From Thaumarchaeota archaeon CSP1-1 (GTDB taxonomy: Archaea; Thermoproteota; Nitrososphaeria; Nitrososphaerales; Nitrosopumilaceae), in NCBI GenBank assembly GCA_001443365.1, contig LDXL01000005.1, positions 60,072 to 118,253 on the forward strand: a stretch of DNA of 58,182 nucleotides, in the 5' to 3' direction. Position 1 is the stretch's first letter; each line of letters starts with the position of its first letter. The notes below the pieces were generated by a model that worked only from the letters and a program-made list of their open reading frames with translations, searched no databases and was not told where the DNA came from. Position numbers and translations under genes: made by a program. Positions 1-58,182 of the stretch are shown here, piece after piece.

Positions 1-110
1 ATGGGATTAATCATGCCTGTAAATCAATGAGCATTAGTAAATTAGAATGGTTAGCAAAGGGTGAGCTTTTCAAAAAAATGAAACAAAAATCAATAACTGA
101 TTTTTTTTGA
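1..110 (+). CDS. C-terminal fragment of a PCNA-binding protein (5' end outside window)
   Basis: A frame beginning at base 3 is open from the left edge to TGA at 108-110, giving the last 35 residues of a protein whose body lies outside the window. It ends in KQKSITDFF, a textbook PCNA-interacting peptide (Q-x-x-I-x-x-F-F) at the extreme C-terminus. PCNA clients such as polymerases, nucleases, ligases and helicases carry this tail. An internal ATG at 27 would give a 27-residue peptide, but the frame is open further upstream, so a tail is the simpler reading. It converges on the TPR gene with a 28-nt gap. The family cannot be named from this piece. Confidence 0.5.
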   Translation, partial: GINHACKSMSISKLEWLAKGELFKKMKQKSITDFF

Positions 111-138
111 GTGGAGTTTTAATTTTATTCCAAAAATT

Positions 139-606
139 TTACAATATCTGCTTTTGTTTCATTGGAATAACACCATAATGCATTCCTAATTTATTCAAAG
201 TAACCCTCTTGTTGTATAGAGCACCTGTATGTATAGGATCAATTGATATTATTTTATCATAACAAGAATTTGCTTCTTCATATTTTCCTATCCTAGAAAG
301 TACAGTTGCCTTGTTGTACATTGCACTAGTATCATTTGGAATGATTTCTAAGACCTTATCATAGCAGGATATGGCTTCACCATACTTTCCAATACTATCA
401 AAAACATTTCCTTTGTCATACCACGGAATTGGGTCTATTGGGTTTTTTGCAATTGCTAAATCATACCAAGAAATCGCCTCTTCATATTGTCCTAACTCAT
501 CAAGTGCTCGTGCATTTTTCATAATGTTTGCTAATTGTTCCAGAGAAAAATCACTGACAAGATTGGAGAACTTTATTTTTTGATCGTGTCGCACAGTTTT
601 TTCCAC
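139..606 (-). CDS. Tetratricopeptide repeat protein
   Basis: A 155-residue protein made almost entirely of TPR helices: about three full 34-residue repeats at roughly residues 33-66, 67-100 and 101-134, each with the pattern G-x-Y-x-E-A and a closing P. A short basic stretch precedes them. TPR arrays are protein-binding scaffolds; the partner cannot be read from the sequence. No signal peptide or membrane segment is visible, so it is probably cytosolic. The start is GTG at 606, with a TATA-like element (about 631-640, minus strand) some 29 nt upstream, which suggests a leaderless transcript. Confidence 0.75.
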   Translation of the reverse strand: MEKTVRHDQKIKFSNLVSDFSLEQLANIMKNARALDELGQYEEAISWYDLAIAKNPIDPIPWYDKGNVFDSIGKYGEAISCYDKVLEIIPNDTSAMYNKATVLSRIGKYEEANSCYDKIISIDPIHTGALYNKRVTLNKLGMHYGVIPMKQKQIL

Positions 607-691
607 GTTAAGTTGAAGAAAGGTTATTGGTATATAATTAAAACTGTTGGGGCAAGTGCACTATTTATAATCATTTTTGTCGAATTAATTA

Positions 692-1633
692 TTGCAAAAT
701 AAGAATCTGATCGCTGGAATTTTGTTGATTTCTAGTCCGATCTTATTTGCATTAGTAGTTTTTCCTGATTCTTTTAGCCTAAGTTGGAATCAGGGGAGAG
801 GTGGATTTTTGTTTGCTTTAGCATTTGTAGTTGCTGAGCTTGTCGGTCTAAAATTAAACATCCCAACAAAGCGTCTTCTAGCAGTAGTACCTCTTGCTGC
901 AATTACGATTGCTTACTTGATTGGATTGGAATACGGTTTGCGTGAGTACATTGAAGGGGGTGCGGAAATTTATGATGTACAGCTAATTTTTTCCTGGACG
1001 TGGATGTGGGATTTTATTGTGATGACAGCCTTTATGGTTGCTACGCTTTTCATCTTTTTTGGCACAAAATGGGTTAGAATTTCTCCAGCAGGTCCAATTT
1101 TCCTTGGTGGAAGTGCAGTCATACTCTCGCTTGATGCCTTTTTTCCTTATGACACATTGGGTCCATTACAATATGTTGTACCATACCTTGTCCAAACAAA
1201 TGCTTGGATAATTACTACATTTGACCTTGGAATTGCTACTGCTAGAGATAATTTGCTTTTTCTAAAAGGTGATCACGGCCCTTTTGCATTACAGGTATTT
1301 TGGCCATCTGCAGGCGTGCACAGCGTAATTATCTATTCTCTTGTGATGATGGCATTTTTGTTAAAAATGAACATCCAAAAAAACAGAAAAATTGTATACT
1401 TTACAATTGGAATTCTTGGAACAATAGGCGTCAATATGATAAGAATTTTTTCCCTTTCATTATTTGCACTCAAAGTTTCTACAAATGCAGTAGAATTTGA
1501 AGAATTTCATTCAGTTGCAGGGGAAATAATGTTTCTTCCATGGCTGTTTATTTTCTTATTGATAGTGACCGCGATAGAAACAAAACGTCTTAAAAAACTT
1601 GAAGCAGCAAAAGTGGAAGATAAAGCCACCTAA
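692..1633 (+). CDS. Archaeosortase/exosortase-family membrane protein (thaumarchaeosortase type)
   Basis: A 313-residue polytopic membrane protein with about eight hydrophobic segments and a charged C-terminal tail. The exosortase/archaeosortase signature lies in the second half: WPSAG (204-208), an Arg in NMIR (R251) and a His in EEFH (H273). In the family these correspond to the Cys, Arg and His of a transpeptidase-like active site that processes C-terminal sorting signals. Here the position expected to be Cys is Ser206. Thaumarchaeota have PEFG-CTERM-type proteins as likely substrates; none is encoded in this window. The start is TTG at 692, with a TATA-like element at 663-670 (leaderless). 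Its stop codon overlaps that of the convergent dinB gene. Confidence 0.75.
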   Translation: MQNKNLIAGILLISSPILFALVVFPDSFSLSWNQGRGGFLFALAFVVAELVGLKLNIPTKRLLAVVPLAAITIAYLIGLEYGLREYIEGGAEIYDVQLIFSWTWMWDFIVMTAFMVATLFIFFGTKWVRISPAGPIFLGGSAVILSLDAFFPYDTLGPLQYVVPYLVQTNAWIITTFDLGIATARDNLLFLKGDHGPFALQVFWPSAGVHSVIIYSLVMMAFLLKMNIQKNRKIVYFTIGILGTIGVNMIRIFSLSLFALKVSTNAVEFEEFHSVAGEIMFLPWLFIFLLIVTAIETKRLKKLEAAKVEDKAT

Positions 1634-2727
1634 AAATAACTCGTAATATCCCTTTGACCTTCTACCTCTGATAGCTCAGAGACCTTTACACCAAGTCTTC
1701 TAACTGGAATGGTTTGATTTTCCAACGCCTCATGCAAAAGTTGCTTTGCTGTTTTCTCTAATTCTTCAAGATTTAGTGTAGGATTTTTTAGCATTTTTGA
1801 TTTTGATTTATTTGATAGATCAGATTGAACAAATTGTATTCCAACTGATTTGAACATTCTATTGTTTTTAAGAACAACAGAGTACAGTTCCTTACAAAGT
1901 TCTTTCAAGGCTTCTTCAAGAAAGTCATACTCTTTAGAATCTTTTTTTAGAGTAACAATTTTGCTAAATTGAATTCTTGGTTCTCTTTCTTTTACAGGCT
2001 CATCGTCAATTCCTCTCACAGCATTGAAAATGTATGTACCAGTCTTTCTACCAAATTGTTGGCTTAGGGTAAATACATCAAGTGACTTTAATTCTCCAAT
2101 TGTTTCTAATTTCATTTCAGAAAACTTTTCTTCTGTTTTCTTTCCTATTCCTGGAATTACACGAATTTTTAGAGGTTCAAGAAAATTCTCTATTCTTTCA
2201 GGGGGCACAACTGTCAAGCCATCAGGTTTTTTGTAATCAGATGCAATTTTAGACACTAACTTATTTGGAGATACTCCAATTGAACAAGTCAGTTTAACTT
2301 TGGATCTTACTGAATTTTTTATTTGTTGCGCTAAATGACTTGCTTTTTTAAAGTCAGATTCAGTTTTTTTTGTAACGTCCAAATATGCCTCATCTTTTCC
2401 AACATATTCAAAAATATCTGCATACTCTTTGATTACATTCATTGATTTTTCTGACATATCTGAATAGTATTCAAAATCTGTTGGTAAAAAAACTGCGTCA
2501 GCTCTCTCTTCGAGTCTTTTTTTTGCAAACCTAATTGGTAATCCAGATTTTACCCCATATTTTCTTGCAGTATAGTTTGCTGTTGCAATTGCACCACTGT
2601 CTCCGCCTCTGTCAGAAAATACACAAACTGCAACTGGCTTTGTTTTTAGTTCAGGTGAGCGGATTTCCTCACATTGAGCATAAAAATAGTCAAAATCAAT
2701 GTGAAATACAACTCTGCTTGGCAACAA
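1630..2727 (-). CDS. dinB: DNA polymerase IV (Y-family, Dpo4/DinB)
   Basis: A 365-residue Y-family translesion polymerase of the usual archaeal Dpo4 length. The N-terminal motif HIDFDYFYAQ supplies catalytic Asp11, with Tyr16 at the steric-gate position. The second metal motif is KDEAYLD (D112, E113), where Dpo4 has SIDEAYLD. A helix-hairpin-helix thumb (GIGKKT) and a little-finger domain follow. The C-terminus QRDITSYF is a canonical PCNA-interacting peptide, so recruitment to the sliding clamp is expected. It is convergent with the archaeosortase gene and the stops overlap by 4 nt. It copies past damaged bases at reduced fidelity. Confidence 0.95.
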   Translation of the reverse strand: MLPSRVVFHIDFDYFYAQCEEIRSPELKTKPVAVCVFSDRGGDSGAIATANYTARKYGVKSGLPIRFAKKRLEERADAVFLPTDFEYYSDMSEKSMNVIKEYADIFEYVGKDEAYLDVTKKTESDFKKASHLAQQIKNSVRSKVKLTCSIGVSPNKLVSKIASDYKKPDGLTVVPPERIENFLEPLKIRVIPGIGKKTEEKFSEMKLETIGELKSLDVFTLSQQFGRKTGTYIFNAVRGIDDEPVKEREPRIQFSKIVTLKKDSKEYDFLEEALKELCKELYSVVLKNNRMFKSVGIQFVQSDLSNKSKSKMLKNPTLNLEELEKTAKQLLHEALENQTIPVRRLGVKVSELSEVEGQRDITSYF

Positions 2728-2854
2728 TCAATATTCTTTTGAAATACATATTACAATATCGGGGCAAGAATCATCTAAATAGCGTTTTAACATATTGAGG
2801 TAGGTGTATCCGGTCTCCCCAGGCGATGATGGAATAAAAATACAGCCTGAAAAG

Positions 2855-3049
2855 ATGGAAAGAGAAAAACTCTACCATTGTGTTTTTCAAGATAAAGTCC
2901 TTCTTTTCTATAAAGACGTTCAAGATGTTCTAAATTGTTATGAAATAGAAGAAAAAGACTTGGTTCAAAAAATCAAAGCAATCTCTAACAAAGAAGAAGC
3001 CGAAAAATTTTTAGAGGAATATGTCGAGCAAAAAGACATTAAACATTAA
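2855..3049 (+). CDS. Small conserved-type hypothetical protein
   Basis: A 64-residue acidic/basic helical protein beginning MEREKLYHC and ending VEQKDIKH. I do not recognise a family. The C-terminal half (EEAEKFLEEYVEQ) looks like a single amphipathic helix. An in-frame GTG at 2804, preceded by a TATA-like element near 2776-2782, would add 17 residues (VYPVSPGDDG...); the extension looks less protein-like, so ATG 2855 is preferred, but leaderless initiation at 2804 is possible. The gene lies 39 nt upstream of the Alba gene on the same strand. Confidence 0.55.
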   Translation: MEREKLYHCVFQDKVLLFYKDVQDVLNCYEIEEKDLVQKIKAISNKEEAEKFLEEYVEQKDIKH

Positions 3050-3088
3050 ATAAATGCTAAAGGCTCTGTTTTTTTTATAGGCATTATA

Positions 3089-3631
3089 ATGAGTGATGAC
3101 AAGCTAACTGACGCAGAAGAAATTTTCTCAGAATTTCAGAAAAAAAAGGTTGAACAAGAAAAGCCTCTAGATGTACCTTTTGAATCCGAGACTGCCCCAG
3201 AGCCAGAATTATCAAGCCCAGACCCTGAGCCCATGTTATCTGCTCCTGAGCCAGAACCGATGCTCTCAGAACCAGAAAAAGAGATACCATCAGAACCTAA
3301 AGAAACTCCCATGCAAGAATCACAAAGCACTGACGATGATAGTGAAGAACATATTCGAAATGTCATTTATGTTGGAACAAAACCAATTATGACATATGTA
3401 ACTGCAACATTAACGCAGCTTTCAGGCCAACCAACAGTTACAATCAAAGCCAGAGGAAAAAGAATTACTCAAGCAGTTGATGTTTCTCAAATGATTGTCA
3501 AAAGAATGAACTCTGTAGGGTACATAGTAAGTGATGTAAGAATAGCATCAGATTCATTGACCTCCCAAGATGGAAGACAAAGAAATGTTTCAACAATAGA
3601 AATTGACATTAAAAAACCCCAAGATAATTAA
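3089..3631 (+). CDS. albA: Alba-family nucleic-acid-binding protein with acidic N-terminal tail
   Basis: Residues 88-180 form a complete Alba domain (NVIYVGTKPIMTYVTATLTQ, then IKARGKRITQAVDVSQM), including the basic ARGKRI segment used for DNA/RNA contact. Alba proteins are small dimeric chromatin/RNA-binding proteins, usually about 90-100 residues. This one is 180 residues because of an 87-residue, low-complexity, acidic, Pro/Glu/Ser-rich N-terminal tail with repeats such as PEPEPML. The tail is unlikely to fold and would carry strong negative charge next to a DNA-binding surface. The start is ATG 3089. The next gene starts inside its 3' end. Confidence 0.88.
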   Translation: MSDDKLTDAEEIFSEFQKKKVEQEKPLDVPFESETAPEPELSSPDPEPMLSAPEPEPMLSEPEKEIPSEPKETPMQESQSTDDDSEEHIRNVIYVGTKPIMTYVTATLTQLSGQPTVTIKARGKRITQAVDVSQMIVKRMNSVGYIVSDVRIASDSLTSQDGRQRNVSTIEIDIKKPQDN

Positions 3632-3845
3632 AAGCATTATTGTTATTATTATAATTTCAATTGCAGTGCTAGTTTTTAGCTCAGGTGAATTGAATTCTTG
3701 TGGAATACGACACATTACTTTATTGGAAGATATCAAAACCTTTGAAAAAAATGAAGATCCAGAATTTTGTGAAAAAACAGTGGATAAAATATTAGAATTT
3801 AATGAACAATGTGAACCCTATATTGAAATTTTAGATTGTGGTTAA
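3603..3845 (+). CDS. Small membrane-anchored Cys-containing protein
   Basis: An 80-residue protein starting TTG at 3603, inside the last 29 nt of the Alba gene in another frame. One strongly hydrophobic segment (about residues 9-27, SIIVIIIISIAVLVFSS) is followed by an acidic domain with four cysteines (in SCGI, EFCEK, EQCEP and DCG). This looks like a signal-anchored extracytoplasmic domain with two possible disulfides. No family is recognised. Its stop TAA (3843-3845) overlaps the stop of the convergent LysE gene in the palindrome TTAA. Confidence 0.6.
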   Translation: MTLKNPKIIKSIIVIIIISIAVLVFSSGELNSCGIRHITLLEDIKTFEKNEDPEFCEKTVDKILEFNEQCEPYIEILDCG

Positions 3846-4462
3846 ACAAACGCTTCAATTAGAAAAGTAATTCCAAAGTACACTAAAGCTATGCTTAACA
3901 CTGCTATCAAAAATTTGAAATTTCTATTGGATAAAACCTTGGAAATTCTTGATGATATCATAGCAGTTGATGAAAGCCAAGCATAATCCATCCAAATGTG
4001 AAGCAAGAACATAATCCCTATTCCCCAAAAAGACCATAAAATTAGCGAGTCTGATATCAATTTGAAACCAATTGTCAACCACCAAATTATGAAGAATGGA
4101 TTTAATGCACTAAGAAAAATGCCTGCTAGAAATGGTCCATGTTTTGTTTTAAATCCAGACTCAACATTTTGTTTGAAAACTTGTCTTAACTGTATACCTG
4201 CAAATGCAAAAAGTCCTACTGCCCCAATTATTGCAATGTATGTTCGAAACTCTGGAATGGTTTCTAAAGATAAAGCTCCAACGCCAAGTAAAATTATCAA
4301 AGGTAACTCTACAACTGTATGGCCGTATGCCATTTTCAGACCAGCTTTTGTTCCACCTTTCATGCCATAGAAAATATTAGCAGTAAATAATGGACCAGGC
4401 GACATTACTCCTGAGGCTGAAATAACAATTACAACTGCAGCAAACCCCAGTAACTGTTCCAT
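3842..4462 (-). CDS. LysE/RhtB-family amino-acid exporter
   Basis: A 206-residue integral membrane protein with about six hydrophobic segments and the LysE signature near the N-terminus (SGVMSPGPLF), followed by GMKGGTKAGLKMAYGHTVVE, typical of the family. LysE-type proteins export amino acids or similar small solutes using the membrane potential. The substrate is not predictable from sequence. The gene sits 12 nt downstream of the PAC2 gene on the same strand, so the two may be cotranscribed. Confidence 0.85.
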   Translation of the reverse strand: MEQLLGFAAVVIVISASGVMSPGPLFTANIFYGMKGGTKAGLKMAYGHTVVELPLIILLGVGALSLETIPEFRTYIAIIGAVGLFAFAGIQLRQVFKQNVESGFKTKHGPFLAGIFLSALNPFFIIWWLTIGFKLISDSLILWSFWGIGIMFLLHIWMDYAWLSSTAMISSRISKVLSNRNFKFLIAVLSIALVYFGITFLIEAFV

Positions 4463-4474
4463 CTTGAAGAATTA

Positions 4475-5194
4475 TTATCTATACATGTAATCTTTAAGAT
4501 GCTTTGCTTCCTGATCTGTTTCTTTGATTTCTTTTTCAGCAGTTTCTGCATCCTTTTGTAAGGATTCTATATTACATGAAACACCAGGCATAAGCTTAGC
4601 CATCGCCAAGCATAAATGAACACTTGCTTTAAAGTCAGGTCCTGAATCTTTTGCATTAAACAAAACAACTGCGACATCTTGGTTGTTTAACATTCCTTCA
4701 TTTAACAAAGAACCTGGAATCCCAGGAATAGTTCCATGCTGTAAAACTAAAAACCCAGCTTGTTTTAGTTTGCTTTTTGCAGATTCCGTACTTCCTGCTG
4801 CGACAACTTGATTTTCATTTACAGCAGATTTTACTGCAACACTGCTTATGACAAGTGAACATTTGTGTTTTTTTGCCCACTCTAACATTTGTGATGCCAT
4901 AGTTCTGTGTAAGGATTCATGAAGTGTAAGATATGAAGAAAATACTGCAACCTTTAGGTCTTGATTTACAAAAATTCTTGTGGGATAATTTGGGACGCCA
5001 TCTTTTATTATGCTGACTGGAGGAAAATTATCTGAATCAATAATTCCTCCCAACTCAAATTGTGAAGTATGAATTAATGATTCAGTTGCAATGGCGCTTG
5101 TAAAACCAATTGACGGAAATCCATCAACTAGAAATCCTCCCTCGATGTTAATTGGTATGGTTTCTTTAATCCTAATATTTTGGGATTCGCTCAT
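4475..5194 (-). CDS. PAC2-family protein (proteasome assembly chaperone-like)
   Basis: A 239-residue cytosolic protein with the PAC2-family pattern: GGFLVDGFPSIGFTSAIA near the N-terminus, then SSYLTLHESLHRTMA and a C-terminal helical segment rich in Lys/Glu. Archaeal PAC2/PbaB-type proteins relate to eukaryotic proteasome assembly chaperones and bind proteasome alpha subunits through C-terminal tails. The C-terminus here is HLKDYMYR, so the last residues resemble the hydrophobic-Tyr-x tail used for docking, which is suggestive only. A proteasome beta subunit is encoded 36 kb away. Confidence 0.8.
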   Translation of the reverse strand: MSESQNIRIKETIPINIEGGFLVDGFPSIGFTSAIATESLIHTSQFELGGIIDSDNFPPVSIIKDGVPNYPTRIFVNQDLKVAVFSSYLTLHESLHRTMASQMLEWAKKHKCSLVISSVAVKSAVNENQVVAAGSTESAKSKLKQAGFLVLQHGTIPGIPGSLLNEGMLNNQDVAVVLFNAKDSGPDFKASVHLCLAMAKLMPGVSCNIESLQKDAETAEKEIKETDQEAKHLKDYMYR

Positions 5195-5229
5195 GAGTCT
5201 AATGCCTGTTTTAGCGCTTAATAGTTTTG

Positions 5230-6186
5230 TTACAAATTGTGTTTTAGTTTGCTAAGTAAGGCTGCATACAAAAATGGAAGAATGGTTGTTGCCTCTGCAT
5301 GTATGGTAGATTGTTTTGCTTTTTGGGTAACCTTTCCCCAGGAAATGGCCTCACGCACAAGTGCACCACTTAGGCTGCCGTCAAACTCTTGTGCAGTAGT
5401 AATGTACAAAGCATAATCTAATCCTTCTCGATATTGGTTCCACCATAAAGTGTGATGTTTAGAAATTCCTCCACCAAGCATTAAAGCACCAGATTTTTTG
5501 GCTTTAAAAATTAATTCTGAGAGAATCTCCGAGTCTGCAATGATATTTAGATGAAAATCATGATGTTTTTGCGTAAAGAGCCACACCTGACTCCCTACTG
5601 CACCATCCATTATTCCTGGAACAATTACAGGAATATCGTTTTTGTAAGCCCAATAAAGAAATGAATTCTTACCCATGTGTTTTCCAATAATTTTTGAAAG
5701 CTCAGCAGTGGAAATCTCTCTTTTACCTTCTTTGTATGCTTCTTCCAAAAAAGATTGTACCTTTTCTTCGATTAGTGGTCCATAACTTTTCATAGGAACT
5801 AGAACATTTCCCAATCTGTGGATATGTTGCTTTGCAAGTTGCTTGTCATCAAGTGTAAATGATCCTTCATTGTAATTTGAATAATATCTTGCAATATCAT
5901 GATCCAAAGCACCACATGTTGTAATAACAACATCAAACCATTTGTTTTTGATCATATCTTTAATTATTCCACGCAAACCCGTTGATACAATCGCTCCCAC
6001 AAATGAAAGAAACTTTAAACATTTTTTATCTGAAATCATACTTGATAAAATATCTAATCCTTCAGCAAGGTTTCTTGATTCAAATCCTCCCGATTGTTGC
6101 AACTCGGAAAATATTTCTTCAATATCTGTATCTTTTTCTATGACAATGTCTTTGACTGGTCTTCCGAGTTTAATCATGTACTCCAC
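5230..6186 (-). CDS. dys: Deoxyhypusine synthase
   Basis: A 318-residue DHS-family enzyme. It transfers the aminobutyl group of spermidine to a lysine of aIF5A, making deoxyhypusine needed for translation. Key regions are present: the NAD-binding stretch (VGAIVSTGLRGIIKDM), TTCGALDHDIAR, PVIVPGIMDGAVGSQVW, and GGGISKHH with Lys243 at the position of the catalytic lysine, followed by a Trp-rich loop (TLWWNQ). Length matches archaeal DHS. The gene is divergent from the inositol-phosphate synthase gene, with a promoter region of about 100 nt between them. Confidence 0.93.
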   Translation of the reverse strand: MEYMIKLGRPVKDIVIEKDTDIEEIFSELQQSGGFESRNLAEGLDILSSMISDKKCLKFLSFVGAIVSTGLRGIIKDMIKNKWFDVVITTCGALDHDIARYYSNYNEGSFTLDDKQLAKQHIHRLGNVLVPMKSYGPLIEEKVQSFLEEAYKEGKREISTAELSKIIGKHMGKNSFLYWAYKNDIPVIVPGIMDGAVGSQVWLFTQKHHDFHLNIIADSEILSELIFKAKKSGALMLGGGISKHHTLWWNQYREGLDYALYITTAQEFDGSLSGALVREAISWGKVTQKAKQSTIHAEATTILPFLYAALLSKLKHNL

Positions 6187-6292
6187 ACAAAAATTCGGTT
6201 ATAAAATTCTGCCTTTGAAAAATCTATGCAAAAACAACTAAACCGCGCTATTGTAGGAAACTTTAAAACAAGTCCAAAGAGACAAAATTTGG

Positions 6293-7387
6293 ATGGGCAA
6301 AAAAATCAAGGTCGGCCTAATCGGAATTGGCAACTGTTTTTCTGGTTTAATTCAAGGAATAGAATACTATACACAAAATCCTTCTCAAGAGGTTATCGGT
6401 ATTATGCACAATAAAATCGGTGATTTTTCCATTCATGATTTAGATTTTGTAGTAGGATTTGATGTTGGTGACAATAAGATTGGAAAGACAATCAATGAGG
6501 CAATTTATGAATCACCTAACATGGTCAACTGGGTACCTAAAAATAAAATGCCTAAAACTTCAGCTAAGGTTTACGAAAGTCCAATTCTTGATGGCGTAGG
6601 TATTTGGGTAGAAAATAAAATCAATCCAATTAAAAGCAACAAAACAGACACACAGCTTACTGAAGAAATCAAAAAAATCATAAAGGAAACTGGTGCTGAA
6701 ATCCTTGTATCTTATCTACCTGTGGGCTCTGAAAAAGTTACCCAATTTTGGGCACAAATTTGTTTGGATACCAACTGTGCATTTGTCAACTGTATACCAT
6801 CTTTTATTGCATCCAATGATGAGTGGGGAAAGAAATTTGCTGCAAAAAATCTCCCTCTAATTGGAGACGACATTAAAGGTCAAGTTGGTGCAACAATTGT
6901 ACACAGAACACTTGCACGCTTGTGTGATGACAGAGGAACAAAAATCGAAAGGACTTATCAAATCAATGTAGGTGGCAACACAGACTTTTTGAATATGAAG
7001 GAACAAGAGCGCCTCGTTAGTAAAAGAATCTCTAAAACTGAAAGCGTACAAAGCCAGTTAAGGAAACGACTAGATGATGATCAGATCTATGTAGGTCCTT
7101 CAGACTTTATTCCATTTTTAGGTAATACAAAATTGATGTTTATGAGAATCGAGGGAAGACAATGGGCAAACATTCCATACAATATGGAAGTTAGACTAGA
7201 AGTTGATGACAAGGCAAACTCTGCAGGAATTGTAATTGATGCAATAAGATTAGCAAGGCTTGCACTTGATAGAGGCATTGGTGGGCCAGTAATATCGGCT
7301 TGCGCGTACTTGATGAAACATCCTCCAAAACAAATGAGTGATCCTGATGCTAGAAACGAGCTAGAGGTATTCATTAAAGGTAATTAA
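6293..7387 (+). CDS. ino1: myo-Inositol-1-phosphate synthase
   Basis: A 364-residue NAD-dependent enzyme converting glucose 6-phosphate to myo-inositol 1-phosphate, the precursor of archaeal inositol phospholipid headgroups. The Rossmann motif is GLIGIGNCFSG near the N-terminus. SYLPVGSEKVTQFWAQ, NCIPSFIAS, GDDIKGQVGATIVHR and the GGNTDFLNM core of the family follow in order. Length is typical of short archaeal and actinobacterial INO1. The start is ATG 6293, with a TATA-like TTTAAAA near 6262-6268, consistent with a leaderless message. Confidence 0.93.
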   Translation: MGKKIKVGLIGIGNCFSGLIQGIEYYTQNPSQEVIGIMHNKIGDFSIHDLDFVVGFDVGDNKIGKTINEAIYESPNMVNWVPKNKMPKTSAKVYESPILDGVGIWVENKINPIKSNKTDTQLTEEIKKIIKETGAEILVSYLPVGSEKVTQFWAQICLDTNCAFVNCIPSFIASNDEWGKKFAAKNLPLIGDDIKGQVGATIVHRTLARLCDDRGTKIERTYQINVGGNTDFLNMKEQERLVSKRISKTESVQSQLRKRLDDDQIYVGPSDFIPFLGNTKLMFMRIEGRQWANIPYNMEVRLEVDDKANSAGIVIDAIRLARLALDRGIGGPVISACAYLMKHPPKQMSDPDARNELEVFIKGN

Positions 7388-7420
7388 GAAAATTTTCTAC
7401 TATCTGAAAATCTAATCTGC

Positions 7421-7514
7421 CTGGGAAACCAGAGCCTTTTTGTACCATTTCCTTACCTGGCTAGAATATGGGTCTAAAATTGTCCCAAAAATGGGGGCAT
7501 GGTCTGATAGGGAC
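7421..7514 (+). other. Possible structured RNA segment in the spacer after ino1
   Basis: Within the 201-nt spacer 7388-7588 this stretch is richer in G+C than its surroundings. It contains a perfect 4-bp hairpin with a GAAA tetraloop (7421-7432) and the complementary pairs GTCCC (7482-7486) and GGGAC (7510-7514). No known RNA family was recognised. It could be a short non-coding RNA, a 3' UTR structure or chance. Confidence 0.2.
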
Positions 7515-7550
7515 TTGGTTTTAGAATAATTATTAATCGTTCCTGTATAG

Positions 7551-7567
7551 TAATCCTATATGGATTA
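7551..7567 (+). promoter_or_regulatory. Palindrome enclosing a TATA-like element
   Basis: TAATCC-TATAT-GGATTA is a perfect 6-bp inverted repeat with the TATA-like core in its centre. It is centred 30 nt before the ATG at 7589, where a promoter is expected. A dimeric repressor binding here would block TBP, so this may be an operator. That function is inferred. Confidence 0.4.
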
Positions 7568-7588
7568 TGATAAACTGGTAATGAAATA

Positions 7589-7915
7589 ATGACATTAGAT
7601 CCTCTAATTCGTTTTGTTGCTATCTTGAATCAAAATGGAGATAGAGTGGCGGAAAGTTCTCATAAAAATATTTCTAGTCTGTTAAATCCAGAAGAAGTCA
7701 AGATGTCACAGTATTATGCGTCACGCAGATGGGAGGCTCGTGGAAACCTTTCGCATAGGATTGGTGATGCTAAATATTCTACAACTGCCTATGAAAAGGT
7801 AAAACAAATCACTATGCCAGTCAGCAAAACGGAACTCCTATTAATTAGCACGGAACCAAGTGCAAACCAGTTCCAACTTATTGAACAAATTCTTAAGTTA
7901 ACTGAAAGTAACTAA
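7589..7915 (+). CDS. Thaumarchaeal conserved hypothetical protein (DUF6659-like)
   Basis: A 108-residue protein beginning MTLDPLIRFVAILNQNG, followed by RVAESSHKN, SQYYASRRWEARGNL, and a C-terminal TELLLISTE segment. The alternating beta/alpha pattern and the opening strand (FVAILNQNGDRV) suggest a small profilin- or roadblock-like sensor fold. I associate this pattern with a family frequent in Nitrosopumilaceae, probably DUF6659, but have not checked this. There is no transmembrane segment. Function is unknown. The promoter carries a palindrome around the TATA box. Confidence 0.65.
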   Translation: MTLDPLIRFVAILNQNGDRVAESSHKNISSLLNPEEVKMSQYYASRRWEARGNLSHRIGDAKYSTTAYEKVKQITMPVSKTELLLISTEPSANQFQLIEQILKLTESN

Positions 7916-7944
7916 AACCTACAATTCTTCCAATAACGGCATAG

Positions 7945-8010
7945 TCTAGTTCCTAGTCTAGGTAACTGCGCTTCATGAATGTAGAATTACAATAATTCTA
8001 GTTTCTAGTC
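7945..8010 (+). repeat. Imperfect direct repeat upstream of smc
   Basis: TCTAGTTCCTAGTC (7945-7958) recurs as TCTAGTTTCTAGTC (7997-8010), a 13/14 match with start points 52 nt apart, inside the 146-nt spacer before smc. Each copy contains two half-sites of the form CTAG(T). These could be regulator sites or chance in AT-rich DNA. Confidence 0.35.
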
Positions 8011-8061
8011 AACTAAACTTGTTCGTATTCGATTATTCTAGCCAAATGAAAAATTCTGATA

Positions 8062-11000
8062 TTGGTCCATATAACAAAAGTTGAAATGTTTGGTTTCAAA
8101 TCCTTTGGATTTAAAAATACAACTGTAGATTTCCAGCCTGGACTAGTATCAATTTCTGGACCAAACGGTTCTGGAAAAAGCAATATTTTAGACGCCATAA
8201 TTTTTGCACTTGGAGAAAACCGCCCAAAAACAATGAGAGTAGACAAGCTGCGCTCTCTCATACACGATATTGAGGGAGACCGACGTGGACCAAAGATGGC
8301 AAGGGTCAGCGTGCACTTTGATAACTCTGATAGAAAAATTCCTGTTGACTCTGATTCAGTCACTTTTACAAGAGAGATGGATGATAAGGGAGAAAATATC
8401 TACTATATTGACAAAAAACAGACACACAGATCCCAGATTATTGATCTACTTGATATGGCAAATGCGGGTTTGCACCAACTAAATGCAGTACAGCAGGGAA
8501 CAGTTACAAGAATTTCTGAATTTACATCTGAAGAAAAAAGACAGTCAATTGAGGATCTTATCGGTCTTTCCTATTTTGACGAAAAAAAGAAAGAGTCTGA
8601 AGAACAGCTAGAACAAGCAGATCGCAGATTAGAAGTCGCCATGGCAAAAATGGGCGAAATCAAAAAGCGAATAGACGAGTTAGAAGAGGAAAGAAACCAG
8701 CAACTTAGGAACGATTTGCTAACTAGAGAGGTAAACAGATTCAATGCTATAGAGTCTGCAAATAAGCTAAAAACCCTCAAAGTCTCCAAACTATCAAAAG
8801 AGCGAAATTTTCACGCCTTAACCTCTGAAATCAAAAAATTTGAGGAGGAGCGCACCACAATTAGAAAAGAAGCACATGAGATAGAATCTCAGAAAAAAAA
8901 ATTCATGGATGAGGTAAACGCTTACAATCAATCCAAAGCCACAATTGATTCAGAGCTAACTGAATCTATTCAAAAATCAGAACAGGAAAAAAGTGAAATT
9001 AACACTGCAAAGAAAAGATTTGAACACATTGAAACAAGACTGCCAGAAATAAAGTCAGAATTAGAAACATTGCAAGTAGGTAGAGAATCTCTTGATTCTA
9101 CAATCACTCAAATGCGTTTATCCATACAACAAACAAATGACGAAAGGAGACGTATTAACGAAGAAGTAAAAACAATTGATTATGAATTAAGTAAAGTTCG
9201 AAGAGAGCAATCTGAAATATCTATAAAAAAACTTGAAGTAGATAATAAAATAAAAAGTCTTAACAGCAAATTCAATGCAGCAAAATTATCATTATCAAAA
9301 CTTGAATCTGAAAAAAATGACATTGAAAACAAAATTAATCTTAACACAATAAAGAACAGCGAATTTGATCAACAATCAAACAATCTTGAACGCTTAAAAC
9401 AAAAACTTGAATCAGTAATTGTAAATCATAAAGCTGCAATTGATGAGCTAAAAACTAGAATAAACAAACTTAATCAACAACGTGAAAAGATTCAAAAAGA
9501 TATTGATGATGTAAGTCTTATTTTAGAAAAAGCAAGCAAGAGTACTGCTCAATACGAAACAAAGATTAGAGTAGTAAAAGGAATTATGCACGAAGATTAT
9601 TCAATTTCACAACTAAAAAGTGACTCTGATGCACTTGGCATACAAGGTTTAGTTTATGAAATACTCTCATGGGATAAAGAATACGAACGTGCAGCATTAG
9701 CTGTTAGTTCAGATATGATCAAAGCAATTGTTGTCAAAGACTTTACTACTCTCCTAAATCTTGCTGACTTTGTTCGCTCTAAAAAATTACCAAAATTGAA
9801 AATTATTCCCCTTGATGCTATACCCAAATTAACAATCTCCCCTCCTAAAGACTCTAAAATCATAGGAATGCTATCAGATTTCATTAAATGTAACGGTAAA
9901 TTCTCATCACTCAAAACCCTGCTTTTTGGTAATGTCGTTTTAGTAAAATCAAGGGAGGATGCCCTTAACATATCAAAGACTGGATACAAAGCAGTTACCT
10001 TGGAAGGCGAATTTTTTGAGGCCAAAGCAGGCTCTGTAGTAATCGATTTTAATTCCAAAATCTCAAGGCTCACCAAAATAATTACAATGAGTACTTCGAT
10101 TGATGGATTAAATCGCTCAATAGATTTACTTCGAAAATACATCCAAAGTAAAAAGTACAAACTCAAACGAGTTGAAAATGCTTTAAAAAATTATAACGAT
10201 AGACTTTCAATTTCTGAAACAGGCCTTGCCACTACTTCAAACAATTATTCAGACTTGAAAACAAAATTAATTTCTACATCGAGGATGGGAGGACAACTTT
10301 CATCAAGAAATTCACACCTGACGCGTAGAATAGAATATTTACAAACAGAAATTGCAAAGCAAGATTCATACGTTTTATCATTAGAAGAACGAATTAGAAT
10401 CGTTTCAGAAAACTATTCAGATCCAAGGCAAACAAAAATCGCACAGGAATTATCAAGATTAAATGAGAAAAAATCAGCGATCACAACCCAACAATCTAAC
10501 ATAGTTTCTGAGCTCAAAGAAAAAGAGTCAGAGCTTGCACAATTTACAGCACAGGAAACTGCTGAAAAATTAAAATCCAAAAACCTTCATGAAGAACATG
10601 TTTCACTTAATGAGGAAAAGCATCAGCTAGAAACCCGATTACGAATCCTGGAAAAAGAATATGCCGCAACAAGTGAAAATCTAGTAAAACTTAGAGAAAA
10701 AGAACAAGAACTCATCTCCACTTCGGGCAAATCAGTTTCCCAAGTAAACGAGTTTGATTCAAAACTACACGAACTACATGATAAGGAGCACTCACTTACA
10801 AAAGAGATCAGCACCAGAGAAAGACAATCAGACGCACTTTCACGGGATTTAAAAGAGCTTGGAGAAAATGAATCCCAAATTCAAAAACTGATTTCACATT
10901 ATGGATATACAGAATCAATTGAAACCTTTGAGGTCGAACCAATTCTAAAGGCACTTTCTGCTGAACAACGAGTATTATCAGAATCAATTAATCGAAGAGC

Positions 11001-11586
11001 AGCAGAGCAATACATCGACCTTGCAACAGGTTATCGTTCCATGTCTACTAGGAAAAACGAGCTAGAAGAAGAGCGAAACAGCATAGTAAAATTCATCGAG
11101 TCAATTGAAAAGGACAAACGCCAGACATTCTTAGATGCCTTTGATATAGTTGACAAGGAAATTCGTGTAATATTTTCAAAAATGACAGGAGGAAATGCAT
11201 GGCTAGAGCTAGAAAACGAAGACGATATCTTCTCATCTGGAATTACATACATGATACAATTCAAAGACAAGCCAAAAAGAACATCTACCTCAATTAGTGG
11301 TGGTGAGAAGACTCTTGCTGCAGTAGTGTTTGTACTGGCTTTGCAGAAGCTCAAGCCCTCGCCATTTTATCTATTTGATGAAATAGATGCACACTTGGAT
11401 GCACCAAACTCTGAAAAACTTGCAAAAATTATCGAGGAAAGATCAAAAGGCAGTCAATTCCTTATGGTGTCTCTAAAGGACTCTGTGGTGGAAAAGGCAA
11501 AGCTCATCTATGGTGTTTATCCAAAAAATGGGGTTTCTCATATTGTAACTTACAAAGACAAACGATTGCCTTCAATGATTACATAA
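8062..11586 (+). CDS. smc: Chromosome segregation protein SMC
   Basis: A full-length 1174-residue SMC ATPase that compacts and segregates chromosomes. Domains in order: an N-terminal ATPase half with Walker A GPNGSGKS (33-40); a long coiled coil (about 170-490); a hinge (about 500-660, with SDALGIQGLVYEIL); a returning coiled coil (about 680-1020); and a C-terminal ATPase half with the ABC signature SISGGEKTL (1077-1085) and Walker B FYLFDEID (1102-1109). The start is TTG 8062 (MVHITKVEMFGFKSF), matching the usual SMC N-terminus. No ScpA/ScpB-like gene is adjacent. The upstream spacer has imperfect CTAG-containing repeats. Confidence 0.96.
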   Translation: MVHITKVEMFGFKSFGFKNTTVDFQPGLVSISGPNGSGKSNILDAIIFALGENRPKTMRVDKLRSLIHDIEGDRRGPKMARVSVHFDNSDRKIPVDSDSVTFTREMDDKGENIYYIDKKQTHRSQIIDLLDMANAGLHQLNAVQQGTVTRISEFTSEEKRQSIEDLIGLSYFDEKKKESEEQLEQADRRLEVAMAKMGEIKKRIDELEEERNQQLRNDLLTREVNRFNAIESANKLKTLKVSKLSKERNFHALTSEIKKFEEERTTIRKEAHEIESQKKKFMDEVNAYNQSKATIDSELTESIQKSEQEKSEINTAKKRFEHIETRLPEIKSELETLQVGRESLDSTITQMRLSIQQTNDERRRINEEVKTIDYELSKVRREQSEISIKKLEVDNKIKSLNSKFNAAKLSLSKLESEKNDIENKINLNTIKNSEFDQQSNNLERLKQKLESVIVNHKAAIDELKTRINKLNQQREKIQKDIDDVSLILEKASKSTAQYETKIRVVKGIMHEDYSISQLKSDSDALGIQGLVYEILSWDKEYERAALAVSSDMIKAIVVKDFTTLLNLADFVRSKKLPKLKIIPLDAIPKLTISPPKDSKIIGMLSDFIKCNGKFSSLKTLLFGNVVLVKSREDALNISKTGYKAVTLEGEFFEAKAGSVVIDFNSKISRLTKIITMSTSIDGLNRSIDLLRKYIQSKKYKLKRVENALKNYNDRLSISETGLATTSNNYSDLKTKLISTSRMGGQLSSRNSHLTRRIEYLQTEIAKQDSYVLSLEERIRIVSENYSDPRQTKIAQELSRLNEKKSAITTQQSNIVSELKEKESELAQFTAQETAEKLKSKNLHEEHVSLNEEKHQLETRLRILEKEYAATSENLVKLREKEQELISTSGKSVSQVNEFDSKLHELHDKEHSLTKEISTRERQSDALSRDLKELGENESQIQKLISHYGYTESIETFEVEPILKALSAEQRVLSESINRRAAEQYIDLATGYRSMSTRKNELEEERNSIVKFIESIEKDKRQTFLDAFDIVDKEIRVIFSKMTGGNAWLELENEDDIFSSGITYMIQFKDKPKRTSTSISGGEKTLAAVVFVLALQKLKPSPFYLFDEIDAHLDAPNSEKLAKIIEERSKGSQFLMVSLKDSVVEKAKLIYGVYPKNGVSHIVTYKDKRLPSMIT

Positions 11587-11621
11587 TTAGTTTTAAATAC
11601 AAAATTTGTAATGAATGCCAA

Positions 11622-11705
11622 GTGCTAACCCGATCCTCGCTTGTTTGGGGAAAACAAGACAAGCTTGAGTTGATGTAGGTTAGCGTTTTCCCCATCTAGA
11701 TTTCA
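11622..11705 (+). ncRNA. Candidate structured non-coding RNA after smc
   Basis: A strong TATA-like TTTTAAATAC (11591-11600) lies about 28 nt before a highly structured stretch. Perfect complementary pairs are GCTAACC 11624-11630 with GGTTAGC 11678-11684 (7 bp), CTTGTTT 11640-11646 with AAACAAG 11652-11658 (7 bp), and GGGGAAAAC 11647-11655 with GTTTTCCCC 11685-11693 (9 bp). The second and third pairs share bases, so at least two exclusive folds are possible. No tRNA T-loop, C/D-box pair or known archaeal RNA was recognised. It lies between convergent genes, and the 3' end is a guess. Confidence 0.45.
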
Positions 11706-11706
11706 T

Positions 11707-11727
11707 ATCTAAAAAATTCATTTAGAT
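11707..11727 (-). terminator. Hairpin and T-rich stretch after the ABC ATPase gene
   Basis: ATCTAAA (11707-11713) pairs with TTTAGAT (11721-11727) around a 7-nt loop. On the minus strand the segment reads through a run of six T, which would suit archaeal termination about 20 nt after the ABC ATPase stop codon. It could also end a plus-strand RNA. Confidence 0.3.
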
Positions 11728-11741
11728 CTAGAACTGAAGGA

Positions 11742-12707
11742 TTAATCTAACTTAACAAAACAAGCGACGTCTCTTCCATCACCTATACTCTCCAAAGGAG
11801 GTTCTTCCTTACACTGTTCAATTGCATATGGACATCTTGCGCGAAACCTGCATCCTTTATACACATCAATGTCTAGTGGCTCATTGATTCGAATCTTTTT
11901 TTCCTTGTGTAGATTATCTGGGTTTGGTTCTGACAGTGCATCAATGAGAGCTTGTGTATAGGGGTGCTTTGGATGCAACAAAACCTGGTCTATTCTACCA
12001 ATTTCTACTATCTTTCCCAAATACAAAATAGCAATTCGTTGTCCAAAATGTCTTGCAGTCGCTAAATCATGAGTGATGTAAATAAATGAGATATTGTGCT
12101 TTTTTTGAAGATATTCCATTAGCTCTAACACTTCTGCACGAACTGACACATCAAGCATTGACACTGGCTCATCTGCAATGATTACTTTGGGTTTTAACAC
12201 AAGAGCTCTTGCAAGAACTATTCTTTGGCGTTGTCCTCCAGACAGCTCATGTGGATATTTTTTAGCAATCTCATCAGCAGGCTCTAATCTTACTTCACGT
12301 AATGCATCTATGACTCGTCTATGTCGCTCTTCTTTATTACCAATTTTATGAATTTCAAGTGGTTCTAAAACAATATCAAAAACCTTCATACGTGGATTGA
12401 TAGAATCGTATGGGTCCTGGTGTACCATCTGACACGACATCCTAATTTTTTCAAGACTTTTAGAATCATTTCCAATTTCCTCTCCTTGGAAAATTATTTT
12501 TCCAGAATTTGCTTCAATTGCCTTCATGATCAGCCTTGCAATAGTTGATTTTCCAGACCCCGATTCCCCAGCAAGAACAAAAACCTCGCCTTCCACAAGC
12601 GAAAAAGAAACATCATCAACTGCCTTTACAATAGAGGCCTTGGAGCTAAAAAATCCCTTTTTTACAAAATGCTTTGTGAGATTCTCCACATTGAGGATAT
12701 CGCTCAT
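11742..12707 (-). CDS. Oligopeptide/dipeptide-type ABC transporter ATP-binding protein (orphan)
   Basis: An ABC ATPase of the OppF/DppF type, 321 residues from ATG 12707. It has Walker A GESGSGKST, the signature LSGGQRQR, and Walker B VIIADEPVSMLDVS, and ends in the oligopeptide-transporter C-terminal region with four cysteines (CRFRARCPYAIEQC and ACFVKLD). It would energise uptake of peptides, nickel or similar solutes. No permease, binding protein or second ATPase is adjacent: the gene stands alone between smc and egtD. An ATG at 12725 is in frame, but the TATA-like element at about 12725-12738 would then lie too close, so 12707 is preferred. Confidence 0.88.
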   Translation of the reverse strand: MSDILNVENLTKHFVKKGFFSSKASIVKAVDDVSFSLVEGEVFVLAGESGSGKSTIARLIMKAIEANSGKIIFQGEEIGNDSKSLEKIRMSCQMVHQDPYDSINPRMKVFDIVLEPLEIHKIGNKEERHRRVIDALREVRLEPADEIAKKYPHELSGGQRQRIVLARALVLKPKVIIADEPVSMLDVSVRAEVLELMEYLQKKHNISFIYITHDLATARHFGQRIAILYLGKIVEIGRIDQVLLHPKHPYTQALIDALSEPNPDNLHKEKKIRINEPLDIDVYKGCRFRARCPYAIEQCKEEPPLESIGDGRDVACFVKLD

Positions 12708-12724
12708 CAATTTGGGATAAGGCA

Positions 12725-12738
12725 TTTATGTATAAAAA
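12725..12738. promoter_or_regulatory. Shared bidirectional TATA region
   Basis: The AT-rich stretch TTTATGTATAAAAA lies midway between the divergent ABC ATPase and egtD starts. With starts at 12707 (minus) and TTG 12755 (plus), it is about 23-25 nt from each, as expected for leaderless archaeal transcripts. One TATA region may serve both directions. Confidence 0.4.
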
Positions 12739-12754
12739 CCGGGTCGTAACACAC

Positions 12755-13780
12755 TTGAGTACAAAAACTCTCCAAAAATCACTAGGATACAGACATTTTG
12801 AAATAAATTCGAGGCTATGCTATTTTAAACCAGCCTCTTCAAAATCTGAAAAAACCTTTGCTAAAGAAATATCTTACAGTCTTAATCAAAAAGAAAAATC
12901 AATTAGCCCTAAATTTTTTTATGATATTAAAGGCTCAGCGATATTTGATGAAATATGTGAACTGCCAGAATATTATTTGACAAGGACTGAAACAGAACTT
13001 TTAAAAAAAATTGGAAACGACCTTATCCAGTTTATTTCTAAAGATATTAGATTAGTTGAGCTTGGCAGCGGCTCTGCTGTAAAAACCAGACTACTCTTAG
13101 ACGTTCTAACAAGCATTCAAAATAAAATAGAGTATTTTCCAATAGACATTTCTGATATCTTGCAAGAAAGCTCACAGAAACTATTAGAAGATTATGAGAA
13201 CCTTTCAATTACTGGAATTATTGATTCCTATGAAGGCGGATTAGAATTTGTAGAGCAATATGACGATAAACCCAACTTGATTGCATTTTTAGGTTCTAGC
13301 TTTGGCAATTTTACTCCTGAACTTGGTTTTGCATTTCTACACAAAATTTCTTCCATCATGAAAAAAAATGATTTATTTTTCCTAGGTCTCGACCTTGTCA
13401 AAGATAAAAAAGTTTTAGAAAAAGCATACGATGACCCTAAAGGAATTACTGCTAACTTTAACCTAAACGTGTTATCAAGAATCAATGATGAATTGAGTGC
13501 TGACTTTGATCTTTCACAGTTTGTTCACCATGCAATTTACAATGAGAAAAAACAAAGAATTGAGATGTATTTACGTTCACTAGAAAAACAAACGGTGGAA
13601 ATTAAAAAAGCTGATTTGTTATTAGATATAGAAAAAGATGAATTGATTCACACTGAGCATTCTCACAAATATTCCATTCCTCAAATTGAAAATATCCTGC
13701 GTAGAGCAGGATTCAGATTAGAAAAAATCTGGCAAGATACAAACAAACCATATGCCCTATTTCTGGCTTCAAAACACTAG
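12755..13780 (+). CDS. egtD: L-histidine N-alpha-methyltransferase (ergothioneine pathway)
   Basis: An EgtD/DUF2260-type SAM-dependent methyltransferase that trimethylates histidine to hercynine, the first step to ergothioneine. It has the N-terminal family pattern PKFFYDIKGSAIFDEICELP followed by EYYLTRTE, the SAM motif LVELGSGSAVKTRLLL, FPIDIS, and FLGSSFGNFTPE. The start TTG 12755 gives 341 residues and places the shared TATA element correctly; an ATG at 12728 lies within that element. It converges on egtB, and the palindrome CTAG at 13777-13780 holds both stop codons. Confidence 0.9.
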   Translation: MSTKTLQKSLGYRHFEINSRLCYFKPASSKSEKTFAKEISYSLNQKEKSISPKFFYDIKGSAIFDEICELPEYYLTRTETELLKKIGNDLIQFISKDIRLVELGSGSAVKTRLLLDVLTSIQNKIEYFPIDISDILQESSQKLLEDYENLSITGIIDSYEGGLEFVEQYDDKPNLIAFLGSSFGNFTPELGFAFLHKISSIMKKNDLFFLGLDLVKDKKVLEKAYDDPKGITANFNLNVLSRINDELSADFDLSQFVHHAIYNEKKQRIEMYLRSLEKQTVEIKKADLLLDIEKDELIHTEHSHKYSIPQIENILRRAGFRLEKIWQDTNKPYALFLASKH

Positions 13781-15078
13781 GCATCTTCAGCACACCTGAA
13801 TCCAGAAAATAACCATCTTTCATCTAATCTGAAGAAGTTCCTATAACTTCCTCGTATGGACATTTGAGGTGTTCCAAATGATCCTCCCCGTAGAACCTTT
13901 TGGTTTGTAAACCACTTGTCATTGTATTCTGAAAAACCTGTTTTGAACCCAGGATAACCAACAAATTCAGACGTAGTCCATTCCCAAACGTCACCAATCA
14001 TCTGATAACACCCATAGCTGCTCTTGCCATCAGGATACGACCCTATCTCAGAACAACTCCAAAGATAGGATTCCAACAAGTTTGCATTTTTTTGGTTAGG
14101 AGTCTCATTACCCCAAGGGAATATTGTTTTTCTCATTTTTGTTTCGTTCCAACATGCTGCCTTTTCCCATTCTGCTTCAGTAGGTAATCTTTTTCCCGCC
14201 CATCTGCAATATGCGTCAGCTTCATAGAAGCTTACATGACAAACAGGCTCATTTGGATGAATCTTTCGTTTACCAAGAAAATCACGTATCATCCATCTCC
14301 CATTTTCTTTTTCCCAGTACATTGGAGACTGCCAATTATTTTTCTTTACTGTATCCCAGCCATCTGATAACCAGTACTTGTAATCTTCATACCCTCCATC
14401 CTCTATGAAACTCAAATACTGCCCGTTTGTGACAGGAAATGCATCAATTCTGTAATCATTAAGGAAGACCTTATGTTCTGGCCGCTCAATGTCATAAGAA
14501 AAGCCATCCCCATGATATCCCATTGTGTATAACCCCCCACTAATTGCTACAGACTTTGGTTCTACTTTAGATGGTGTAGGAGGAGAATTTTTTTTCACTG
14601 GTCTATATTCATCTGCAAGTAAGTGTTGCAGATCATACACAAGTAGCTCTTGATGTTGACACTCATGATGCATTCCAATTGTTAGGAGCTGATCTGTCTT
14701 ACTTGAAACTGAACTAGTTTCAAGAAATTTTGTTACACGTTGATTAACTATCTCAAAATATTCAAAAACTTGTTCTACTGTGGGTCTTGACATAATTCCT
14801 CTCTTACCTTTATCATGTGGTTCTCCAAACTGATGATAATACGAATTTAGATATTCAGAAAATTCTTTTGAATAAAATTCATAATCTCTATTTAATTTGC
14901 TTAGAACAACCTCGTAAATCCAGCTGACATGGCCCAGGTGCCATTTTGGTGGGCTCGTATAATCTGCGGTTTGTACCACAAAATCGTCTTTTTCGAGGGT
15001 TTTTACTAATTCTAGAGTGCGGGTTCTTGTCTCATTAAATGAATCCAATAAGCTTTTTGATTCTGAGATAGCGGTCAT
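13777..15078 (-). CDS. egtB: Ergothioneine biosynthesis protein EgtB (sulfoxide synthase)
   Basis: A 433-residue protein with an N-terminal DinB-like helical domain and a C-terminal formylglycine-generating-enzyme-like domain. The iron ligands expected for EgtB are present: His50 (WHLGH) and the HxxxH pair His138/His142 in MHHECQHQE. The FGE domain shows GLYTMGYHG, DYRIDAFPVTNGQYL, RLPTEAEWEKAA, GDVWEWT and RGGSFG. EgtB uses O2 to join hercynine with cysteine or gamma-glutamylcysteine. No EgtC or EgtE neighbour is present, so the sulfur donor and the lyase are not known from this window. Confidence 0.9.
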   Translation of the reverse strand: MTAISESKSLLDSFNETRTRTLELVKTLEKDDFVVQTADYTSPPKWHLGHVSWIYEVVLSKLNRDYEFYSKEFSEYLNSYYHQFGEPHDKGKRGIMSRPTVEQVFEYFEIVNQRVTKFLETSSVSSKTDQLLTIGMHHECQHQELLVYDLQHLLADEYRPVKKNSPPTPSKVEPKSVAISGGLYTMGYHGDGFSYDIERPEHKVFLNDYRIDAFPVTNGQYLSFIEDGGYEDYKYWLSDGWDTVKKNNWQSPMYWEKENGRWMIRDFLGKRKIHPNEPVCHVSFYEADAYCRWAGKRLPTEAEWEKAACWNETKMRKTIFPWGNETPNQKNANLLESYLWSCSEIGSYPDGKSSYGCYQMIGDVWEWTTSEFVGYPGFKTGFSEYNDKWFTNQKVLRGGSFGTPQMSIRGSYRNFFRLDERWLFSGFRCAEDA

Positions 15079-15131
15079 GAATTATTTACAATCAAAACTT
15101 GGCGCGTTTTAAATTTACTGCCAAATGCTTG

Positions 15132-16574
15132 CTAGTATCCTCTAGCAAAAATTGAAGTAATGGAACTTGATTTACCACAATAAACACACTTTGTATTCTG
15201 ATTTTTTTCCTCAAAAGGAATTACTCGTATTTCAGCTCCTGTTTCTTCCTTAATTTTTTCTTCACAGTTTTCATCACCACACCATGGAGCATACAAGAAA
15301 CCACCTTTTTCTAATTCTTCTTTAAATTTTTCATAGTCGTCTACAGATCTGCTTCTTTCTTGAAGCATTTTTTTAGCAGCATCAAACATTTCATTTTGAA
15401 TTTTCTCTAGGATTACATTTATCTCTCCATCAATTTTATCTATCGCAAGATCCGTTTTTTCTTGATTATGCCTTGTGGCAATTACCACTTTCTGCTTTGC
15501 AATATCTTTTGGACCAATTTCAATTCGTAAGGGAATACCTTTAAGCTCCCAATCGTGAAATTTGAAGCCAGGAGTTAGCTCACTTCTTCTATCCACATGA
15601 ACACGTATTTTTTTATCAAGTAAAATCTTTTCAATTTCATTTGCCTTTTCTATTACCTTTTTGGCATCAGCTTCAGAATAGTATATTGGAACTATTACAA
15701 CTTGAATTGGTGAAACTTTTGGCGGCAATACAAGACCCTTGTTATCCCCGTGTACCATAATCATTGCTCCGATTAGTCTCCATGATACTCCCCACGATGT
15801 TTGCCACGCATAATTTTCAACATTGTCCTTGTCTGAAAACTTTACATCAAACGGTTTTGCAAAGTTCTGTCCTAAGAAGTGGGATGTCCCCATCTGAAGT
15901 GCCTTGCCATCTGGCATTAGTGATTCCATTGTTGTTGTATAAACTGCTCCTACGAATTTTTCCTTCTCGCTTTTTTTCCCAGTGATTACAGGAATTGCAA
16001 GTTCTTCCTCAACTGTTTTTTTGTAAATATCTAAAATTTTCATTACCTCTTCTTCAGCTTCTTTAGGAGTAGTGTGAACTGTATGTCCTTCTTGCCACAA
16101 AAATTCTGAATTTCTAAGAAAAGGCTTTGTTGCTTTAATTTCTGCTCGTAATGCAGTATTCCAAAAATTAATTTTTAGAGGTAGATCACGCCAACTCTTA
16201 ATCCATTTTGAATACATCGAGTAAGCTAGAGTCTCAGAAGTTGGTCGTAAAGCAAGTCTGTCTCCTATCTCATTATTCCCTGAATGCGTTACCCAAAAAG
16301 CCTCTGGATTAAATCCAGCAAAATGCTTTTTTTCTTTACCTAAAAGTGATTCAGGAATTAGTACTGGTAAAAATCCATTTCTTATTCCTTCTTTTCTAAA
16401 TTTTTCATCTAAAGCAGATCTTATTGATTCCCAAATAGAGTACCCGTCTGGCCTAAGAACAATGAGTCCTTTGACTGGTGCATAATCTGCAAGTTCAGCC
16501 TTTAGAACCACCTGTGTATACCATTCACTAAAGTCATCATTTTTTGTAACAGTAATTCCTATTTCTTTGCTCAA
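15132..16574 (-). CDS. proS: Prolyl-tRNA synthetase (archaeal/eukaryotic type)
   Basis: A 480-residue class II ProRS. It opens with a short-form N-terminus (EIGITVTKNDDFSEWY), then class II motif 2 (LRPTSETLAYSMYSKWI with FWNTALRAE), motif 3 around GVSWRLIGAMIMVHGD, an anticodon-binding domain, and the C-terminal zinc-type domain with four cysteines (APWCGDENCEEK and TKCVYCGK) ending in Tyr, as in archaeal/eukaryotic ProRS. It charges tRNA-Pro. The insertion editing domain of bacterial ProRS is absent, as expected. Confidence 0.95.
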   Translation of the reverse strand: MSKEIGITVTKNDDFSEWYTQVVLKAELADYAPVKGLIVLRPDGYSIWESIRSALDEKFRKEGIRNGFLPVLIPESLLGKEKKHFAGFNPEAFWVTHSGNNEIGDRLALRPTSETLAYSMYSKWIKSWRDLPLKINFWNTALRAEIKATKPFLRNSEFLWQEGHTVHTTPKEAEEEVMKILDIYKKTVEEELAIPVITGKKSEKEKFVGAVYTTTMESLMPDGKALQMGTSHFLGQNFAKPFDVKFSDKDNVENYAWQTSWGVSWRLIGAMIMVHGDNKGLVLPPKVSPIQVVIVPIYYSEADAKKVIEKANEIEKILLDKKIRVHVDRRSELTPGFKFHDWELKGIPLRIEIGPKDIAKQKVVIATRHNQEKTDLAIDKIDGEINVILEKIQNEMFDAAKKMLQERSRSVDDYEKFKEELEKGGFLYAPWCGDENCEEKIKEETGAEIRVIPFEEKNQNTKCVYCGKSSSITSIFARGY

Positions 16575-16617
16575 TTTACCACTTCATGAAAATCAATACT
16601 AATGAGCTTTTCTTGTT

Positions 16618-16902
16618 TTAGAGCGAATCCCCTTTACAGAGAACCTTTCCAATAACTCTACTTTGAAAATTTGGGCAAACAAAGCATTGGACAAAATGTA
16701 TGTGATCTTTTAGAACTGGACAATCTACATACTCCATTTTCATTTTTTTGAGCATTTTCGGGCTGACTCCTTTTAGTTTGAGCTTTCCTTTCTCATCCAT
16801 CATTCCTGATCCCCTTAATTCCTCCTTTACATTATCAGGAATTTTTTGGCGTTCTTCAGTAGCTTTTATTTCTACTTCGTATTTGTGCTCTAGCTCTTCC
16901 AT
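16618..16902 (-). CDS. Small Cys-containing hypothetical protein
   Basis: A 94-residue protein: a charged, helical N-terminal half (EELEHKYEVEIKATEERQ) and a C-terminal half with four cysteines (YVDCPV, QCFVCPNF, VLCKGD) and a His-x-His, which could bind zinc or an iron-sulfur cluster. I do not recognise the family. The gene lies 43 nt upstream of proS on the same strand and may be cotranscribed. It diverges from the HAD phosphatase gene over an AT-rich region of about 100 nt. Confidence 0.6.
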   Translation of the reverse strand: MEELEHKYEVEIKATEERQKIPDNVKEELRGSGMMDEKGKLKLKGVSPKMLKKMKMEYVDCPVLKDHIHFVQCFVCPNFQSRVIGKVLCKGDSL

Positions 16903-17003
16903 TCTGTTGTTAGTTACAATATTCGATTTATTAATAGATGTTGGCGATCAAAAACTTGTTAAACTTTAATATATTCTAGTTTTAGTTCACAAACAGAAAG
17001 TAA

Positions 17004-17654
17004 TTGTTAGTAATTTTTGATGTTGAAGGAGTGCTTTTTGATGCAGAATATCTGCCAATTCTAGCCGAAAAGATAAACAAGGAAAAAGAAATTTGGGAAA
17101 TTACTAAAAAAGGAATCCAAGGTGAAATCAATTGGGAAGAGGGACTAAAAACTAGAATAAATTTACTCAAAGGTCTTGATCTTGCTATCTGTCAAGAGGT
17201 TGCCAATTCGTTACCAATTATGACTGGTGCAAGAGAAACATGTCGGGCTTTAAAGAAAGCAGGATGGAGACTAATGGCAATCTCAGGAGGATTCACAATA
17301 ATGACTGACAGACTCAAAAAAGAGTTAGATTTGGATTATATTTACTCAAATGAGCTACTATTCAAAAACGGAAAAATTGATGGTGTTAAAATTAATGTAG
17401 ATTCAGATAAAGCAAAATCTGCAAGGATCAAAATAAAAGAATGGGGAGAAAAAAAAAAAGACATTGTTGTTGCAGTAGATGGTGCAAACGATGTTAAATT
17501 GTTTGATATATGCGGCTTGGGAATTGCTTACAGAGCACAGGATTTAGTCAAAGACTTGGCAACAGTAACACTTGAAGAAAAGAATCTTGTCAAAATAATT
17601 GATATCATAAACCAGCATTATCATCTTAAAATAGAATCACCAACCATCGCCTAA
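17004..17654 (+). CDS. HAD-family phosphatase, SerB-like
   Basis: A 216-residue HAD hydrolase resembling phosphoserine phosphatase. Motif I is FDVEGVLFD (nucleophile Asp in D-V-E), motif II is AISGGFT, and motif IV is VDGANDVKLFDICGLGIAYRA, close to SerB (GDGANDLPML-AAGLGVAF). In SerB the second acidic residue of motif I is Asp (DxD); here it is Glu. Serine synthesis is plausible given cysteine synthase nearby, but other phosphomonoesters are possible. The start is TTG 17004, with a TATA-like element near 16968-16980. Confidence 0.75.
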   Translation: MLVIFDVEGVLFDAEYLPILAEKINKEKEIWEITKKGIQGEINWEEGLKTRINLLKGLDLAICQEVANSLPIMTGARETCRALKKAGWRLMAISGGFTIMTDRLKKELDLDYIYSNELLFKNGKIDGVKINVDSDKAKSARIKIKEWGEKKKDIVVAVDGANDVKLFDICGLGIAYRAQDLVKDLATVTLEEKNLVKIIDIINQHYHLKIESPTIA

Positions 17655-17713
17655 ACCATATTTTTTTGGATGGTAAATAACACCCTTAAATGAAGTTCTT
17701 TCTAACTAAGTTA

Positions 17714-18451
17714 ATGACCCTGGAAATTATTCCTGTTCATATCAAAAAGGAAATTAACAGAGGTGATAAGTTATCTGATCTAATTCTTTCTTCAGCAAAA
17801 CAGAAAATTCAAGATGGTGACATACTTGTAATTTCCCAGAAAATAATATCTAAACAAGAAGGCAGAACAATTAATCTTTCTGAAGTAATACCATCTAATC
17901 TTGCATTAGGTATAGGTGCAGAATATAACAAGGATCCAAAACTTATTGAAGTGATTCTTTCAGAATCAAAAAGAATTGTAAGAATGGAAAACGAAATAAT
18001 TATTGTTGAAACAAATCAAGGATTCGTCTGTGCAAATGCAGGAGTAGATGAAAGTAACGTAGAGACTGGTTATGCAACACTACTTCCTCTTGATTCTGAT
18101 AAATCAGCATTGTCCATACAAAGACAAATTCTAGAAAAAACCAAGAAGAAAGTAGCCATTCTTGTATCTGATACATTTGGTAGGCCTTTTAGGATGGGTC
18201 AGACAAACTGTGCAATTGGAATTGCAGGAATGGATTCGATACTTGATTACCAAGGTACAAAGGACAGTTTTGGAAAAATATTACGTGTTACAGCTATTGC
18301 TATAGCAGATGAACTATGTTCGGCAGCAGAGCTTGTGATGGGAAAGACACTAAATTGCCCAGCAGTTATTGTACGTAATTACAAGTACAAAGAATCACAT
18401 TCAAAAATTAATTCAATAATCAGACCAGAAAATGAGGATTTATTTCGTTAA
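17714..18451 (+). CDS. cofE: Coenzyme F420-0:L-glutamate ligase
   Basis: A 245-residue CofE that adds glutamates to coenzyme F420-0 in a GTP-dependent reaction. Family motifs are GDILVISQKIISKQEGR, CANAGVDESNV, VAILVSDTFGRPFRMGQTN, AIGIAGMD, and IADELCSAAELVMGK. Thaumarchaeota are known to carry F420 genes. An ATG at 17690 is in frame, but CTTAAAT at 17685-17691 lies 26 nt before ATG 17714 and fits a TATA element, so the shorter leaderless start is chosen. Confidence 0.92.
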   Translation: MTLEIIPVHIKKEINRGDKLSDLILSSAKQKIQDGDILVISQKIISKQEGRTINLSEVIPSNLALGIGAEYNKDPKLIEVILSESKRIVRMENEIIIVETNQGFVCANAGVDESNVETGYATLLPLDSDKSALSIQRQILEKTKKKVAILVSDTFGRPFRMGQTNCAIGIAGMDSILDYQGTKDSFGKILRVTAIAIADELCSAAELVMGKTLNCPAVIVRNYKYKESHSKINSIIRPENEDLFR

Positions 18452-18506
18452 TTATTTCTTGAGTACCGGTTAAGATAAGAATATAACATCAATTATAAAA
18501 TTCATT

Positions 18507-19427
18507 TTGAAATTGTCTATTAGATCTGAATTACACTGTCATAATTTATTTTCCAATTTTCATTTGGGCAAAGAAGAGCCGCCATACGATTGCAATGTTA
18601 CTATTAGAGACCAATTAGAGCGGGCAAATGACTTGAATCTTGAAGCATTGTTTGTAACGAATCACAATACTCTTGATGGATATTCTCAAATGGTCAAATA
18701 CAGAAATGAACATAACAAATTCAAAAATCTTCAAGTTTATCCTGCTGAGGAAGTAACCACTGACATTGGTGCACATGTGTTAGCATATGGCATACATCAA
18801 GAAATTCCAGATGGTCTTACTATAGAGGAAATAATCGATGAGGTAAAAAAACAAGGTGGAGTTTCGTCTGCTCCTCATCCATTTAGTTTAGTTGATGCGC
18901 TAAGAGAAAAAGCAAAGACATGTGATATGATTGAAGTATTCAATAGTAACAATATTGACGTGATTTCAAACGCAAAAGCAAATCAATTTGCCTTAGAAAA
19001 TAATATGACCAAGGTATCTGGAAGTGATTCACACGTTAGCTCAACTCTTGGAAGATGTGTAAATGTAATCGAATCTGAAAATACACTTGATGATATCTTA
19101 TATGCAATGAAGCATAATCAAATTAAAATTCTCAACACGGGTTACACTCTACCAGAAGAAACATTAGATCACATAAAATTCAAGATTAATAATTCTAAAG
19201 ACTATATTTTCGATTATGTTAAAGAACATCATCCTAACGCTGTAGGGCTTTTTTCATTTTTGCTCAAAGTATATGATCTTGATCAAGATAGTTACCTCTG
19301 GACAGTGTTCTACAAATTCTGTCTTTATTTCCTAAAAAGAATCTCACACAAAATTAATTATCAAAACCTTGACTCAAATTTCATGAATGAAAGAAATCCA
19401 TTAGTTATCTTTACGAAAGCTTTGTGA
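18507..19427 (+). CDS. PHP-domain metal-dependent phosphoesterase
   Basis: A 306-residue protein with PHP motifs: ELHCHN (motif I, HxH), LFVTNHNTLDGY (motif II), VYPAEEVTT, SSAPHPF, and KVSGSDSHVSSTLGR (motif IV). PHP proteins hydrolyse phosphoesters such as histidinol phosphate, nucleoside 3',5'-bisphosphate or RNA ends. This single-domain form could be a YciV/TrpH-type enzyme, but the substrate is not determined. The last 90 residues are a hydrophobic, helical C-terminal region not typical of PHP. The start is TTG 18507. Confidence 0.82.
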   Translation: MKLSIRSELHCHNLFSNFHLGKEEPPYDCNVTIRDQLERANDLNLEALFVTNHNTLDGYSQMVKYRNEHNKFKNLQVYPAEEVTTDIGAHVLAYGIHQEIPDGLTIEEIIDEVKKQGGVSSAPHPFSLVDALREKAKTCDMIEVFNSNNIDVISNAKANQFALENNMTKVSGSDSHVSSTLGRCVNVIESENTLDDILYAMKHNQIKILNTGYTLPEETLDHIKFKINNSKDYIFDYVKEHHPNAVGLFSFLLKVYDLDQDSYLWTVFYKFCLYFLKRISHKINYQNLDSNFMNERNPLVIFTKAL

Positions 19428-19541
19428 GAATTTTTATTGTTAGGTAATACTAATTTTCTCTTATACATTGGTGTAACATTTCTGAATTCCCAAATAGATT
19501 TTAATATGACAAAACAAAGATCATAAAATAGGTGACTTAAA

Positions 19542-19778
19542 ATTTCCGATACAAAATCTATAAAATTAGATGCGGTAGGCTTGTTTTGCCCAGAACCAGT
19601 ATTTCGCACAAAGATTGCAATTGAAAAAATGCAAGTAGGTGAAGTACTAACGGTACGTGCAGATGATCCTGCAGCTGAAGATGACATTTCAAGATGGGTA
19701 AACAGAAATGGTCACGAGCTATTAAGCTTGAAAAAAAATGATAACGTCATCGAGTTTTCTATTAAAAAGGTGAAGTAA
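19542..19778 (+). CDS. tusA: TusA-family sulfur carrier (ATT start)
   Basis: A 78-residue SirA/TusA-like protein with the family core KLDAVGLFCPEPVFRTK, in which the Cys of CPEP carries the persulfide. The frame contains no ATG, GTG or TTG before the TTG at 19581, which would begin in the middle of the core (LFCPEP) and remove the first strand. ATT at 19542 follows AGGTGA (19530-19535) by 6 nt and gives the sensible N-terminus (M)SDTKSIKLDAVG. The cysteine synthase gene follows after 3 nt with its own AGGTGA. Together they suggest sulfur relay to cysteine or other acceptors. Confidence 0.75.
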   Translation: MSDTKSIKLDAVGLFCPEPVFRTKIAIEKMQVGEVLTVRADDPAAEDDISRWVNRNGHELLSLKKNDNVIEFSIKKVK

Positions 19779-19781
19779 TAC

Positions 19782-20780
19782 ATGGCTACAAAAGTTGAAA
19801 CTGATTTATCTATTCTAAATCAAATTGGTAATACTCCACTTGTAAAACTTGACTCTCTTACAAACGATAATGTAACATATTTTGCAAAACTTGAAGGTCA
19901 TAATCCATTTGGCTCAGTCAAAGATAGAGCAGCATATTGGATGATAAAAGATGCAGAAGAACGAGGAATATTGAAAAAAGGTCACAGTATTATCATCGAA
20001 CCTACTTCAGGAAACACCGGAATTGCTCTAACAGGAATTGCCAAATTGTTAGGATATGGAGTAGAGATTGTCATACCAGAAAAAGCAAGTAATGAAACCA
20101 AAAAAATTATTGAATTACTTGGTGCAAAGTTATATGAAACATCTGACGATCTGTGTCCCAAAGTAGGAGCAGGTACTGATCAAAGTATTGCTTTGGCAAC
20201 ATCCATCGCATCATCAAGACCAGATACGTATTATTCTCCAAATCAGTATACTAACGAAGCTAATTTTATGGGTCACTACAAAGGAACCGGACCAGAAATA
20301 TGGAAACAAACCGAAGGCAAGGTGACTCACTTTTTTACTGGAGTAGGTACTGGAGGGACTATAACTGGAATAGGAACATATCTCAAAGAGAAGAATCCAA
20401 ATATCAAGATAATTGGATGCCAACCACAAAAAAATCACTTAATCCAAGGATGGAGAAATTTTGAAGAATCAGCAAAACCTGATTTGTTCCTAAAACGAGA
20501 AAGTGTTGTTGATGATTGGGTATCAGTTACAAATGCTGAAGCTTTTGGGGTAGTAAAAGAGGTATTTGAAAAGGATGGACTTCTGATTAGCCCATCATCA
20601 GCTGCAGTCTATGCTTCAATGAAAAAATACCCCATAGAGAAAGGTTATGTGGTAGGAATATTTGCAGATGATGGTAGGAAATTCAAAAGCATCTATTCAG
20701 AACAAAAAATTATGACCGAAGAAGAATTCGACAAGTCATTAAAAAAAGCAAAATACGTCTCAAAACTAGCTTACATGTGA
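19782..20780 (+). CDS. cysM: Cysteine synthase (PLP-dependent, CysK/CysM family)
   Basis: A 332-residue fold-type II PLP enzyme. The PLP lysine lies in GSVKDRAAYWM, the substrate loop is EPTSGNTGIAL, and the phosphate-binding glycine loop is GVGTGGTITGIGTYL, all typical of O-acetylserine or O-phosphoserine sulfhydrylases. The C-terminus is extended past the usual end (KAKYVSKLAYM). Its operon partner is the TusA-like carrier, which might supply sulfur as persulfide in place of free sulfide; this is inference. The acceptor (O-acetylserine or O-phosphoserine) cannot be decided here. An upstream AGGTGA supports ATG 19782. Confidence 0.9.
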   Translation: MATKVETDLSILNQIGNTPLVKLDSLTNDNVTYFAKLEGHNPFGSVKDRAAYWMIKDAEERGILKKGHSIIIEPTSGNTGIALTGIAKLLGYGVEIVIPEKASNETKKIIELLGAKLYETSDDLCPKVGAGTDQSIALATSIASSRPDTYYSPNQYTNEANFMGHYKGTGPEIWKQTEGKVTHFFTGVGTGGTITGIGTYLKEKNPNIKIIGCQPQKNHLIQGWRNFEESAKPDLFLKRESVVDDWVSVTNAEAFGVVKEVFEKDGLLISPSSAAVYASMKKYPIEKGYVVGIFADDGRKFKSIYSEQKIMTEEEFDKSLKKAKYVSKLAYM

Positions 20781-20788
20781 TTTTCTTA

Positions 20789-21175
20789 TCATCTTGTTTG
20801 AATTTTAGCTATCATTGTATTTAGAGAAAAGGGTTTTTGTAATATCTCAACAGACTCCTTCAATACGCCTGGTGCATTTAAGATAGAACTAATGTTGTAT
20901 GCTGATGCAAAAATTATTCTCTGTTTTGGGCATCTTTCTAAAATCTCTTTTGCTGCTTCAGCACCACTTTTTTTTGGCATGTTATTGTCAATTAGCACTA
21001 CATCAAAGGGACCTAATTCTAATGAATCAGGATTTAAAGTCAAGAATGCTTCATTAAATTTTTGTATACATTCCTCTCCATCATACGCAACTGTAACTTT
21101 ACAACCATTTTTTTCAAGTATGCGCTTGTATTGTTGAATTGTAAAAAGATTATCTTCAGCTACTAAAACATTCAA
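20789..21175 (-). CDS. Single-domain response regulator
   Basis: A 128-residue receiver domain with no output domain. The acidic pocket is AEDN, the phospho-acceptor is Asp63 in VLIDNNMPKKSG, the Thr/Ser position is FASAY, and the Lys is in LQKPFS. The loop before the phospho-Asp strand is about ten residues longer than in CheY. It lies 80 nt downstream of the histidine kinase on the same strand and is its probable partner. It is a close relative of the receiver at 36513-37037, sharing the PKQRIIFASA and QKPFSL segments. Confidence 0.88.
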   Translation of the reverse strand: MNVLVAEDNLFTIQQYKRILEKNGCKVTVAYDGEECIQKFNEAFLTLNPDSLELGPFDVVLIDNNMPKKSGAEAAKEILERCPKQRIIFASAYNISSILNAPGVLKESVEILQKPFSLNTMIAKIQTR

Positions 21176-21255
21176 AGCTATTATTTCCTCATCTGTAATA
21201 TTTCCAAATGGAGTTTAACATAGAGTTTGTCTGAATTAAACGAACAGGCGAATAT

Positions 21256-22704
21256 CTAATTTGTAGATAATTCTGGAGGGCTTTGAATTTGCTCCTTGTT
21301 TACGACGGGTATAGTAAATTCAAATGTTGCTCCGCCATCAAAATTATTTTGTGCTGATATTTTTCCACCGTGAGCTTCTATGATGCCTTTACATAAGAAT
21401 AGCCCAAGTCCGGTTCCTGATTGTTCTTCGTGTTTGAGACCTTTTGTAACAAATTTTTCAAAAATCCTAGGTAAAACTTCTTTAGGAATTCCCAAACCAG
21501 TATCCAAAACTCTAACTTGGATTTTATTTTCATCTGGATACACATGAGTGTCTATAGTTATAGTCCCCTTTGGCGTAAATTTTATTGCATTATTTAGAAG
21601 ATTCCTGAACACCTGACCAATTCTAACCCTATCTACTTCAACTACAATGTTTTCATCAAGATTTTCTCTAATGATTATAGGTTTTTTGAGGCTTATTTTT
21701 TGGGATTTAGTAATTTCTAAAATAATATCATTAATCGGAATCTTTTCTATTTGTAATTCTAATCTATTGTTCTCAATTCTAGTTACATCAAGCACTGCAT
21801 TTGCCAAGTCTTGTAACTTATTTGCAAGCTCTAATACCCCATCCCAGGCTTCTTTTTGATCAATATCTCCTGATTTTGCTAATTCCGCAAAACCCAATAT
21901 TGGTTGAATTGGACTTTTTAGCTCATGTGAAGCTATTCCAATAAACTCATCTTTCATTTTATCTAACTCCTTCAATTTTTCATTTGCTGTTTTCAATTCA
22001 ATGGTTTTCAAATCAACCTCTTTTTTCAAATCACTGTTTATTTGACTGATAAAGAACCCAAGTGTAGCTGCTATTGCTCCAACAATTGTTATGATTACAA
22101 TTTGCCCAGTAAGTGAATCTCTTTCATTATCTTCAATCTGACTTGTAGATTCATCTGCAAGGATTGATAATGAGGCTAAAGTTGAATCTAGTTCAATTTC
22201 TAATTGGTTTTCAGTTATTTGGATCTGATCTAACAAAAGATCATTATCTAATTCAAAAAATAATTCGCCTACAAGATTTTCATATTGATTATAAATTCTA
22301 TCTATGTTGGATAATTTTTGATATAACATATCAAATTCCTCCCCTGATTTTCCTGATATTGCTATATCCATTCCTACATTCACTATGTTTTTACCTCTCT
22401 CTATGTTGGAATCAATGGTTCTACCGCTTAACCAAAAACTCTCCTTTGTTTTTTCTAGTTCTCTCATGTTACCAGTCTCTGCAAATCTGATAATTTTCTC
22501 AAGACTAACCTCTTGATTTGATTTTTGGAATCTAATGTCTGATACTATTTCATACAGCGGAGTGTATTGTTCAGAAATTTCAATAATTTCATTGCTAACT
22601 TTAGACATCTGGAAAACACCAAACATCACAGTTATTCCTAAAAACAGAATGATGATTCCAACTAAGCCACCTATCTTAAAACTTGTTTTTGTATTCCTAA
22701 ACAA
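21256..22704 (-). CDS. Membrane sensor histidine kinase
   Basis: A 482-residue sensor kinase. TM1 (about 11-32) and TM2 (about 199-219) flank an extracytoplasmic helical sensor of about 165 residues, of the four-helix type. A HisKA domain follows with His260 in IASHELKSP, then the N box (NLLNNAIKFTPKG), G1 box (DTGLGIP), F box (RIFEKF) and G2 box (GTGLGLFL). It probably phosphorylates the receiver encoded just downstream. The signal is unknown. Neighbours are cysteine synthase and thioredoxin reductase, which may hint at redox or sulfur sensing, but there is no direct evidence. Confidence 0.92.
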   Translation of the reverse strand: MFRNTKTSFKIGGLVGIIILFLGITVMFGVFQMSKVSNEIIEISEQYTPLYEIVSDIRFQKSNQEVSLEKIIRFAETGNMRELEKTKESFWLSGRTIDSNIERGKNIVNVGMDIAISGKSGEEFDMLYQKLSNIDRIYNQYENLVGELFFELDNDLLLDQIQITENQLEIELDSTLASLSILADESTSQIEDNERDSLTGQIVIITIVGAIAATLGFFISQINSDLKKEVDLKTIELKTANEKLKELDKMKDEFIGIASHELKSPIQPILGFAELAKSGDIDQKEAWDGVLELANKLQDLANAVLDVTRIENNRLELQIEKIPINDIILEITKSQKISLKKPIIIRENLDENIVVEVDRVRIGQVFRNLLNNAIKFTPKGTITIDTHVYPDENKIQVRVLDTGLGIPKEVLPRIFEKFVTKGLKHEEQSGTGLGLFLCKGIIEAHGGKISAQNNFDGGATFEFTIPVVNKEQIQSPPELSTN

Positions 22705-22853
22705 AATCTACACTCTCCATGTCATTTCAACTAATCTTGAAATTCTAAATTCAACATAATCAGATTTTTCCATATGGAGTTAATTGCAAAACAACTAGTA
22801 TCTGTAAATGTCTGATCAAAATGAACAGACAAGGATAGATCTGAAAATTCTTT

Positions 22854-23852
22854 CTAGTTCTCTGATAGGAACTTATCAACTTCGATGGCTGCCATGCATC
22901 CAAAACCCGCTGCAGTTATTGCTTGACGATATCTTCTATCGTGAACATCTCCCGCAGCAAAGACTCCTTTTACACTGGTTTTTGTATTTTCTTTAAGGAC
23001 GATATAGCCTTGTTTATCTAACTCAATTTGATTAGCGAAAAGTTTGGTGTTAGGGTCATGACCAATTGCCACAAAGATCCCTCCTACCTCAAGTGTTGTT
23101 TTCTCATTGGTTTTAGTATCTCTAAGAACTACTTTCTGCACTTTTCCATTTCCAATTATTTCTTCTACTGTCTTATTCCAATGAAACTTGATCTTTTTAT
23201 CTGCAAATGCTCTTTCTTGCATTATCTTGCTTGCCCTAAGCTGCTCTCTTCTATGTACAAGATGAATAGTAGATGCAAATTTTGTAAGGAATGTAGCTTC
23301 TTCAATTGCAGAGTCTCCACCTCCTGCAACAACCAATTCTTGATTTCTAAAAAATGGACCATCACAAGTTGCACAATACGATACACCTTTGCCTCCATAG
23401 GTTGTTTCCCCTTCCAATCCTAGCTTTCTTGGATTAGCTCCGGTGCAAATTATTATCGCATCTCCTTCATACTCTTCCGATGCAGTGAGAACTTTGAAGG
23501 GCCTGTGTTTAAAATCTACGTTAACTACTTCATCATCAATAATAGTAGTGCCCATTCTTTCTGTCTGCTTTCTAATATTTATCATAAGATCAGGCCCCAT
23601 GATACCATTTTCAAAACCTGGATAGTTTTCTACATCGGTTGTATTCACAAGCTGCCCCCCTGGAAGTATGCCTGAAAGAATTAGAGTATCACGTCTTGCA
23701 CGTGAGCAATAAATTCCAGCAGTATATCCTGCAGGTCCGGCTCCAATAATTATGACATCAAATTTTGTCTTTTTTTCATTTGGTTTACTTGGAGGTTTTT
23801 TTCCTAAACCCTTGTCAACTACCTGAGTTTCCCCCGTAGCACTTGACATCAT
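22854..23852 (-). CDS. trxB: Thioredoxin reductase
   Basis: A 332-residue flavoprotein. The FAD motif is IIIGAGPAGYTAGIYCSRA. The redox-active pair is CATC (Cys160, Cys163) in SYCATCDGPFF. The NADPH-binding motif is VVAGGGDSAIEEA with HRREQLRAS, and the C-terminal FAD motif is GVFAAGDVHD. It reduces thioredoxin or similar disulfide proteins. The first 30 residues (MMSSATGETQ...KPNEKK) are a polar, Lys-rich extension before the family start, possibly disordered; an internal start is not obvious. It supports peroxiredoxins, MsrB and sulfite-linked metabolism. Confidence 0.94.
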   Translation of the reverse strand: MMSSATGETQVVDKGLGKKPPSKPNEKKTKFDVIIIGAGPAGYTAGIYCSRARRDTLILSGILPGGQLVNTTDVENYPGFENGIMGPDLMINIRKQTERMGTTIIDDEVVNVDFKHRPFKVLTASEEYEGDAIIICTGANPRKLGLEGETTYGGKGVSYCATCDGPFFRNQELVVAGGGDSAIEEATFLTKFASTIHLVHRREQLRASKIMQERAFADKKIKFHWNKTVEEIIGNGKVQKVVLRDTKTNEKTTLEVGGIFVAIGHDPNTKLFANQIELDKQGYIVLKENTKTSVKGVFAAGDVHDRRYRQAITAAGFGCMAAIEVDKFLSEN

Positions 23853-23868
23853 GAATTAAATTTTAAAC

Positions 23869-24654
23869 TCATGAATTTAAATCAAGCACCAAATCCCCAA
23901 GAATTTTTTGATGCTTTTTACAAAGTTTACCAATCTCAATCTGTGAGTGGAGAAGTTCCTTTTGCCAATGTGGATTAAACAGACGACATTCCTCAAGTTC
24001 ACAAAATGGCTCTCCTGTAAGGTAATAGAATAATGCCTGCATGGCATACCCTTCGACTATTGTTGAAATACGCTCATCATGATATTCTAAATAAGCCCCT
24101 CGATATTTTTTCTTAATCGATTCAAGATTAAGACCTTGAGCCATATTTGAAATCAATTCAATATAGTATTCTTTAGGTTTTGCAGGTGCCTCAATTATGC
24201 CTGTAGTGGAAATTATAGATGGGTTTGAACATATTATGGCTCTTCCATGATATCGATAATCATTATAATCATAAGTGCACATCAGTCTATTTGTAAAAAT
24301 AAGATGAAAATTATTTGCTGAATTTTCTGCCTCGGAAATTAAATCAGAAAGAATTTTTTGAAATTCAAATCCATCATACATGATAATGTTTTTTATTTTT
24401 GAGGAGTTTTGAAAACTATTTTTTTCAAATTCAATCTCTTCTGCGCTAGGGGAATGAAATTCAAACGGCTTTCTAGTGTTAAAGATTCTACATGATGCAA
24501 GTTGCTTGGCAGTAGTTTCTTTTACATTTGAGAAAATATTTTTACGCACTTCTATATCTATTGCGAAGTTTTTTTTGATAAAATCCGCTAATTGATTAAT
24601 ATTTATTTCTGGCACTGATGGCTCATCATATAGAAAAATTTTTGAAATTTTCAA
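23869..24654 (-). CDS. Putative metallopeptidase (DUF6775-like)
   Basis: A 261-residue protein that I associate with a thaumarchaeal family annotated as putative metallopeptidases (DUF6775); this is recalled and not verified. Visible features are a predicted alpha/beta N-terminal half, a central TNRLMCTYDYNDYRYHGRAIIC segment, and a C-terminal half with EGYAMQALFYYLTGEPFCELEECRLFNPHW, then LLHSQIEIGKLCKKHQ. The Cys/His pattern could bind zinc in the manner of archaemetzincins, but a plain HExxH is not visible. It ends 16 nt before trxB on the same strand. Confidence 0.6.
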   Translation of the reverse strand: MKISKIFLYDEPSVPEININQLADFIKKNFAIDIEVRKNIFSNVKETTAKQLASCRIFNTRKPFEFHSPSAEEIEFEKNSFQNSSKIKNIIMYDGFEFQKILSDLISEAENSANNFHLIFTNRLMCTYDYNDYRYHGRAIICSNPSIISTTGIIEAPAKPKEYYIELISNMAQGLNLESIKKKYRGAYLEYHDERISTIVEGYAMQALFYYLTGEPFCELEECRLFNPHWQKELLHSQIEIGKLCKKHQKILGDLVLDLNS

Positions 24655-24677
24655 TAAACTATTTGAGATTAAGTTAG

Positions 24678-25496
24678 TTATCTTTCTAACTCTTTGATTT
24701 TGGCTGCGGTAACTTCTGCAGCTTTTTTACCTGAAAACAGCATAGAGCCAAAAGTTGGCCCCATTCTTGCCAAACCATATGTCTCAGTCACAGACATACC
24801 TGCAACCACTAATCCTGGAAAGACTTCACCTGTTTTTTCAACGACATACTCTTCTCCTTCATCAACCCACATTGGGTTCATACCCTTCCATTCTACAAGC
24901 TTTCTATCTACGAGACGTTTTACTGCTACAGAATCGTGACCTGATGAATCAATCACCATTTTTGATTCTAATGCTATTGGATCAACACATGTGATGTTTC
25001 GTGGCAATGCAGATACCGGCATCCAGTTTACTACAACCCCAGCAACACGACCGTTCTTTAAAACCAAATCATCAAACTTTGTTAAATTCAGAAACTTTAC
25101 CCCAGCATCACATGCGGCAGCTATCAATTTAGAAACAGCATGAGGGCCTGGGGTGAGATACAATCCATTTGCTACTTTCTTATATGGAATACCTAATTCA
25201 TCCCAAATCTTTTGAGCAGGCTCTCTTACAGTAACAGGATTCATCATATATCCGCCTAACCAATATCCACCTCCTAGGTAGTTGTTTTGTTCAATTATCA
25301 GTACTTTAAAGCCCATACTAGATAATTCACGTCCTGCAGTTAGACCAGCTGGTCCGGCACCAATTATAATTACATCAGATTCTGCTCTATCAATTAAAAC
25401 TGAATGAAATTCATTTACAATTGCTTTAGTGATATCGACCTCTCTTACATCTGTAAAAATTTTTTGTGGTCTTTCTTCGTTAACTGATTCTTGCAT
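24678..25496 (-). CDS. thi4: Thiamine thiazole synthase Thi4
   Basis: A 272-residue Thi4 that makes the thiazole precursor of thiamine from NAD and glycine plus sulfur. It has the FAD/NAD motif IIIGAGPAGLTAGREL, the acidic IIEQNNYLGGGYWLGG loop, LTPGPHA, and VIDSSGHDSVAVKRL. Cys170 immediately precedes VDP, the position of the sulfur-donating Cys in yeast Thi4 and of a His in methanogen Thi4 that use free sulfide. The enzyme is therefore probably Cys-donating (single turnover) or capable of it. Sulfur genes lie on both sides. Confidence 0.92.
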   Translation of the reverse strand: MQESVNEERPQKIFTDVREVDITKAIVNEFHSVLIDRAESDVIIIGAGPAGLTAGRELSSMGFKVLIIEQNNYLGGGYWLGGYMMNPVTVREPAQKIWDELGIPYKKVANGLYLTPGPHAVSKLIAAACDAGVKFLNLTKFDDLVLKNGRVAGVVVNWMPVSALPRNITCVDPIALESKMVIDSSGHDSVAVKRLVDRKLVEWKGMNPMWVDEGEEYVVEKTGEVFPGLVVAGMSVTETYGLARMGPTFGSMLFSGKKAAEVTAAKIKELER

Positions 25497-25561
25497 GTAC
25501 TAATCCATAATAAAACCCATTAATAGTTTCCTCGTATTTGGCAAAATCTTATTAAACTTAG

Positions 25562-25852
25562 TTACTCTTGAAGAAATTTTTTCTTTTTTTCAATTTCAAT
25601 TTTTTTAGGTAGAGTGGTAAGATCCCTATTTCTATACCACAATAGATCTTTTGCCATATTTTTTTTCAATTGTTTAACACTATCTTGTTTTATTTGTTCA
25701 TCATACATCTTGTGTAAACATTTATTGCAAATTCTATCAGTTACTCCCATTCCCTCTGGGGGCGTAATTCCCATTATCTTAAATCTTGATCTAGATGTTT
25801 TCAAACTACTTGGTTGAAAAATTTGTTTACATAAAAAACATACATTATCCAT
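25562..25852 (-). CDS. Small zinc-ribbon protein
   Basis: A 96-residue protein with two CxxC knuckles (CFLC at residues 5-8 and CNKC in DRICNKCLHK) that should bind one zinc. A basic Lys-rich helix follows (KKIEIEKKKKFLQE). Such small ribbons in archaea are often nucleic-acid or protein-binding factors. No specific family is recognised. It diverges from the sulfite reductase gene, and the space between them contains a long inverted repeat that might regulate either gene. Confidence 0.65.
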   Translation of the reverse strand: MDNVCFLCKQIFQPSSLKTSRSRFKIMGITPPEGMGVTDRICNKCLHKMYDEQIKQDSVKQLKKNMAKDLLWYRNRDLTTLPKKIEIEKKKKFLQE

Positions 25853-25926
25853 AAACTGATATCGTTAATCTACTAAAAAAACATACATGTAAACTAATTA
25901 TTGATTCACACCATTAGTATTACCTA

Positions 25927-25968
25927 ATTCATAGAATGTCAAATTATACTATATGTTATTCTATGAAT
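25927..25968. promoter_or_regulatory. 11-bp inverted repeat flanking a TATA-like core
   Basis: ATTCATAGAAT (25927-25937) and its exact complement ATTCTATGAAT (25958-25968) enclose a 20-nt AT-rich spacer containing ATTATACTATA. It lies in the divergent region between the zinc-ribbon gene and the sulfite reductase, about 110 nt before the reductase start. Either an operator pair or an RNA hairpin could be formed. Confidence 0.4.
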
Positions 25969-26075
25969 CTAGAAAGACTATCAAGTGGCAAGATATGGCT
26001 ACTATATCGTAAATTACGGTTAAAATTCCTACTCTCAAAAATTTATATCTAAACTCGAAGAACCTTTTTTGAACA

Positions 26076-27884
26076 TTGACAATATCTAATCTAAAACAAA
26101 CTAGTCCTGATTCTAAATTGCCTAGAGTAAACTGGGCAAAAATCGAAGAAGCTGACAATTTTGCAAAGACGGTAAAACTCTATCGACAAGGAAAAATTGA
26201 TCATGATAATTTTCGACGCTTTAGACTACAGCATGGTGCATATGGTACAAGAATGACTGATGATTATGCAATGGTTCGAATTAAAATACCAGCTGGGGAA
26301 ATTTATCCGACTCAATTAGAAAAAATTGCTCAACTTAGTGAGACGTTCTCAATTGGAAGTGCTCATATTTCTACAAGACAAAACATCCAACTTCACTGGG
26401 TAGTTTTAGAAGATGTATCAGAAATTATGCGTGGATTGACCGAAGTTGGTTTAACCTCACGAGAAGCATGTGGTAATACTGTTAGAAATGTAATGTGCAG
26501 CCCTCTTGCTGGCGTATGTAGTACTGAAGAATTTGATGTAACCCCATATGCCATCGCTACTGCAAAGTTTCTTTTAAGAAATCCATTAAATCAAAACCTT
26601 CCAAGGAAATTCAAATTCAATTTTACATGCTGTGAAAAACATGGAATGGCAAGAATAGTTGATGTTGGATTAATACCTCAAATAAGGGAACTTGACGGAA
26701 AGAAACAACGCGGTTTTAAGATCTTCTTAGGTGGCGGTCTTGGGAACAAATCATTTGTTGGACATCAATTAGAAGATTTTACTCCTGAAGATGATGTGTT
26801 GTACACTTCTATTGCAGTTCTCAGAATATTTGATAGAATGGGTGATAGAAAAAATATGGCAAGAAACCGAATGAGATATTTAGTTGACGAGATGGGATGG
26901 GAAAAATTCCAAAACTTGGTGTTAAAAGAAAGAGCCATTGTAAGAGCTACTCAATCAGTAATTGTAAAACTTGATGTAGATGACACTCCTACCGAAATTA
27001 AAAGGCCGATAACTATATCTGACACTGACGGAAAGCCAACCCCTGAAGGATATTCCCGTTGGATTAAAACTTCCACATTTAAACAAAAACAGGATGGATA
27101 TAATTCAGTTTTTATTAACTTAGAAGCTGGCGATATAACCGCCAATCATCTTCATGCTCTTGCAAAAATTTGTAGAGAGTTTTCAGCAGAGGGTTTTGCT
27201 AGAAATGGATTTTCTCAGGATATAGTCTTTAGATGGATACAGGAAAGTGATCTCCCTAGATTGTATTCTCGTTTAATTGAAGTAGGACTAGCAAATCCTG
27301 GTTCTCTTACAATGGCATCCCCAATAGGATGTTCAGGAACTACCTCATGTAATTTGGCACTTACTAACTCTCACAGACTTGCAAAGGAGATTCAAAGAAA
27401 GTTTCTTGAATTAAAACTGGATGAAGATGATGACTTGAGAGACTCTACAATTAAAATTAGTGGCTGCCCTAATTCTTGTGGCCAACATGAAATTGCCACA
27501 ATTGGATTTTACGGAGGTGGCGGTAGAGTTGGTAAAGACATGTATCCACTTTATCAGATGTCACTAGGTGGACGTTCAGATGGTGATGCTATGTTGGGCG
27601 TAAACTGTATGCGCGTTCCAGCTAAAAGGATAATTCCAGTAATTCTCAAAATAATTGAATCGTTTAAGAAAAACAAAAAATCTGAGGATACTCTTTCGTC
27701 ATGGATTAATAGAATTGTTAGGGGTAATGAAAATTCTGAAATAAAATCTGTGAATGATTTGAAACAAATTCTATCTCCTCACATAGTGCCCCCAACCAAA
27801 GAAGAAGATGCAGATTTCTATTTGGATTATGGTAGTGACAAAAACTATCACACAATCACTGGAAAAGGTGAATGTGCTGCTTGA
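26076..27884 (+). CDS. Siroheme-dependent sulfite/nitrite reductase
   Basis: A 602-residue ferredoxin-type reductase with two repeats of the nitrite/sulfite-reductase half-domain. The siroheme/4Fe-4S ligands are Cys419, Cys425, Cys464 and Cys468 (C-x5-C and GCPNSCG). The N-terminal half has the arginine-rich STRQNIQLHWV substrate region. It reduces sulfite to sulfide or nitrite to ammonia with six electrons. The sequence does not settle the substrate, but the overlapping rhodanese and nearby cysteine, TusA and Thi4 genes favour sulfite. The start is TTG 26076, with a TATA-like element at 26041-26050. Confidence 0.88.
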   Translation: MTISNLKQTSPDSKLPRVNWAKIEEADNFAKTVKLYRQGKIDHDNFRRFRLQHGAYGTRMTDDYAMVRIKIPAGEIYPTQLEKIAQLSETFSIGSAHISTRQNIQLHWVVLEDVSEIMRGLTEVGLTSREACGNTVRNVMCSPLAGVCSTEEFDVTPYAIATAKFLLRNPLNQNLPRKFKFNFTCCEKHGMARIVDVGLIPQIRELDGKKQRGFKIFLGGGLGNKSFVGHQLEDFTPEDDVLYTSIAVLRIFDRMGDRKNMARNRMRYLVDEMGWEKFQNLVLKERAIVRATQSVIVKLDVDDTPTEIKRPITISDTDGKPTPEGYSRWIKTSTFKQKQDGYNSVFINLEAGDITANHLHALAKICREFSAEGFARNGFSQDIVFRWIQESDLPRLYSRLIEVGLANPGSLTMASPIGCSGTTSCNLALTNSHRLAKEIQRKFLELKLDEDDDLRDSTIKISGCPNSCGQHEIATIGFYGGGGRVGKDMYPLYQMSLGGRSDGDAMLGVNCMRVPAKRIIPVILKIIESFKKNKKSEDTLSSWINRIVRGNENSEIKSVNDLKQILSPHIVPPTKEEDADFYLDYGSDKNYHTITGKGECAA

Positions 27885-28684
27885 GTAAAGAAAAAATCAT
27901 GCGTGTTACCACTGACGTCGATACACTTCGTTCTGAGATCCGCGATAAGAGCGTCAGAGTAATTGACGTTAGAAGAGAAGAAGATTATAAAAAAAATCAC
28001 ATACCCACATCAGTTAATTTACCTCTGGCAACTTTATTATCAGATGATGCCCCAGAACGTGTAGTTAAACTTGTAAACAATCTTGGAATCGACGATGAAA
28101 CCTCGGTAGTAGTTTATGATGATACTTTTGGGGCTTTGGCATCTAGGGTTGCCTGGACATTAGAATATCTAGGTCATAGCGATGTTTCACTACTTGAATT
28201 GACTTATGGGCAGTGGAATTCTTTGGGGCTTGAAACCGATACTAAAGTGCCTTCCATTACATCAAAAAACCACTCTATAAAACTTCATCCAGAAATTATG
28301 GCGACTGTTGACTATCTTGAAAAGGCTAAAGAAAAAAAAGATGTCATTTTGTTGGATAATCGAGAGAGATTAAATTTCTTAGAACAACATATTCCTGGTG
28401 CAGTTAACATTCCATATAGAACTCTTGGTACATCAGAGAAAATTTTACGTTCAAAAGAAGAAATGAAAAGATTGCTTGAAAATAGAGGAATCAAACCAGA
28501 TGCTGAGATAATAACATATTGTGGTAGTGTTGGCACGCTCTCTGGGTTGGCGTATTATGCCTTAAAATCAGTCAACTTTCCAAATGTGAAATTGTATGTT
28601 CGTTCATTTAAGGAATGGAAAAATCTGAACAAACCAATTGACAAACAAGAAAACGCACACTATTGGGATCTTTCTGCTGAATAA
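27881..28684 (+). CDS. Tandem-rhodanese thiosulfate sulfurtransferase
   Basis: A two-domain rhodanese of about 267 residues. The C-terminal domain carries the active-site Cys in ITYCGSVGTLSG; the N-terminal domain has Asp (VVYDDTFGALAS) at that position and is structural, as in mitochondrial-type rhodaneses. It moves sulfane sulfur from thiosulfate or 3-mercaptopyruvate to an acceptor. TTG 27881 overlaps the reductase stop as TTGA and follows AGGTG (27866-27870), so it is preferred over ATG 27872 or ATG 27899. The overlap indicates translational coupling with the sulfite reductase. Confidence 0.88.
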   Translation: MSKEKIMRVTTDVDTLRSEIRDKSVRVIDVRREEDYKKNHIPTSVNLPLATLLSDDAPERVVKLVNNLGIDDETSVVVYDDTFGALASRVAWTLEYLGHSDVSLLELTYGQWNSLGLETDTKVPSITSKNHSIKLHPEIMATVDYLEKAKEKKDVILLDNRERLNFLEQHIPGAVNIPYRTLGTSEKILRSKEEMKRLLENRGIKPDAEIITYCGSVGTLSGLAYYALKSVNFPNVKLYVRSFKEWKNLNKPIDKQENAHYWDLSAE

Positions 28685-28694
28685 ATATCAAAAC

Positions 28695-29795
28695 TTAGTT
28701 CTGGGCTACCTCATTGCGTAACTTTTGGGTTACTGTAGCCTCAATATCATCAAAAACATCTAACATTTTCTTCTTATTTTCATGTAAATAGTCAATCCCT
28801 CTATCCTTCAGTCTAATCTTCCATAGCCTAATTTCTCTATGACTTTCAAAAAATTGGTCTATCATTTGCTGACCAAATTTTGTTGAATCAATAAATAAAT
28901 CAAAATTATCAATTGTTTTTTCAATATCTTCTTCCTCGATAGATGATTTGACGGTTTGAATCGCTTGACTAATTTCTTTTAGATTTTTTATCGTACTTGG
29001 TAATCTTTTCTGCGTTATTCCAAGCAATCCTCTCTTTTCAACTCCAACTTTTTTTGCCATTTCTGGAGTAAGATCATAAGTGTCTATTTTACTAAATCCT
29101 TGCTGTTTTTGATGTTTAACAACAAGCCCTTTTTCAATTAATTTTGAAAGTGCATCTAGCGCATCAGCCTTATCAAGGAAAGTAGTCCACACCATGGAAC
29201 CAATTGTATGATACCCTTGTCTGATAGACTCTAAAACAACAATTTCAACAATTCGTTTAAAACCTTCTTCCACACGGACATTTACAAAATCTTTGTCCTT
29301 AACAGCTCTTTTTGCATTTTTAACATCAATCTCTATTGCTCGCTTTAGTGCCTCTAATGATTCAGGTATTTGATTTAAAAGAGAAAGAAAACATGCCTTG
29401 TTATACCATGCCATACCAAAGGTTGGTTCAGATTCAATTGATTTTTCAACAGAGTCAAGTGCCTTTGCATAGTTTTTTTGTTCATAATGTACCAAAGCTT
29501 TTAAATTCCAAGCTTCTGCATTTGTTACGTCGATATCTAAAATCTTATCATAAACTCTCAAAGCATCTAAATGATCATCTAAATGAAATCTTGCATAGCC
29601 TAATTTTAAAAGTGCATCAACATTATCTGGATCTATTCTCAAAACTTGCTCAAAGACTTGTACAGCATCTTCAAGCTTTTCATCAGCCATTAAATTAACG
29701 CCTTTTTTGAAAAGTTTGTTTCTATTATAATCAGCATCAGTGAGACTAGTTTCTTCTTTTTTTTCTTCTGGTTTCTTTTTGAAGGGTTTCTTCAT
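28695..29795 (-). CDS. TPR protein with winged-helix domain
   Basis: A 366-residue cytosolic protein. A Lys/Glu-rich N-terminus (MKKPFKKKPEEKKEE) precedes four TPR-like repeats (about 25-165), each with alternating A/Y/L and a closing P. A region of about 80 residues then resembles a winged helix (VLESIRQGYHTIGSMVW, ALSKLIEKGLVVKH, IDTYDLTPEMAKKVG). The C-terminal 100 residues are charged helices. It may couple protein binding with nucleic-acid binding. No catalytic motif is visible. It converges on the rhodanese gene with a 10-nt gap. Confidence 0.75.
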   Translation of the reverse strand: MKKPFKKKPEEKKEETSLTDADYNRNKLFKKGVNLMADEKLEDAVQVFEQVLRIDPDNVDALLKLGYARFHLDDHLDALRVYDKILDIDVTNAEAWNLKALVHYEQKNYAKALDSVEKSIESEPTFGMAWYNKACFLSLLNQIPESLEALKRAIEIDVKNAKRAVKDKDFVNVRVEEGFKRIVEIVVLESIRQGYHTIGSMVWTTFLDKADALDALSKLIEKGLVVKHQKQQGFSKIDTYDLTPEMAKKVGVEKRGLLGITQKRLPSTIKNLKEISQAIQTVKSSIEEEDIEKTIDNFDLFIDSTKFGQQMIDQFFESHREIRLWKIRLKDRGIDYLHENKKKMLDVFDDIEATVTQKLRNEVAQN

Positions 29796-29920
29796 ACAGA
29801 TTACTTTAACGAATTTTCTCTAGATAAATACTATTCCTAAAATTTTCCTAGTTCTACCATTGATCTCACTCTTTTTCAAAATGGTAAATACAAAAATACT
29901 TCATAATTCCACCTTCGGTA

Positions 29921-31231
29921 GTGTCTACTAGCCCTAAAATCGAGATTCAAGGAACTTCTCCTTTCAAACTACCTTCGGGGGTTTTTGAGGTCCAAATCGC
30001 AATTTCTGATAAAAAGCCTTCTGAAAAAAGCCTAATTGAAAAAAATTTTCCAACTCTGTGGAAAGACGATTTTCATTTAAGAGTACAAGACCGAAAATTT
30101 ACCGAAATTTTAGGAAGCAATGAAAACCCCTTACCGCAATCAGTATTAGATTCTGATTCTGTCTGGGTGATAGTTTCAGATCAGTTTTCTTCTTTAAATT
30201 CAGTTTTTGATGTACAAATTTCCAAAACCTCAACGCGTAAACCTGTAAAACCTAAGATTGAAACTCCATCAAGAGAACCTGATTTTAGAACCCCTGCAAA
30301 AATTCAGAAAGAAACAGTATCACCTCGTGATGAATATGGTATTCCAATAGAACGAAGTTCTCGTGTAACATCCGGTCAAGGAGGAGATAAAGGAAGAACA
30401 GGTCCTCCAGGTCCACAAGGTGATCAAGGTCCTGAAGGCCCACCTGGTGACAAAGGAGATACAGGTCCACCTGGTGACAAAGGAGACAAAGGTCCTACAG
30501 GACCAAGAGGAGATAAAGGTGACAAGGGGCTAACTGGAGATAAGGGAGATAAAGGAGACAAAGGCACTCCAGGTTTCACTGGCGAGAAAGGTGACAAAGG
30601 AGTACAGGGTTCTCCAGGTGATAAAGGAGACAAGGGTACTACAGGTGAACGGGGGCCTAGGGGTGCAGCTGGAGATAAAGGTCCAACAGGAGAACCAGGT
30701 TCTAAAGGTGAAACAGGAAGAACAGGAGATCCTGGCATAGAAGGTGATAAAGGAACTCAAGGACCTCAAGGGAAACCTGGTGATAAAGGATTAACAGGAG
30801 TTCCTGGAACTCCAGGAGACAAAGGTGATAAAGGCCCACCAGGTACTCAAGGAGAAAAAGGTCTTACAGGTCCATCAGGCCCTCCAGGTGATAAGGGCCC
30901 AATAGGTCCACAGGGTCCACAAGGTCCAAGAGGACAAGCAGGTCCACCAGGAGAAAAAGGTCCAATAGGTCCTCAAGGGATACAAGGTCCTCAAGGAGAA
31001 AGAGGTCCAGCAGGTACTCCAGGTCCACAAGGTGAACAGGGTACAAGAGGAGAACAAGGTCCGCCAGGAGCGATAGGTCCTAGGGGTCCTCCAGGTCCAC
31101 CAGGAGAAAAAGGCGCTGCTGGAATGTCAGAGGAAAATAAAATACTGTTTAAGGAATTATTACACATACTAACTTCAAAAAACATCATTACTACACAAGA
31201 ACAAATCAAATTGATGAGTTACCTGTATTAG
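29921..31231 (+). CDS. Collagen-like triple-helix repeat protein without export signal
   Basis: A 436-residue protein: an N-terminal non-collagen region (1-154), 82 uninterrupted Gly-X-Y triplets (155-400, bases 30383-31120), and a short helical C-terminus (401-436, [19 protein letters not shown]). The triplets are rich in GDK, GEK and GPQ; Lys-Gly-Asp and Lys-Gly-Glu sequences stabilise triple helices without hydroxyproline. The N-terminus has no signal peptide or membrane segment, and none follows, so the protein appears cytosolic or is exported by an unknown route. The start is GTG 29921, with AATAC/TATA-like sequence about 26 nt upstream. Confidence 0.88.
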
Positions 31232-31270
31232 TAATATGTTCAAATATGATTAAGAACTGAGTAATGTTTG

Positions 31271-31555
31271 ATGAGTCAAAAACCAAATAAAATCGAATTT
31301 AAAATGCTGGATTACGAAAGATTAGAAAATGAATTTGTATCCTTCAAACTTGAAGATGGCACAATTGTAAAAGTAAAAGTTGATTTAGATCGAGTAGGAA
31401 TTGCTACCAATTATAATAATCCTGATGGAACCCCTCACTATGCCATCAATACATCAGTAAAATTATCTATAATTCCAAACGATAGAAAATTCTCTGTCGA
31501 GAAAACCTCAATAAAAGGAACGCAATCTTCTCCGCCATCACAAATGTTTAGTTGA
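31271..31555 (+). CDS. Small hypothetical protein after the collagen-like gene
   Basis: A 94-residue protein starting MSQKPNKIEFKMLDYERLE. It is probably a small beta-rich domain (VSFKLEDGTIVKVKVDLDRVGIATNY, then INTSVKLSIIPNDRKFSV). No cysteines, membrane segment or catalytic motif are visible, and I do not recognise a family. It follows the collagen-like gene by 39 nt on the same strand and could be part of the same transcription unit. An in-frame TTG precedes the ATG immediately; ATG 31271 is chosen. Confidence 0.6.
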   Translation: MSQKPNKIEFKMLDYERLENEFVSFKLEDGTIVKVKVDLDRVGIATNYNNPDGTPHYAINTSVKLSIIPNDRKFSVEKTSIKGTQSSPPSQMFS

Positions 31556-31574
31556 TTATATCTTAGCATTCAGC

Positions 31575-31796
31575 CTAGTATACACTTTCAGCTGATGGAC
31601 GTCTACCTTGTAACCATGTTGTTTGTCCACAAATTGTACATTTGTATTGTCTTCTACGTTTGTAAGTTGGAATTTTTGGTTGAAAAATGATCTCTTGTTT
31701 GGTTTTGGCAATACAAAACTTACACCATCTGTTCTCGAAATCTTTTTCCACATTATCATTATTTTTGGTCATACTAAATTTTTTCTTACATTTCAC
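31575..31796 (-). CDS. Small zinc-ribbon protein
   Basis: A 73-residue basic protein with two CxxC knuckles, CKFC (in RWCKFCIAK) and CTIC (in YKCTICGQTTW), spaced as in a zinc ribbon. A second Met at residue 9 (MTKNNDNVEK) is an alternative start. The 5' end overlaps the last 11 nt of the DRG GTPase gene on the same strand, so it is translated from the same operon. Possible role: an RNA- or ribosome-associated factor, by analogy with other small archaeal ribbons; not demonstrated. Confidence 0.65.
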   Translation of the reverse strand: MKCKKKFSMTKNNDNVEKDFENRWCKFCIAKTKQEIIFQPKIPTYKRRRQYKCTICGQTTWLQGRRPSAESVY

Positions 31797-32889
31797 GTGT
31801 TTTGATTATAGTTAATACATCTTCATCTTCTAATACATGATTAATTCCAACCCTTTGACCACCAAATTTCACACTTTTCCCCCAAACCATTCCATGCCTG
31901 AACTGTTTTTTCATATTGCGATGTAGTTTGTTACAAATATCCAGTACTGTGGACCCTTCTCTTGCGATAAGTGGTTCTTTGAAATCGGTTTCCCCACCTT
32001 TGGGCTTCATGTAAATTCTCATGAACCTAAGTTTCTCGTATATCTTCTCTTTGAGAATATCAAGATTTTTGTTTGAATCGGCAGATATTGTGATGAATTC
32101 TGACTTGATTTTTGATTTTAAATCATTTAGAAATTCATCATCTACCAAGTCTATTTTGTTAATTAGCGTAAGAGAATTAGCATAGGTTTTACTGCCTGAT
32201 AAAAAATCAACAATTTGATCAGACTCTACATCTTCTCTTATCACAACTCTTGCACTGGTTATTCCGTAAACATGAAGGATATCTTTTAGAAGTTTTTCAG
32301 ATATTTTAGTTAATTTTACTTGTTGTGCTATTGAAATCCCGCCAATATTACTTTGTTCTATGATGATATTTGGAGGTTTTTGATTTAATCGGATTCCGAT
32401 ATTGGCCAACTCTGTAACAAGAACATCTTCGTGATATGGTTGAAATACATCTAAAACCAATAATACTAAATCTGCATTTCTTGCAACAGAAAGAACTCTC
32501 TTGCCAAGGCCTTTGCCAGTTGATGCACCTTTAATTATTCCAGGCAAATCTAAAATCTGAATTTTTGCTCCTCGATAATTCATCATGCCAGGAACAACTG
32601 TAAGAGTGGTGAATTGAAATGCAGCTACAGATGATTTGGCAGAAGTCAATTTATTAAGTAGAGTAGATTTCCCCACGCTTGGTAAACCAATTAAGACAAC
32701 TGTCGCATCCCCAGCTCTCCTTACATCAAAACCATCAGAAACACTGCCTTTTTTTGATTTTGTCTCTTGTTCTCGTTTTAATTTTGCAATTTTAGCTCTT
32801 AGTAAACCAAGATGATGTTCAGTTGCTTTGTTTACTTGTGTTCGTCCCATCTCATCTTGGATGGCCTTTATTTTTTCAGGAATTCCCAA
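31786..32889 (-). CDS. drg: DRG-type GTP-binding protein (OBG family, TGS domain)
   Basis: A 367-residue GTPase of the DRG branch. A helical N-terminus (MGIPEKIKAIQDEMGRTQVN, then KATEHHLGLLRAKIAKL) is followed by the G domain with G1 GLPSVGKST, G2 FTTLTVVPG, G3 LDLPGII and G4 NKID, an inserted helical segment, and a C-terminal TGS domain (VLDICNKLHRNMKKQFRHGMVWG). DRG proteins associate with ribosomes and RNA. It is encoded in an operon: the DUF504-like gene ends at the base before its start codon, and a zinc-ribbon gene overlaps its end. Confidence 0.93.
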   Translation of the reverse strand: MGIPEKIKAIQDEMGRTQVNKATEHHLGLLRAKIAKLKREQETKSKKGSVSDGFDVRRAGDATVVLIGLPSVGKSTLLNKLTSAKSSVAAFQFTTLTVVPGMMNYRGAKIQILDLPGIIKGASTGKGLGKRVLSVARNADLVLLVLDVFQPYHEDVLVTELANIGIRLNQKPPNIIIEQSNIGGISIAQQVKLTKISEKLLKDILHVYGITSARVVIREDVESDQIVDFLSGSKTYANSLTLINKIDLVDDEFLNDLKSKIKSEFITISADSNKNLDILKEKIYEKLRFMRIYMKPKGGETDFKEPLIAREGSTVLDICNKLHRNMKKQFRHGMVWGKSVKFGGQRVGINHVLEDEDVLTIIKTREM

Positions 32890-33117
32890 TTAACTCAACT
32901 CATGTTCAGACTTTTTAAATAAAATCTTATTATTTTTCTTAATCAATTGGATTCTAGTAACCGGTATAGTTTCAAAATTATTTGATTCTTTAAGAAAGTC
33001 AGGTAATGTCAATTCTTTTATACTATCAAAATCCCTGTAAAATACCCTGTATAACATGGGATCATCTGCGAATTTTGCTTTACTAAATATCTCCTCAATT
33101 ATTCCTTTTTTAGTCAT
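32890..33117 (-). CDS. DUF504/UPF0248-like small protein
   Basis: A 75-residue protein resembling the UPF0248 (DUF504) family, with a short N-terminal helix (IIEEIFSKAKFADDP), a tyrosine-rich strand (MLYRVFYRDFDSIKE) and the family's closing IPVTRIQLIKKNNKILFKK, comparable to IPxHRI in relatives. Some family members are linked to RNA repair or RNA binding. It ends immediately before the DRG GTPase start on the same strand, so the two are probably cotranslated. A role in RNA metabolism is therefore likely but not shown. Confidence 0.65.
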   Translation of the reverse strand: MTKKGIIEEIFSKAKFADDPMLYRVFYRDFDSIKELTLPDFLKESNNFETIPVTRIQLIKKNNKILFKKSEHELS

Positions 33118-33220
33118 ACCGATATCATTTTAATCATCCCACTAATCTATTTTCATTTGTAATTTGTAGATGATTTTTGATTACGTAGCAATTATTATCT
33201 GGCTTGTAATATGAGATTTA

Positions 33221-33916
33221 TTGAAACAAAAAACATTTGCAGTTGACATTGATGGTACTATTACCGAAAATGGCGTGGGGAGAATTAATCTTGATGCATT
33301 AAGTGCCTTACGTCATTTGAAAAAAATTGGTCATAACGTAATTTTTGTTTCTGGACGATCTTCAGTTGAAGGATATTTACTGTCAATCTTTGGGGGTACA
33401 ACCCACATTGCTGTGGGGGAAAATGGTGGTTGTATTACCTCTGGACCTAATGACCATAAATTATTAGGAAATAAAGATGAGTGTTTTCAAGCATTTGAAT
33501 TATTAAAATCAAATATTGACAATGTGAATGAAAAACCTGTTTTTCCTCGTATGACTGAAGTTGTACTTGAAAGATCATTTGACATAGAATCTGCAAACAA
33601 TTTTGTAAATAAAAATAATTTACCTGTGATACTCTCTGATAGTCAGTATGCATTTCATATCAATTCAAAAGGGATCGACAAAGCTCGAGGCTTCAAAGAG
33701 GTAATGAAAATGTTATCAATAACTCGAGATGATGTGATTGCTATAGGAGACAGTGACACAGATATTCCTTTATTTAAAATAGCAAAAACTAGCATAGCAC
33801 TTGGAAATTCTTCAGAGTTTGTCCAGTCCCAAGCTAGCTTTAGCGTTTCAGGAAAATCTGGAGATGGTCTAATTGAAGCACTTGATAAATTAGCTCCAAA
33901 ACTTTCAGAGGTTTAG
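33221..33916 (+). CDS. HAD-family phosphoglycolate phosphatase-like protein
   Basis: A 231-residue HAD hydrolase of the archaeal TA0175/SPP type. Motif I is AVDIDGTITENG, motif II is FVSGRSS, and motif III/IV is AIGDSDTDIPLF. A cap domain of about 80 residues lies between motifs II and III (ENGGCITSG, then NEKPVFPRMTEVVLERSFD). It probably removes phosphate from phosphoglycolate or sugar phosphates. The start is TTG 33221. It lies 3 nt before argS, so the pair is cotranscribed. Confidence 0.88.
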   Translation: MKQKTFAVDIDGTITENGVGRINLDALSALRHLKKIGHNVIFVSGRSSVEGYLLSIFGGTTHIAVGENGGCITSGPNDHKLLGNKDECFQAFELLKSNIDNVNEKPVFPRMTEVVLERSFDIESANNFVNKNNLPVILSDSQYAFHINSKGIDKARGFKEVMKMLSITRDDVIAIGDSDTDIPLFKIAKTSIALGNSSEFVQSQASFSVSGKSGDGLIEALDKLAPKLSEV

Positions 33917-33919
33917 TAA

Positions 33920-35803
33920 ATGACCTTCAAAATATTGCTTGAAGAAATTTACTTAAATATTCAAAAAATTATTGACGAACTTGATCTCCCACAAATCTCC
34001 TTTGTTGTAGAGCCCACAAAATTAAACTTTGGAGATGTTACATGTAACGTGTCATTCTTACTTGCAAAACATCTAAAGAAAAAACCATATGAGGTAGCAA
34101 AAATAATTTCAGAAAAGTACCAACCATATCTTGGAAAACTTATCAAAAAAGTGGATGCTCACCAGTCTGGGTACATTAACTTTTTTGCAAATTATTCACA
34201 ACTAAATACGATTATTCTAAAAGCCTCTGTAAAAGATGATTATGGATTTCTGGATTTGGGTAAAAAATCAAGGATTGTGATAGAACATACTAGTGTCAAT
34301 CCCAATAAAGCGCTGCATATAGGACATGTCCGAAACATTGTCCTTGGTGATACAGTTGCACGGATTCTTCGTCAGACCAACTTTGATGTTAAGGTACTCA
34401 ACTACATTGATGATTCGGGATTACAAGTAGCTGACATCATTGTTGGTTTCAAATATGGTGGGTTTTCTGAAAATCCACCACCTGGCCAAAAATTTGATCA
34501 ATATTGTGGAGATGTTGTTTATGTTAAAACCACTGAGAAATATTCCTCCAATCCCGATCTGGAAGAAACCAGAAAAAAAGTCCTACAATCTTTAGAAGAT
34601 GAAAAATCAGATATTGCTAAATTTGCAGAAAAGATAACTAAAAAAGTCCTCTCTGATCAGCTAAAAACATGTTGGAAATTATCTGCCTCTTACGATTGTC
34701 TTAATTTTGAATCGCAAATAATTCGTTCAGGATTATGGAAACAAGTTTTTGAAAAAATGAAAGAAATGAAATTAACACATCTTGAAAAAGAAGGAAAAAA
34801 TGCCAATTGCTGGGTAATCAAAGGAGAAAAAAATGAAGAAGATAAAGTTCTTGTTAGAAGTAACGGCACTGCAACATACATTGCAAAGGATATTCCATAT
34901 GCTGCCTGGAAATTAGGATTGCTTCCAGATCCCTTCTATTATACACATTATGCAACTCAAGAAAATGGAAAAATTCTATGGCAAACAACTCTTGACAAAA
35001 GCACAGAATCAAAACAAGACTTTACTGCCGACAAGGTTCTTACAATTATAGATTCTAGACAATCTAGACTACAGAAAATAATCACTAATTTAATGTCTAA
35101 ATTCAAGTCAGATGAAAAAGCATATGTTCATCTTGGCTACGAATCAGTTACTTTAAGCTCAACTACTGCAAAAACCCTAGGAATTGATACGCAAGGTAAA
35201 ACTACCCAAATGTCAGGGAGAAAGGGTCTTTACGTTAATGCAGATTCGATTATTGATTTACTAGAGAAAAAAACGTTTGAGGAAACTAAAAAAAGAAATC
35301 CAGAACTTGACGAAAAAATTTTACAACAAATAGCACATGATGTGGCAATTGGAACCATTCGTTATGAGATGATAAAACAAGATTTAGATAAAATAATTAC
35401 TTTTGATCTATCAAAATCAATGAGTTTGGAAGGTGATACTGCTCCATACATACAATATACTCACGCAAGAGCCTCTCGAATTTTAGAAAAGGCCGGATTC
35501 GTACCTAATTTTGGGGTCTCCTTTGAATTACTGGATAATGAATTTGAAATTGCCCTCATTAAACAAATAGGGAAATTTGATTTACAGATTGTAGATGCAG
35601 CAAATAATTTTTCCCCAAAAGTAATTGCCAGGTATTGTTATACTTTAGCTGTGACCTTTAATGCATTTTATGAACATGTAAAAGTTCTTGATGACAAAAA
35701 TAAATCATTGATTAATGAAAGGTTATGCCTGGTCAGTTCCTTCAAATCAACTATTCATAATGCTTTAGGTCTTCTGGGCATTCTATCACCTAATATGATG
35801 TAG
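33920..35803 (+). CDS. argS: Arginyl-tRNA synthetase
   Basis: A 627-residue class I aminoacyl-tRNA synthetase. It has an N-terminal Add-1 type domain for tRNA contact, the HIGH motif (HIGHVRN, 133-139), a catalytic core ending around TQMSGRKGLYVNADSIIDL (the KMSK-equivalent MSGRKG), and a C-terminal DALR anticodon-binding domain (YIQYTHARASRIL, then LAVTFNAFYEHVKVL). Length and order match archaeal ArgRS. The upstream HAD phosphatase gene is 3 nt away. Confidence 0.95.
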   Translation: MTFKILLEEIYLNIQKIIDELDLPQISFVVEPTKLNFGDVTCNVSFLLAKHLKKKPYEVAKIISEKYQPYLGKLIKKVDAHQSGYINFFANYSQLNTIILKASVKDDYGFLDLGKKSRIVIEHTSVNPNKALHIGHVRNIVLGDTVARILRQTNFDVKVLNYIDDSGLQVADIIVGFKYGGFSENPPPGQKFDQYCGDVVYVKTTEKYSSNPDLEETRKKVLQSLEDEKSDIAKFAEKITKKVLSDQLKTCWKLSASYDCLNFESQIIRSGLWKQVFEKMKEMKLTHLEKEGKNANCWVIKGEKNEEDKVLVRSNGTATYIAKDIPYAAWKLGLLPDPFYYTHYATQENGKILWQTTLDKSTESKQDFTADKVLTIIDSRQSRLQKIITNLMSKFKSDEKAYVHLGYESVTLSSTTAKTLGIDTQGKTTQMSGRKGLYVNADSIIDLLEKKTFEETKKRNPELDEKILQQIAHDVAIGTIRYEMIKQDLDKIITFDLSKSMSLEGDTAPYIQYTHARASRILEKAGFVPNFGVSFELLDNEFEIALIKQIGKFDLQIVDAANNFSPKVIARYCYTLAVTFNAFYEHVKVLDDKNKSLINERLCLVSSFKSTIHNALGLLGILSPNMM

Positions 35804-35892
35804 TGCCAATCAATTGTTGTCTAGTCAATAGGTGGGTATGTTCATGCCGGACATACAAGAGGATATTATCAAAATTAGTCATGAATATTATC

Positions 35893-36072
35893 ATGGTTTC
35901 CAGGAACAATAGCGCCATTTTAGTTGACAGTCCTAATTATTCAAAGCTCTGTGCGTTCTGTGGTTCAGATTTGGATATGGAAGAAGGCGTGATGATTTAT
36001 GATAAAAATTGGTATCATAATGTATGCTGGGATTCTTTTGAAAACCCAAAAGAGGTAATTAGAAATGACTAG
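35893..36072 (+). CDS. Small zinc-finger protein upstream of a response regulator
   Basis: A 59-residue protein with a LIM-like half site: CAFC, then WYHNVC, which supplies the four zinc ligands (C-x2-C and H-x2-C). The frame is open from 35803, but the first 30 codons are unlike protein. ATATTATCA at 35863-35871 is 26 nt before ATG 35893, which suggests a leaderless start there; ATG 35881 is an alternative. The 3' end overlaps the response-regulator gene by 8 nt. Both products may work together, for example with the zinc finger binding the receiver; this is inference. Confidence 0.6.
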   Translation: MVSRNNSAILVDSPNYSKLCAFCGSDLDMEEGVMIYDKNWYHNVCWDSFENPKEVIRND

Positions 36073-36457
36073 TGTAATTGTTGTTGATGACGATAGAGAT
36101 ACAGTGGAAGTTTTTTGTGAATATCTTGCTATAAAAGATATTAAAGTTTTAGGAAGAGGATATGATGGAAAGTCTGCAGTTGAATTGTATAAACAACACA
36201 AGCCTGACGTAGTACTTTTAGATGTAATGATGCCTGATTATGATGGTTTTTACGGTTTGGAACAAATTCGAAAATTAGATCCAGCCGCCAAGATAATTAT
36301 GGTCACAGCTGATTTGACATCTGATACCGAAAAAAAATTAGTTGAACTAAAAGCATCCGCAATGATCTATAAACCATATGAAATTGATAGTGTCATTGAA
36401 ACAATAGAGATGGTCAATAAGGAAAACGTTGTTTTATCTACAACTACCTCAAGCTAG
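36065..36457 (+). CDS. CheY-like response regulator
   Basis: A 130-residue single receiver domain. The acidic pocket is VVDDDRD, phospho-Asp53 lies in VLLDVMMPDYDG, the Thr is in MVTAD, and the Lys is in IYKPY. There is no output domain. It overlaps the preceding zinc-finger gene by 8 nt, and another receiver gene follows 55 nt downstream. No kinase is adjacent; the nearest in the window is at 21-22 kb. Its sequence resembles generic CheY/PleD receivers more than the two other receivers here. Confidence 0.9.
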   Translation: MTSVIVVDDDRDTVEVFCEYLAIKDIKVLGRGYDGKSAVELYKQHKPDVVLLDVMMPDYDGFYGLEQIRKLDPAAKIIMVTADLTSDTEKKLVELKASAMIYKPYEIDSVIETIEMVNKENVVLSTTTSS

Positions 36458-36512
36458 AAATTTTTATTAAAAAATTCCTAAATACTCAATGTTCTAATAA
36501 TTACTGATAATC

Positions 36513-37037
36513 ATGAAGATTTTAATCGCAGAAGATGAAGCAGATTTGTTATCTCAGTATAAGGAGTTTTTAGAAAAAAATAATCACTCTACAATAATTA
36601 CAAATGATGGAGACAAGTGTCTTTCTGCTTATCGTAAAGAATATGAAAGATGGTTTGACCAAAAAAATGATGAATCAAGCTCAGATTCTCCTTTTGATGT
36701 TGTAATACTTGATTATCAAATGCCAAAAAAGAATGGTATGGATGTAGCAACTGAAATACTCTCAATCGTTCCAAAACAACGAATAATATTTGCATCTGCT
36801 TTTGTAGAAAATACCCTTAAAGACTCAATTAAAAATTTGAAACAAATTATAGAATTAATGCAAAAACCTTTTTCATTACAGGTACTAGTAGATACAATAG
36901 AAGATAAGGAAATTTATTACGAATTAGAAAAACTAAATGTTGATATTAAAAATTTAAAGGAATTGGAACCAACCCATGCCCAGGTAAGAGATTACTTGGA
37001 TGCATTAAAGAAGATTCAAAAAGGAAGAACCTTCTAA
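36513..37037 (+). CDS. Response regulator with insertion and C-terminal helix
   Basis: A 174-residue receiver with phospho-Asp67 in VVILDYQMPKKNG. It has a charged insertion before that strand (RWFDQKNDESSSDSP) and a C-terminal helical extension of about 45 residues (YYELEKLNVDIKNLKE). FASAF replaces the usual MxTA. The core is paralogous to the receiver at 20789-21175 (PKKxG, PKQRIIFASA, QKPFSL). There is no known DNA-binding output. The C-terminal extension could mediate dimerisation or partner binding. Confidence 0.85.
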   Translation: MKILIAEDEADLLSQYKEFLEKNNHSTIITNDGDKCLSAYRKEYERWFDQKNDESSSDSPFDVVILDYQMPKKNGMDVATEILSIVPKQRIIFASAFVENTLKDSIKNLKQIIELMQKPFSLQVLVDTIEDKEIYYELEKLNVDIKNLKELEPTHAQVRDYLDALKKIQKGRTF

Positions 37038-37148
37038 AAAACTACTTAATTTGACATATTAAGGAATTTTTAGAATTTCTCAAACTACATAGTGCTGAAT
37101 ATTCAATAATGCAGTAACTTATTATTTAAAAAAATTCAGGTCTAATCT

Positions 37149-37979
37149 ATGAATAAAATAAAACAAGATTCCTATGTGTTATTTTTTTTTAACAGTACAA
37201 AAAAATGGCTAGCGAAAATATCAAAGGAAAAAGAACTTCATACTCATATTGGTGTAATTCGCCATTCTGATGCAATAGGTAAAGAATACGGCTCAAAACT
37301 TGTGACTAATAAAGACAAGTACGTCTATTTGCTTGAACCAACTATTCATGACTTTATTATGAAAATTCAACATGGGACTCAAATTGTATATCCAAAAGAC
37401 CTGGGCTATATTGCAGCTAGGGCTGGACTTGAAAGTGGTCAGAAGGTTGTAGAGATAGGTACAGGAAGTGGTTCCCTTACCTCTTTTGTTGCAAGTATTG
37501 TAAAGCCCAATGGGCATGTTTACACATTTGATGTTGATTCAGGATTTATGAAGATAGCTCAAAAAAATATCGAAAAAGCGAATTTGATAAAATATGTTAC
37601 AATGAAGAAGCTAGATCTTAAGGTCGCAAAAAGAATGCCAGTATCAAATGCAGATCTTGTATTAATTGATCTAGGAGATCCATGGACTGTAGTTCCACAA
37701 GCTAGAAAGATGTTGAAAGGTAGCGGAGGATTATTTGCTATATGTCCCACAATGAATCAGCTCGAAAAACTTACCTCTTCATTAATTCAAAATGAATTTA
37801 CCGACATTGAGTGTACAGAACACATTTTACGTACTATTGAAGCAAGAGAAGGAAAAACAAGACATTCATTCCAAGGAATTGGTCACACTACTTATCTAGC
37901 TTATGCAAGAAAGGCTTTTTTTGAAAGGGAAAAATTAAGAAGAACAATCAGTAAAAACGATAAATCAAAAACAAAATGA
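37149..37979 (+). CDS. trmI: tRNA (adenine-N1)-methyltransferase TrmI
   Basis: A 276-residue SAM-dependent tRNA m1A methyltransferase. It has an N-terminal beta-barrel-like region, then QIVYPKDLGYIAARAGLESG, the SAM motif VVEIGTGSGSLTSFVA, DLVLIDLGDPW (the catalytic D-L-G-D-P-W motif of TrmI) and GLFAICPTMNQLEKL. It methylates A57/A58 of archaeal tRNAs. The N-terminus is about 30 residues longer than typical (MNKIKQDSYVLFFFNSTKK). The ATG 37149 start follows a TATA-like TTATTTAAA about 25 nt upstream. Confidence 0.92.
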   Translation: MNKIKQDSYVLFFFNSTKKWLAKISKEKELHTHIGVIRHSDAIGKEYGSKLVTNKDKYVYLLEPTIHDFIMKIQHGTQIVYPKDLGYIAARAGLESGQKVVEIGTGSGSLTSFVASIVKPNGHVYTFDVDSGFMKIAQKNIEKANLIKYVTMKKLDLKVAKRMPVSNADLVLIDLGDPWTVVPQARKMLKGSGGLFAICPTMNQLEKLTSSLIQNEFTDIECTEHILRTIEAREGKTRHSFQGIGHTTYLAYARKAFFEREKLRRTISKNDKSKTK

Positions 37980-38110
37980 TTTCTATACATGGAATCAATT
38001 TCCAAAAATAATTTAAAATACCCAATTTCATTTTCTGGTTAAACTAGGTCTGTACGATTCAAACAAACACATCCTAATAGCAATAAATGACGTTTATTTT
38101 TTGACTAAGA

Positions 38111-38524
38111 TTGTCAACCTATAAACTGGATAAGGCAGTTTCTGCAAAAGATAGCACATCGCTAGATAAAAAAATTGAGAATCTAGTTAGAGCAAAAGAG
38201 AAAATTGAAAAAAGAGGAAATCAATATTCATTTGTAGAGCCTATCACAAAAGAGGATCTTGCAAAACTAAACTTTTCAGAGGATCTTACACAATTAAAAG
38301 CAATTCAAAGAGAAAGGCTCCTTGAAGACATATCAAATCTCCTTAATGAAAAAATAAAAGAACTTGAACAAAAAGAAAGGGAAAGCAAGCAGAAAGAGCA
38401 AGTGTTATCTGAACTAACAGCTGCTTTGGATACTAAAGTAAATCAATTGGAATCTACTAATGCCCAACTTCAAGTAGAAAAGAAACATTCTGAGGAACTT
38501 AATCAGAGTTTAAAGATTCATTGA
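38111..38524 (+). CDS. Coiled-coil protein, first part
   Basis: A 137-residue protein starting TTG 38111. It opens with a short folded region (residues 1-80, with YSFVEPITKEDLAKLNFSEDL) and continues into a long coiled coil (LLNEKIKELEQKERESKQKE, then SELTAALDTKVNQLESTNAQ). It stops at TGA 38522-38524 in mid-coil. A frame starting at TTG 38521 continues the same kind of coiled coil for 47 residues. The pair is either a frameshifted gene or two translationally coupled ORFs. Function is unknown. Confidence 0.6.
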   Translation: MSTYKLDKAVSAKDSTSLDKKIENLVRAKEKIEKRGNQYSFVEPITKEDLAKLNFSEDLTQLKAIQRERLLEDISNLLNEKIKELEQKERESKQKEQVLSELTAALDTKVNQLESTNAQLQVEKKHSEELNQSLKIH

Positions 38525-38664
38525 AAAAATTAAGCGATGCTGAAATACAGCTGAAAATAGAAAGAGATTGGTTAGCAGAGCAAGTTGAGAAAAAATCCAT
38601 TGAAGTTCTAAAAACCATTGATCAGCTGATAAAGGCAGAAAATGCCAAAAGTCAGAGTTCTTAA
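38521..38664 (+). CDS. Short coiled-coil ORF continuing the previous one
   Basis: A 47-residue frame (TTG 38521, TAA 38662-38664) that overlaps the previous stop as TTGA. Residues KLSDAEIQLKIERDWLAEQ continue the heptad-like coiled coil of the preceding protein, with no folded start of its own. An A-rich stretch (TTGAAAAAATTAAG) is at the junction, where a single-base change would restore one frame. It could be a coupled peptide, a ribosomal frameshift or a sequence error. Confidence 0.45.
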   Translation: MKKLSDAEIQLKIERDWLAEQVEKKSIEVLKTIDQLIKAENAKSQSS

Positions 38665-38715
38665 ACAATATTTGTAAAGAGACTATTTATTCATCTAAAA
38701 AAAATAAAAAGTCTA

Positions 38716-39579
38716 TTGGTAGCAAAAAACCTTCAATCAAACATAGTTAAAAAATTCATTCCAGAAAGAAAGATAAAATCACGAAAGGGTGACAATGGCA
38801 AAGTACTGGTTGTTGGTGGTAGTTACATCTATCATGGCGCCCCCATACTCTCTTCCCTAGCCGCATTACGTTCAGGAGCAGATCTTGTTTACACAAGTGT
38901 TCCAAAAATAAATGCACAATCTACACGGGCAATTTCCCCAAATCTAATTGTGTTACCGCTTGTTGATTCAAAACTTACTAGGGGAGCCGCAAACAAACTT
39001 TTGGGACAAATTCCTCATGGTTTGGATTCTGCTACAATTGGAATGGGATTGGCAATCAAAGATATCGAATCCCTTAAAACATTATTAAAACCACTCTTAG
39101 ACAGTGACGTTAGGTTATCACTTGACGCAAGTGCGCTAGTAAGCGGCATATTGCCTTTACTTCCAAATAAAAATGTGGTTGTAACTCCACATGCAGGTGA
39201 ATTCAAAAGATTGTTTGGAGAGATTCCGCCAAATTCTGTCAAAGAAAGAACATCTATGGTTGAAAAATATGCAAAAAAAAATTCACTTACAATCCTTCTG
39301 AAGGGACCAACTGACATCATATCTGATGGACAAAAAACTTTTCTAAATCCAAAGAATATACCCGCAATGACTGTAGGTGGCACTGGAGATGTGTTATCGG
39401 GTATTGTCGCTTCCTTTCTTGCAAGAAACAGAAATGCATTAGAGTCTGCATCTGCAGCAGCGTTTGTAAATGGTTTGGCTGGTAAATTAGTTCAACGGAA
39501 GATAGGATTGCATATGGTTGCGACTGACCTTATTGAGGCTTTGCCAACCGTACTCAAACCTTTTGATCGTGTCAGGTGA
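38716..39579 (+). CDS. nnrD: ADP/ATP-dependent NAD(P)H-hydrate dehydratase
   Basis: A 287-residue ribokinase-fold repair enzyme that dehydrates damaged NAD(P)H hydrates. Family patterns are GDNGKVLVVGGSYIYHGAPI, LSLDASAL, VVVTPHAGEFKRLFG, LLKGPTDII and the ATP/ADP-site MTVGGTGDVLSGIVA. It is the dehydratase domain alone; no epimerase (NnrE) domain is fused, unlike many bacterial Nnr. The start is TTG 38716. The following M20 gene starts within its stop codon (GTGA at 39576-39579), showing tight coupling. Confidence 0.92.
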   Translation: MVAKNLQSNIVKKFIPERKIKSRKGDNGKVLVVGGSYIYHGAPILSSLAALRSGADLVYTSVPKINAQSTRAISPNLIVLPLVDSKLTRGAANKLLGQIPHGLDSATIGMGLAIKDIESLKTLLKPLLDSDVRLSLDASALVSGILPLLPNKNVVVTPHAGEFKRLFGEIPPNSVKERTSMVEKYAKKNSLTILLKGPTDIISDGQKTFLNPKNIPAMTVGGTGDVLSGIVASFLARNRNALESASAAAFVNGLAGKLVQRKIGLHMVATDLIEALPTVLKPFDRVR

Positions 39580-40937
39580 TTGACTCGAAAAAAGTTCTCA
39601 AATTCGTTGATAATAATTTGAATGGACTTGTTTCACAACTTCAAACTTTGATACGACAGCCCAGTGTATCTGCAAAAAACGAGGGGATAGAAGAATGTGC
39701 AAAGCTAGTTGCTAAAATTATGAAAAAATCTGGAATATCCTCTGAGATTTTACGTCTAAAAAAAGGAATTGCCCCTGTAGTATATGGAGAAGTAAGTTCG
39801 AAAAAAAATCCTGAGAAAACAATCCTATTCTATAATCATTATGATGTCCAACCTGCCGAACCTTTTGATCTCTGGGATGATGAACCATTTAGTGGAAAAA
39901 TAAGAGGAAATAAAATTTTTGGTCGTGGTTCATCTGATGATAAAGGAGAACTAATTACTAGAATAAAGGCAGTCGAGGCATATCTGAAAGCCACAGGCGA
40001 TGTGCCTTGCAATGTAAAATTTGTTGTTGAGGGAGAAGAGGAAACTGGCAGCGCTCATATTGATAAATACCTAATAAAATTTAAAAAAAAATTTTCTTGT
40101 GACGGTGTAATCTGGGAATTTGGTTATGTTGATTCTAAGAATCGACCAATAATTGGGCTTGGCATGAAAGGATTGCTTTTTGTTGAGCTATCAAAAAGAG
40201 AATCGATAAGAGACGCTCATTCTAGCTTAGCTGTAATAATTAAAAATCCTGCATGGCGACTAATTGAAGCCGTCAATACATTACGTGATTCTAAAGGAAA
40301 AATTCTGATTAAAGATTGGTATAAGGAAGTTAAACCGTTTACAAAGTCAGATCTGAAAATTCTTAATTCAGAACCATTTGAAGAAACATTCTTCAAAAAA
40401 GAGTTTGGAATAAAAAATTTTGTTGATGATAAGAAGGGCTTGGAAATAAAAAAGGCTCTAGCCGGAGGTGCAACTTGTAATATTGCAGGATTTGTATCTG
40501 GTTATACCGGTAAAGGTGCAAAAACTGTTCTTCCATGTGAGGCCTTGGTAAAAATAGACTTTCGTCTTGTTCCAGAAATGATTCCCAAAAAACAGGTTTC
40601 TAGACTCAATAGACACCTAAAATCTAAAGGATATGGGGATATTAAGATCAAAGTTTATCATGGTGAGGCTGCTGCGAGAACTGATCCCACTCATCCTTTT
40701 GTATCTCAAGTAAAAAATTCAGCTGACGAGATTTTTGGAAAATCGATTATAAACATTTCAAATGCAGGAACAGGACCGATGTATTCGTTTACTAACATTT
40801 TACAGGCTCCGTGCATTTCGATCGGAAGTACCTATATGTTTGCTAGAATTCATTCTCCAAACGAATTTGCACGTATTGATCTTTTAAAAAAGACAACTAA
40901 GTGCATTTGCCAAATTCTAGAAAAATTTGGAAATTAA
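39576..40937 (+). CDS. M20-family metallopeptidase/deacylase
   Basis: A 453-residue M20/CPG2-type hydrolase. The di-zinc ligands are readable: His in FYNHYDVQP, Asp in GRGSSDDKGE, the Glu pair in EGEEETGS, a later Asp, and a terminal His in FARIHSPNEF. A dimerisation domain lies between. Family members are carnosinases, dipeptidases, ArgE or DapE. The resemblance of the CPG2/carnosinase pattern (LFYNHYDVQP with a large insert) suggests dipeptidase activity, but the substrate is open. It is translated from GTG 39576, overlapping nnrD. Confidence 0.88.
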   Translation: MIDSKKVLKFVDNNLNGLVSQLQTLIRQPSVSAKNEGIEECAKLVAKIMKKSGISSEILRLKKGIAPVVYGEVSSKKNPEKTILFYNHYDVQPAEPFDLWDDEPFSGKIRGNKIFGRGSSDDKGELITRIKAVEAYLKATGDVPCNVKFVVEGEEETGSAHIDKYLIKFKKKFSCDGVIWEFGYVDSKNRPIIGLGMKGLLFVELSKRESIRDAHSSLAVIIKNPAWRLIEAVNTLRDSKGKILIKDWYKEVKPFTKSDLKILNSEPFEETFFKKEFGIKNFVDDKKGLEIKKALAGGATCNIAGFVSGYTGKGAKTVLPCEALVKIDFRLVPEMIPKKQVSRLNRHLKSKGYGDIKIKVYHGEAAARTDPTHPFVSQVKNSADEIFGKSIINISNAGTGPMYSFTNILQAPCISIGSTYMFARIHSPNEFARIDLLKKTTKCICQILEKFGN

Positions 40938-40950
40938 ATTTTTTTAAAAA

Positions 40951-41370
40951 TTAATGTAAGAATCTTGGTAATTTTTTAATTGCATGTGCTGCAGAAATTC
41001 TACCAGGACCTGTCACAATAATTACTAAGTTTGATGCAAGAAGAATTAACTCAAATTCAATACCTCCATCTCCTGTAATACTTGCTGCACCTTTTACATA
41101 GAAAATTGCACCAAGCATTATTATCGATAAAAGAGATGAAGATATTCTTGATAAAATACCAATAATTAGCAGTATCCCAGGAATTGTTTCTGCAAGTGCA
41201 ATTGGAATCTGCATCTCTGCTGGTAGTCCCAATGGGCCTGTCAAAAAGCCTACAAAGCCTGGATTAAATTTTCCAGTTCCGTGAAGAATGAAAATTACTC
41301 CAATAGCTGCTCTTATCCCCATGTGAGCTATATCATGTAACTTATTTTCACGGAATACTGCTTCAGTCAA
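40951..41370 (-). CDS. DoxX-family membrane protein
   Basis: A DoxX-like protein of 139 residues with four hydrophobic segments. It has the N-terminal FRENKLHDIAHMGIRAAIGV followed by IFILHGTGKFNPG, then a second helix with ALAETIPGILLIIGILSR, typical of DoxX/DoxD. In some organisms DoxX relates to quinone or thiosulfate:quinone chemistry; here the role is unknown. The frame is open to 41478, but TTG 41370 preceded by TTTAAAA (41395-41401, minus) 28 nt upstream is the likely start. Confidence 0.8.
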   Translation of the reverse strand: MTEAVFRENKLHDIAHMGIRAAIGVIFILHGTGKFNPGFVGFLTGPLGLPAEMQIPIALAETIPGILLIIGILSRISSSLLSIIMLGAIFYVKGAASITGDGGIEFELILLASNLVIIVTGPGRISAAHAIKKLPRFLH

Positions 41371-41471
41371 TAAGACGACCAGACAATAAAGTGGTTTTAA
41401 ACTATTAGTGTCAATTATTTCGCATTTGATATGTAGAAAGGACTTTATTGTACTCAGAAACAATCTGGAAT

Positions 41472-42071
41472 ATGTCATACATGTACATGCCTGGAGCTAC
41501 AGCAGTAGGAATCACATATGATGAGGGTGTAGTTTTTGCAAGTGAACGTAGAATTGCTTATGGAAACTTTCTTGTAAGTAAAACTACAAAGAAAACATTT
41601 CAAATAACACCAAAAGTTGGAGCCGCATGTGCGGGTTTGGTAGCAGATATGCAAATTTTATCTCTTCAGATCGCAGCTTTGGCAAAAATCCGAAATATGG
41701 AGCTCAAACGTGAAATTCCACCAAACTCTGTTGCAAAAATGATGTCAAATATGATGTATGAAAGAAGATTCTTCCCACTCTTGACTCAGGTTATCGTTGG
41801 AGGCGTTGTAGGAAAACCCGCTATCTATACATTAGATCCATTAGGTTCAGTTCTTCCAGATGAATATGCGGCAGTTGGAACTGGCGCAGAGATGGCCCTT
41901 GGAGTTTTAGACCCACAATTCAAAAAAAACATGACTGAACAAGAAGCAAAAGATCTAGCAATAAAAGCAATTCGTTCAGCCAGTATGAGAGACTCTTTTA
42001 GTGGTGACGGCATTGATATGCTTGTCATAAACAAAAAAGGCTCTACAATGTCTACTGAAAAAATAAATTAA
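41472..42071 (+). CDS. psmB: Proteasome beta subunit lacking the catalytic threonine
   Basis: A 20S proteasome beta-type subunit of 199 residues. Alignment to active archaeal beta subunits places Ala9 (in PGATAVGI) where Thr1 lies in TTTVGI. Glu25 and Lys41 (Glu17, Lys33 equivalents) and the D-S-F-S-G catalytic tail (RDSFSGDG) are retained, so the fold is intact but it should be catalytically inert. Archaea with two beta subunits can have one such subunit, so a second, active beta subunit is expected elsewhere. The ATG 41472 start lies 26 nt after a TATA-like CTTTATTG. The stop overlaps that of the PUA gene (TTAA 42068-42071). Confidence 0.9.
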   Translation: MSYMYMPGATAVGITYDEGVVFASERRIAYGNFLVSKTTKKTFQITPKVGAACAGLVADMQILSLQIAALAKIRNMELKREIPPNSVAKMMSNMMYERRFFPLLTQVIVGGVVGKPAIYTLDPLGSVLPDEYAAVGTGAEMALGVLDPQFKKNMTEQEAKDLAIKAIRSASMRDSFSGDGIDMLVINKKGSTMSTEKIN

Positions 42072-42544
42072 TCTCTGATTGATTTACCAGATTCCCAATA
42101 TTTATCAGAAATATAATGCATATTTTTTACAATCTCTCCTTTGCTTAATGATTCCATCTCTGAACTTGGGACACATGATAGTCCTACAGCAAGAAATTTG
42201 TGTTGTGATTCTTCGATTATACACACCAATTGATCTTTTTCAAACTGTGAATAGTTAGTAATGCCTGGCCTCATTACATTTGCCCCATTACACATGAATT
42301 TTACAGCACCCATATCTACCATAACATAAGGAAACTTTTTGAGAATCTCAGTTTCGGTTAAAAACGGAAGGTAGACATCGCCTGTCTTTATTGCCTTCAG
42401 TCCAGATCCTGTAATAATTAGAACATCATCTTCCAGATAATGAAACTTTAGATTCTTTATTCTTGGAAGATCAATTTTCCATTGAGAAGAAATCTCCTTG
42501 ACCACTTCAGCAGTTTCACTCTTGGAAATTAGATTGGATTTCAA
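42068..42544 (-). CDS. PUA-domain RNA-binding protein (MCT-1/Tma20-like)
   Basis: A 158-residue protein with an N-terminal DUF1947-type domain (MKSNLISKSETAEVVKEISS, then LPRIKNLKFHYLEDDVLIIT) and a C-terminal PUA domain (FPYVMVDMGAVKFMCNGANV, then MRPGI). The architecture is that of archaeal homologs of MCT-1/Tma20, which act with DENR-like factors in translation initiation or ribosome recycling. It is translated with the homoserine dehydrogenase gene, overlapping it by 4 nt, and converges on the proteasome gene. Confidence 0.88.
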   Translation of the reverse strand: MKSNLISKSETAEVVKEISSQWKIDLPRIKNLKFHYLEDDVLIITGSGLKAIKTGDVYLPFLTETEILKKFPYVMVDMGAVKFMCNGANVMRPGITNYSQFEKDQLVCIIEESQHKFLAVGLSCVPSSEMESLSKGEIVKNMHYISDKYWESGKSIRD

Positions 42545-43551
42545 ATTTTTGAAATCTCTTGTCTAATATCAAGGAGGTCACGTATAATGGAGCTAGCTGT
42601 TTCTATACCCCCTGCACCTCTACCAATGATGGTTTGAGTTCCTGAATGTTCTGAAGTAAACGAAATAGCGTTTAGAGTGCCATTTACGCATAAAGGATCA
42701 TCTAAAGAAATCTCTCTAGGGGAGACAATAAGCTCTTTGTTACAGGAGGCTATCAACTTTACCGCACAATTTTTTTTGGCTGCATTTTTTATATCATCCG
42801 CTGAAACATTTCGAATTCCAGTCCGCTTGATATCAGGCATGGTTACTTTAAGCTCCATTACCCAGTTTGCCAAAATTACAAGCTTTGCTGCTGCATCAAG
42901 ACCGTCCAAGTCAAGCGATTCATCAGCTTCGACATATCCCTTTTGTTTTGCATCATTAAGGGCATCTTTAAAGGACATTCCATTTGTCATGTTGGTAAGA
43001 ATGTAATTTGTCGTACCATTTAGTATACCTTCAAAAGATACGATTCTCTCGCCAAGTAAACTATTTTTAGCATAATCTAAAATTGGTGTGCCCCCTCCTA
43101 CCGTCCCACTAAACCTTAACAAAACTTGGTTGTAGATTGCAAGTTCCATCAAAGATGGAAAAGCTAATGCTAATGGTCCTTTGTTCACAGAAATCACATG
43201 TAATCCGTGTTTCATTGCTTCAGTAATGTGTGTCATTCCAGGTTCTGCATCTTTATAATTACTTGCAGTAGTTTCAACAAGTACATCTGCATCAAGGCTT
43301 TTTATCAAATCCACTCCAGACAGGTTGTTTTTAGAAGAACTGTATTTTTTTATAGTTCCGTATTTTTTTTTGACATTTATCAATTTAGATAAATCTAACC
43401 CAGCAGACTCTACTGCACTTCCTTTAGTATCAAACACGCCAACAATTCTAGGTTTTAAGCCAAATCTAGCATACAGATCTTCAGACCTTGATTCCAATAG
43501 TTTTGCAAGGCTTTGACCAACTACTCCAAAACCGCAAAGAATTAATCGCAA
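42541..43551 (-). CDS. hom: Homoserine dehydrogenase
   Basis: A 336-residue NAD(P)-dependent enzyme that reduces aspartate semialdehyde to homoserine for threonine and methionine synthesis. The Rossmann motif is LCGFGVVGQSLAKLL, the catalytic domain includes SVNKGPLALAF, GGGTPILDYAKN, EGILNGTTNYILTNM and ESLDLDGLDAAAKLVILANW, and there is no ACT domain, as in archaeal short forms. Start ATG 43551. It precedes and overlaps the PUA gene by 4 nt. Confidence 0.94.
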   Translation of the reverse strand: MRLILCGFGVVGQSLAKLLESRSEDLYARFGLKPRIVGVFDTKGSAVESAGLDLSKLINVKKKYGTIKKYSSSKNNLSGVDLIKSLDADVLVETTASNYKDAEPGMTHITEAMKHGLHVISVNKGPLALAFPSLMELAIYNQVLLRFSGTVGGGTPILDYAKNSLLGERIVSFEGILNGTTNYILTNMTNGMSFKDALNDAKQKGYVEADESLDLDGLDAAAKLVILANWVMELKVTMPDIKRTGIRNVSADDIKNAAKKNCAVKLIASCNKELIVSPREISLDDPLCVNGTLNAISFTSEHSGTQTIIGRGAGGIETASSIIRDLLDIRQEISKI

Positions 43552-43613
43552 TTTACCACAAATCCGTAAGATATCATCTCATCTAATGAGTTTTTCCGTG
43601 TCAAAAAACAATA

Positions 43614-44027
43614 TCATTCATTTTTTTTATCAAGATTTAATGAAACAGAATTAATACAAAATCGAAGGTTGGTGGGTTGTGGCCCATCATCAAAAACATG
43701 TCCCAAATGGGCACCACATTTTTTACACATAACCTCCGTTCTAATCATTCCATAAGCGGTATCTGATTCGCATTTGATATTTTCATCATTTATTGGCTTG
43801 AAAAAACTTGGCCAACCTGTTCCCGATTCAAATTTTGAATTAGAATCAAATAATTCATTACCACAACATGAACATTTGTACATTCCATTTTCTTTACAAT
43901 CGTTATATTTTCCTGTAAATGGTCTTTCAGTATCTTTTTTTCTACAAACTCTGTATTGTTCAGGTGTAAGGATCTTTTGCCATTCTTCATCAGTTTTTGA
44001 AACCGTTTCATCAGATGACAATGTCAA
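43614..44027 (-). CDS. msrB: Peptide-methionine (R)-S-oxide reductase
   Basis: A 137-residue MsrB. Zinc ligands are CSCCG (Cys52, Cys55) and CKKC (Cys101, Cys104). The catalytic Cys124 is in RFCINSVSL, and the SGTGWPSF and [12 protein letters not shown] motifs are intact. It repairs oxidised methionine, with electrons from thioredoxin (the thioredoxin reductase gene is at 22.9-23.9 kb). It overlaps the preceding ThyX-like gene by 4 nt, so the two are coupled. Confidence 0.94.
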
Positions 44028-45637
44028 CGCTTCCTCTTTTTTTCTTCAGTTCTTTTTTCTGATTCAAATCTTTCTAACTCGTATTTTTTTAAATCTACAA
44101 ACCTTATAATTTTACTTAAATTTGGATGTACCTTCTTGATCTCTTTGAACATATTTTGTGCAACATCTCTGTAATCTATATGTCCTTGTGGTACTGTTCG
44201 TAGTTCAATTAAATGACAAGCTTCTCGTAAATTTAACCGCATAAAATATGGATAATTATATGCAAAATTTACAACATACTGCGCATGTGCGGGATGTTTT
44301 TTTCTAACCACTTTAAAGACCTCTTTTGATTTGTACATACAATCTTTAAAGTCCTTATCAATTCCAAGAATGGAAATCTCTTTTGGCATTTTAAATCCAT
44401 GATTTGTTGTTAGAAGTTGTCGTTCAAGTGTAAGTACTCTATGTCTATGAAAGTCTCTGAACATGCCAAAATTATTAATTAAATCAAAGGTATAATTTAC
44501 CATCTCAAACGCACGTCCTGGTCTATGTCGTCTATTTTTTCGTAATCTGGAAAAAGTTAACAGCATTTGATTTTTTTTACCGAGCGACATTTTTTTGACA
44601 TTAGAAAGTATCTTGTGATAGGGAATTCCAGGCGACTGCTCATAAAGAATAGCAGTAATTACCTTATCTATTGCCGCAGACTCTGGTTCATAATCTACTA
44701 ATTTAGTTAGGCTCATTTTTGGTGAATCCCCGCTGACATATCTCTTAGTAAATTTTAGAGCAGTTTTACGAATATTCTGAAGGTAATTTTGCATTGTTTT
44801 TCCGTATTTATCATCTGACCGTCTAACAAACGACTTTATGGTAGAATCTAATTCACGCTTTATTTTTGCAGCTAGAATTTTCTCTTCTTCTAAATCTGAG
44901 CTATAGAGAATTGTTAACAGATACTCAAAGGCTCTACCATTACCTGTGATGCCAACATTAGTTAATGTTGACGCAGGTAAGAGCCCACGTAAAATGTCAA
45001 GTGCTTTAGCCTTCGTTGAACCTCTATAGATGACTTCGGCAGATTTTATATCAGCACTATCTTTTAGCTTTGCAAATTGTTTTTCAACTCCGCTAGAATC
45101 TTTGAATGAATATTTTTCTATTGGATATTTTTCTCTGACGTACTTTATCATTGGTTCAAAGTTTTGTGAGTATACATCAAAATCCAAATTACAAGATTCT
45201 AGGTATTTGTCAGCAAATTTAGAACTCATTATTGTAGAGTCTCTATAGAATTTGTAAACTCCATTTTCTTTTTTATTCCATGCAACATATCTTGATGATT
45301 TCTCAAGATAGGATAACCCTATTCTACGATCTTCGATTTTTTTTACTGCAATATTTGATAAACCTTCAACTGCAATCTGTGCAGCTCCTAACTCTGCTAC
45401 AGAGTCATCTCCATATTCAATTAAAACTCTAGTGTAAAACTCTTCTCCTCTTTTTTTGTTTGCCAAAAATTCATCAAGAAAAACTCTACGCATGCTCTTG
45501 TCTGTTCTACTGTAGCGTGACATTAGTGCACCTCGATCTACTTGCTGTGGGGTAGTTATAGCAAACACTGAATCATCCGCATTAGAAAAATGATTCAAAA
45601 GAATCTTTTTTTCAGACTTTGAAAACTTATCAGACAA
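44024..45637 (-). CDS. Large two-domain ThyX-like protein
   Basis: A 537-residue protein of the alternative thymidylate-synthase (ThyX) superfamily. Two tandem ThyX-like halves are visible: residues about 45-270 ([20 protein letters not shown], then [10 protein letters not shown]) and about 290-510 ([16 protein letters not shown], then [14 protein letters not shown]). Canonical ThyX is about 220-260 residues and has R-H-R-x7-S-x-R. Here the second half has [10 protein letters not shown], lacking that serine, and the first half keeps only part of the motif. FAD/dUMP activity is uncertain. The family is known as long ThyX-like proteins of unclear function. The end is Lys-rich. Confidence 0.75.
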
Positions 45638-45668
45638 TACAATCGAAAGTTTTCTAATTATTAATAAC

Positions 45669-45950
45669 CTATCCTTTTTTTATTTGAATAAGATCTAAAT
45701 CTGGAGTTTTTTGCATTCCTTTTGCTTGCCAACGTAGCAAAACTTCCTTGAAGGCATTTGCATCTGCTTCTTGTTCTGTATACATTAACATGGTTACCCA
45801 TCTTCCCTTACCAGCTTTTCCTCCAATAGAATTCATCCAAAAACTACTTGGTAGAGTCTTCATAGCTTTATTTTCTGGATCTCGAGAAATGTCAATCCAT
45901 CGTTTTGAAACAAATTGTAAAATTTGCTCCAATTCTTCTCTCGTTATCAT
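45669..45950 (-). CDS. Small hypothetical protein
   Basis: A 93-residue protein beginning [20 protein letters not shown] and containing [20 protein letters not shown] and [20 protein letters not shown]. It is probably a mixed alpha/beta small domain. No family, metal site or membrane segment is recognised. It lies 31 nt upstream of the ThyX-like gene on the same strand, so it is possibly the first gene of the unit 45950-43614 with that gene and msrB. Confidence 0.6.
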
Positions 45951-46081
45951 ATGCTTTGAAACATATGTATCAAATTTTAAAATTACTATAATTAGGATTT
46001 GACTTTAGTTAAATTGTTCTTACTAAAACTGGAAACCTTGTTAACACTTTGTCGGTTATAGCAATCTTTAAACCATAGTCA

Positions 46082-46936
46082 ATGAGTAACGACGAAATCC
46101 AGATTATCGGAAAGAAAGTCAAGGACATGTACGGCACACCTGTAGGTAAAGTCGTTGGAACAATAAGCGATATCGATGGCAGCATACAGACAGTTGGAGT
46201 CGATTGTGGCGCAGATGGTTTGAGGCAAATTCAATTTGAGCAACTTGTTGTCCAGACTGATGTTGTGATCTTCATTCCTAAATGGAGGCTTGATTCTCAA
46301 CGATTATTGAGAGAAAAAGGACTAACTCTTCGTCGTCTAAAGGCACTGATTGATCTAGTTTCTGAAAATGATGACATGAAAGAATCAGCAGAAATGCTAC
46401 ATGAAAAATACAAATCAAAACTATCTATATTGGATGAAACAGAAAACAAAATCAACGCCCAACTAGATGCAAGGACTGCAGAATTAGACGAGCAAATAAA
46501 ATCAGTTAAAATGCTCATCTTTGACGCAAAGATGCAGTACAAGAGTAACGAAATCTCTGAGTCAACGTTTGAGTCGGTAAAGACACAAACTAGTGATTTG
46601 ATTGAGCACATTACTCATGAACAGGCAGAAATTTCAAATGTTCAAAGACGTCTTCAAGACCTTTCAGTGGAGGTTCAGATTACAGAAGCACCACGACAGC
46701 AACTTCAAGAGGAAGCAATATCTTATCTCGGCACCCAAAGTGAGTCAGAAGTACAAACCAAACTTCCCGAAGTACCAGAACAAGCTCCAGAAATACCAAT
46801 TCAACAACACACGCAACCCATATCTGCACCAATAATTACACCTGTGCAGCAAGTGTCATCAAGCCATGACGCAATAAGCACTAATGAAAAGAAAACAGAA
46901 GAGTCCGACTGGCTTTCTAGAATGGAAGCACAATAA
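46082..46936 (+). CDS. cdvA: Cell division protein CdvA
   Basis: A 284-residue protein with an N-terminal PRC-barrel domain (residues about 5-70; IGKKVKDMYGTPVGKVVGTI), a long coiled coil (about 75-205), and a Pro/Gln-rich linker ending in the short conserved tail DWLSRMEAQ. In thaumarchaea and Sulfolobales this is the architecture of CdvA, which recruits ESCRT-III-like CdvB through its C-terminal tail at the division site. No CdvB or CdvC is adjacent; dispersed cdv genes are usual in thaumarchaea. A TATA-like GGTTATAGC lies about 26 nt before the ATG, and a T-rich terminator follows. Confidence 0.9.
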   Translation: MSNDEIQIIGKKVKDMYGTPVGKVVGTISDIDGSIQTVGVDCGADGLRQIQFEQLVVQTDVVIFIPKWRLDSQRLLREKGLTLRRLKALIDLVSENDDMKESAEMLHEKYKSKLSILDETENKINAQLDARTAELDEQIKSVKMLIFDAKMQYKSNEISESTFESVKTQTSDLIEHITHEQAEISNVQRRLQDLSVEVQITEAPRQQLQEEAISYLGTQSESEVQTKLPEVPEQAPEIPIQQHTQPISAPIITPVQQVSSSHDAISTNEKKTEESDWLSRMEAQ

Positions 46937-46951
46937 GTTCTAAAATAATAC

Positions 46952-46973
46952 TCCTTTTTTCTTTTATTTTCTT
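46952..46973 (+). terminator. T-rich terminator after cdvA
   Basis: A run of mostly T (CTTTTTT-CTTTTATTTT) begins 16 nt after the cdvA stop. Archaeal RNA polymerase stops at such U-rich stretches without a required hairpin. The spacer that follows to the MFS gene contains no other obvious feature. Confidence 0.45.
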
Positions 46974-47110
46974 CAAGTAATACATTTTTAAAAATCTAAA
47001 AATATACTGTATAATTTTCCTGATACAAATGAAAAGTTTTAAAAAATTGACTAAATCTACATTAGAAAACCCAAAAAGCAAGCACATCTAGAGATGAATG
47101 GAATCCCAAC

Positions 47111-48391
47111 ATGTCAGGATTAACATTAGCCCAAAAAAAGATCGTGATTGGATCGTTTCTAGGTTGGTCATTAGACGGATACGATATAGTCTTAATGTTG
47201 TTAGTTGTGCCGTCTATAAGTCAACTATTTTTTCCATCAGAGAATCAACTTTTCAGCATTCTTGCAACTTTTGCAACATATACGGTCACATTGATAATGC
47301 GTCCATTGGGAGGAGCGATTTTTGGACTCTATGGTGATAAGTTTGGTAGAAAAAAATCTATGGTAATTACAATAATGGGATTTTCTATTGCGACCTTTTC
47401 AGTTGGACTATTGCCAACTTATGTAACAGTAGGTATTATCGCTCCAATCTTATTGATACTCATTAGACTAGTACAAGGAATTTTTGCAGGAGGAGAATGG
47501 GGAAGTGGAGCAGTAATTACCATGGAAAGCATCCCAAAACAAAAACGTGGTTTGTTTTCAGGATTTTTACAAAGTGGGTTCTCTTTTGGTTTTCTGTTAG
47601 CAGCAATTGTATTTCAAATGGTAACCATACAGTTTAGTGGTAATGCTTTTGATGAATGGGGATGGAGAGTATTATTTTTTACTGGAATCATCCCAGGAGT
47701 TGTGGCACTTTTCGTGAGGCTAAAAATGGATGAATCCGCTTTATGGGTTGCTGTAAAACAAACTAAATCTCTTGAAAGATCACCGTTTAAAAAAATAATA
47801 AATAAAAAAAATAGAAAGGCATTTTTTTTATGCGCTTTTGTAATGACTGGCATGGTGTACATGTATCATGGTTCAATTAGCATTTTGCCAACGTATCTGG
47901 CGGAATTTGGAACCTTTGAAAGGTTTGATATTGCAAATATAATGATTTTTGCTACGGTTTTCTCATGGATAGGGATGATTTTTACCGGTTGGCTTTCTCA
48001 AAAAATTGGACGAAAGAAAGCTATACTATATTTTGTAATTGCTTCAATTATTGTGGCAATTCCAACCGCTTTTGGAATTTTAAGTGGAGGTTTTTCAATA
48101 GTTTTTTTTGTTATAATTTACGCATTCGTTATATCCACTGCTTCAGGTCCAATACCTGCATTTTTTTCTGAAAGATTTTCCACAGAAATTCGAAACAGTG
48201 CAGTTGGACTCTCTTATAATGGGGGACTAATTTTTGGCTCTTGGTCTCCTCTAATAGCTCTAAGTCTTATGTCGTTAATGACACCAGATATGGTTCCCCT
48301 TGCTCTAGGTCTAAATATCATCATAGGCGCTATTATAGTAATCATTCCAACAATTCTAAGTCCAGAAACAAAAGACTATGATCTTCAATGA
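47111..48391 (+). CDS. MFS transporter (metabolite:H+ symporter-like)
   Basis: A 426-residue major-facilitator protein with about 12 transmembrane segments. LGWSLDGYDIVLML near TM1 and GDKFGRKKSM between TM2 and TM3 (the MFS motif A, repeated in part as SQKIGRKKAI) resemble the metabolite:H+ and aromatic-acid:H+ symporter groups that take up carboxylates. The substrate is not shown. It lies just upstream of an AMP-forming acetyl-CoA synthetase gene, so uptake of a short carboxylate followed by activation is a reasonable guess. An earlier ATG (47098) in another frame is not used. Confidence 0.85.
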   Translation: MSGLTLAQKKIVIGSFLGWSLDGYDIVLMLLVVPSISQLFFPSENQLFSILATFATYTVTLIMRPLGGAIFGLYGDKFGRKKSMVITIMGFSIATFSVGLLPTYVTVGIIAPILLILIRLVQGIFAGGEWGSGAVITMESIPKQKRGLFSGFLQSGFSFGFLLAAIVFQMVTIQFSGNAFDEWGWRVLFFTGIIPGVVALFVRLKMDESALWVAVKQTKSLERSPFKKIINKKNRKAFFLCAFVMTGMVYMYHGSISILPTYLAEFGTFERFDIANIMIFATVFSWIGMIFTGWLSQKIGRKKAILYFVIASIIVAIPTAFGILSGGFSIVFFVIIYAFVISTASGPIPAFFSERFSTEIRNSAVGLSYNGGLIFGSWSPLIALSLMSLMTPDMVPLALGLNIIIGAIIVIIPTILSPETKDYDLQ

Positions 48392-48525
48392 TTCATTTTT
48401 CAATAAACTAAAGAACTATTCGTAAATGACTATTACCAATTTTAGAATTCATTTGCAAGTGACTGTAAAGTTTTAAAAACTTCTATTTTTAACATTTAGA
48501 AATCACTTCATTTCATCAACTGTAG

Positions 48526-50439
48526 ATGGATTCTGAAAGCTACACTGTTAGTCTTGGTAACAACAATTCCGAAATACGACAAAAGGCAGAGTCTGATTTT
48601 ATTTCATTTTGGGACAAACAAGCAAAGAATCTTTCTTGGTTTTCTCAATGGACAAAAACTTTGGATTGGAATCCTCCATTTGCAAAGTGGTTTGTTGGTG
48701 GTACTCTTAATGCATGTTATAATGCACTTGACATCCACCAAAATACTAGGGCCGAAAAACCAGCAATTTTGTGGGAAGGCGAAAACGGAGATAGTAGTGT
48801 TTTAACCTATAAAGATCTCTTAGATCAAGTTAACAAATTCTCAAATGCCTTAAAATCTCTGGGATTAAAAAAAGGAGACAGAGTTACAATTTATCTGCCT
48901 ATGGTACCAGAGTTGTCAATTTCCATGCTTGCATGTGCAAGAATAGGGGCTATTCACACTGTAGTTTTCTCAGGGTTTAGCTCAATTGCATTAAAAGATA
49001 GAATTGATGATTCTAAATCTAAGATTGTAATCACTGCAGATGGGGGTTACAGAAGAGGTTCAGTTGTAAAGCTCAAAGAGATAGTAGACGATGCTATCAA
49101 AGAACTAGATTGTGTTCAAAATGTAATTGTATTTGAAAGAACAAAAATCGATATCACAAAGAATCCAAAAGACAAGTTATGGTCTGAACTAATGAAAGAC
49201 TCTTCAACTAAATGTGAACCTGAGCATCTTGAAAGTAATCATCCCCTCTACATCCTTTATACTTCGGGAACTACAGGTAAACCAAAAGGTGTTCTTCATG
49301 GAACTGGTGGTTACCTAACTCATCTGTATTCCACTTTCAAGTGGGCATTTGACATTAAAGATTCTGATATATTTTTTTGTACAGCTGACATTGGATGGGT
49401 AACAGGACATAGCTATGTAGTTTATGCTCCATTATTACATGGTGCAACTGTGGTGATGTATGAGGGTGCACCTGATTATCCAGATATTTCTAGAATGTGG
49501 GGTATTGTTCAAAAATACAAAGTTTCTATCTTTTACACAACGCCCACTGCATTGAGAATGTTTATGAAGTTTGGAGATGCCATTCCTAACTCGTTTAATC
49601 TTTCAACGTTAAGGTTACTAGGAACTGTAGGTGAACCAATTAATCCTGAAGTTTGGAAATGGTATTTTAAAACTATTGGTAAAGAAAAATGTCCAATAAT
49701 TGATACGTGGTGGCAAACTGAAACTGGTGGAATGATGCTCTCCCCATTGCCAGGGATAGAAACAATTCCATTAAAGCCTGGATCTGCAACTCATCCTATC
49801 CCAGGTACTGATTTAGCTGTAGTTGATGAAAGTGGCACCGAAGTACCTTCAAACACTAAAGGTTATTTGGTTATCAGAAAGCCATGGCCTGGAATGCTTT
49901 TGACTTTGTGGGGTGATGATGATAAATACAAGACGGTTTATTGGTCAAAATACGAAAATTCCTACTATTCAGGAGACTATGCGATAAAAGATGAGGACGG
50001 ATATTTTTGGATCCTTGGGAGAGCCGATGATGTTCTAAAGGTTGCAGGCCACAGAATAGGTACTGCTGAGCTAGAAAGTAGCATAGCGTCTCACAGTGAT
50101 GTGGCAGAAGCCGCAGTATGTGGAATTCCAGATGAAATCAAAGGTGAGGTAATTATCGCATTTGTTGTTCTAAAACAAGGAATTAAGAAAAATGAGGAAT
50201 CCCTCAGAAAGGAAATAATCAAAGTAGTACGTAATGGAGTAGGCCCAATTGCCACCCCCGAACAGATATACTTTGTTTCAAAGCTTCCAAAGACTCGAAG
50301 TGGAAAAATTATGAGACGTCTATTAAAATCAATTGCAAAAAATGACAAAATTGGAGATGTAAGTACCTTGGAGGACGGTGCAGCAGTAAGTGAGGTTCAA
50401 TCCGCATTTGATGAGTTAAAAAAATCAATAAAAAAATAG
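48526..50439 (+). CDS. acs: Acetyl-CoA synthetase (AMP-forming)
   Basis: A 637-residue ANL-family adenylate-forming enzyme. The AMP-binding loop is [15 protein letters not shown] (245-259), the acyl pocket motif is [10 protein letters not shown] with the Trp that favours acetate, the hinge Asp is in [17 protein letters not shown]-type sequence, and the catalytic Lys594 lies in TRSGKIMRR. Length matches bacterial/archaeal Acs. It makes acetyl-CoA from acetate, CoA and ATP; propionate is possible. In a chemolithoautotroph it would serve acetate assimilation or salvage. The MFS gene upstream may bring the substrate. Confidence 0.93.
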
Positions 50440-50530
50440 AAAAAAATCAAAATTAAACTCCTTAGAAATTATTTCTTTTGTTCATTTTGCACAGACATCA
50501 TGTTAAAGTTTCATACTATCACATCAAGAT

Positions 50531-50845
50531 ATGAAAATTATTGTGGCTTTTGTTTTGGTCGCAATAATTTTCACTCCCAGTACAGTATTTGGTTGGAGAT
50601 CAATCAATGAGGTAGATCTTAAATGCATTGTTGATTGCAATTTTGAGTACGGCAGTATTGATTCTTCAAAACCAATGAATTTCATAATGTTGGGAATGCT
50701 CTCACTAGTTGGTCTTGGTCTTTTCATAAAGTACAAAAAATTGGGAAAATATGAAACGTATTCAATCATATGTAACACTTGTAAACGTAATACACGTGGC
50801 CTAAAATGTCCCACATGTGAATCTGAAAAGCAGAGTGCTGTGTAA
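50531..50845 (+). CDS. Membrane protein with cytosolic zinc ribbon
   Basis: A 104-residue protein with an N-terminal signal-like hydrophobic stretch (IIVAFVLVAIIFTPSTVFG), a short external loop with two cysteines (KCIVDC), a second membrane segment (FIMLGMLSLVGLGLFIKYK), and a C-terminal CNTCKRNTRGLKCPTC with two CxxC pairs expected to bind zinc in the cytosol. The topology resembles tiny membrane-linked zinc-ribbon proteins. No family name is known to me. It converges on the small gene at 50848-51027 with a 2-nt gap. Confidence 0.7.
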   Translation: MKIIVAFVLVAIIFTPSTVFGWRSINEVDLKCIVDCNFEYGSIDSSKPMNFIMLGMLSLVGLGLFIKYKKLGKYETYSIICNTCKRNTRGLKCPTCESEKQSAV

Positions 50846-50847
50846 GG

Positions 50848-51027
50848 TCATGACATATCCTTTATTTGTTCAGCTAATTGATGAGATTCCTCAACCAAAC
50901 TCTTTTGCCTCAACTCTAATTCTGATGGCACTTGGGATTCCTCTCCATATTTTTTCTTTATCTGATATTGTTCGGCATCGTATTCAACTTCTTCGATAAC
51001 ACAAAAACTCTTACTTTGATGTTGCAA
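50848..51027 (-). CDS. Small helical protein downstream of fen1
   Basis: A 59-residue frame (TTG 51027 to TGA 50848-50850) reading MQHQSKSFCVIEEVEYDAEQ and then a long charged helix (KKKYGEESQVPSELELRQKS, then VEESHQLAEQIKDMS). The codon pattern is strongly protein-like, and the frame lies 60 nt downstream of fen1 on the same strand, so it may be cotranscribed. The opposite strand also shows an open frame here, but that one is hydrophobic and irregular. No family is recognised. Confidence 0.55.
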   Translation of the reverse strand: MQHQSKSFCVIEEVEYDAEQYQIKKKYGEESQVPSELELRQKSLVEESHQLAEQIKDMS

Positions 51028-51087
51028 TTATTTTTTTAAATCACTCTTTACTATCTAACTAGAATCAGATATAATCTGGCCTATCCA

Positions 51088-52116
51088 TTATTCACTAAAC
51101 CACTGTTCAAGTGTATGGCTCTTTTTTTCCAATGCCTTTTTTAATCGATTAAGTGAAGTTTCTACTCTATCCTGCGAAAAATTTCTCTCTTCTACCAAAT
51201 ATTTTGTTACACCCTCATAATTGACTGGTTCAAAGTTTATTTCAGAAACATCTGCAACATCTGGCTCTAGGAATATTTTTCGAATTTGTTTATAATTAAT
51301 TCGTTCTAACTGTTCTTGTATTTGAGGGATATCTTCTAATCTAGAATGTTCTTGAATCATTTTAAGAGCAGTTTTTGGTCCAACTCTCTCAAATCCATCA
51401 GGATTAAAATCAGTTCCAATTAGTATGCCTAAATCAACTATTTGCTCTTTGTTTAACTTTAGTTCTGCAAGTGTCTTTTGAGTGTCTATTATTTCTGGTA
51501 CGATTTCAATGTATGAATTTCTATTTGGTAGTTTTCGTCTTCCACTATTTGTAAAATTTCTTACTAGTTTTTTTGCGCCAAATAATATCGAATCAAAATC
51601 TTGACTTGCAGAGGCGTATGCCTGGCCAGTTTGAGTAAGGTGAGCTGCAGTTGCCTCTCCCTCAGAAGGTGCTTGTATTACCGGTATTCCAAATAGGTTC
51701 AATATCTTTTTTGAATCCTGGACCATAGTGTCTCTCATCGAGGTTGTTTGTTGGGCATATTTTCTTGCTTCTTGTAAATCGCCTGCCTTTAGGGCCTTTT
51801 CGTACTTTACTGTTGCATCTCGCTTGGCCTGCTTTCTATGTTCTATTTCTGCAGATTTTAGTGATGGTGGTTTTCCATCAAAGACATAGACTGGTTTGAT
51901 TCCAATTGAAAGAAAATTGATATTACGATAGAACAGGCCGCTAAGATGACTAGTTACTCTACCTTGCTTATCAGAAAGATGTAGTCCATCAGGACCTCTA
52001 ATTATTGCCAAAAACTGGTAAATTGCATTATACGCATCAATTGCAACGACTTTGGACGCAAATGACTCTAGGTTTGTTTTTTCACGCACAACTAACGCTT
52101 TGAGATCTAAACCCAA
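51088..52116 (-). CDS. fen1: Flap endonuclease FEN-1
   Basis: A 342-residue structure-specific nuclease that removes RNA primers and flaps during Okazaki fragment maturation. The N-domain (MGLDLKALV with [25 protein letters not shown]) and I-domain ([20 protein letters not shown], then [14 protein letters not shown]) supply the Asp/Glu metal ligands. A helix-hairpin-helix ([20 protein letters not shown]) follows. The C-terminus HTLEQWF resembles a PCNA-interacting peptide, but Ser stands where Gln is usual. ATG 52116. Confidence 0.95.
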
Positions 52117-52246
52117 TGAGTTTGGTTATCAAATTGGAGGTTTTTTGTCTTTGTATTGAGAAATTCTCCCATTTCCAATAAAATCAGCTTATTTATCTCG
52201 ACATTAGCTAAATCCAGTATATCATCCAGTATGCCTAACAATAACC

Positions 52247-52915
52247 ATGTCAACTCCGATGCTCTTACCACAGGAAGTCGAGATTTTAAGAAAAATTCCA
52301 TATACCTTATCACACAGGTTAGAGAGTCGTCTCGAAGAAGTTGTTTCTTTTTCTGGAACCCATCAAAATTACTGTGTAGGAATAGTCGATATGGTAGGTT
52401 CCACCAAGGCAGCAGCCCAACTTTCCAAAGAAAAGGTGACCCAATACTATAGCATCTTTTTGAACGGAATGGCTATGATTGCTAAAGACCACGGCGGTTT
52501 AGTTGTAAAAAGTATCGGGGATAGTTTATTGTATTATTTCCCAAAGACTTCAGATTATGATGCTAAACATTTTGTTTGCCCCCTTAAATGTGGAATATCC
52601 ATGATAGAGTGTTCAGAAATTATCAATTTAAAAATGCAAAAACATGGATTGCCACCAGTAAGCTATAGAATTAGTATGGACTTTGGAGCAGTAATGTTGG
52701 CAAATTCGGTATCATCACCATGTGATGACATCTTTGGCTCAACTGTAAACGTATGTAGTAAAATCAATCGTTTAGCAGAACCAAATGGAATGGTAATTGG
52801 AAATGATATGTACCAAATTGTAAAAGACTTTGATGAATATAGATTCAAGTCGACTTCAGACTATTCACTTGGATTACTACAACAATATCCAGTGTACGCT
52901 GTTTTAAAAAAATAG
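52247..52915 (+). CDS. Class III nucleotidyl cyclase-like protein
   Basis: A 222-residue protein with a class III cyclase catalytic domain (about residues 40-215). The two metal Asp are Asp48 (GIVDMVGST) and Asp92 (SIGDSLLYYF). The adenine-specifying pair is plausible (Lys88 and Asp161 in DIFGSTVN). Asn168 is present, but the transition-state Arg is replaced by Lys172 (VNVCSKI). Activity is therefore uncertain; it may make cAMP or only bind nucleotide. No membrane segment is present. A TATA-like GTATATCAT lies 26 nt before ATG 52247. Confidence 0.82.
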   Translation: MSTPMLLPQEVEILRKIPYTLSHRLESRLEEVVSFSGTHQNYCVGIVDMVGSTKAAAQLSKEKVTQYYSIFLNGMAMIAKDHGGLVVKSIGDSLLYYFPKTSDYDAKHFVCPLKCGISMIECSEIINLKMQKHGLPPVSYRISMDFGAVMLANSVSSPCDDIFGSTVNVCSKINRLAEPNGMVIGNDMYQIVKDFDEYRFKSTSDYSLGLLQQYPVYAVLKK

Positions 52916-52933
52916 CAGAGGAGTGAAAATGAA

Positions 52934-53155
52934 ATGAGAGATGATCAACAAGCGAATAACGAAATGAATAACACTGAAATTTTGGACGAATCAAGCTCTG
53001 GCGATTATATAAAAAATTATGATGATATTTTAGATAATTTTGAGCTAACAATTTGTATAGTTTGTGGTAGGGAAGTCAAATCCTATTGGGAACCATTATA
53101 CAAAGGAGTAAGGGCTACCTGTAACAATTGTGGAATTAATTGGGCAGAATCCTAA
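52934..53155 (+). CDS. Small zinc-ribbon protein downstream of the cyclase
   Basis: A 73-residue acidic protein ending in CIVCGREVKSYWEPLYKGVR followed by ATCNNCGINW: two CxxC pairs 23 residues apart, a zinc ribbon. The N-terminal 40 residues are disordered and Asn/Asp/Glu-rich. It starts 18 nt after the cyclase stop, preceded by GAGGAG as a ribosome binding site, so it is in the same transcription unit. It may be a partner of the cyclase, but no evidence beyond linkage exists. Confidence 0.65.
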   Translation: MRDDQQANNEMNNTEILDESSSGDYIKNYDDILDNFELTICIVCGREVKSYWEPLYKGVRATCNNCGINWAES

Positions 53156-53272
53156 TTTTTCCAAAATCATTTTCTTATTAATGGATTCTTATCTAAACCC
53201 TTTTTAGAGGTAAAATCTGCATCTATTTCTTCAGATAATAATATTTACGTCATCATATGAATATCTAATACA

Positions 53273-54073
53273 GTGGAAGAAATCTTTGAAAAAGCATCTG
53301 CAAATTTCTTAGAGTTATCAAGCCATCAAAGATTACAAATATTATTTAATTTATTAGAAAAAAAATCCAAAGTCTCTGACATGGCAAAAAAATTAGAGGC
53401 CACTACTCAGGAAGTACATCGTAATTTTATGCGACTAGAAGACGGGGGATTTATTTCAAAAACTAGTGATGGAAGTTATGGTCTTACTACATATGGCAAA
53501 ACAATGTGTACTCAAGTTCCTACCATTGTATTTTTATCAAAGAATAGAAAATACTTTGAAACACATGAATTTGGCAGTGTGCCTTCAAAATTTGTTTTAC
53601 GAATAGGTCAGCTTTCAAATGGGGAATATGTTAAAGGAGTCACTAAAGTTCTTGAAAAATGGAAGGATATTTTTAATCATTCAAACAAATACATTTACGG
53701 AATTCTTGTCGAAGAACCACATGAGCTAATAGAGCCACTCATAAAGAAGGCAAAAAGTGGTGTGAAGGTACAGTCAATTTTTTCAGAAAATACTCTAGTT
53801 TCAAAAGGTAGAAAAAAAACCTTAGAAAATCTGGGATTTGATAAATTAGTAGACACAAAACAAGTAGAAAGAAAAATGAAAAAAGATGTCAAGACTGTAG
53901 TTGTATTAAATGAAAAAGAGGCATGTGTTTCATTTCCTAAACTCGATGGGGATTCTAATATAACAGAAATGTTTTTCAGCGCAGATCCAATGTTTCATGA
54001 ATGGTGTCTAGATTTCTTTAGATACAATTGGTATGGTTCAGATATCTTTCAAGAGAGAAAATTAATCGAGTAA
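53273..54073 (+). CDS. HTH transcriptional regulator (ArsR-like HTH plus FilR1-like domain)
   Basis: A 266-residue regulator. Residues about 10-85 form a winged helix-turn-helix (LSSHQRLQILFNLLEKKSKV, then EVHRNFMRLEDGGFISK). The remainder (about 90-266) is the DUF1724/FilR1-type sensory domain seen in archaeal regulators (YGILVEEPHELIEPLIKKAK, KVQSIFSENTLV, FFSADPMFHEWCLDFFRYNW). Effector and targets are unknown. It starts at GTG 53273 and is followed, 68 nt later, by the tRNA-Ser gene. Confidence 0.85.
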   Translation: MEEIFEKASANFLELSSHQRLQILFNLLEKKSKVSDMAKKLEATTQEVHRNFMRLEDGGFISKTSDGSYGLTTYGKTMCTQVPTIVFLSKNRKYFETHEFGSVPSKFVLRIGQLSNGEYVKGVTKVLEKWKDIFNHSNKYIYGILVEEPHELIEPLIKKAKSGVKVQSIFSENTLVSKGRKKTLENLGFDKLVDTKQVERKMKKDVKTVVVLNEKEACVSFPKLDGDSNITEMFFSADPMFHEWCLDFFRYNWYGSDIFQERKLIE

Positions 54074-54141
54074 ACACTTTTGCTAAAGTAAGAAAAATAA
54101 CTGATTTCTCTATATTAAGGTGAAAATTCCTTACAACTGTT

Positions 54142-54237
54142 GCCAGGTTAGCCAAGTGGTACGGCGGCCGCCTCGAAATCTTACACAGGATAGCGGCTGT
54201 GCTTTCGCACTCAGGGGTTCGAATCCCTTACCTGGCG
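54142..54237 (+). tRNA. trnS: tRNA-Ser(CGA) with a 14-nt intron
   Basis: The acceptor arm GCCAGGT/ACCTGGC (54142-54148, 54230-54236) is followed by discriminator G. The D stem is GCC/GGC. The anticodon stem GCCGC/GCGGC encloses 21 nt, so an intron of 14 nt (54178-54191) lies at the canonical 37/38 position, leaving loop CTCGAA plus A and anticodon CGA. A long variable arm (GTGC-TTTC-GCAC) and a T arm with TTCGAAT fit a type II serine tRNA. CCA is not encoded. A TATA-like TATATTAAG lies about 28 nt upstream. The intron could pair AUCU/GGAU in a short helix. Confidence 0.9.
54178..54191 (+). other. tRNA-Ser intron
   Basis: These 14 nt (ATCTTACACAGGAT) lie between positions 37 and 38 of the tRNA-Ser. 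They can form a 4-bp helix (AUCU with GGAU, one G-U pair), a shortened version of the bulge-helix-bulge that archaeal splicing endonuclease cuts. The boundary is inferred from the stem geometry. Confidence 0.65.
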
Positions 54238-54275
54238 CTGAACTTTTAGGTAAAGTAAACTAAAGGAGTAATGAT

Positions 54276-55217
54276 ATGACAGAGTTTTCTAAGATTGAAC
54301 CGTCCTACATCTCAAAAGAGGGGTGTAGAATAATCTGGAAAGGAATCGATGAAGATGATCAAGATGCCATAATTCTAAATAAAAATGAATTAGAGCATCT
54401 AACTGAATTATTATCAAAAGAGTCTACTGGAAAAGTCGAGCTTGAGGATGAATTTAGTACAATACTGGTTAATACAGATACAACTCAATTTCAATTAAAA
54501 GAACATAAAACACTTGAAGTAAAAACCTCGATTCTTAGAAAAAATATTCTAGAATATGGGAAGGTTCCCCATGAGCCAAAACCAATCAAGATTTATCCAA
54601 AAGAATTCTTTCCTTCAATTGAAATACAAGACGACAATGAGGAAAAACGAAATACACTTCTAGACGCCATTCTAACTGCCAAAAGTAAAGACACTATTTC
54701 TGAAGATCAGCTTTTCAGGGTAATGGCAACTAGAAGATCAACTAGAAATTTTGATACAACGCAACCCGTAGAACAGTGGAAGGTAGACAAAATATTGGCA
54801 GCAGCTGACACTGCGCCAACTGCTGGAAATTTTCAAGGTTTTGAGGTGGTTTTCGTAAAAAACAAAGAAATTAAAAAACGACTAGTCGAAGCAGCCAATA
54901 AACAGCCATACGTCAATGCACCAATTGTTTTGGTTTTTTGTATGGATCCTTCAAGGGTAAAGATGAATTTTCCACCAGAGACTCTCTCAAAGTTTTCTCT
55001 TCAGGATGCTACTCTGGCAGCAGCTTATTCACAACTTGCAGCATCTGCTTTGGGTTTGAGCTCAATTTGGATTGGGATGATTGATGAAGAAAAGGTAAAA
55101 CAAATTATTGAAACCGATTTGAAACCATCATCAATTTTATGTATTGGATATCCGCATCACAAACGTCCTCCAAAGTCACGTCGAAAACTCAAAGATCTTA
55201 TTCGTGTTATAGAGTGA
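54276..55217 (+). CDS. Nitroreductase-family oxidoreductase with N-terminal extension
   Basis: A 313-residue FMN-type nitroreductase. The catalytic domain starts near residue 145 with LFRVMATRRSTRNFDTTQPV (FMN-phosphate Arg/Ser) and continues with AADTAPTAGNFQGFEVVFV and ASALGLSSIWIGM. The first 140 residues are an extra, acidic domain (KIEPSYISKEGCRIIWKGID) that does not look like the family. The domain could reduce nitro, quinone or flavin substrates. AAAGGAGT before ATG 54276 is a clear ribosome binding site. Confidence 0.85.
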   Translation: MTEFSKIEPSYISKEGCRIIWKGIDEDDQDAIILNKNELEHLTELLSKESTGKVELEDEFSTILVNTDTTQFQLKEHKTLEVKTSILRKNILEYGKVPHEPKPIKIYPKEFFPSIEIQDDNEEKRNTLLDAILTAKSKDTISEDQLFRVMATRRSTRNFDTTQPVEQWKVDKILAAADTAPTAGNFQGFEVVFVKNKEIKKRLVEAANKQPYVNAPIVLVFCMDPSRVKMNFPPETLSKFSLQDATLAAAYSQLAASALGLSSIWIGMIDEEKVKQIIETDLKPSSILCIGYPHHKRPPKSRRKLKDLIRVIE

Positions 55218-55305
55218 ACTGATTAATCTCTTTTACACTTTGAAACAAAAGTATAGGGTAAATTCAAGGCAATTGTCTAAATATTGGTCAGTTTTTTATC
55301 GAACC

Positions 55306-55896
55306 ATGATAAGTCAATCAGTTTGGATTGGAATCACAATAGGTGTATTTTTTGCAGGTCTTCTAATAGGATATGCTGCTATACAAACAAGTGCCCCTAC
55401 AATGCCAATGATGAACTCACAACAGATGCAACAAATGATGAATGATCCTCAATTCATGAACCAATGGCAACAACATATGATGCAAAATCCTCAACAAATG
55501 CAACAATGGATGTCTAATCCTGAACATTTAAAACAAATGGAAACTCTGATGCAAGAAAATCATGACTTTATGACGCAAATGATGCAAGTAATAATTGATA
55601 ATCCAGATTTACGATTACAAATGATGGGGCATATGACTGAAAATCCAGAGATGATGGAACAAATGCAGAAAATAATGGAACAAGGGAATATGGGTTCTAG
55701 AATGATGAGTCCACAATCACTATGTCAACAAGGTGGTGGAAATTGGTTGCCTGAATTCAACGAATGTGAACTAATTTCATCTGAACAGTGCTCAATTATG
55801 GGTGGAACATTCAAAGAATGTGAATCTGCATGCAGACACATTCCTGATGCTGAAATTTGTACCTTACAATGTGTTCCAGTTTGTGTTATCCCATAA
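55306..55896 (+). CDS. Membrane-anchored Met/Gln-rich protein with Cys-rich C-terminus
   Basis: Starting at ATG 55306 (TATA-like CTAAATATT 25 nt upstream), this 196-residue protein begins with a signal-anchor helix (SVWIGITIGVFFAGLLIGYA). A region of about 100 residues then repeats Asn/Asp-Pro followed by Met-rich helices (NPQQMQQWM, NPEHLKQM, NPDLRLQMM, NPEMMEQM), which resembles STI1/ubiquilin repeats. Met-rich sequence can also bind Cu(I). The last 50 residues hold nine cysteines (SLCQQGGGNWLPEFNECE and beyond), typical of disulfide-rich extracellular domains. It is followed 3 nt later by another exported protein. Confidence 0.75.
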   Translation: MISQSVWIGITIGVFFAGLLIGYAAIQTSAPTMPMMNSQQMQQMMNDPQFMNQWQQHMMQNPQQMQQWMSNPEHLKQMETLMQENHDFMTQMMQVIIDNPDLRLQMMGHMTENPEMMEQMQKIMEQGNMGSRMMSPQSLCQQGGGNWLPEFNECELISSEQCSIMGGTFKECESACRHIPDAEICTLQCVPVCVIP

Positions 55897-55899
55897 AAC

Positions 55900-57507
55900 A
55901 TGTCATCAAGAATATACCTATTTTCAATAATGTTGGTGTTTGTCCTAACTTTTCAATTATCTTTTGCTCAGCATCATAGTGGACAGCAAGCGCCTCCAAT
56001 TAGTTTTGGAAGTGGGCAAGTAACAGTAAACACATCATTATTCCCAACAGATTTTATTCCAGGGAAAAGTTCTGATGTAAATTTGAAAATTCGATTTTTT
56101 GATATCTCAACTAATGTAAATATAGAAAGCGTAACGTATCGTGTTCAGATATTTTATGGAACTCAACTTGTTGCAAATCAAATGTTTTTTGACAAAGACG
56201 GAGAGCTTGACATAAAAATTCAACCCAGGGAAGAATGTGTTCAAGAAGAACTATGGAAATGTACCAAATATCAAGGAGAAACTGATCCAGTAGTACCTAA
56301 TGCCCTTACATCATCAGCATTAAGCACGCCAATAATTACAGGGCCAGTATTTTCCCAAAGTGGACAATACACGGTAAAAACTGACATCATAGGTGCAACA
56401 AATCCAAAAACCCAAACCACTGAGGATATAACTTTTGAGACTGGCATAACAATACCTCATGAACAACAATTTATGATAACATCTTCAAATACTCTATATC
56501 CAATTCTAGTGAAAAATTTTCAAGAATCAATTACCAATTTGCAATATGACGAGTCCTCGCATTCAATAATTTTTCAAATGCCATTTGAATGGAATAACGT
56601 TGAGCATGTAGATTCTGTAAAAAATTATTTTGAGATTCCAAAGAATTTTCCACCTTTTCAGAATGTGAAAAGTTTTTCTGGCACAATTAATGACGTTTCA
56701 ATTTTTCCAAAAGATTTGCATTATGATCAGTATTCAAACAAAAATACAAACATGATTCATTTTATAATTGGAATTGATGAGTTAAAACAACTAAAAAGTG
56801 ATAATTCTGGAATGAAAGTAGTTATCACTCCTGATTCTCAGTCATCAATAGTAACCAAAGATCTTTTCTTTGATAATGGTTACAAGGCAATAGTATCTTA
56901 TGATTCTAGATATTCTCTTAGCAATGAACATCTTTTTTCAATTGCATTTTTTGATTCCCAAGGAAATTTAGCTTCTAATGTGCGCTATGGATACAGTGTA
57001 AAGGATCCTCTTGGAAAGGAAATTGTAAACACAGGCGGCAATCCAAATATTTTAGGAATTAATCTACCAAACGGTGTAGATACAAGAATAATTACCAACT
57101 CACTTGAAGGCAATTATTTGATGCAAATAGTGTTGATAGGAATAGGAACAAACGACTTTGAAAGATTCATTTTCAAAGAATTTGAATTTGAAATAACAAA
57201 ATCCGAAATTCCAAAAACTATCCCTAGCCAAGAAAAAACTGAGATTCCAGAGTGGATAAAAAACAATGCTGGCTGGTGGGCTAGTGGTCAGATAGATGAT
57301 AATTCATTTGTCCAAGGGATTCAATTCATGATAAAAAATAAACTCATGAATATTCCACCAACCTCACAAGGATCAGGCTCTGGAACAAATGAAATTCCCT
57401 CTTGGATAAAAAACAATGCTGGCTGGTGGGCTAGTGGTCAGATAGATGATGGCTCTTTCATCCAAGGAATCCAATATTTAATAAAAGAAGGAATTATTCG
57501 GGTTTAA
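55900..57507 (+). CDS. Exported protein with two C-terminal WIKNNAGWW repeats
   Basis: A 535-residue protein with an N-terminal signal peptide (residues 1-24, LFSIMLVFVLTFQLSFAQ) and a large beta-rich ectodomain of no recognised family. Two C-terminal repeats of about 35 residues follow, beginning IPEWIKNNAGWWASGQIDD and IPSWIKNNAGWWASGQIDD (from about 447 and 497). This module recurs in exported thaumarchaeal proteins. The two copies contain a 48-bp identical DNA stretch. There is no C-terminal PEFG signal. It lies 3 nt after the Met-rich protein gene. Confidence 0.75.
   Translation: MSSRIYLFSIMLVFVLTFQLSFAQHHSGQQAPPISFGSGQVTVNTSLFPTDFIPGKSSDVNLKIRFFDISTNVNIESVTYRVQIFYGTQLVANQMFFDKDGELDIKIQPREECVQEELWKCTKYQGETDPVVPNALTSSALSTPIITGPVFSQSGQYTVKTDIIGATNPKTQTTEDITFETGITIPHEQQFMITSSNTLYPILVKNFQESITNLQYDESSHSIIFQMPFEWNNVEHVDSVKNYFEIPKNFPPFQNVKSFSGTINDVSIFPKDLHYDQYSNKNTNMIHFIIGIDELKQLKSDNSGMKVVITPDSQSSIVTKDLFFDNGYKAIVSYDSRYSLSNEHLFSIAFFDSQGNLASNVRYGYSVKDPLGKEIVNTGGNPNILGINLPNGVDTRIITNSLEGNYLMQIVLIGIGTNDFERFIFKEFEFEITKSEIPKTIPSQEKTEIPEWIKNNAGWWASGQIDDNSFVQGIQFMIKNKLMNIPPTSQGSGSGTNEIPSWIKNNAGWWASGQIDDGSFIQGIQYLIKEGIIRV
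57253..57300 (+). repeat. 48-bp exact direct repeat, copy 1
   Basis: Bases 57253-57300 are identical to 57403-57450, 150 bp apart, in the coding sequence of the exported repeat protein. They encode the WIKNNAGWWASGQIDD module. Identity includes synonymous positions. Confidence 0.85.
57403..57450 (+). repeat. 48-bp exact direct repeat, copy 2
   Basis: Second copy of the 48-bp repeat at 57253-57300. Flanking sequences diverge immediately on both sides, so the conserved part is limited to this core of the protein module. Confidence 0.85.
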
Positions 57508-57552
57508 TATTAGAAATAATATTTAGCTAAAATTCAGAAAATCACTTATGAA

Positions 57553-58182
57553 TTATTTTTGGTTGATCTGATTACAGTTTAAGCAAAGAATCTGTAGGCT
57601 TTTTCTAGCAAGTTCAGGTTCTGAGACATATTTTTCCCACGATGATGCAGATCCACCTCTTTGGCCATAATCAAAAGATTCCTTATCATCAACATGTCCA
57701 AAGCCTAAAGCTCTTTCATCATCAAATCCACAACTGGAACATTTCTTTCCCCCTAGAATTTTAAATAATTTTGTTCTCAGTGTAGAATAAAATTCATCAG
57801 ATTCATTAGAATTGTAATCCCTAGTCTTTTTTTGATAAACTATATTTTTTGGTTGATATTCATTTTTTCTAAAACTGTCTCTGCTATGAATTGGAGTTCT
57901 ATCTTTTTCAAACTTACTACTAAAGTCTCTTCCGTATCTAGAACCTCCACCAGAATCTCTACCGTATCTAGACCCTCTGTCATTTCTGTTAAACCCAGAA
58001 ACACTAGGTTCTTGTGGTTTGTGATTTTGAAAACATTCTCTGCAATAAACTGGTCTGCTATCCTTTGGTTTGAATGGTATCTCACATTCGTTTCCACAAT
58101 CACCGCAAATTGCATTGTGCATTTCTATGCGTCGGTTACCGTCTGAACTGCGGTTAAACCTAGAACTTCCACCGTATCTTGA
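57553..58182 (-). CDS. Zinc-ribbon/RG-rich protein with HNH-like C-terminal domain (5' end outside window)
   Basis: The frame is open from TGA/TAA-free sequence at the right edge (58182) to its stop near 57553. The ATG at 58122 is internal in appearance, because upstream codons read SRYGGSSRFNRSSDGNRRIE, which resembles the internal SRYGRDSGGGSRYGRD linker. The readable parts are a zinc module (CGDCGNECEIPFKPKDSRP, then YCRECF), an Arg/Gly/Ser/Tyr linker, and a C-terminal CSSCGFDDERALGFGHVDD with ILCLNCNQIN, which resembles an HNH-type zinc nuclease core. Further zinc modules may precede it. It may bind nucleic acid. Confidence 0.7.
   Translation of the reverse strand, partial: SRYGGSSRFNRSSDGNRRIEMHNAICGDCGNECEIPFKPKDSRPVYCRECFQNHKPQEPSVSGFNRNDRGSRYGRDSGGGSRYGRDFSSKFEKDRTPIHSRDSFRKNEYQPKNIVYQKKTRDYNSNESDEFYSTLRTKLFKILGGKKCSSCGFDDERALGFGHVDDKESFDYGQRGGSASSWEKYVSEPELARKSLQILCLNCNQINQK

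Follow-up and report, generated by a model that had tools for sequence, protein, structure and literature searches.

A collagen-like protein that carries no export signal raises the question of where in the cell it acts; the inside of a cell is an unusual place for collagen. Such a protein is encoded in a 58,182-nucleotide stretch of DNA from Thaumarchaeota archaeon CSP1-1, referred to here as the window. A preliminary description left it open whether the protein forms a cytosolic rod or is exported. If the protein is leaderless and conserved, then either it is a collagen with a core structural function in the cytosol, or an unknown export route exists. The family concerned, the Nitrosopumilaceae, is a large group of ammonia-oxidisers and ranks with the most abundant archaea of the ocean. 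The domain plan, the absence of an export signal, selection, conservation and phyletic range could all be observed directly. The features of the locus are listed below.

29886..29901, + strand: conserved BRE/TATA-like archaeal promoter, AAATACAAAAATACTT, spanning -35 to -20 relative to the start codon
29921..31231, + strand: collagen-like protein gene, 436 aa, GTG start, without export signal
29924..30232, + strand: head domain at the N-terminus (~103 aa), a beta-sandwich plus two short helices
30233..30373, + strand: Pro/Lys-rich variable linker, fast-evolving, pI ~10
30374..31129, + strand: collagen rod, 84 uninterrupted Gly-X-Y triplets, residues 152-403, ~72 nm
30788..31129, + strand: C-terminal 38-triplet rod module, beginning GLTGVPG, of constant length among orthologs
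31076..31105, + strand: imino-rich segment adjoining the tail, matching G[PA]RGPPGPPG; proposed triple-helix nucleation site
31130..31228, + strand: C-terminal two-helix tail, putative trimerisation/nucleation domain

The 82 Gly-X-Y triplets described previously at 30383-31120 are exact (residues 155-400), and with GQG before them and GMS after them the maximal run in the window is 84 triplets. When the protein was shuffled 2,000 times the longest run was at most 7 triplets. PF01391 (Collagen) was the sole Pfam match to the protein (E 1.7e-42; 143.4 bits versus a threshold of 27.2). The rod includes 18 GDK, 9 GPP and 7 GPQ triplets and has proline at 27/84 X positions and 17/84 Y positions; its composition is typical of hydroxyproline-free prokaryotic collagens. 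It had also been called rich in both K-G-D and K-G-E. K-G-D is indeed frequent (8), but K-G-E occurs only once, which brings the KG[D/E] total to 9 over 84 triplets.

The 84 nine-base units of the rod DNA comprise 66 different sequences. Compared with the same-genus ortholog L002, 41/84 glycine codons carry synonymous changes and no glycine is replaced; the comparison with L005 gave 45/83 codon changes, again with none replaced. Because glycine codons change yet the residue stays, the repeat is maintained for its glycine periodicity and does not reflect recent DNA expansion. Against L002, dN/dS is 0.09 for the head, 0.11 for the rod, 0.04 for the tail and 0.67 for the linker. Over the closest relatives compared, the tail is at 0.03-0.04 and the linker at about 0.6-0.67. 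Within the rod, dS of the C-terminal 38 triplets (30788-31129) is 0.64-0.84, below the 1.1-1.6 found elsewhere, a hint that the DNA or RNA itself is under additional constraint or is biased in composition.

The same architecture was found in 68/68 intact copies, namely a head, a variable linker, one unbroken rod and a tail of 32-37 residues. These copies, which include the window, are records rather than independent lineages, as a few come from the same or very similar genomes (L053/L054, L063/L074); L014, L024 and L025, whose assembled sequences are truncated, masked or frameshifted, are not counted as intact. The comparison of repeat number proposed in the preliminary description showed rods of 84-163 triplets, with 0 interruptions in 7,975 triplets. 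Several rod motifs keep a constant distance from the C-terminal end: GLTG[VI][PSL]G lies 114 residues from it in 65/68 copies, a second motif lies 57 residues from it in 52/53, and G[PA]RGPPGPPG, present in 58/68 homologs, lies 18 residues from it in 57. This result indicates that the last 38 triplets are fixed and that length changes are N-terminal.

Both end domains are predicted to fold. The head (~100 residues) was modelled by AlphaFold2 as a beta-sandwich with a mean pLDDT of 93.1, and an alignment of 71 sequences has 10 invariant residues. It matched nothing among Pfam, PHROG and PDB sequences, and a Foldseek search with its fold against PDB and viral models (BFVD) gave nothing significant; among the weak best matches was the adhesin SgrA, through its ligand-binding region (TM 0.42, not significant). 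A putative homology of the head to a domain that occurs in secreted or fibre proteins of bacteria, with the motif LW-x-V-x-G-x-F-x-LGS-x-PLP, was also considered. This assignment found no support in Pfam, PHROGs, PDB, a phylum-wide profile search or a plasmid search with a consensus. The tail (~34 residues) was modelled with helices at 6-21 and 27-35 (pLDDT 90). With 8 invariant and 4 nearly invariant columns of 38, it is the most constrained part of the protein. A SHOCT-type short C-terminal domain was considered for the tail and rejected, as 21 tails gave no SHOCT match at E up to 10, and no tail relative was found at a meaningful E-value among the other proteins of the genome.

A mis-called start could have hidden a signal sequence, a possibility raised in the preliminary description. 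Start codons of 67 homologs (GTG 43, ATG 22, TTG 2) fall at one position in nearly all copies. Most of these start-aligned homologs share an AAATACAGAAATACTT-like element at a constant distance, about -35 to -20, which implies a leaderless or near-leaderless mRNA. In-frame stops occur from a few to ~35 codons upstream of the start across the homologs; in the window gene the stop is at 29885, with 11 codons between it and the start and no leader encoded. Since the conserved promoter fixes the start and the stretch after the upstream stop is too short, there is no hidden leader, and a mis-called start is ruled out. No copy has a Sec or Tat leader between the upstream stop and the start. The reported lack of a signal peptide, membrane segment or sorting motif was borne out, the most hydrophobic 19-residue stretch of the window protein reaching only 0.84 on the Kyte-Doolittle scale. 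None of the listed copies has LPXTG or a hydrophobic 19-mer above 1.65. By comparison, all six further collagen-like proteins examined from the order (L137, L163, L164, L166-L168; one from Nitrosotenuis chungbukensis MY2 and five from two other families) have a Sec leader or membrane anchor at the N-terminus. Because exported collagens of the Nitrososphaerales carry signals, the leaderless window protein stands out.

The head was found by profile search once each in 51/52 listed Nitrosopumilaceae genomes and in 0/149 other genomes of the order; in the first sample it was present once per genome in 25/25 family genomes. Elsewhere in the phylum, a profile of 71 heads gave no convincing match, the best hit being a 66-residue frame at E 0.04. 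A tail scan of genome contigs recovered members from Nitrosopumilus, Nitrosarchaeum, Nitrosotenuis chungbukensis MY2, Nitrosomaritimum, Nitrosomarinus and Cenarchaeum, and also matched sponge or sediment MAGs; these named contigs are the basis for calling the family Nitrosopumilaceae. Of the records with names, 'Thaumarchaeota archaeon B16T1B3' and 'Nitrosopumilales archaeon NPMR_NP_delta_1' (L051, L055) are the closest. The leaderless collagen is thus a family-wide, single-copy and strongly conserved gene of the Nitrosopumilaceae. This distribution, the conserved tail and the conserved promoter go beyond what had been described.

Some records depart from the pattern. The rod frame shifts after 18 triplets in L025 (G009:C1), followed by a second open piece, and past a masked stretch in L024 (G017:C115); assembly errors or recent gene decay are possible causes. 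In the 0.8 Mb genome with L018 the gene is retained; its rod numbers roughly 33 triplets and its tail has diverged. The MAG labels of L128 (Nitrososphaeraceae SCK_bin.6) and L080 (Phycisphaerae OFTM243) disagree with the gene, and the upstream region of L128 is nearly identical to the Nitrosarchaeum locus L109; both are probably mis-binned contigs.

The collagen gene is divergent from a TPR protein gene (28695-29795), and in most relatives the next gene downstream is a small conserved one (31268-31555, 95 aa) with no match in Pfam or NCBIfam. On one side lies a pair identified by eye as sulfite/nitrite-reductase-like and rhodanese, on the other a GTPase-like gene, in an order kept across the family. 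In G026, a genome from a sister family, locus L158 has the TPR and small genes side by side, divergent and ~100 bases apart, with no collagen gene between them. This arrangement could reflect insertion in the Nitrosopumilaceae ancestor or loss in the sister family; gain is the simpler reading because the gene is absent in all other sampled families. TPR orthologs are present in other families without the collagen gene, which makes the TPR protein unlikely as a dedicated partner. In G005 the two genes lie apart (L161 and L162), the sole such case among the relatives checked, so the pairing is not obligatory.

We propose that this Nitrosopumilaceae core protein folds in the cytosol as a homotrimer and most likely serves as an intracellular spacer or scaffold, a reading to which we assign a probability of roughly 0.55. 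The trimer, the direction of zipping, the location and the scaffold role we infer from sequence; for a trimeric triple-helical fold, the selection that preserves glycine is indirect support. Synthesis and folding would both take place in the cytoplasm. The three C-terminal two-helix tails would associate first, and the imino-rich segment beside them (31076..31105) would nucleate a triple helix, which would then zip from C to N through the fixed 38-triplet module and on through the length-variable segment. The head had been suggested as the trimeriser. It hangs on a fast-evolving linker, however, and the conserved helical tail beside the imino-rich segment is a better candidate nucleator. Collagen rises 0.286 nm per residue, so the predicted product is a rigid rod of 72-140 nm from which three beta-sandwich heads project on flexible linkers. 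Partners might be bound at the two rod ends, by the heads and possibly also by the tail. A cytosolic rod of 70-140 nm, if real, would span a sizeable fraction of the cell diameter.

No prolyl hydroxylase (PF13640) was recognisable in the window's genome. Recombinant bacterial collagens produced in E. coli melt at 35-39 C without hydroxyproline (PMC4066190), and KGD/KGE pairs are strongly stabilising in host peptides (PMC7824840). Therefore prolyl hydroxylase would not be needed, and cytoplasmic folding is plausible. An intracellular spacer or scaffold would also fit the missing signal and the near-universal single copy. The fuller proposal, that this is a family-defining, intracellular, hydroxyproline-free collagen forming a 70-140 nm cytosolic spacer or cytoskeleton-like scaffold whose head and C-terminal trimeriser are both new, is tentative, and we rate it somewhat short of an even chance.

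Other explanations of the rod were weighed. The Gly-X-Y tract could instead join head and tail as a disordered or polyproline-type linker, since the evidence is drawn from sequence and single chains with glycine at every third residue need not trimerise. If flexibility were all that a spacer needed, breaks should be accepted, as they are in the neighbouring linker (dN/dS 0.67); the rod instead has none in 7,975 triplets, no glycine is replaced despite 39-45 synonymous glycine codon changes, and Pfam Collagen matches at E 1.7e-42, all of which make this explanation very improbable. Least probable of all is that the protein is a fibre domesticated from a virus or contractile injection system and put together in the cytoplasm like prophage collagen fibres. 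The appeal of this view lies in prophage collagen-like proteins such as EPclA, which form trimers via a C-terminal trimerisation domain and have a similar architecture (PMC3368898). Searches with the tail or the head found no relative in IMG/VR, though, and none was found in 50,697 phage records; BFVD gave no significant fold match, and the neighbours are housekeeping genes in conserved order.

The main rival is a surface protein that leaves the cell by an unknown non-classical route and either stabilises the envelope or serves as an adhesin associated with the S-layer. Among cellular prokaryotic collagens, most of those studied are found at the surface, and the beta-sandwich fold of the head is common in extracellular binding domains. 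In a 2026 study of Nitrosotenuis chungbukensis MY2, 'LPXTG-anchored collagen-like adhesins' were up-regulated at low salinity, one of them was detected in the proteome, and an interaction with the S-layer was proposed (PMC13037477). The adhesin label is that of repeat-only NCBIfam models, and we reject it for the MY2 ortholog, which lacks LPXTG and scores 186.6 bits against a cut-off of 325. MY2 (L054, G041) has further collagen-repeat ORFs beside the ortholog. One of these, L137, has a clear Sec leader, an Ala/Lys/Asp-rich coiled-coil-like region and GATGPTG-type repeats. Because MY2 has these other ORFs, one of them Sec-led, the study may refer to another protein, and the further ORFs may be its adhesins. 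Repeat-based database names such as LPXTG-anchored adhesin would point readers towards a surface role for which the sequence offers no support. Furthermore, 0/68 copies carry a signal, whereas the other collagens inspected in the order do; LPXTG is absent from every copy; and a single copy in nearly all genomes would be atypical of adhesins. We therefore regard a surface location as possible but rather unlikely, and favour the intracellular spacer or scaffold.

A literature search on collagen in Nitrosopumilus found nothing describing this leaderless family, and the closest comparisons are with known collagen-like systems. Streptococcal Scl1/Scl2 and Legionella Lcl likewise have a long, uninterrupted and hydroxyproline-free Gly-X-Y rod with many charged triplets, and their models match the repeat of the window protein. 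The matches to NCBIfam SclB (NF038329; 130.9 bits, cut-off 325), SclA (NF038330; 122.7 bits, cut-off 400) and Lcl (NF046116; 135.1 bits, cut-off 500) are all sub-threshold, and the window protein differs from these systems in lacking a signal peptide and LPXTG and in having an unrelated head and tail. The BclA exosporium filaments of Bacillus also assemble a collagen rod without a Sec signal; unlike the window protein, BclA has a spore-coat role and a C-terminal TNF-like trimeriser. E. coli proteins of the EPclA type resemble the window protein in placing a collagen domain beside a C-terminal trimerisation domain, with another domain N-terminal (PMC3368898), but they are prophage-borne, whereas the window gene is chromosomal, single-copy across its family and unrelated in its end domains. 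The other Nitrososphaerales collagen-like proteins (L137, L163, L164, L166-L168) come from the same order and also contain Gly-X-Y repeats. They differ in their shorter runs of 20-40 triplets and their Sec leader or membrane anchor, and no head or tail in common with the window protein was recognised.
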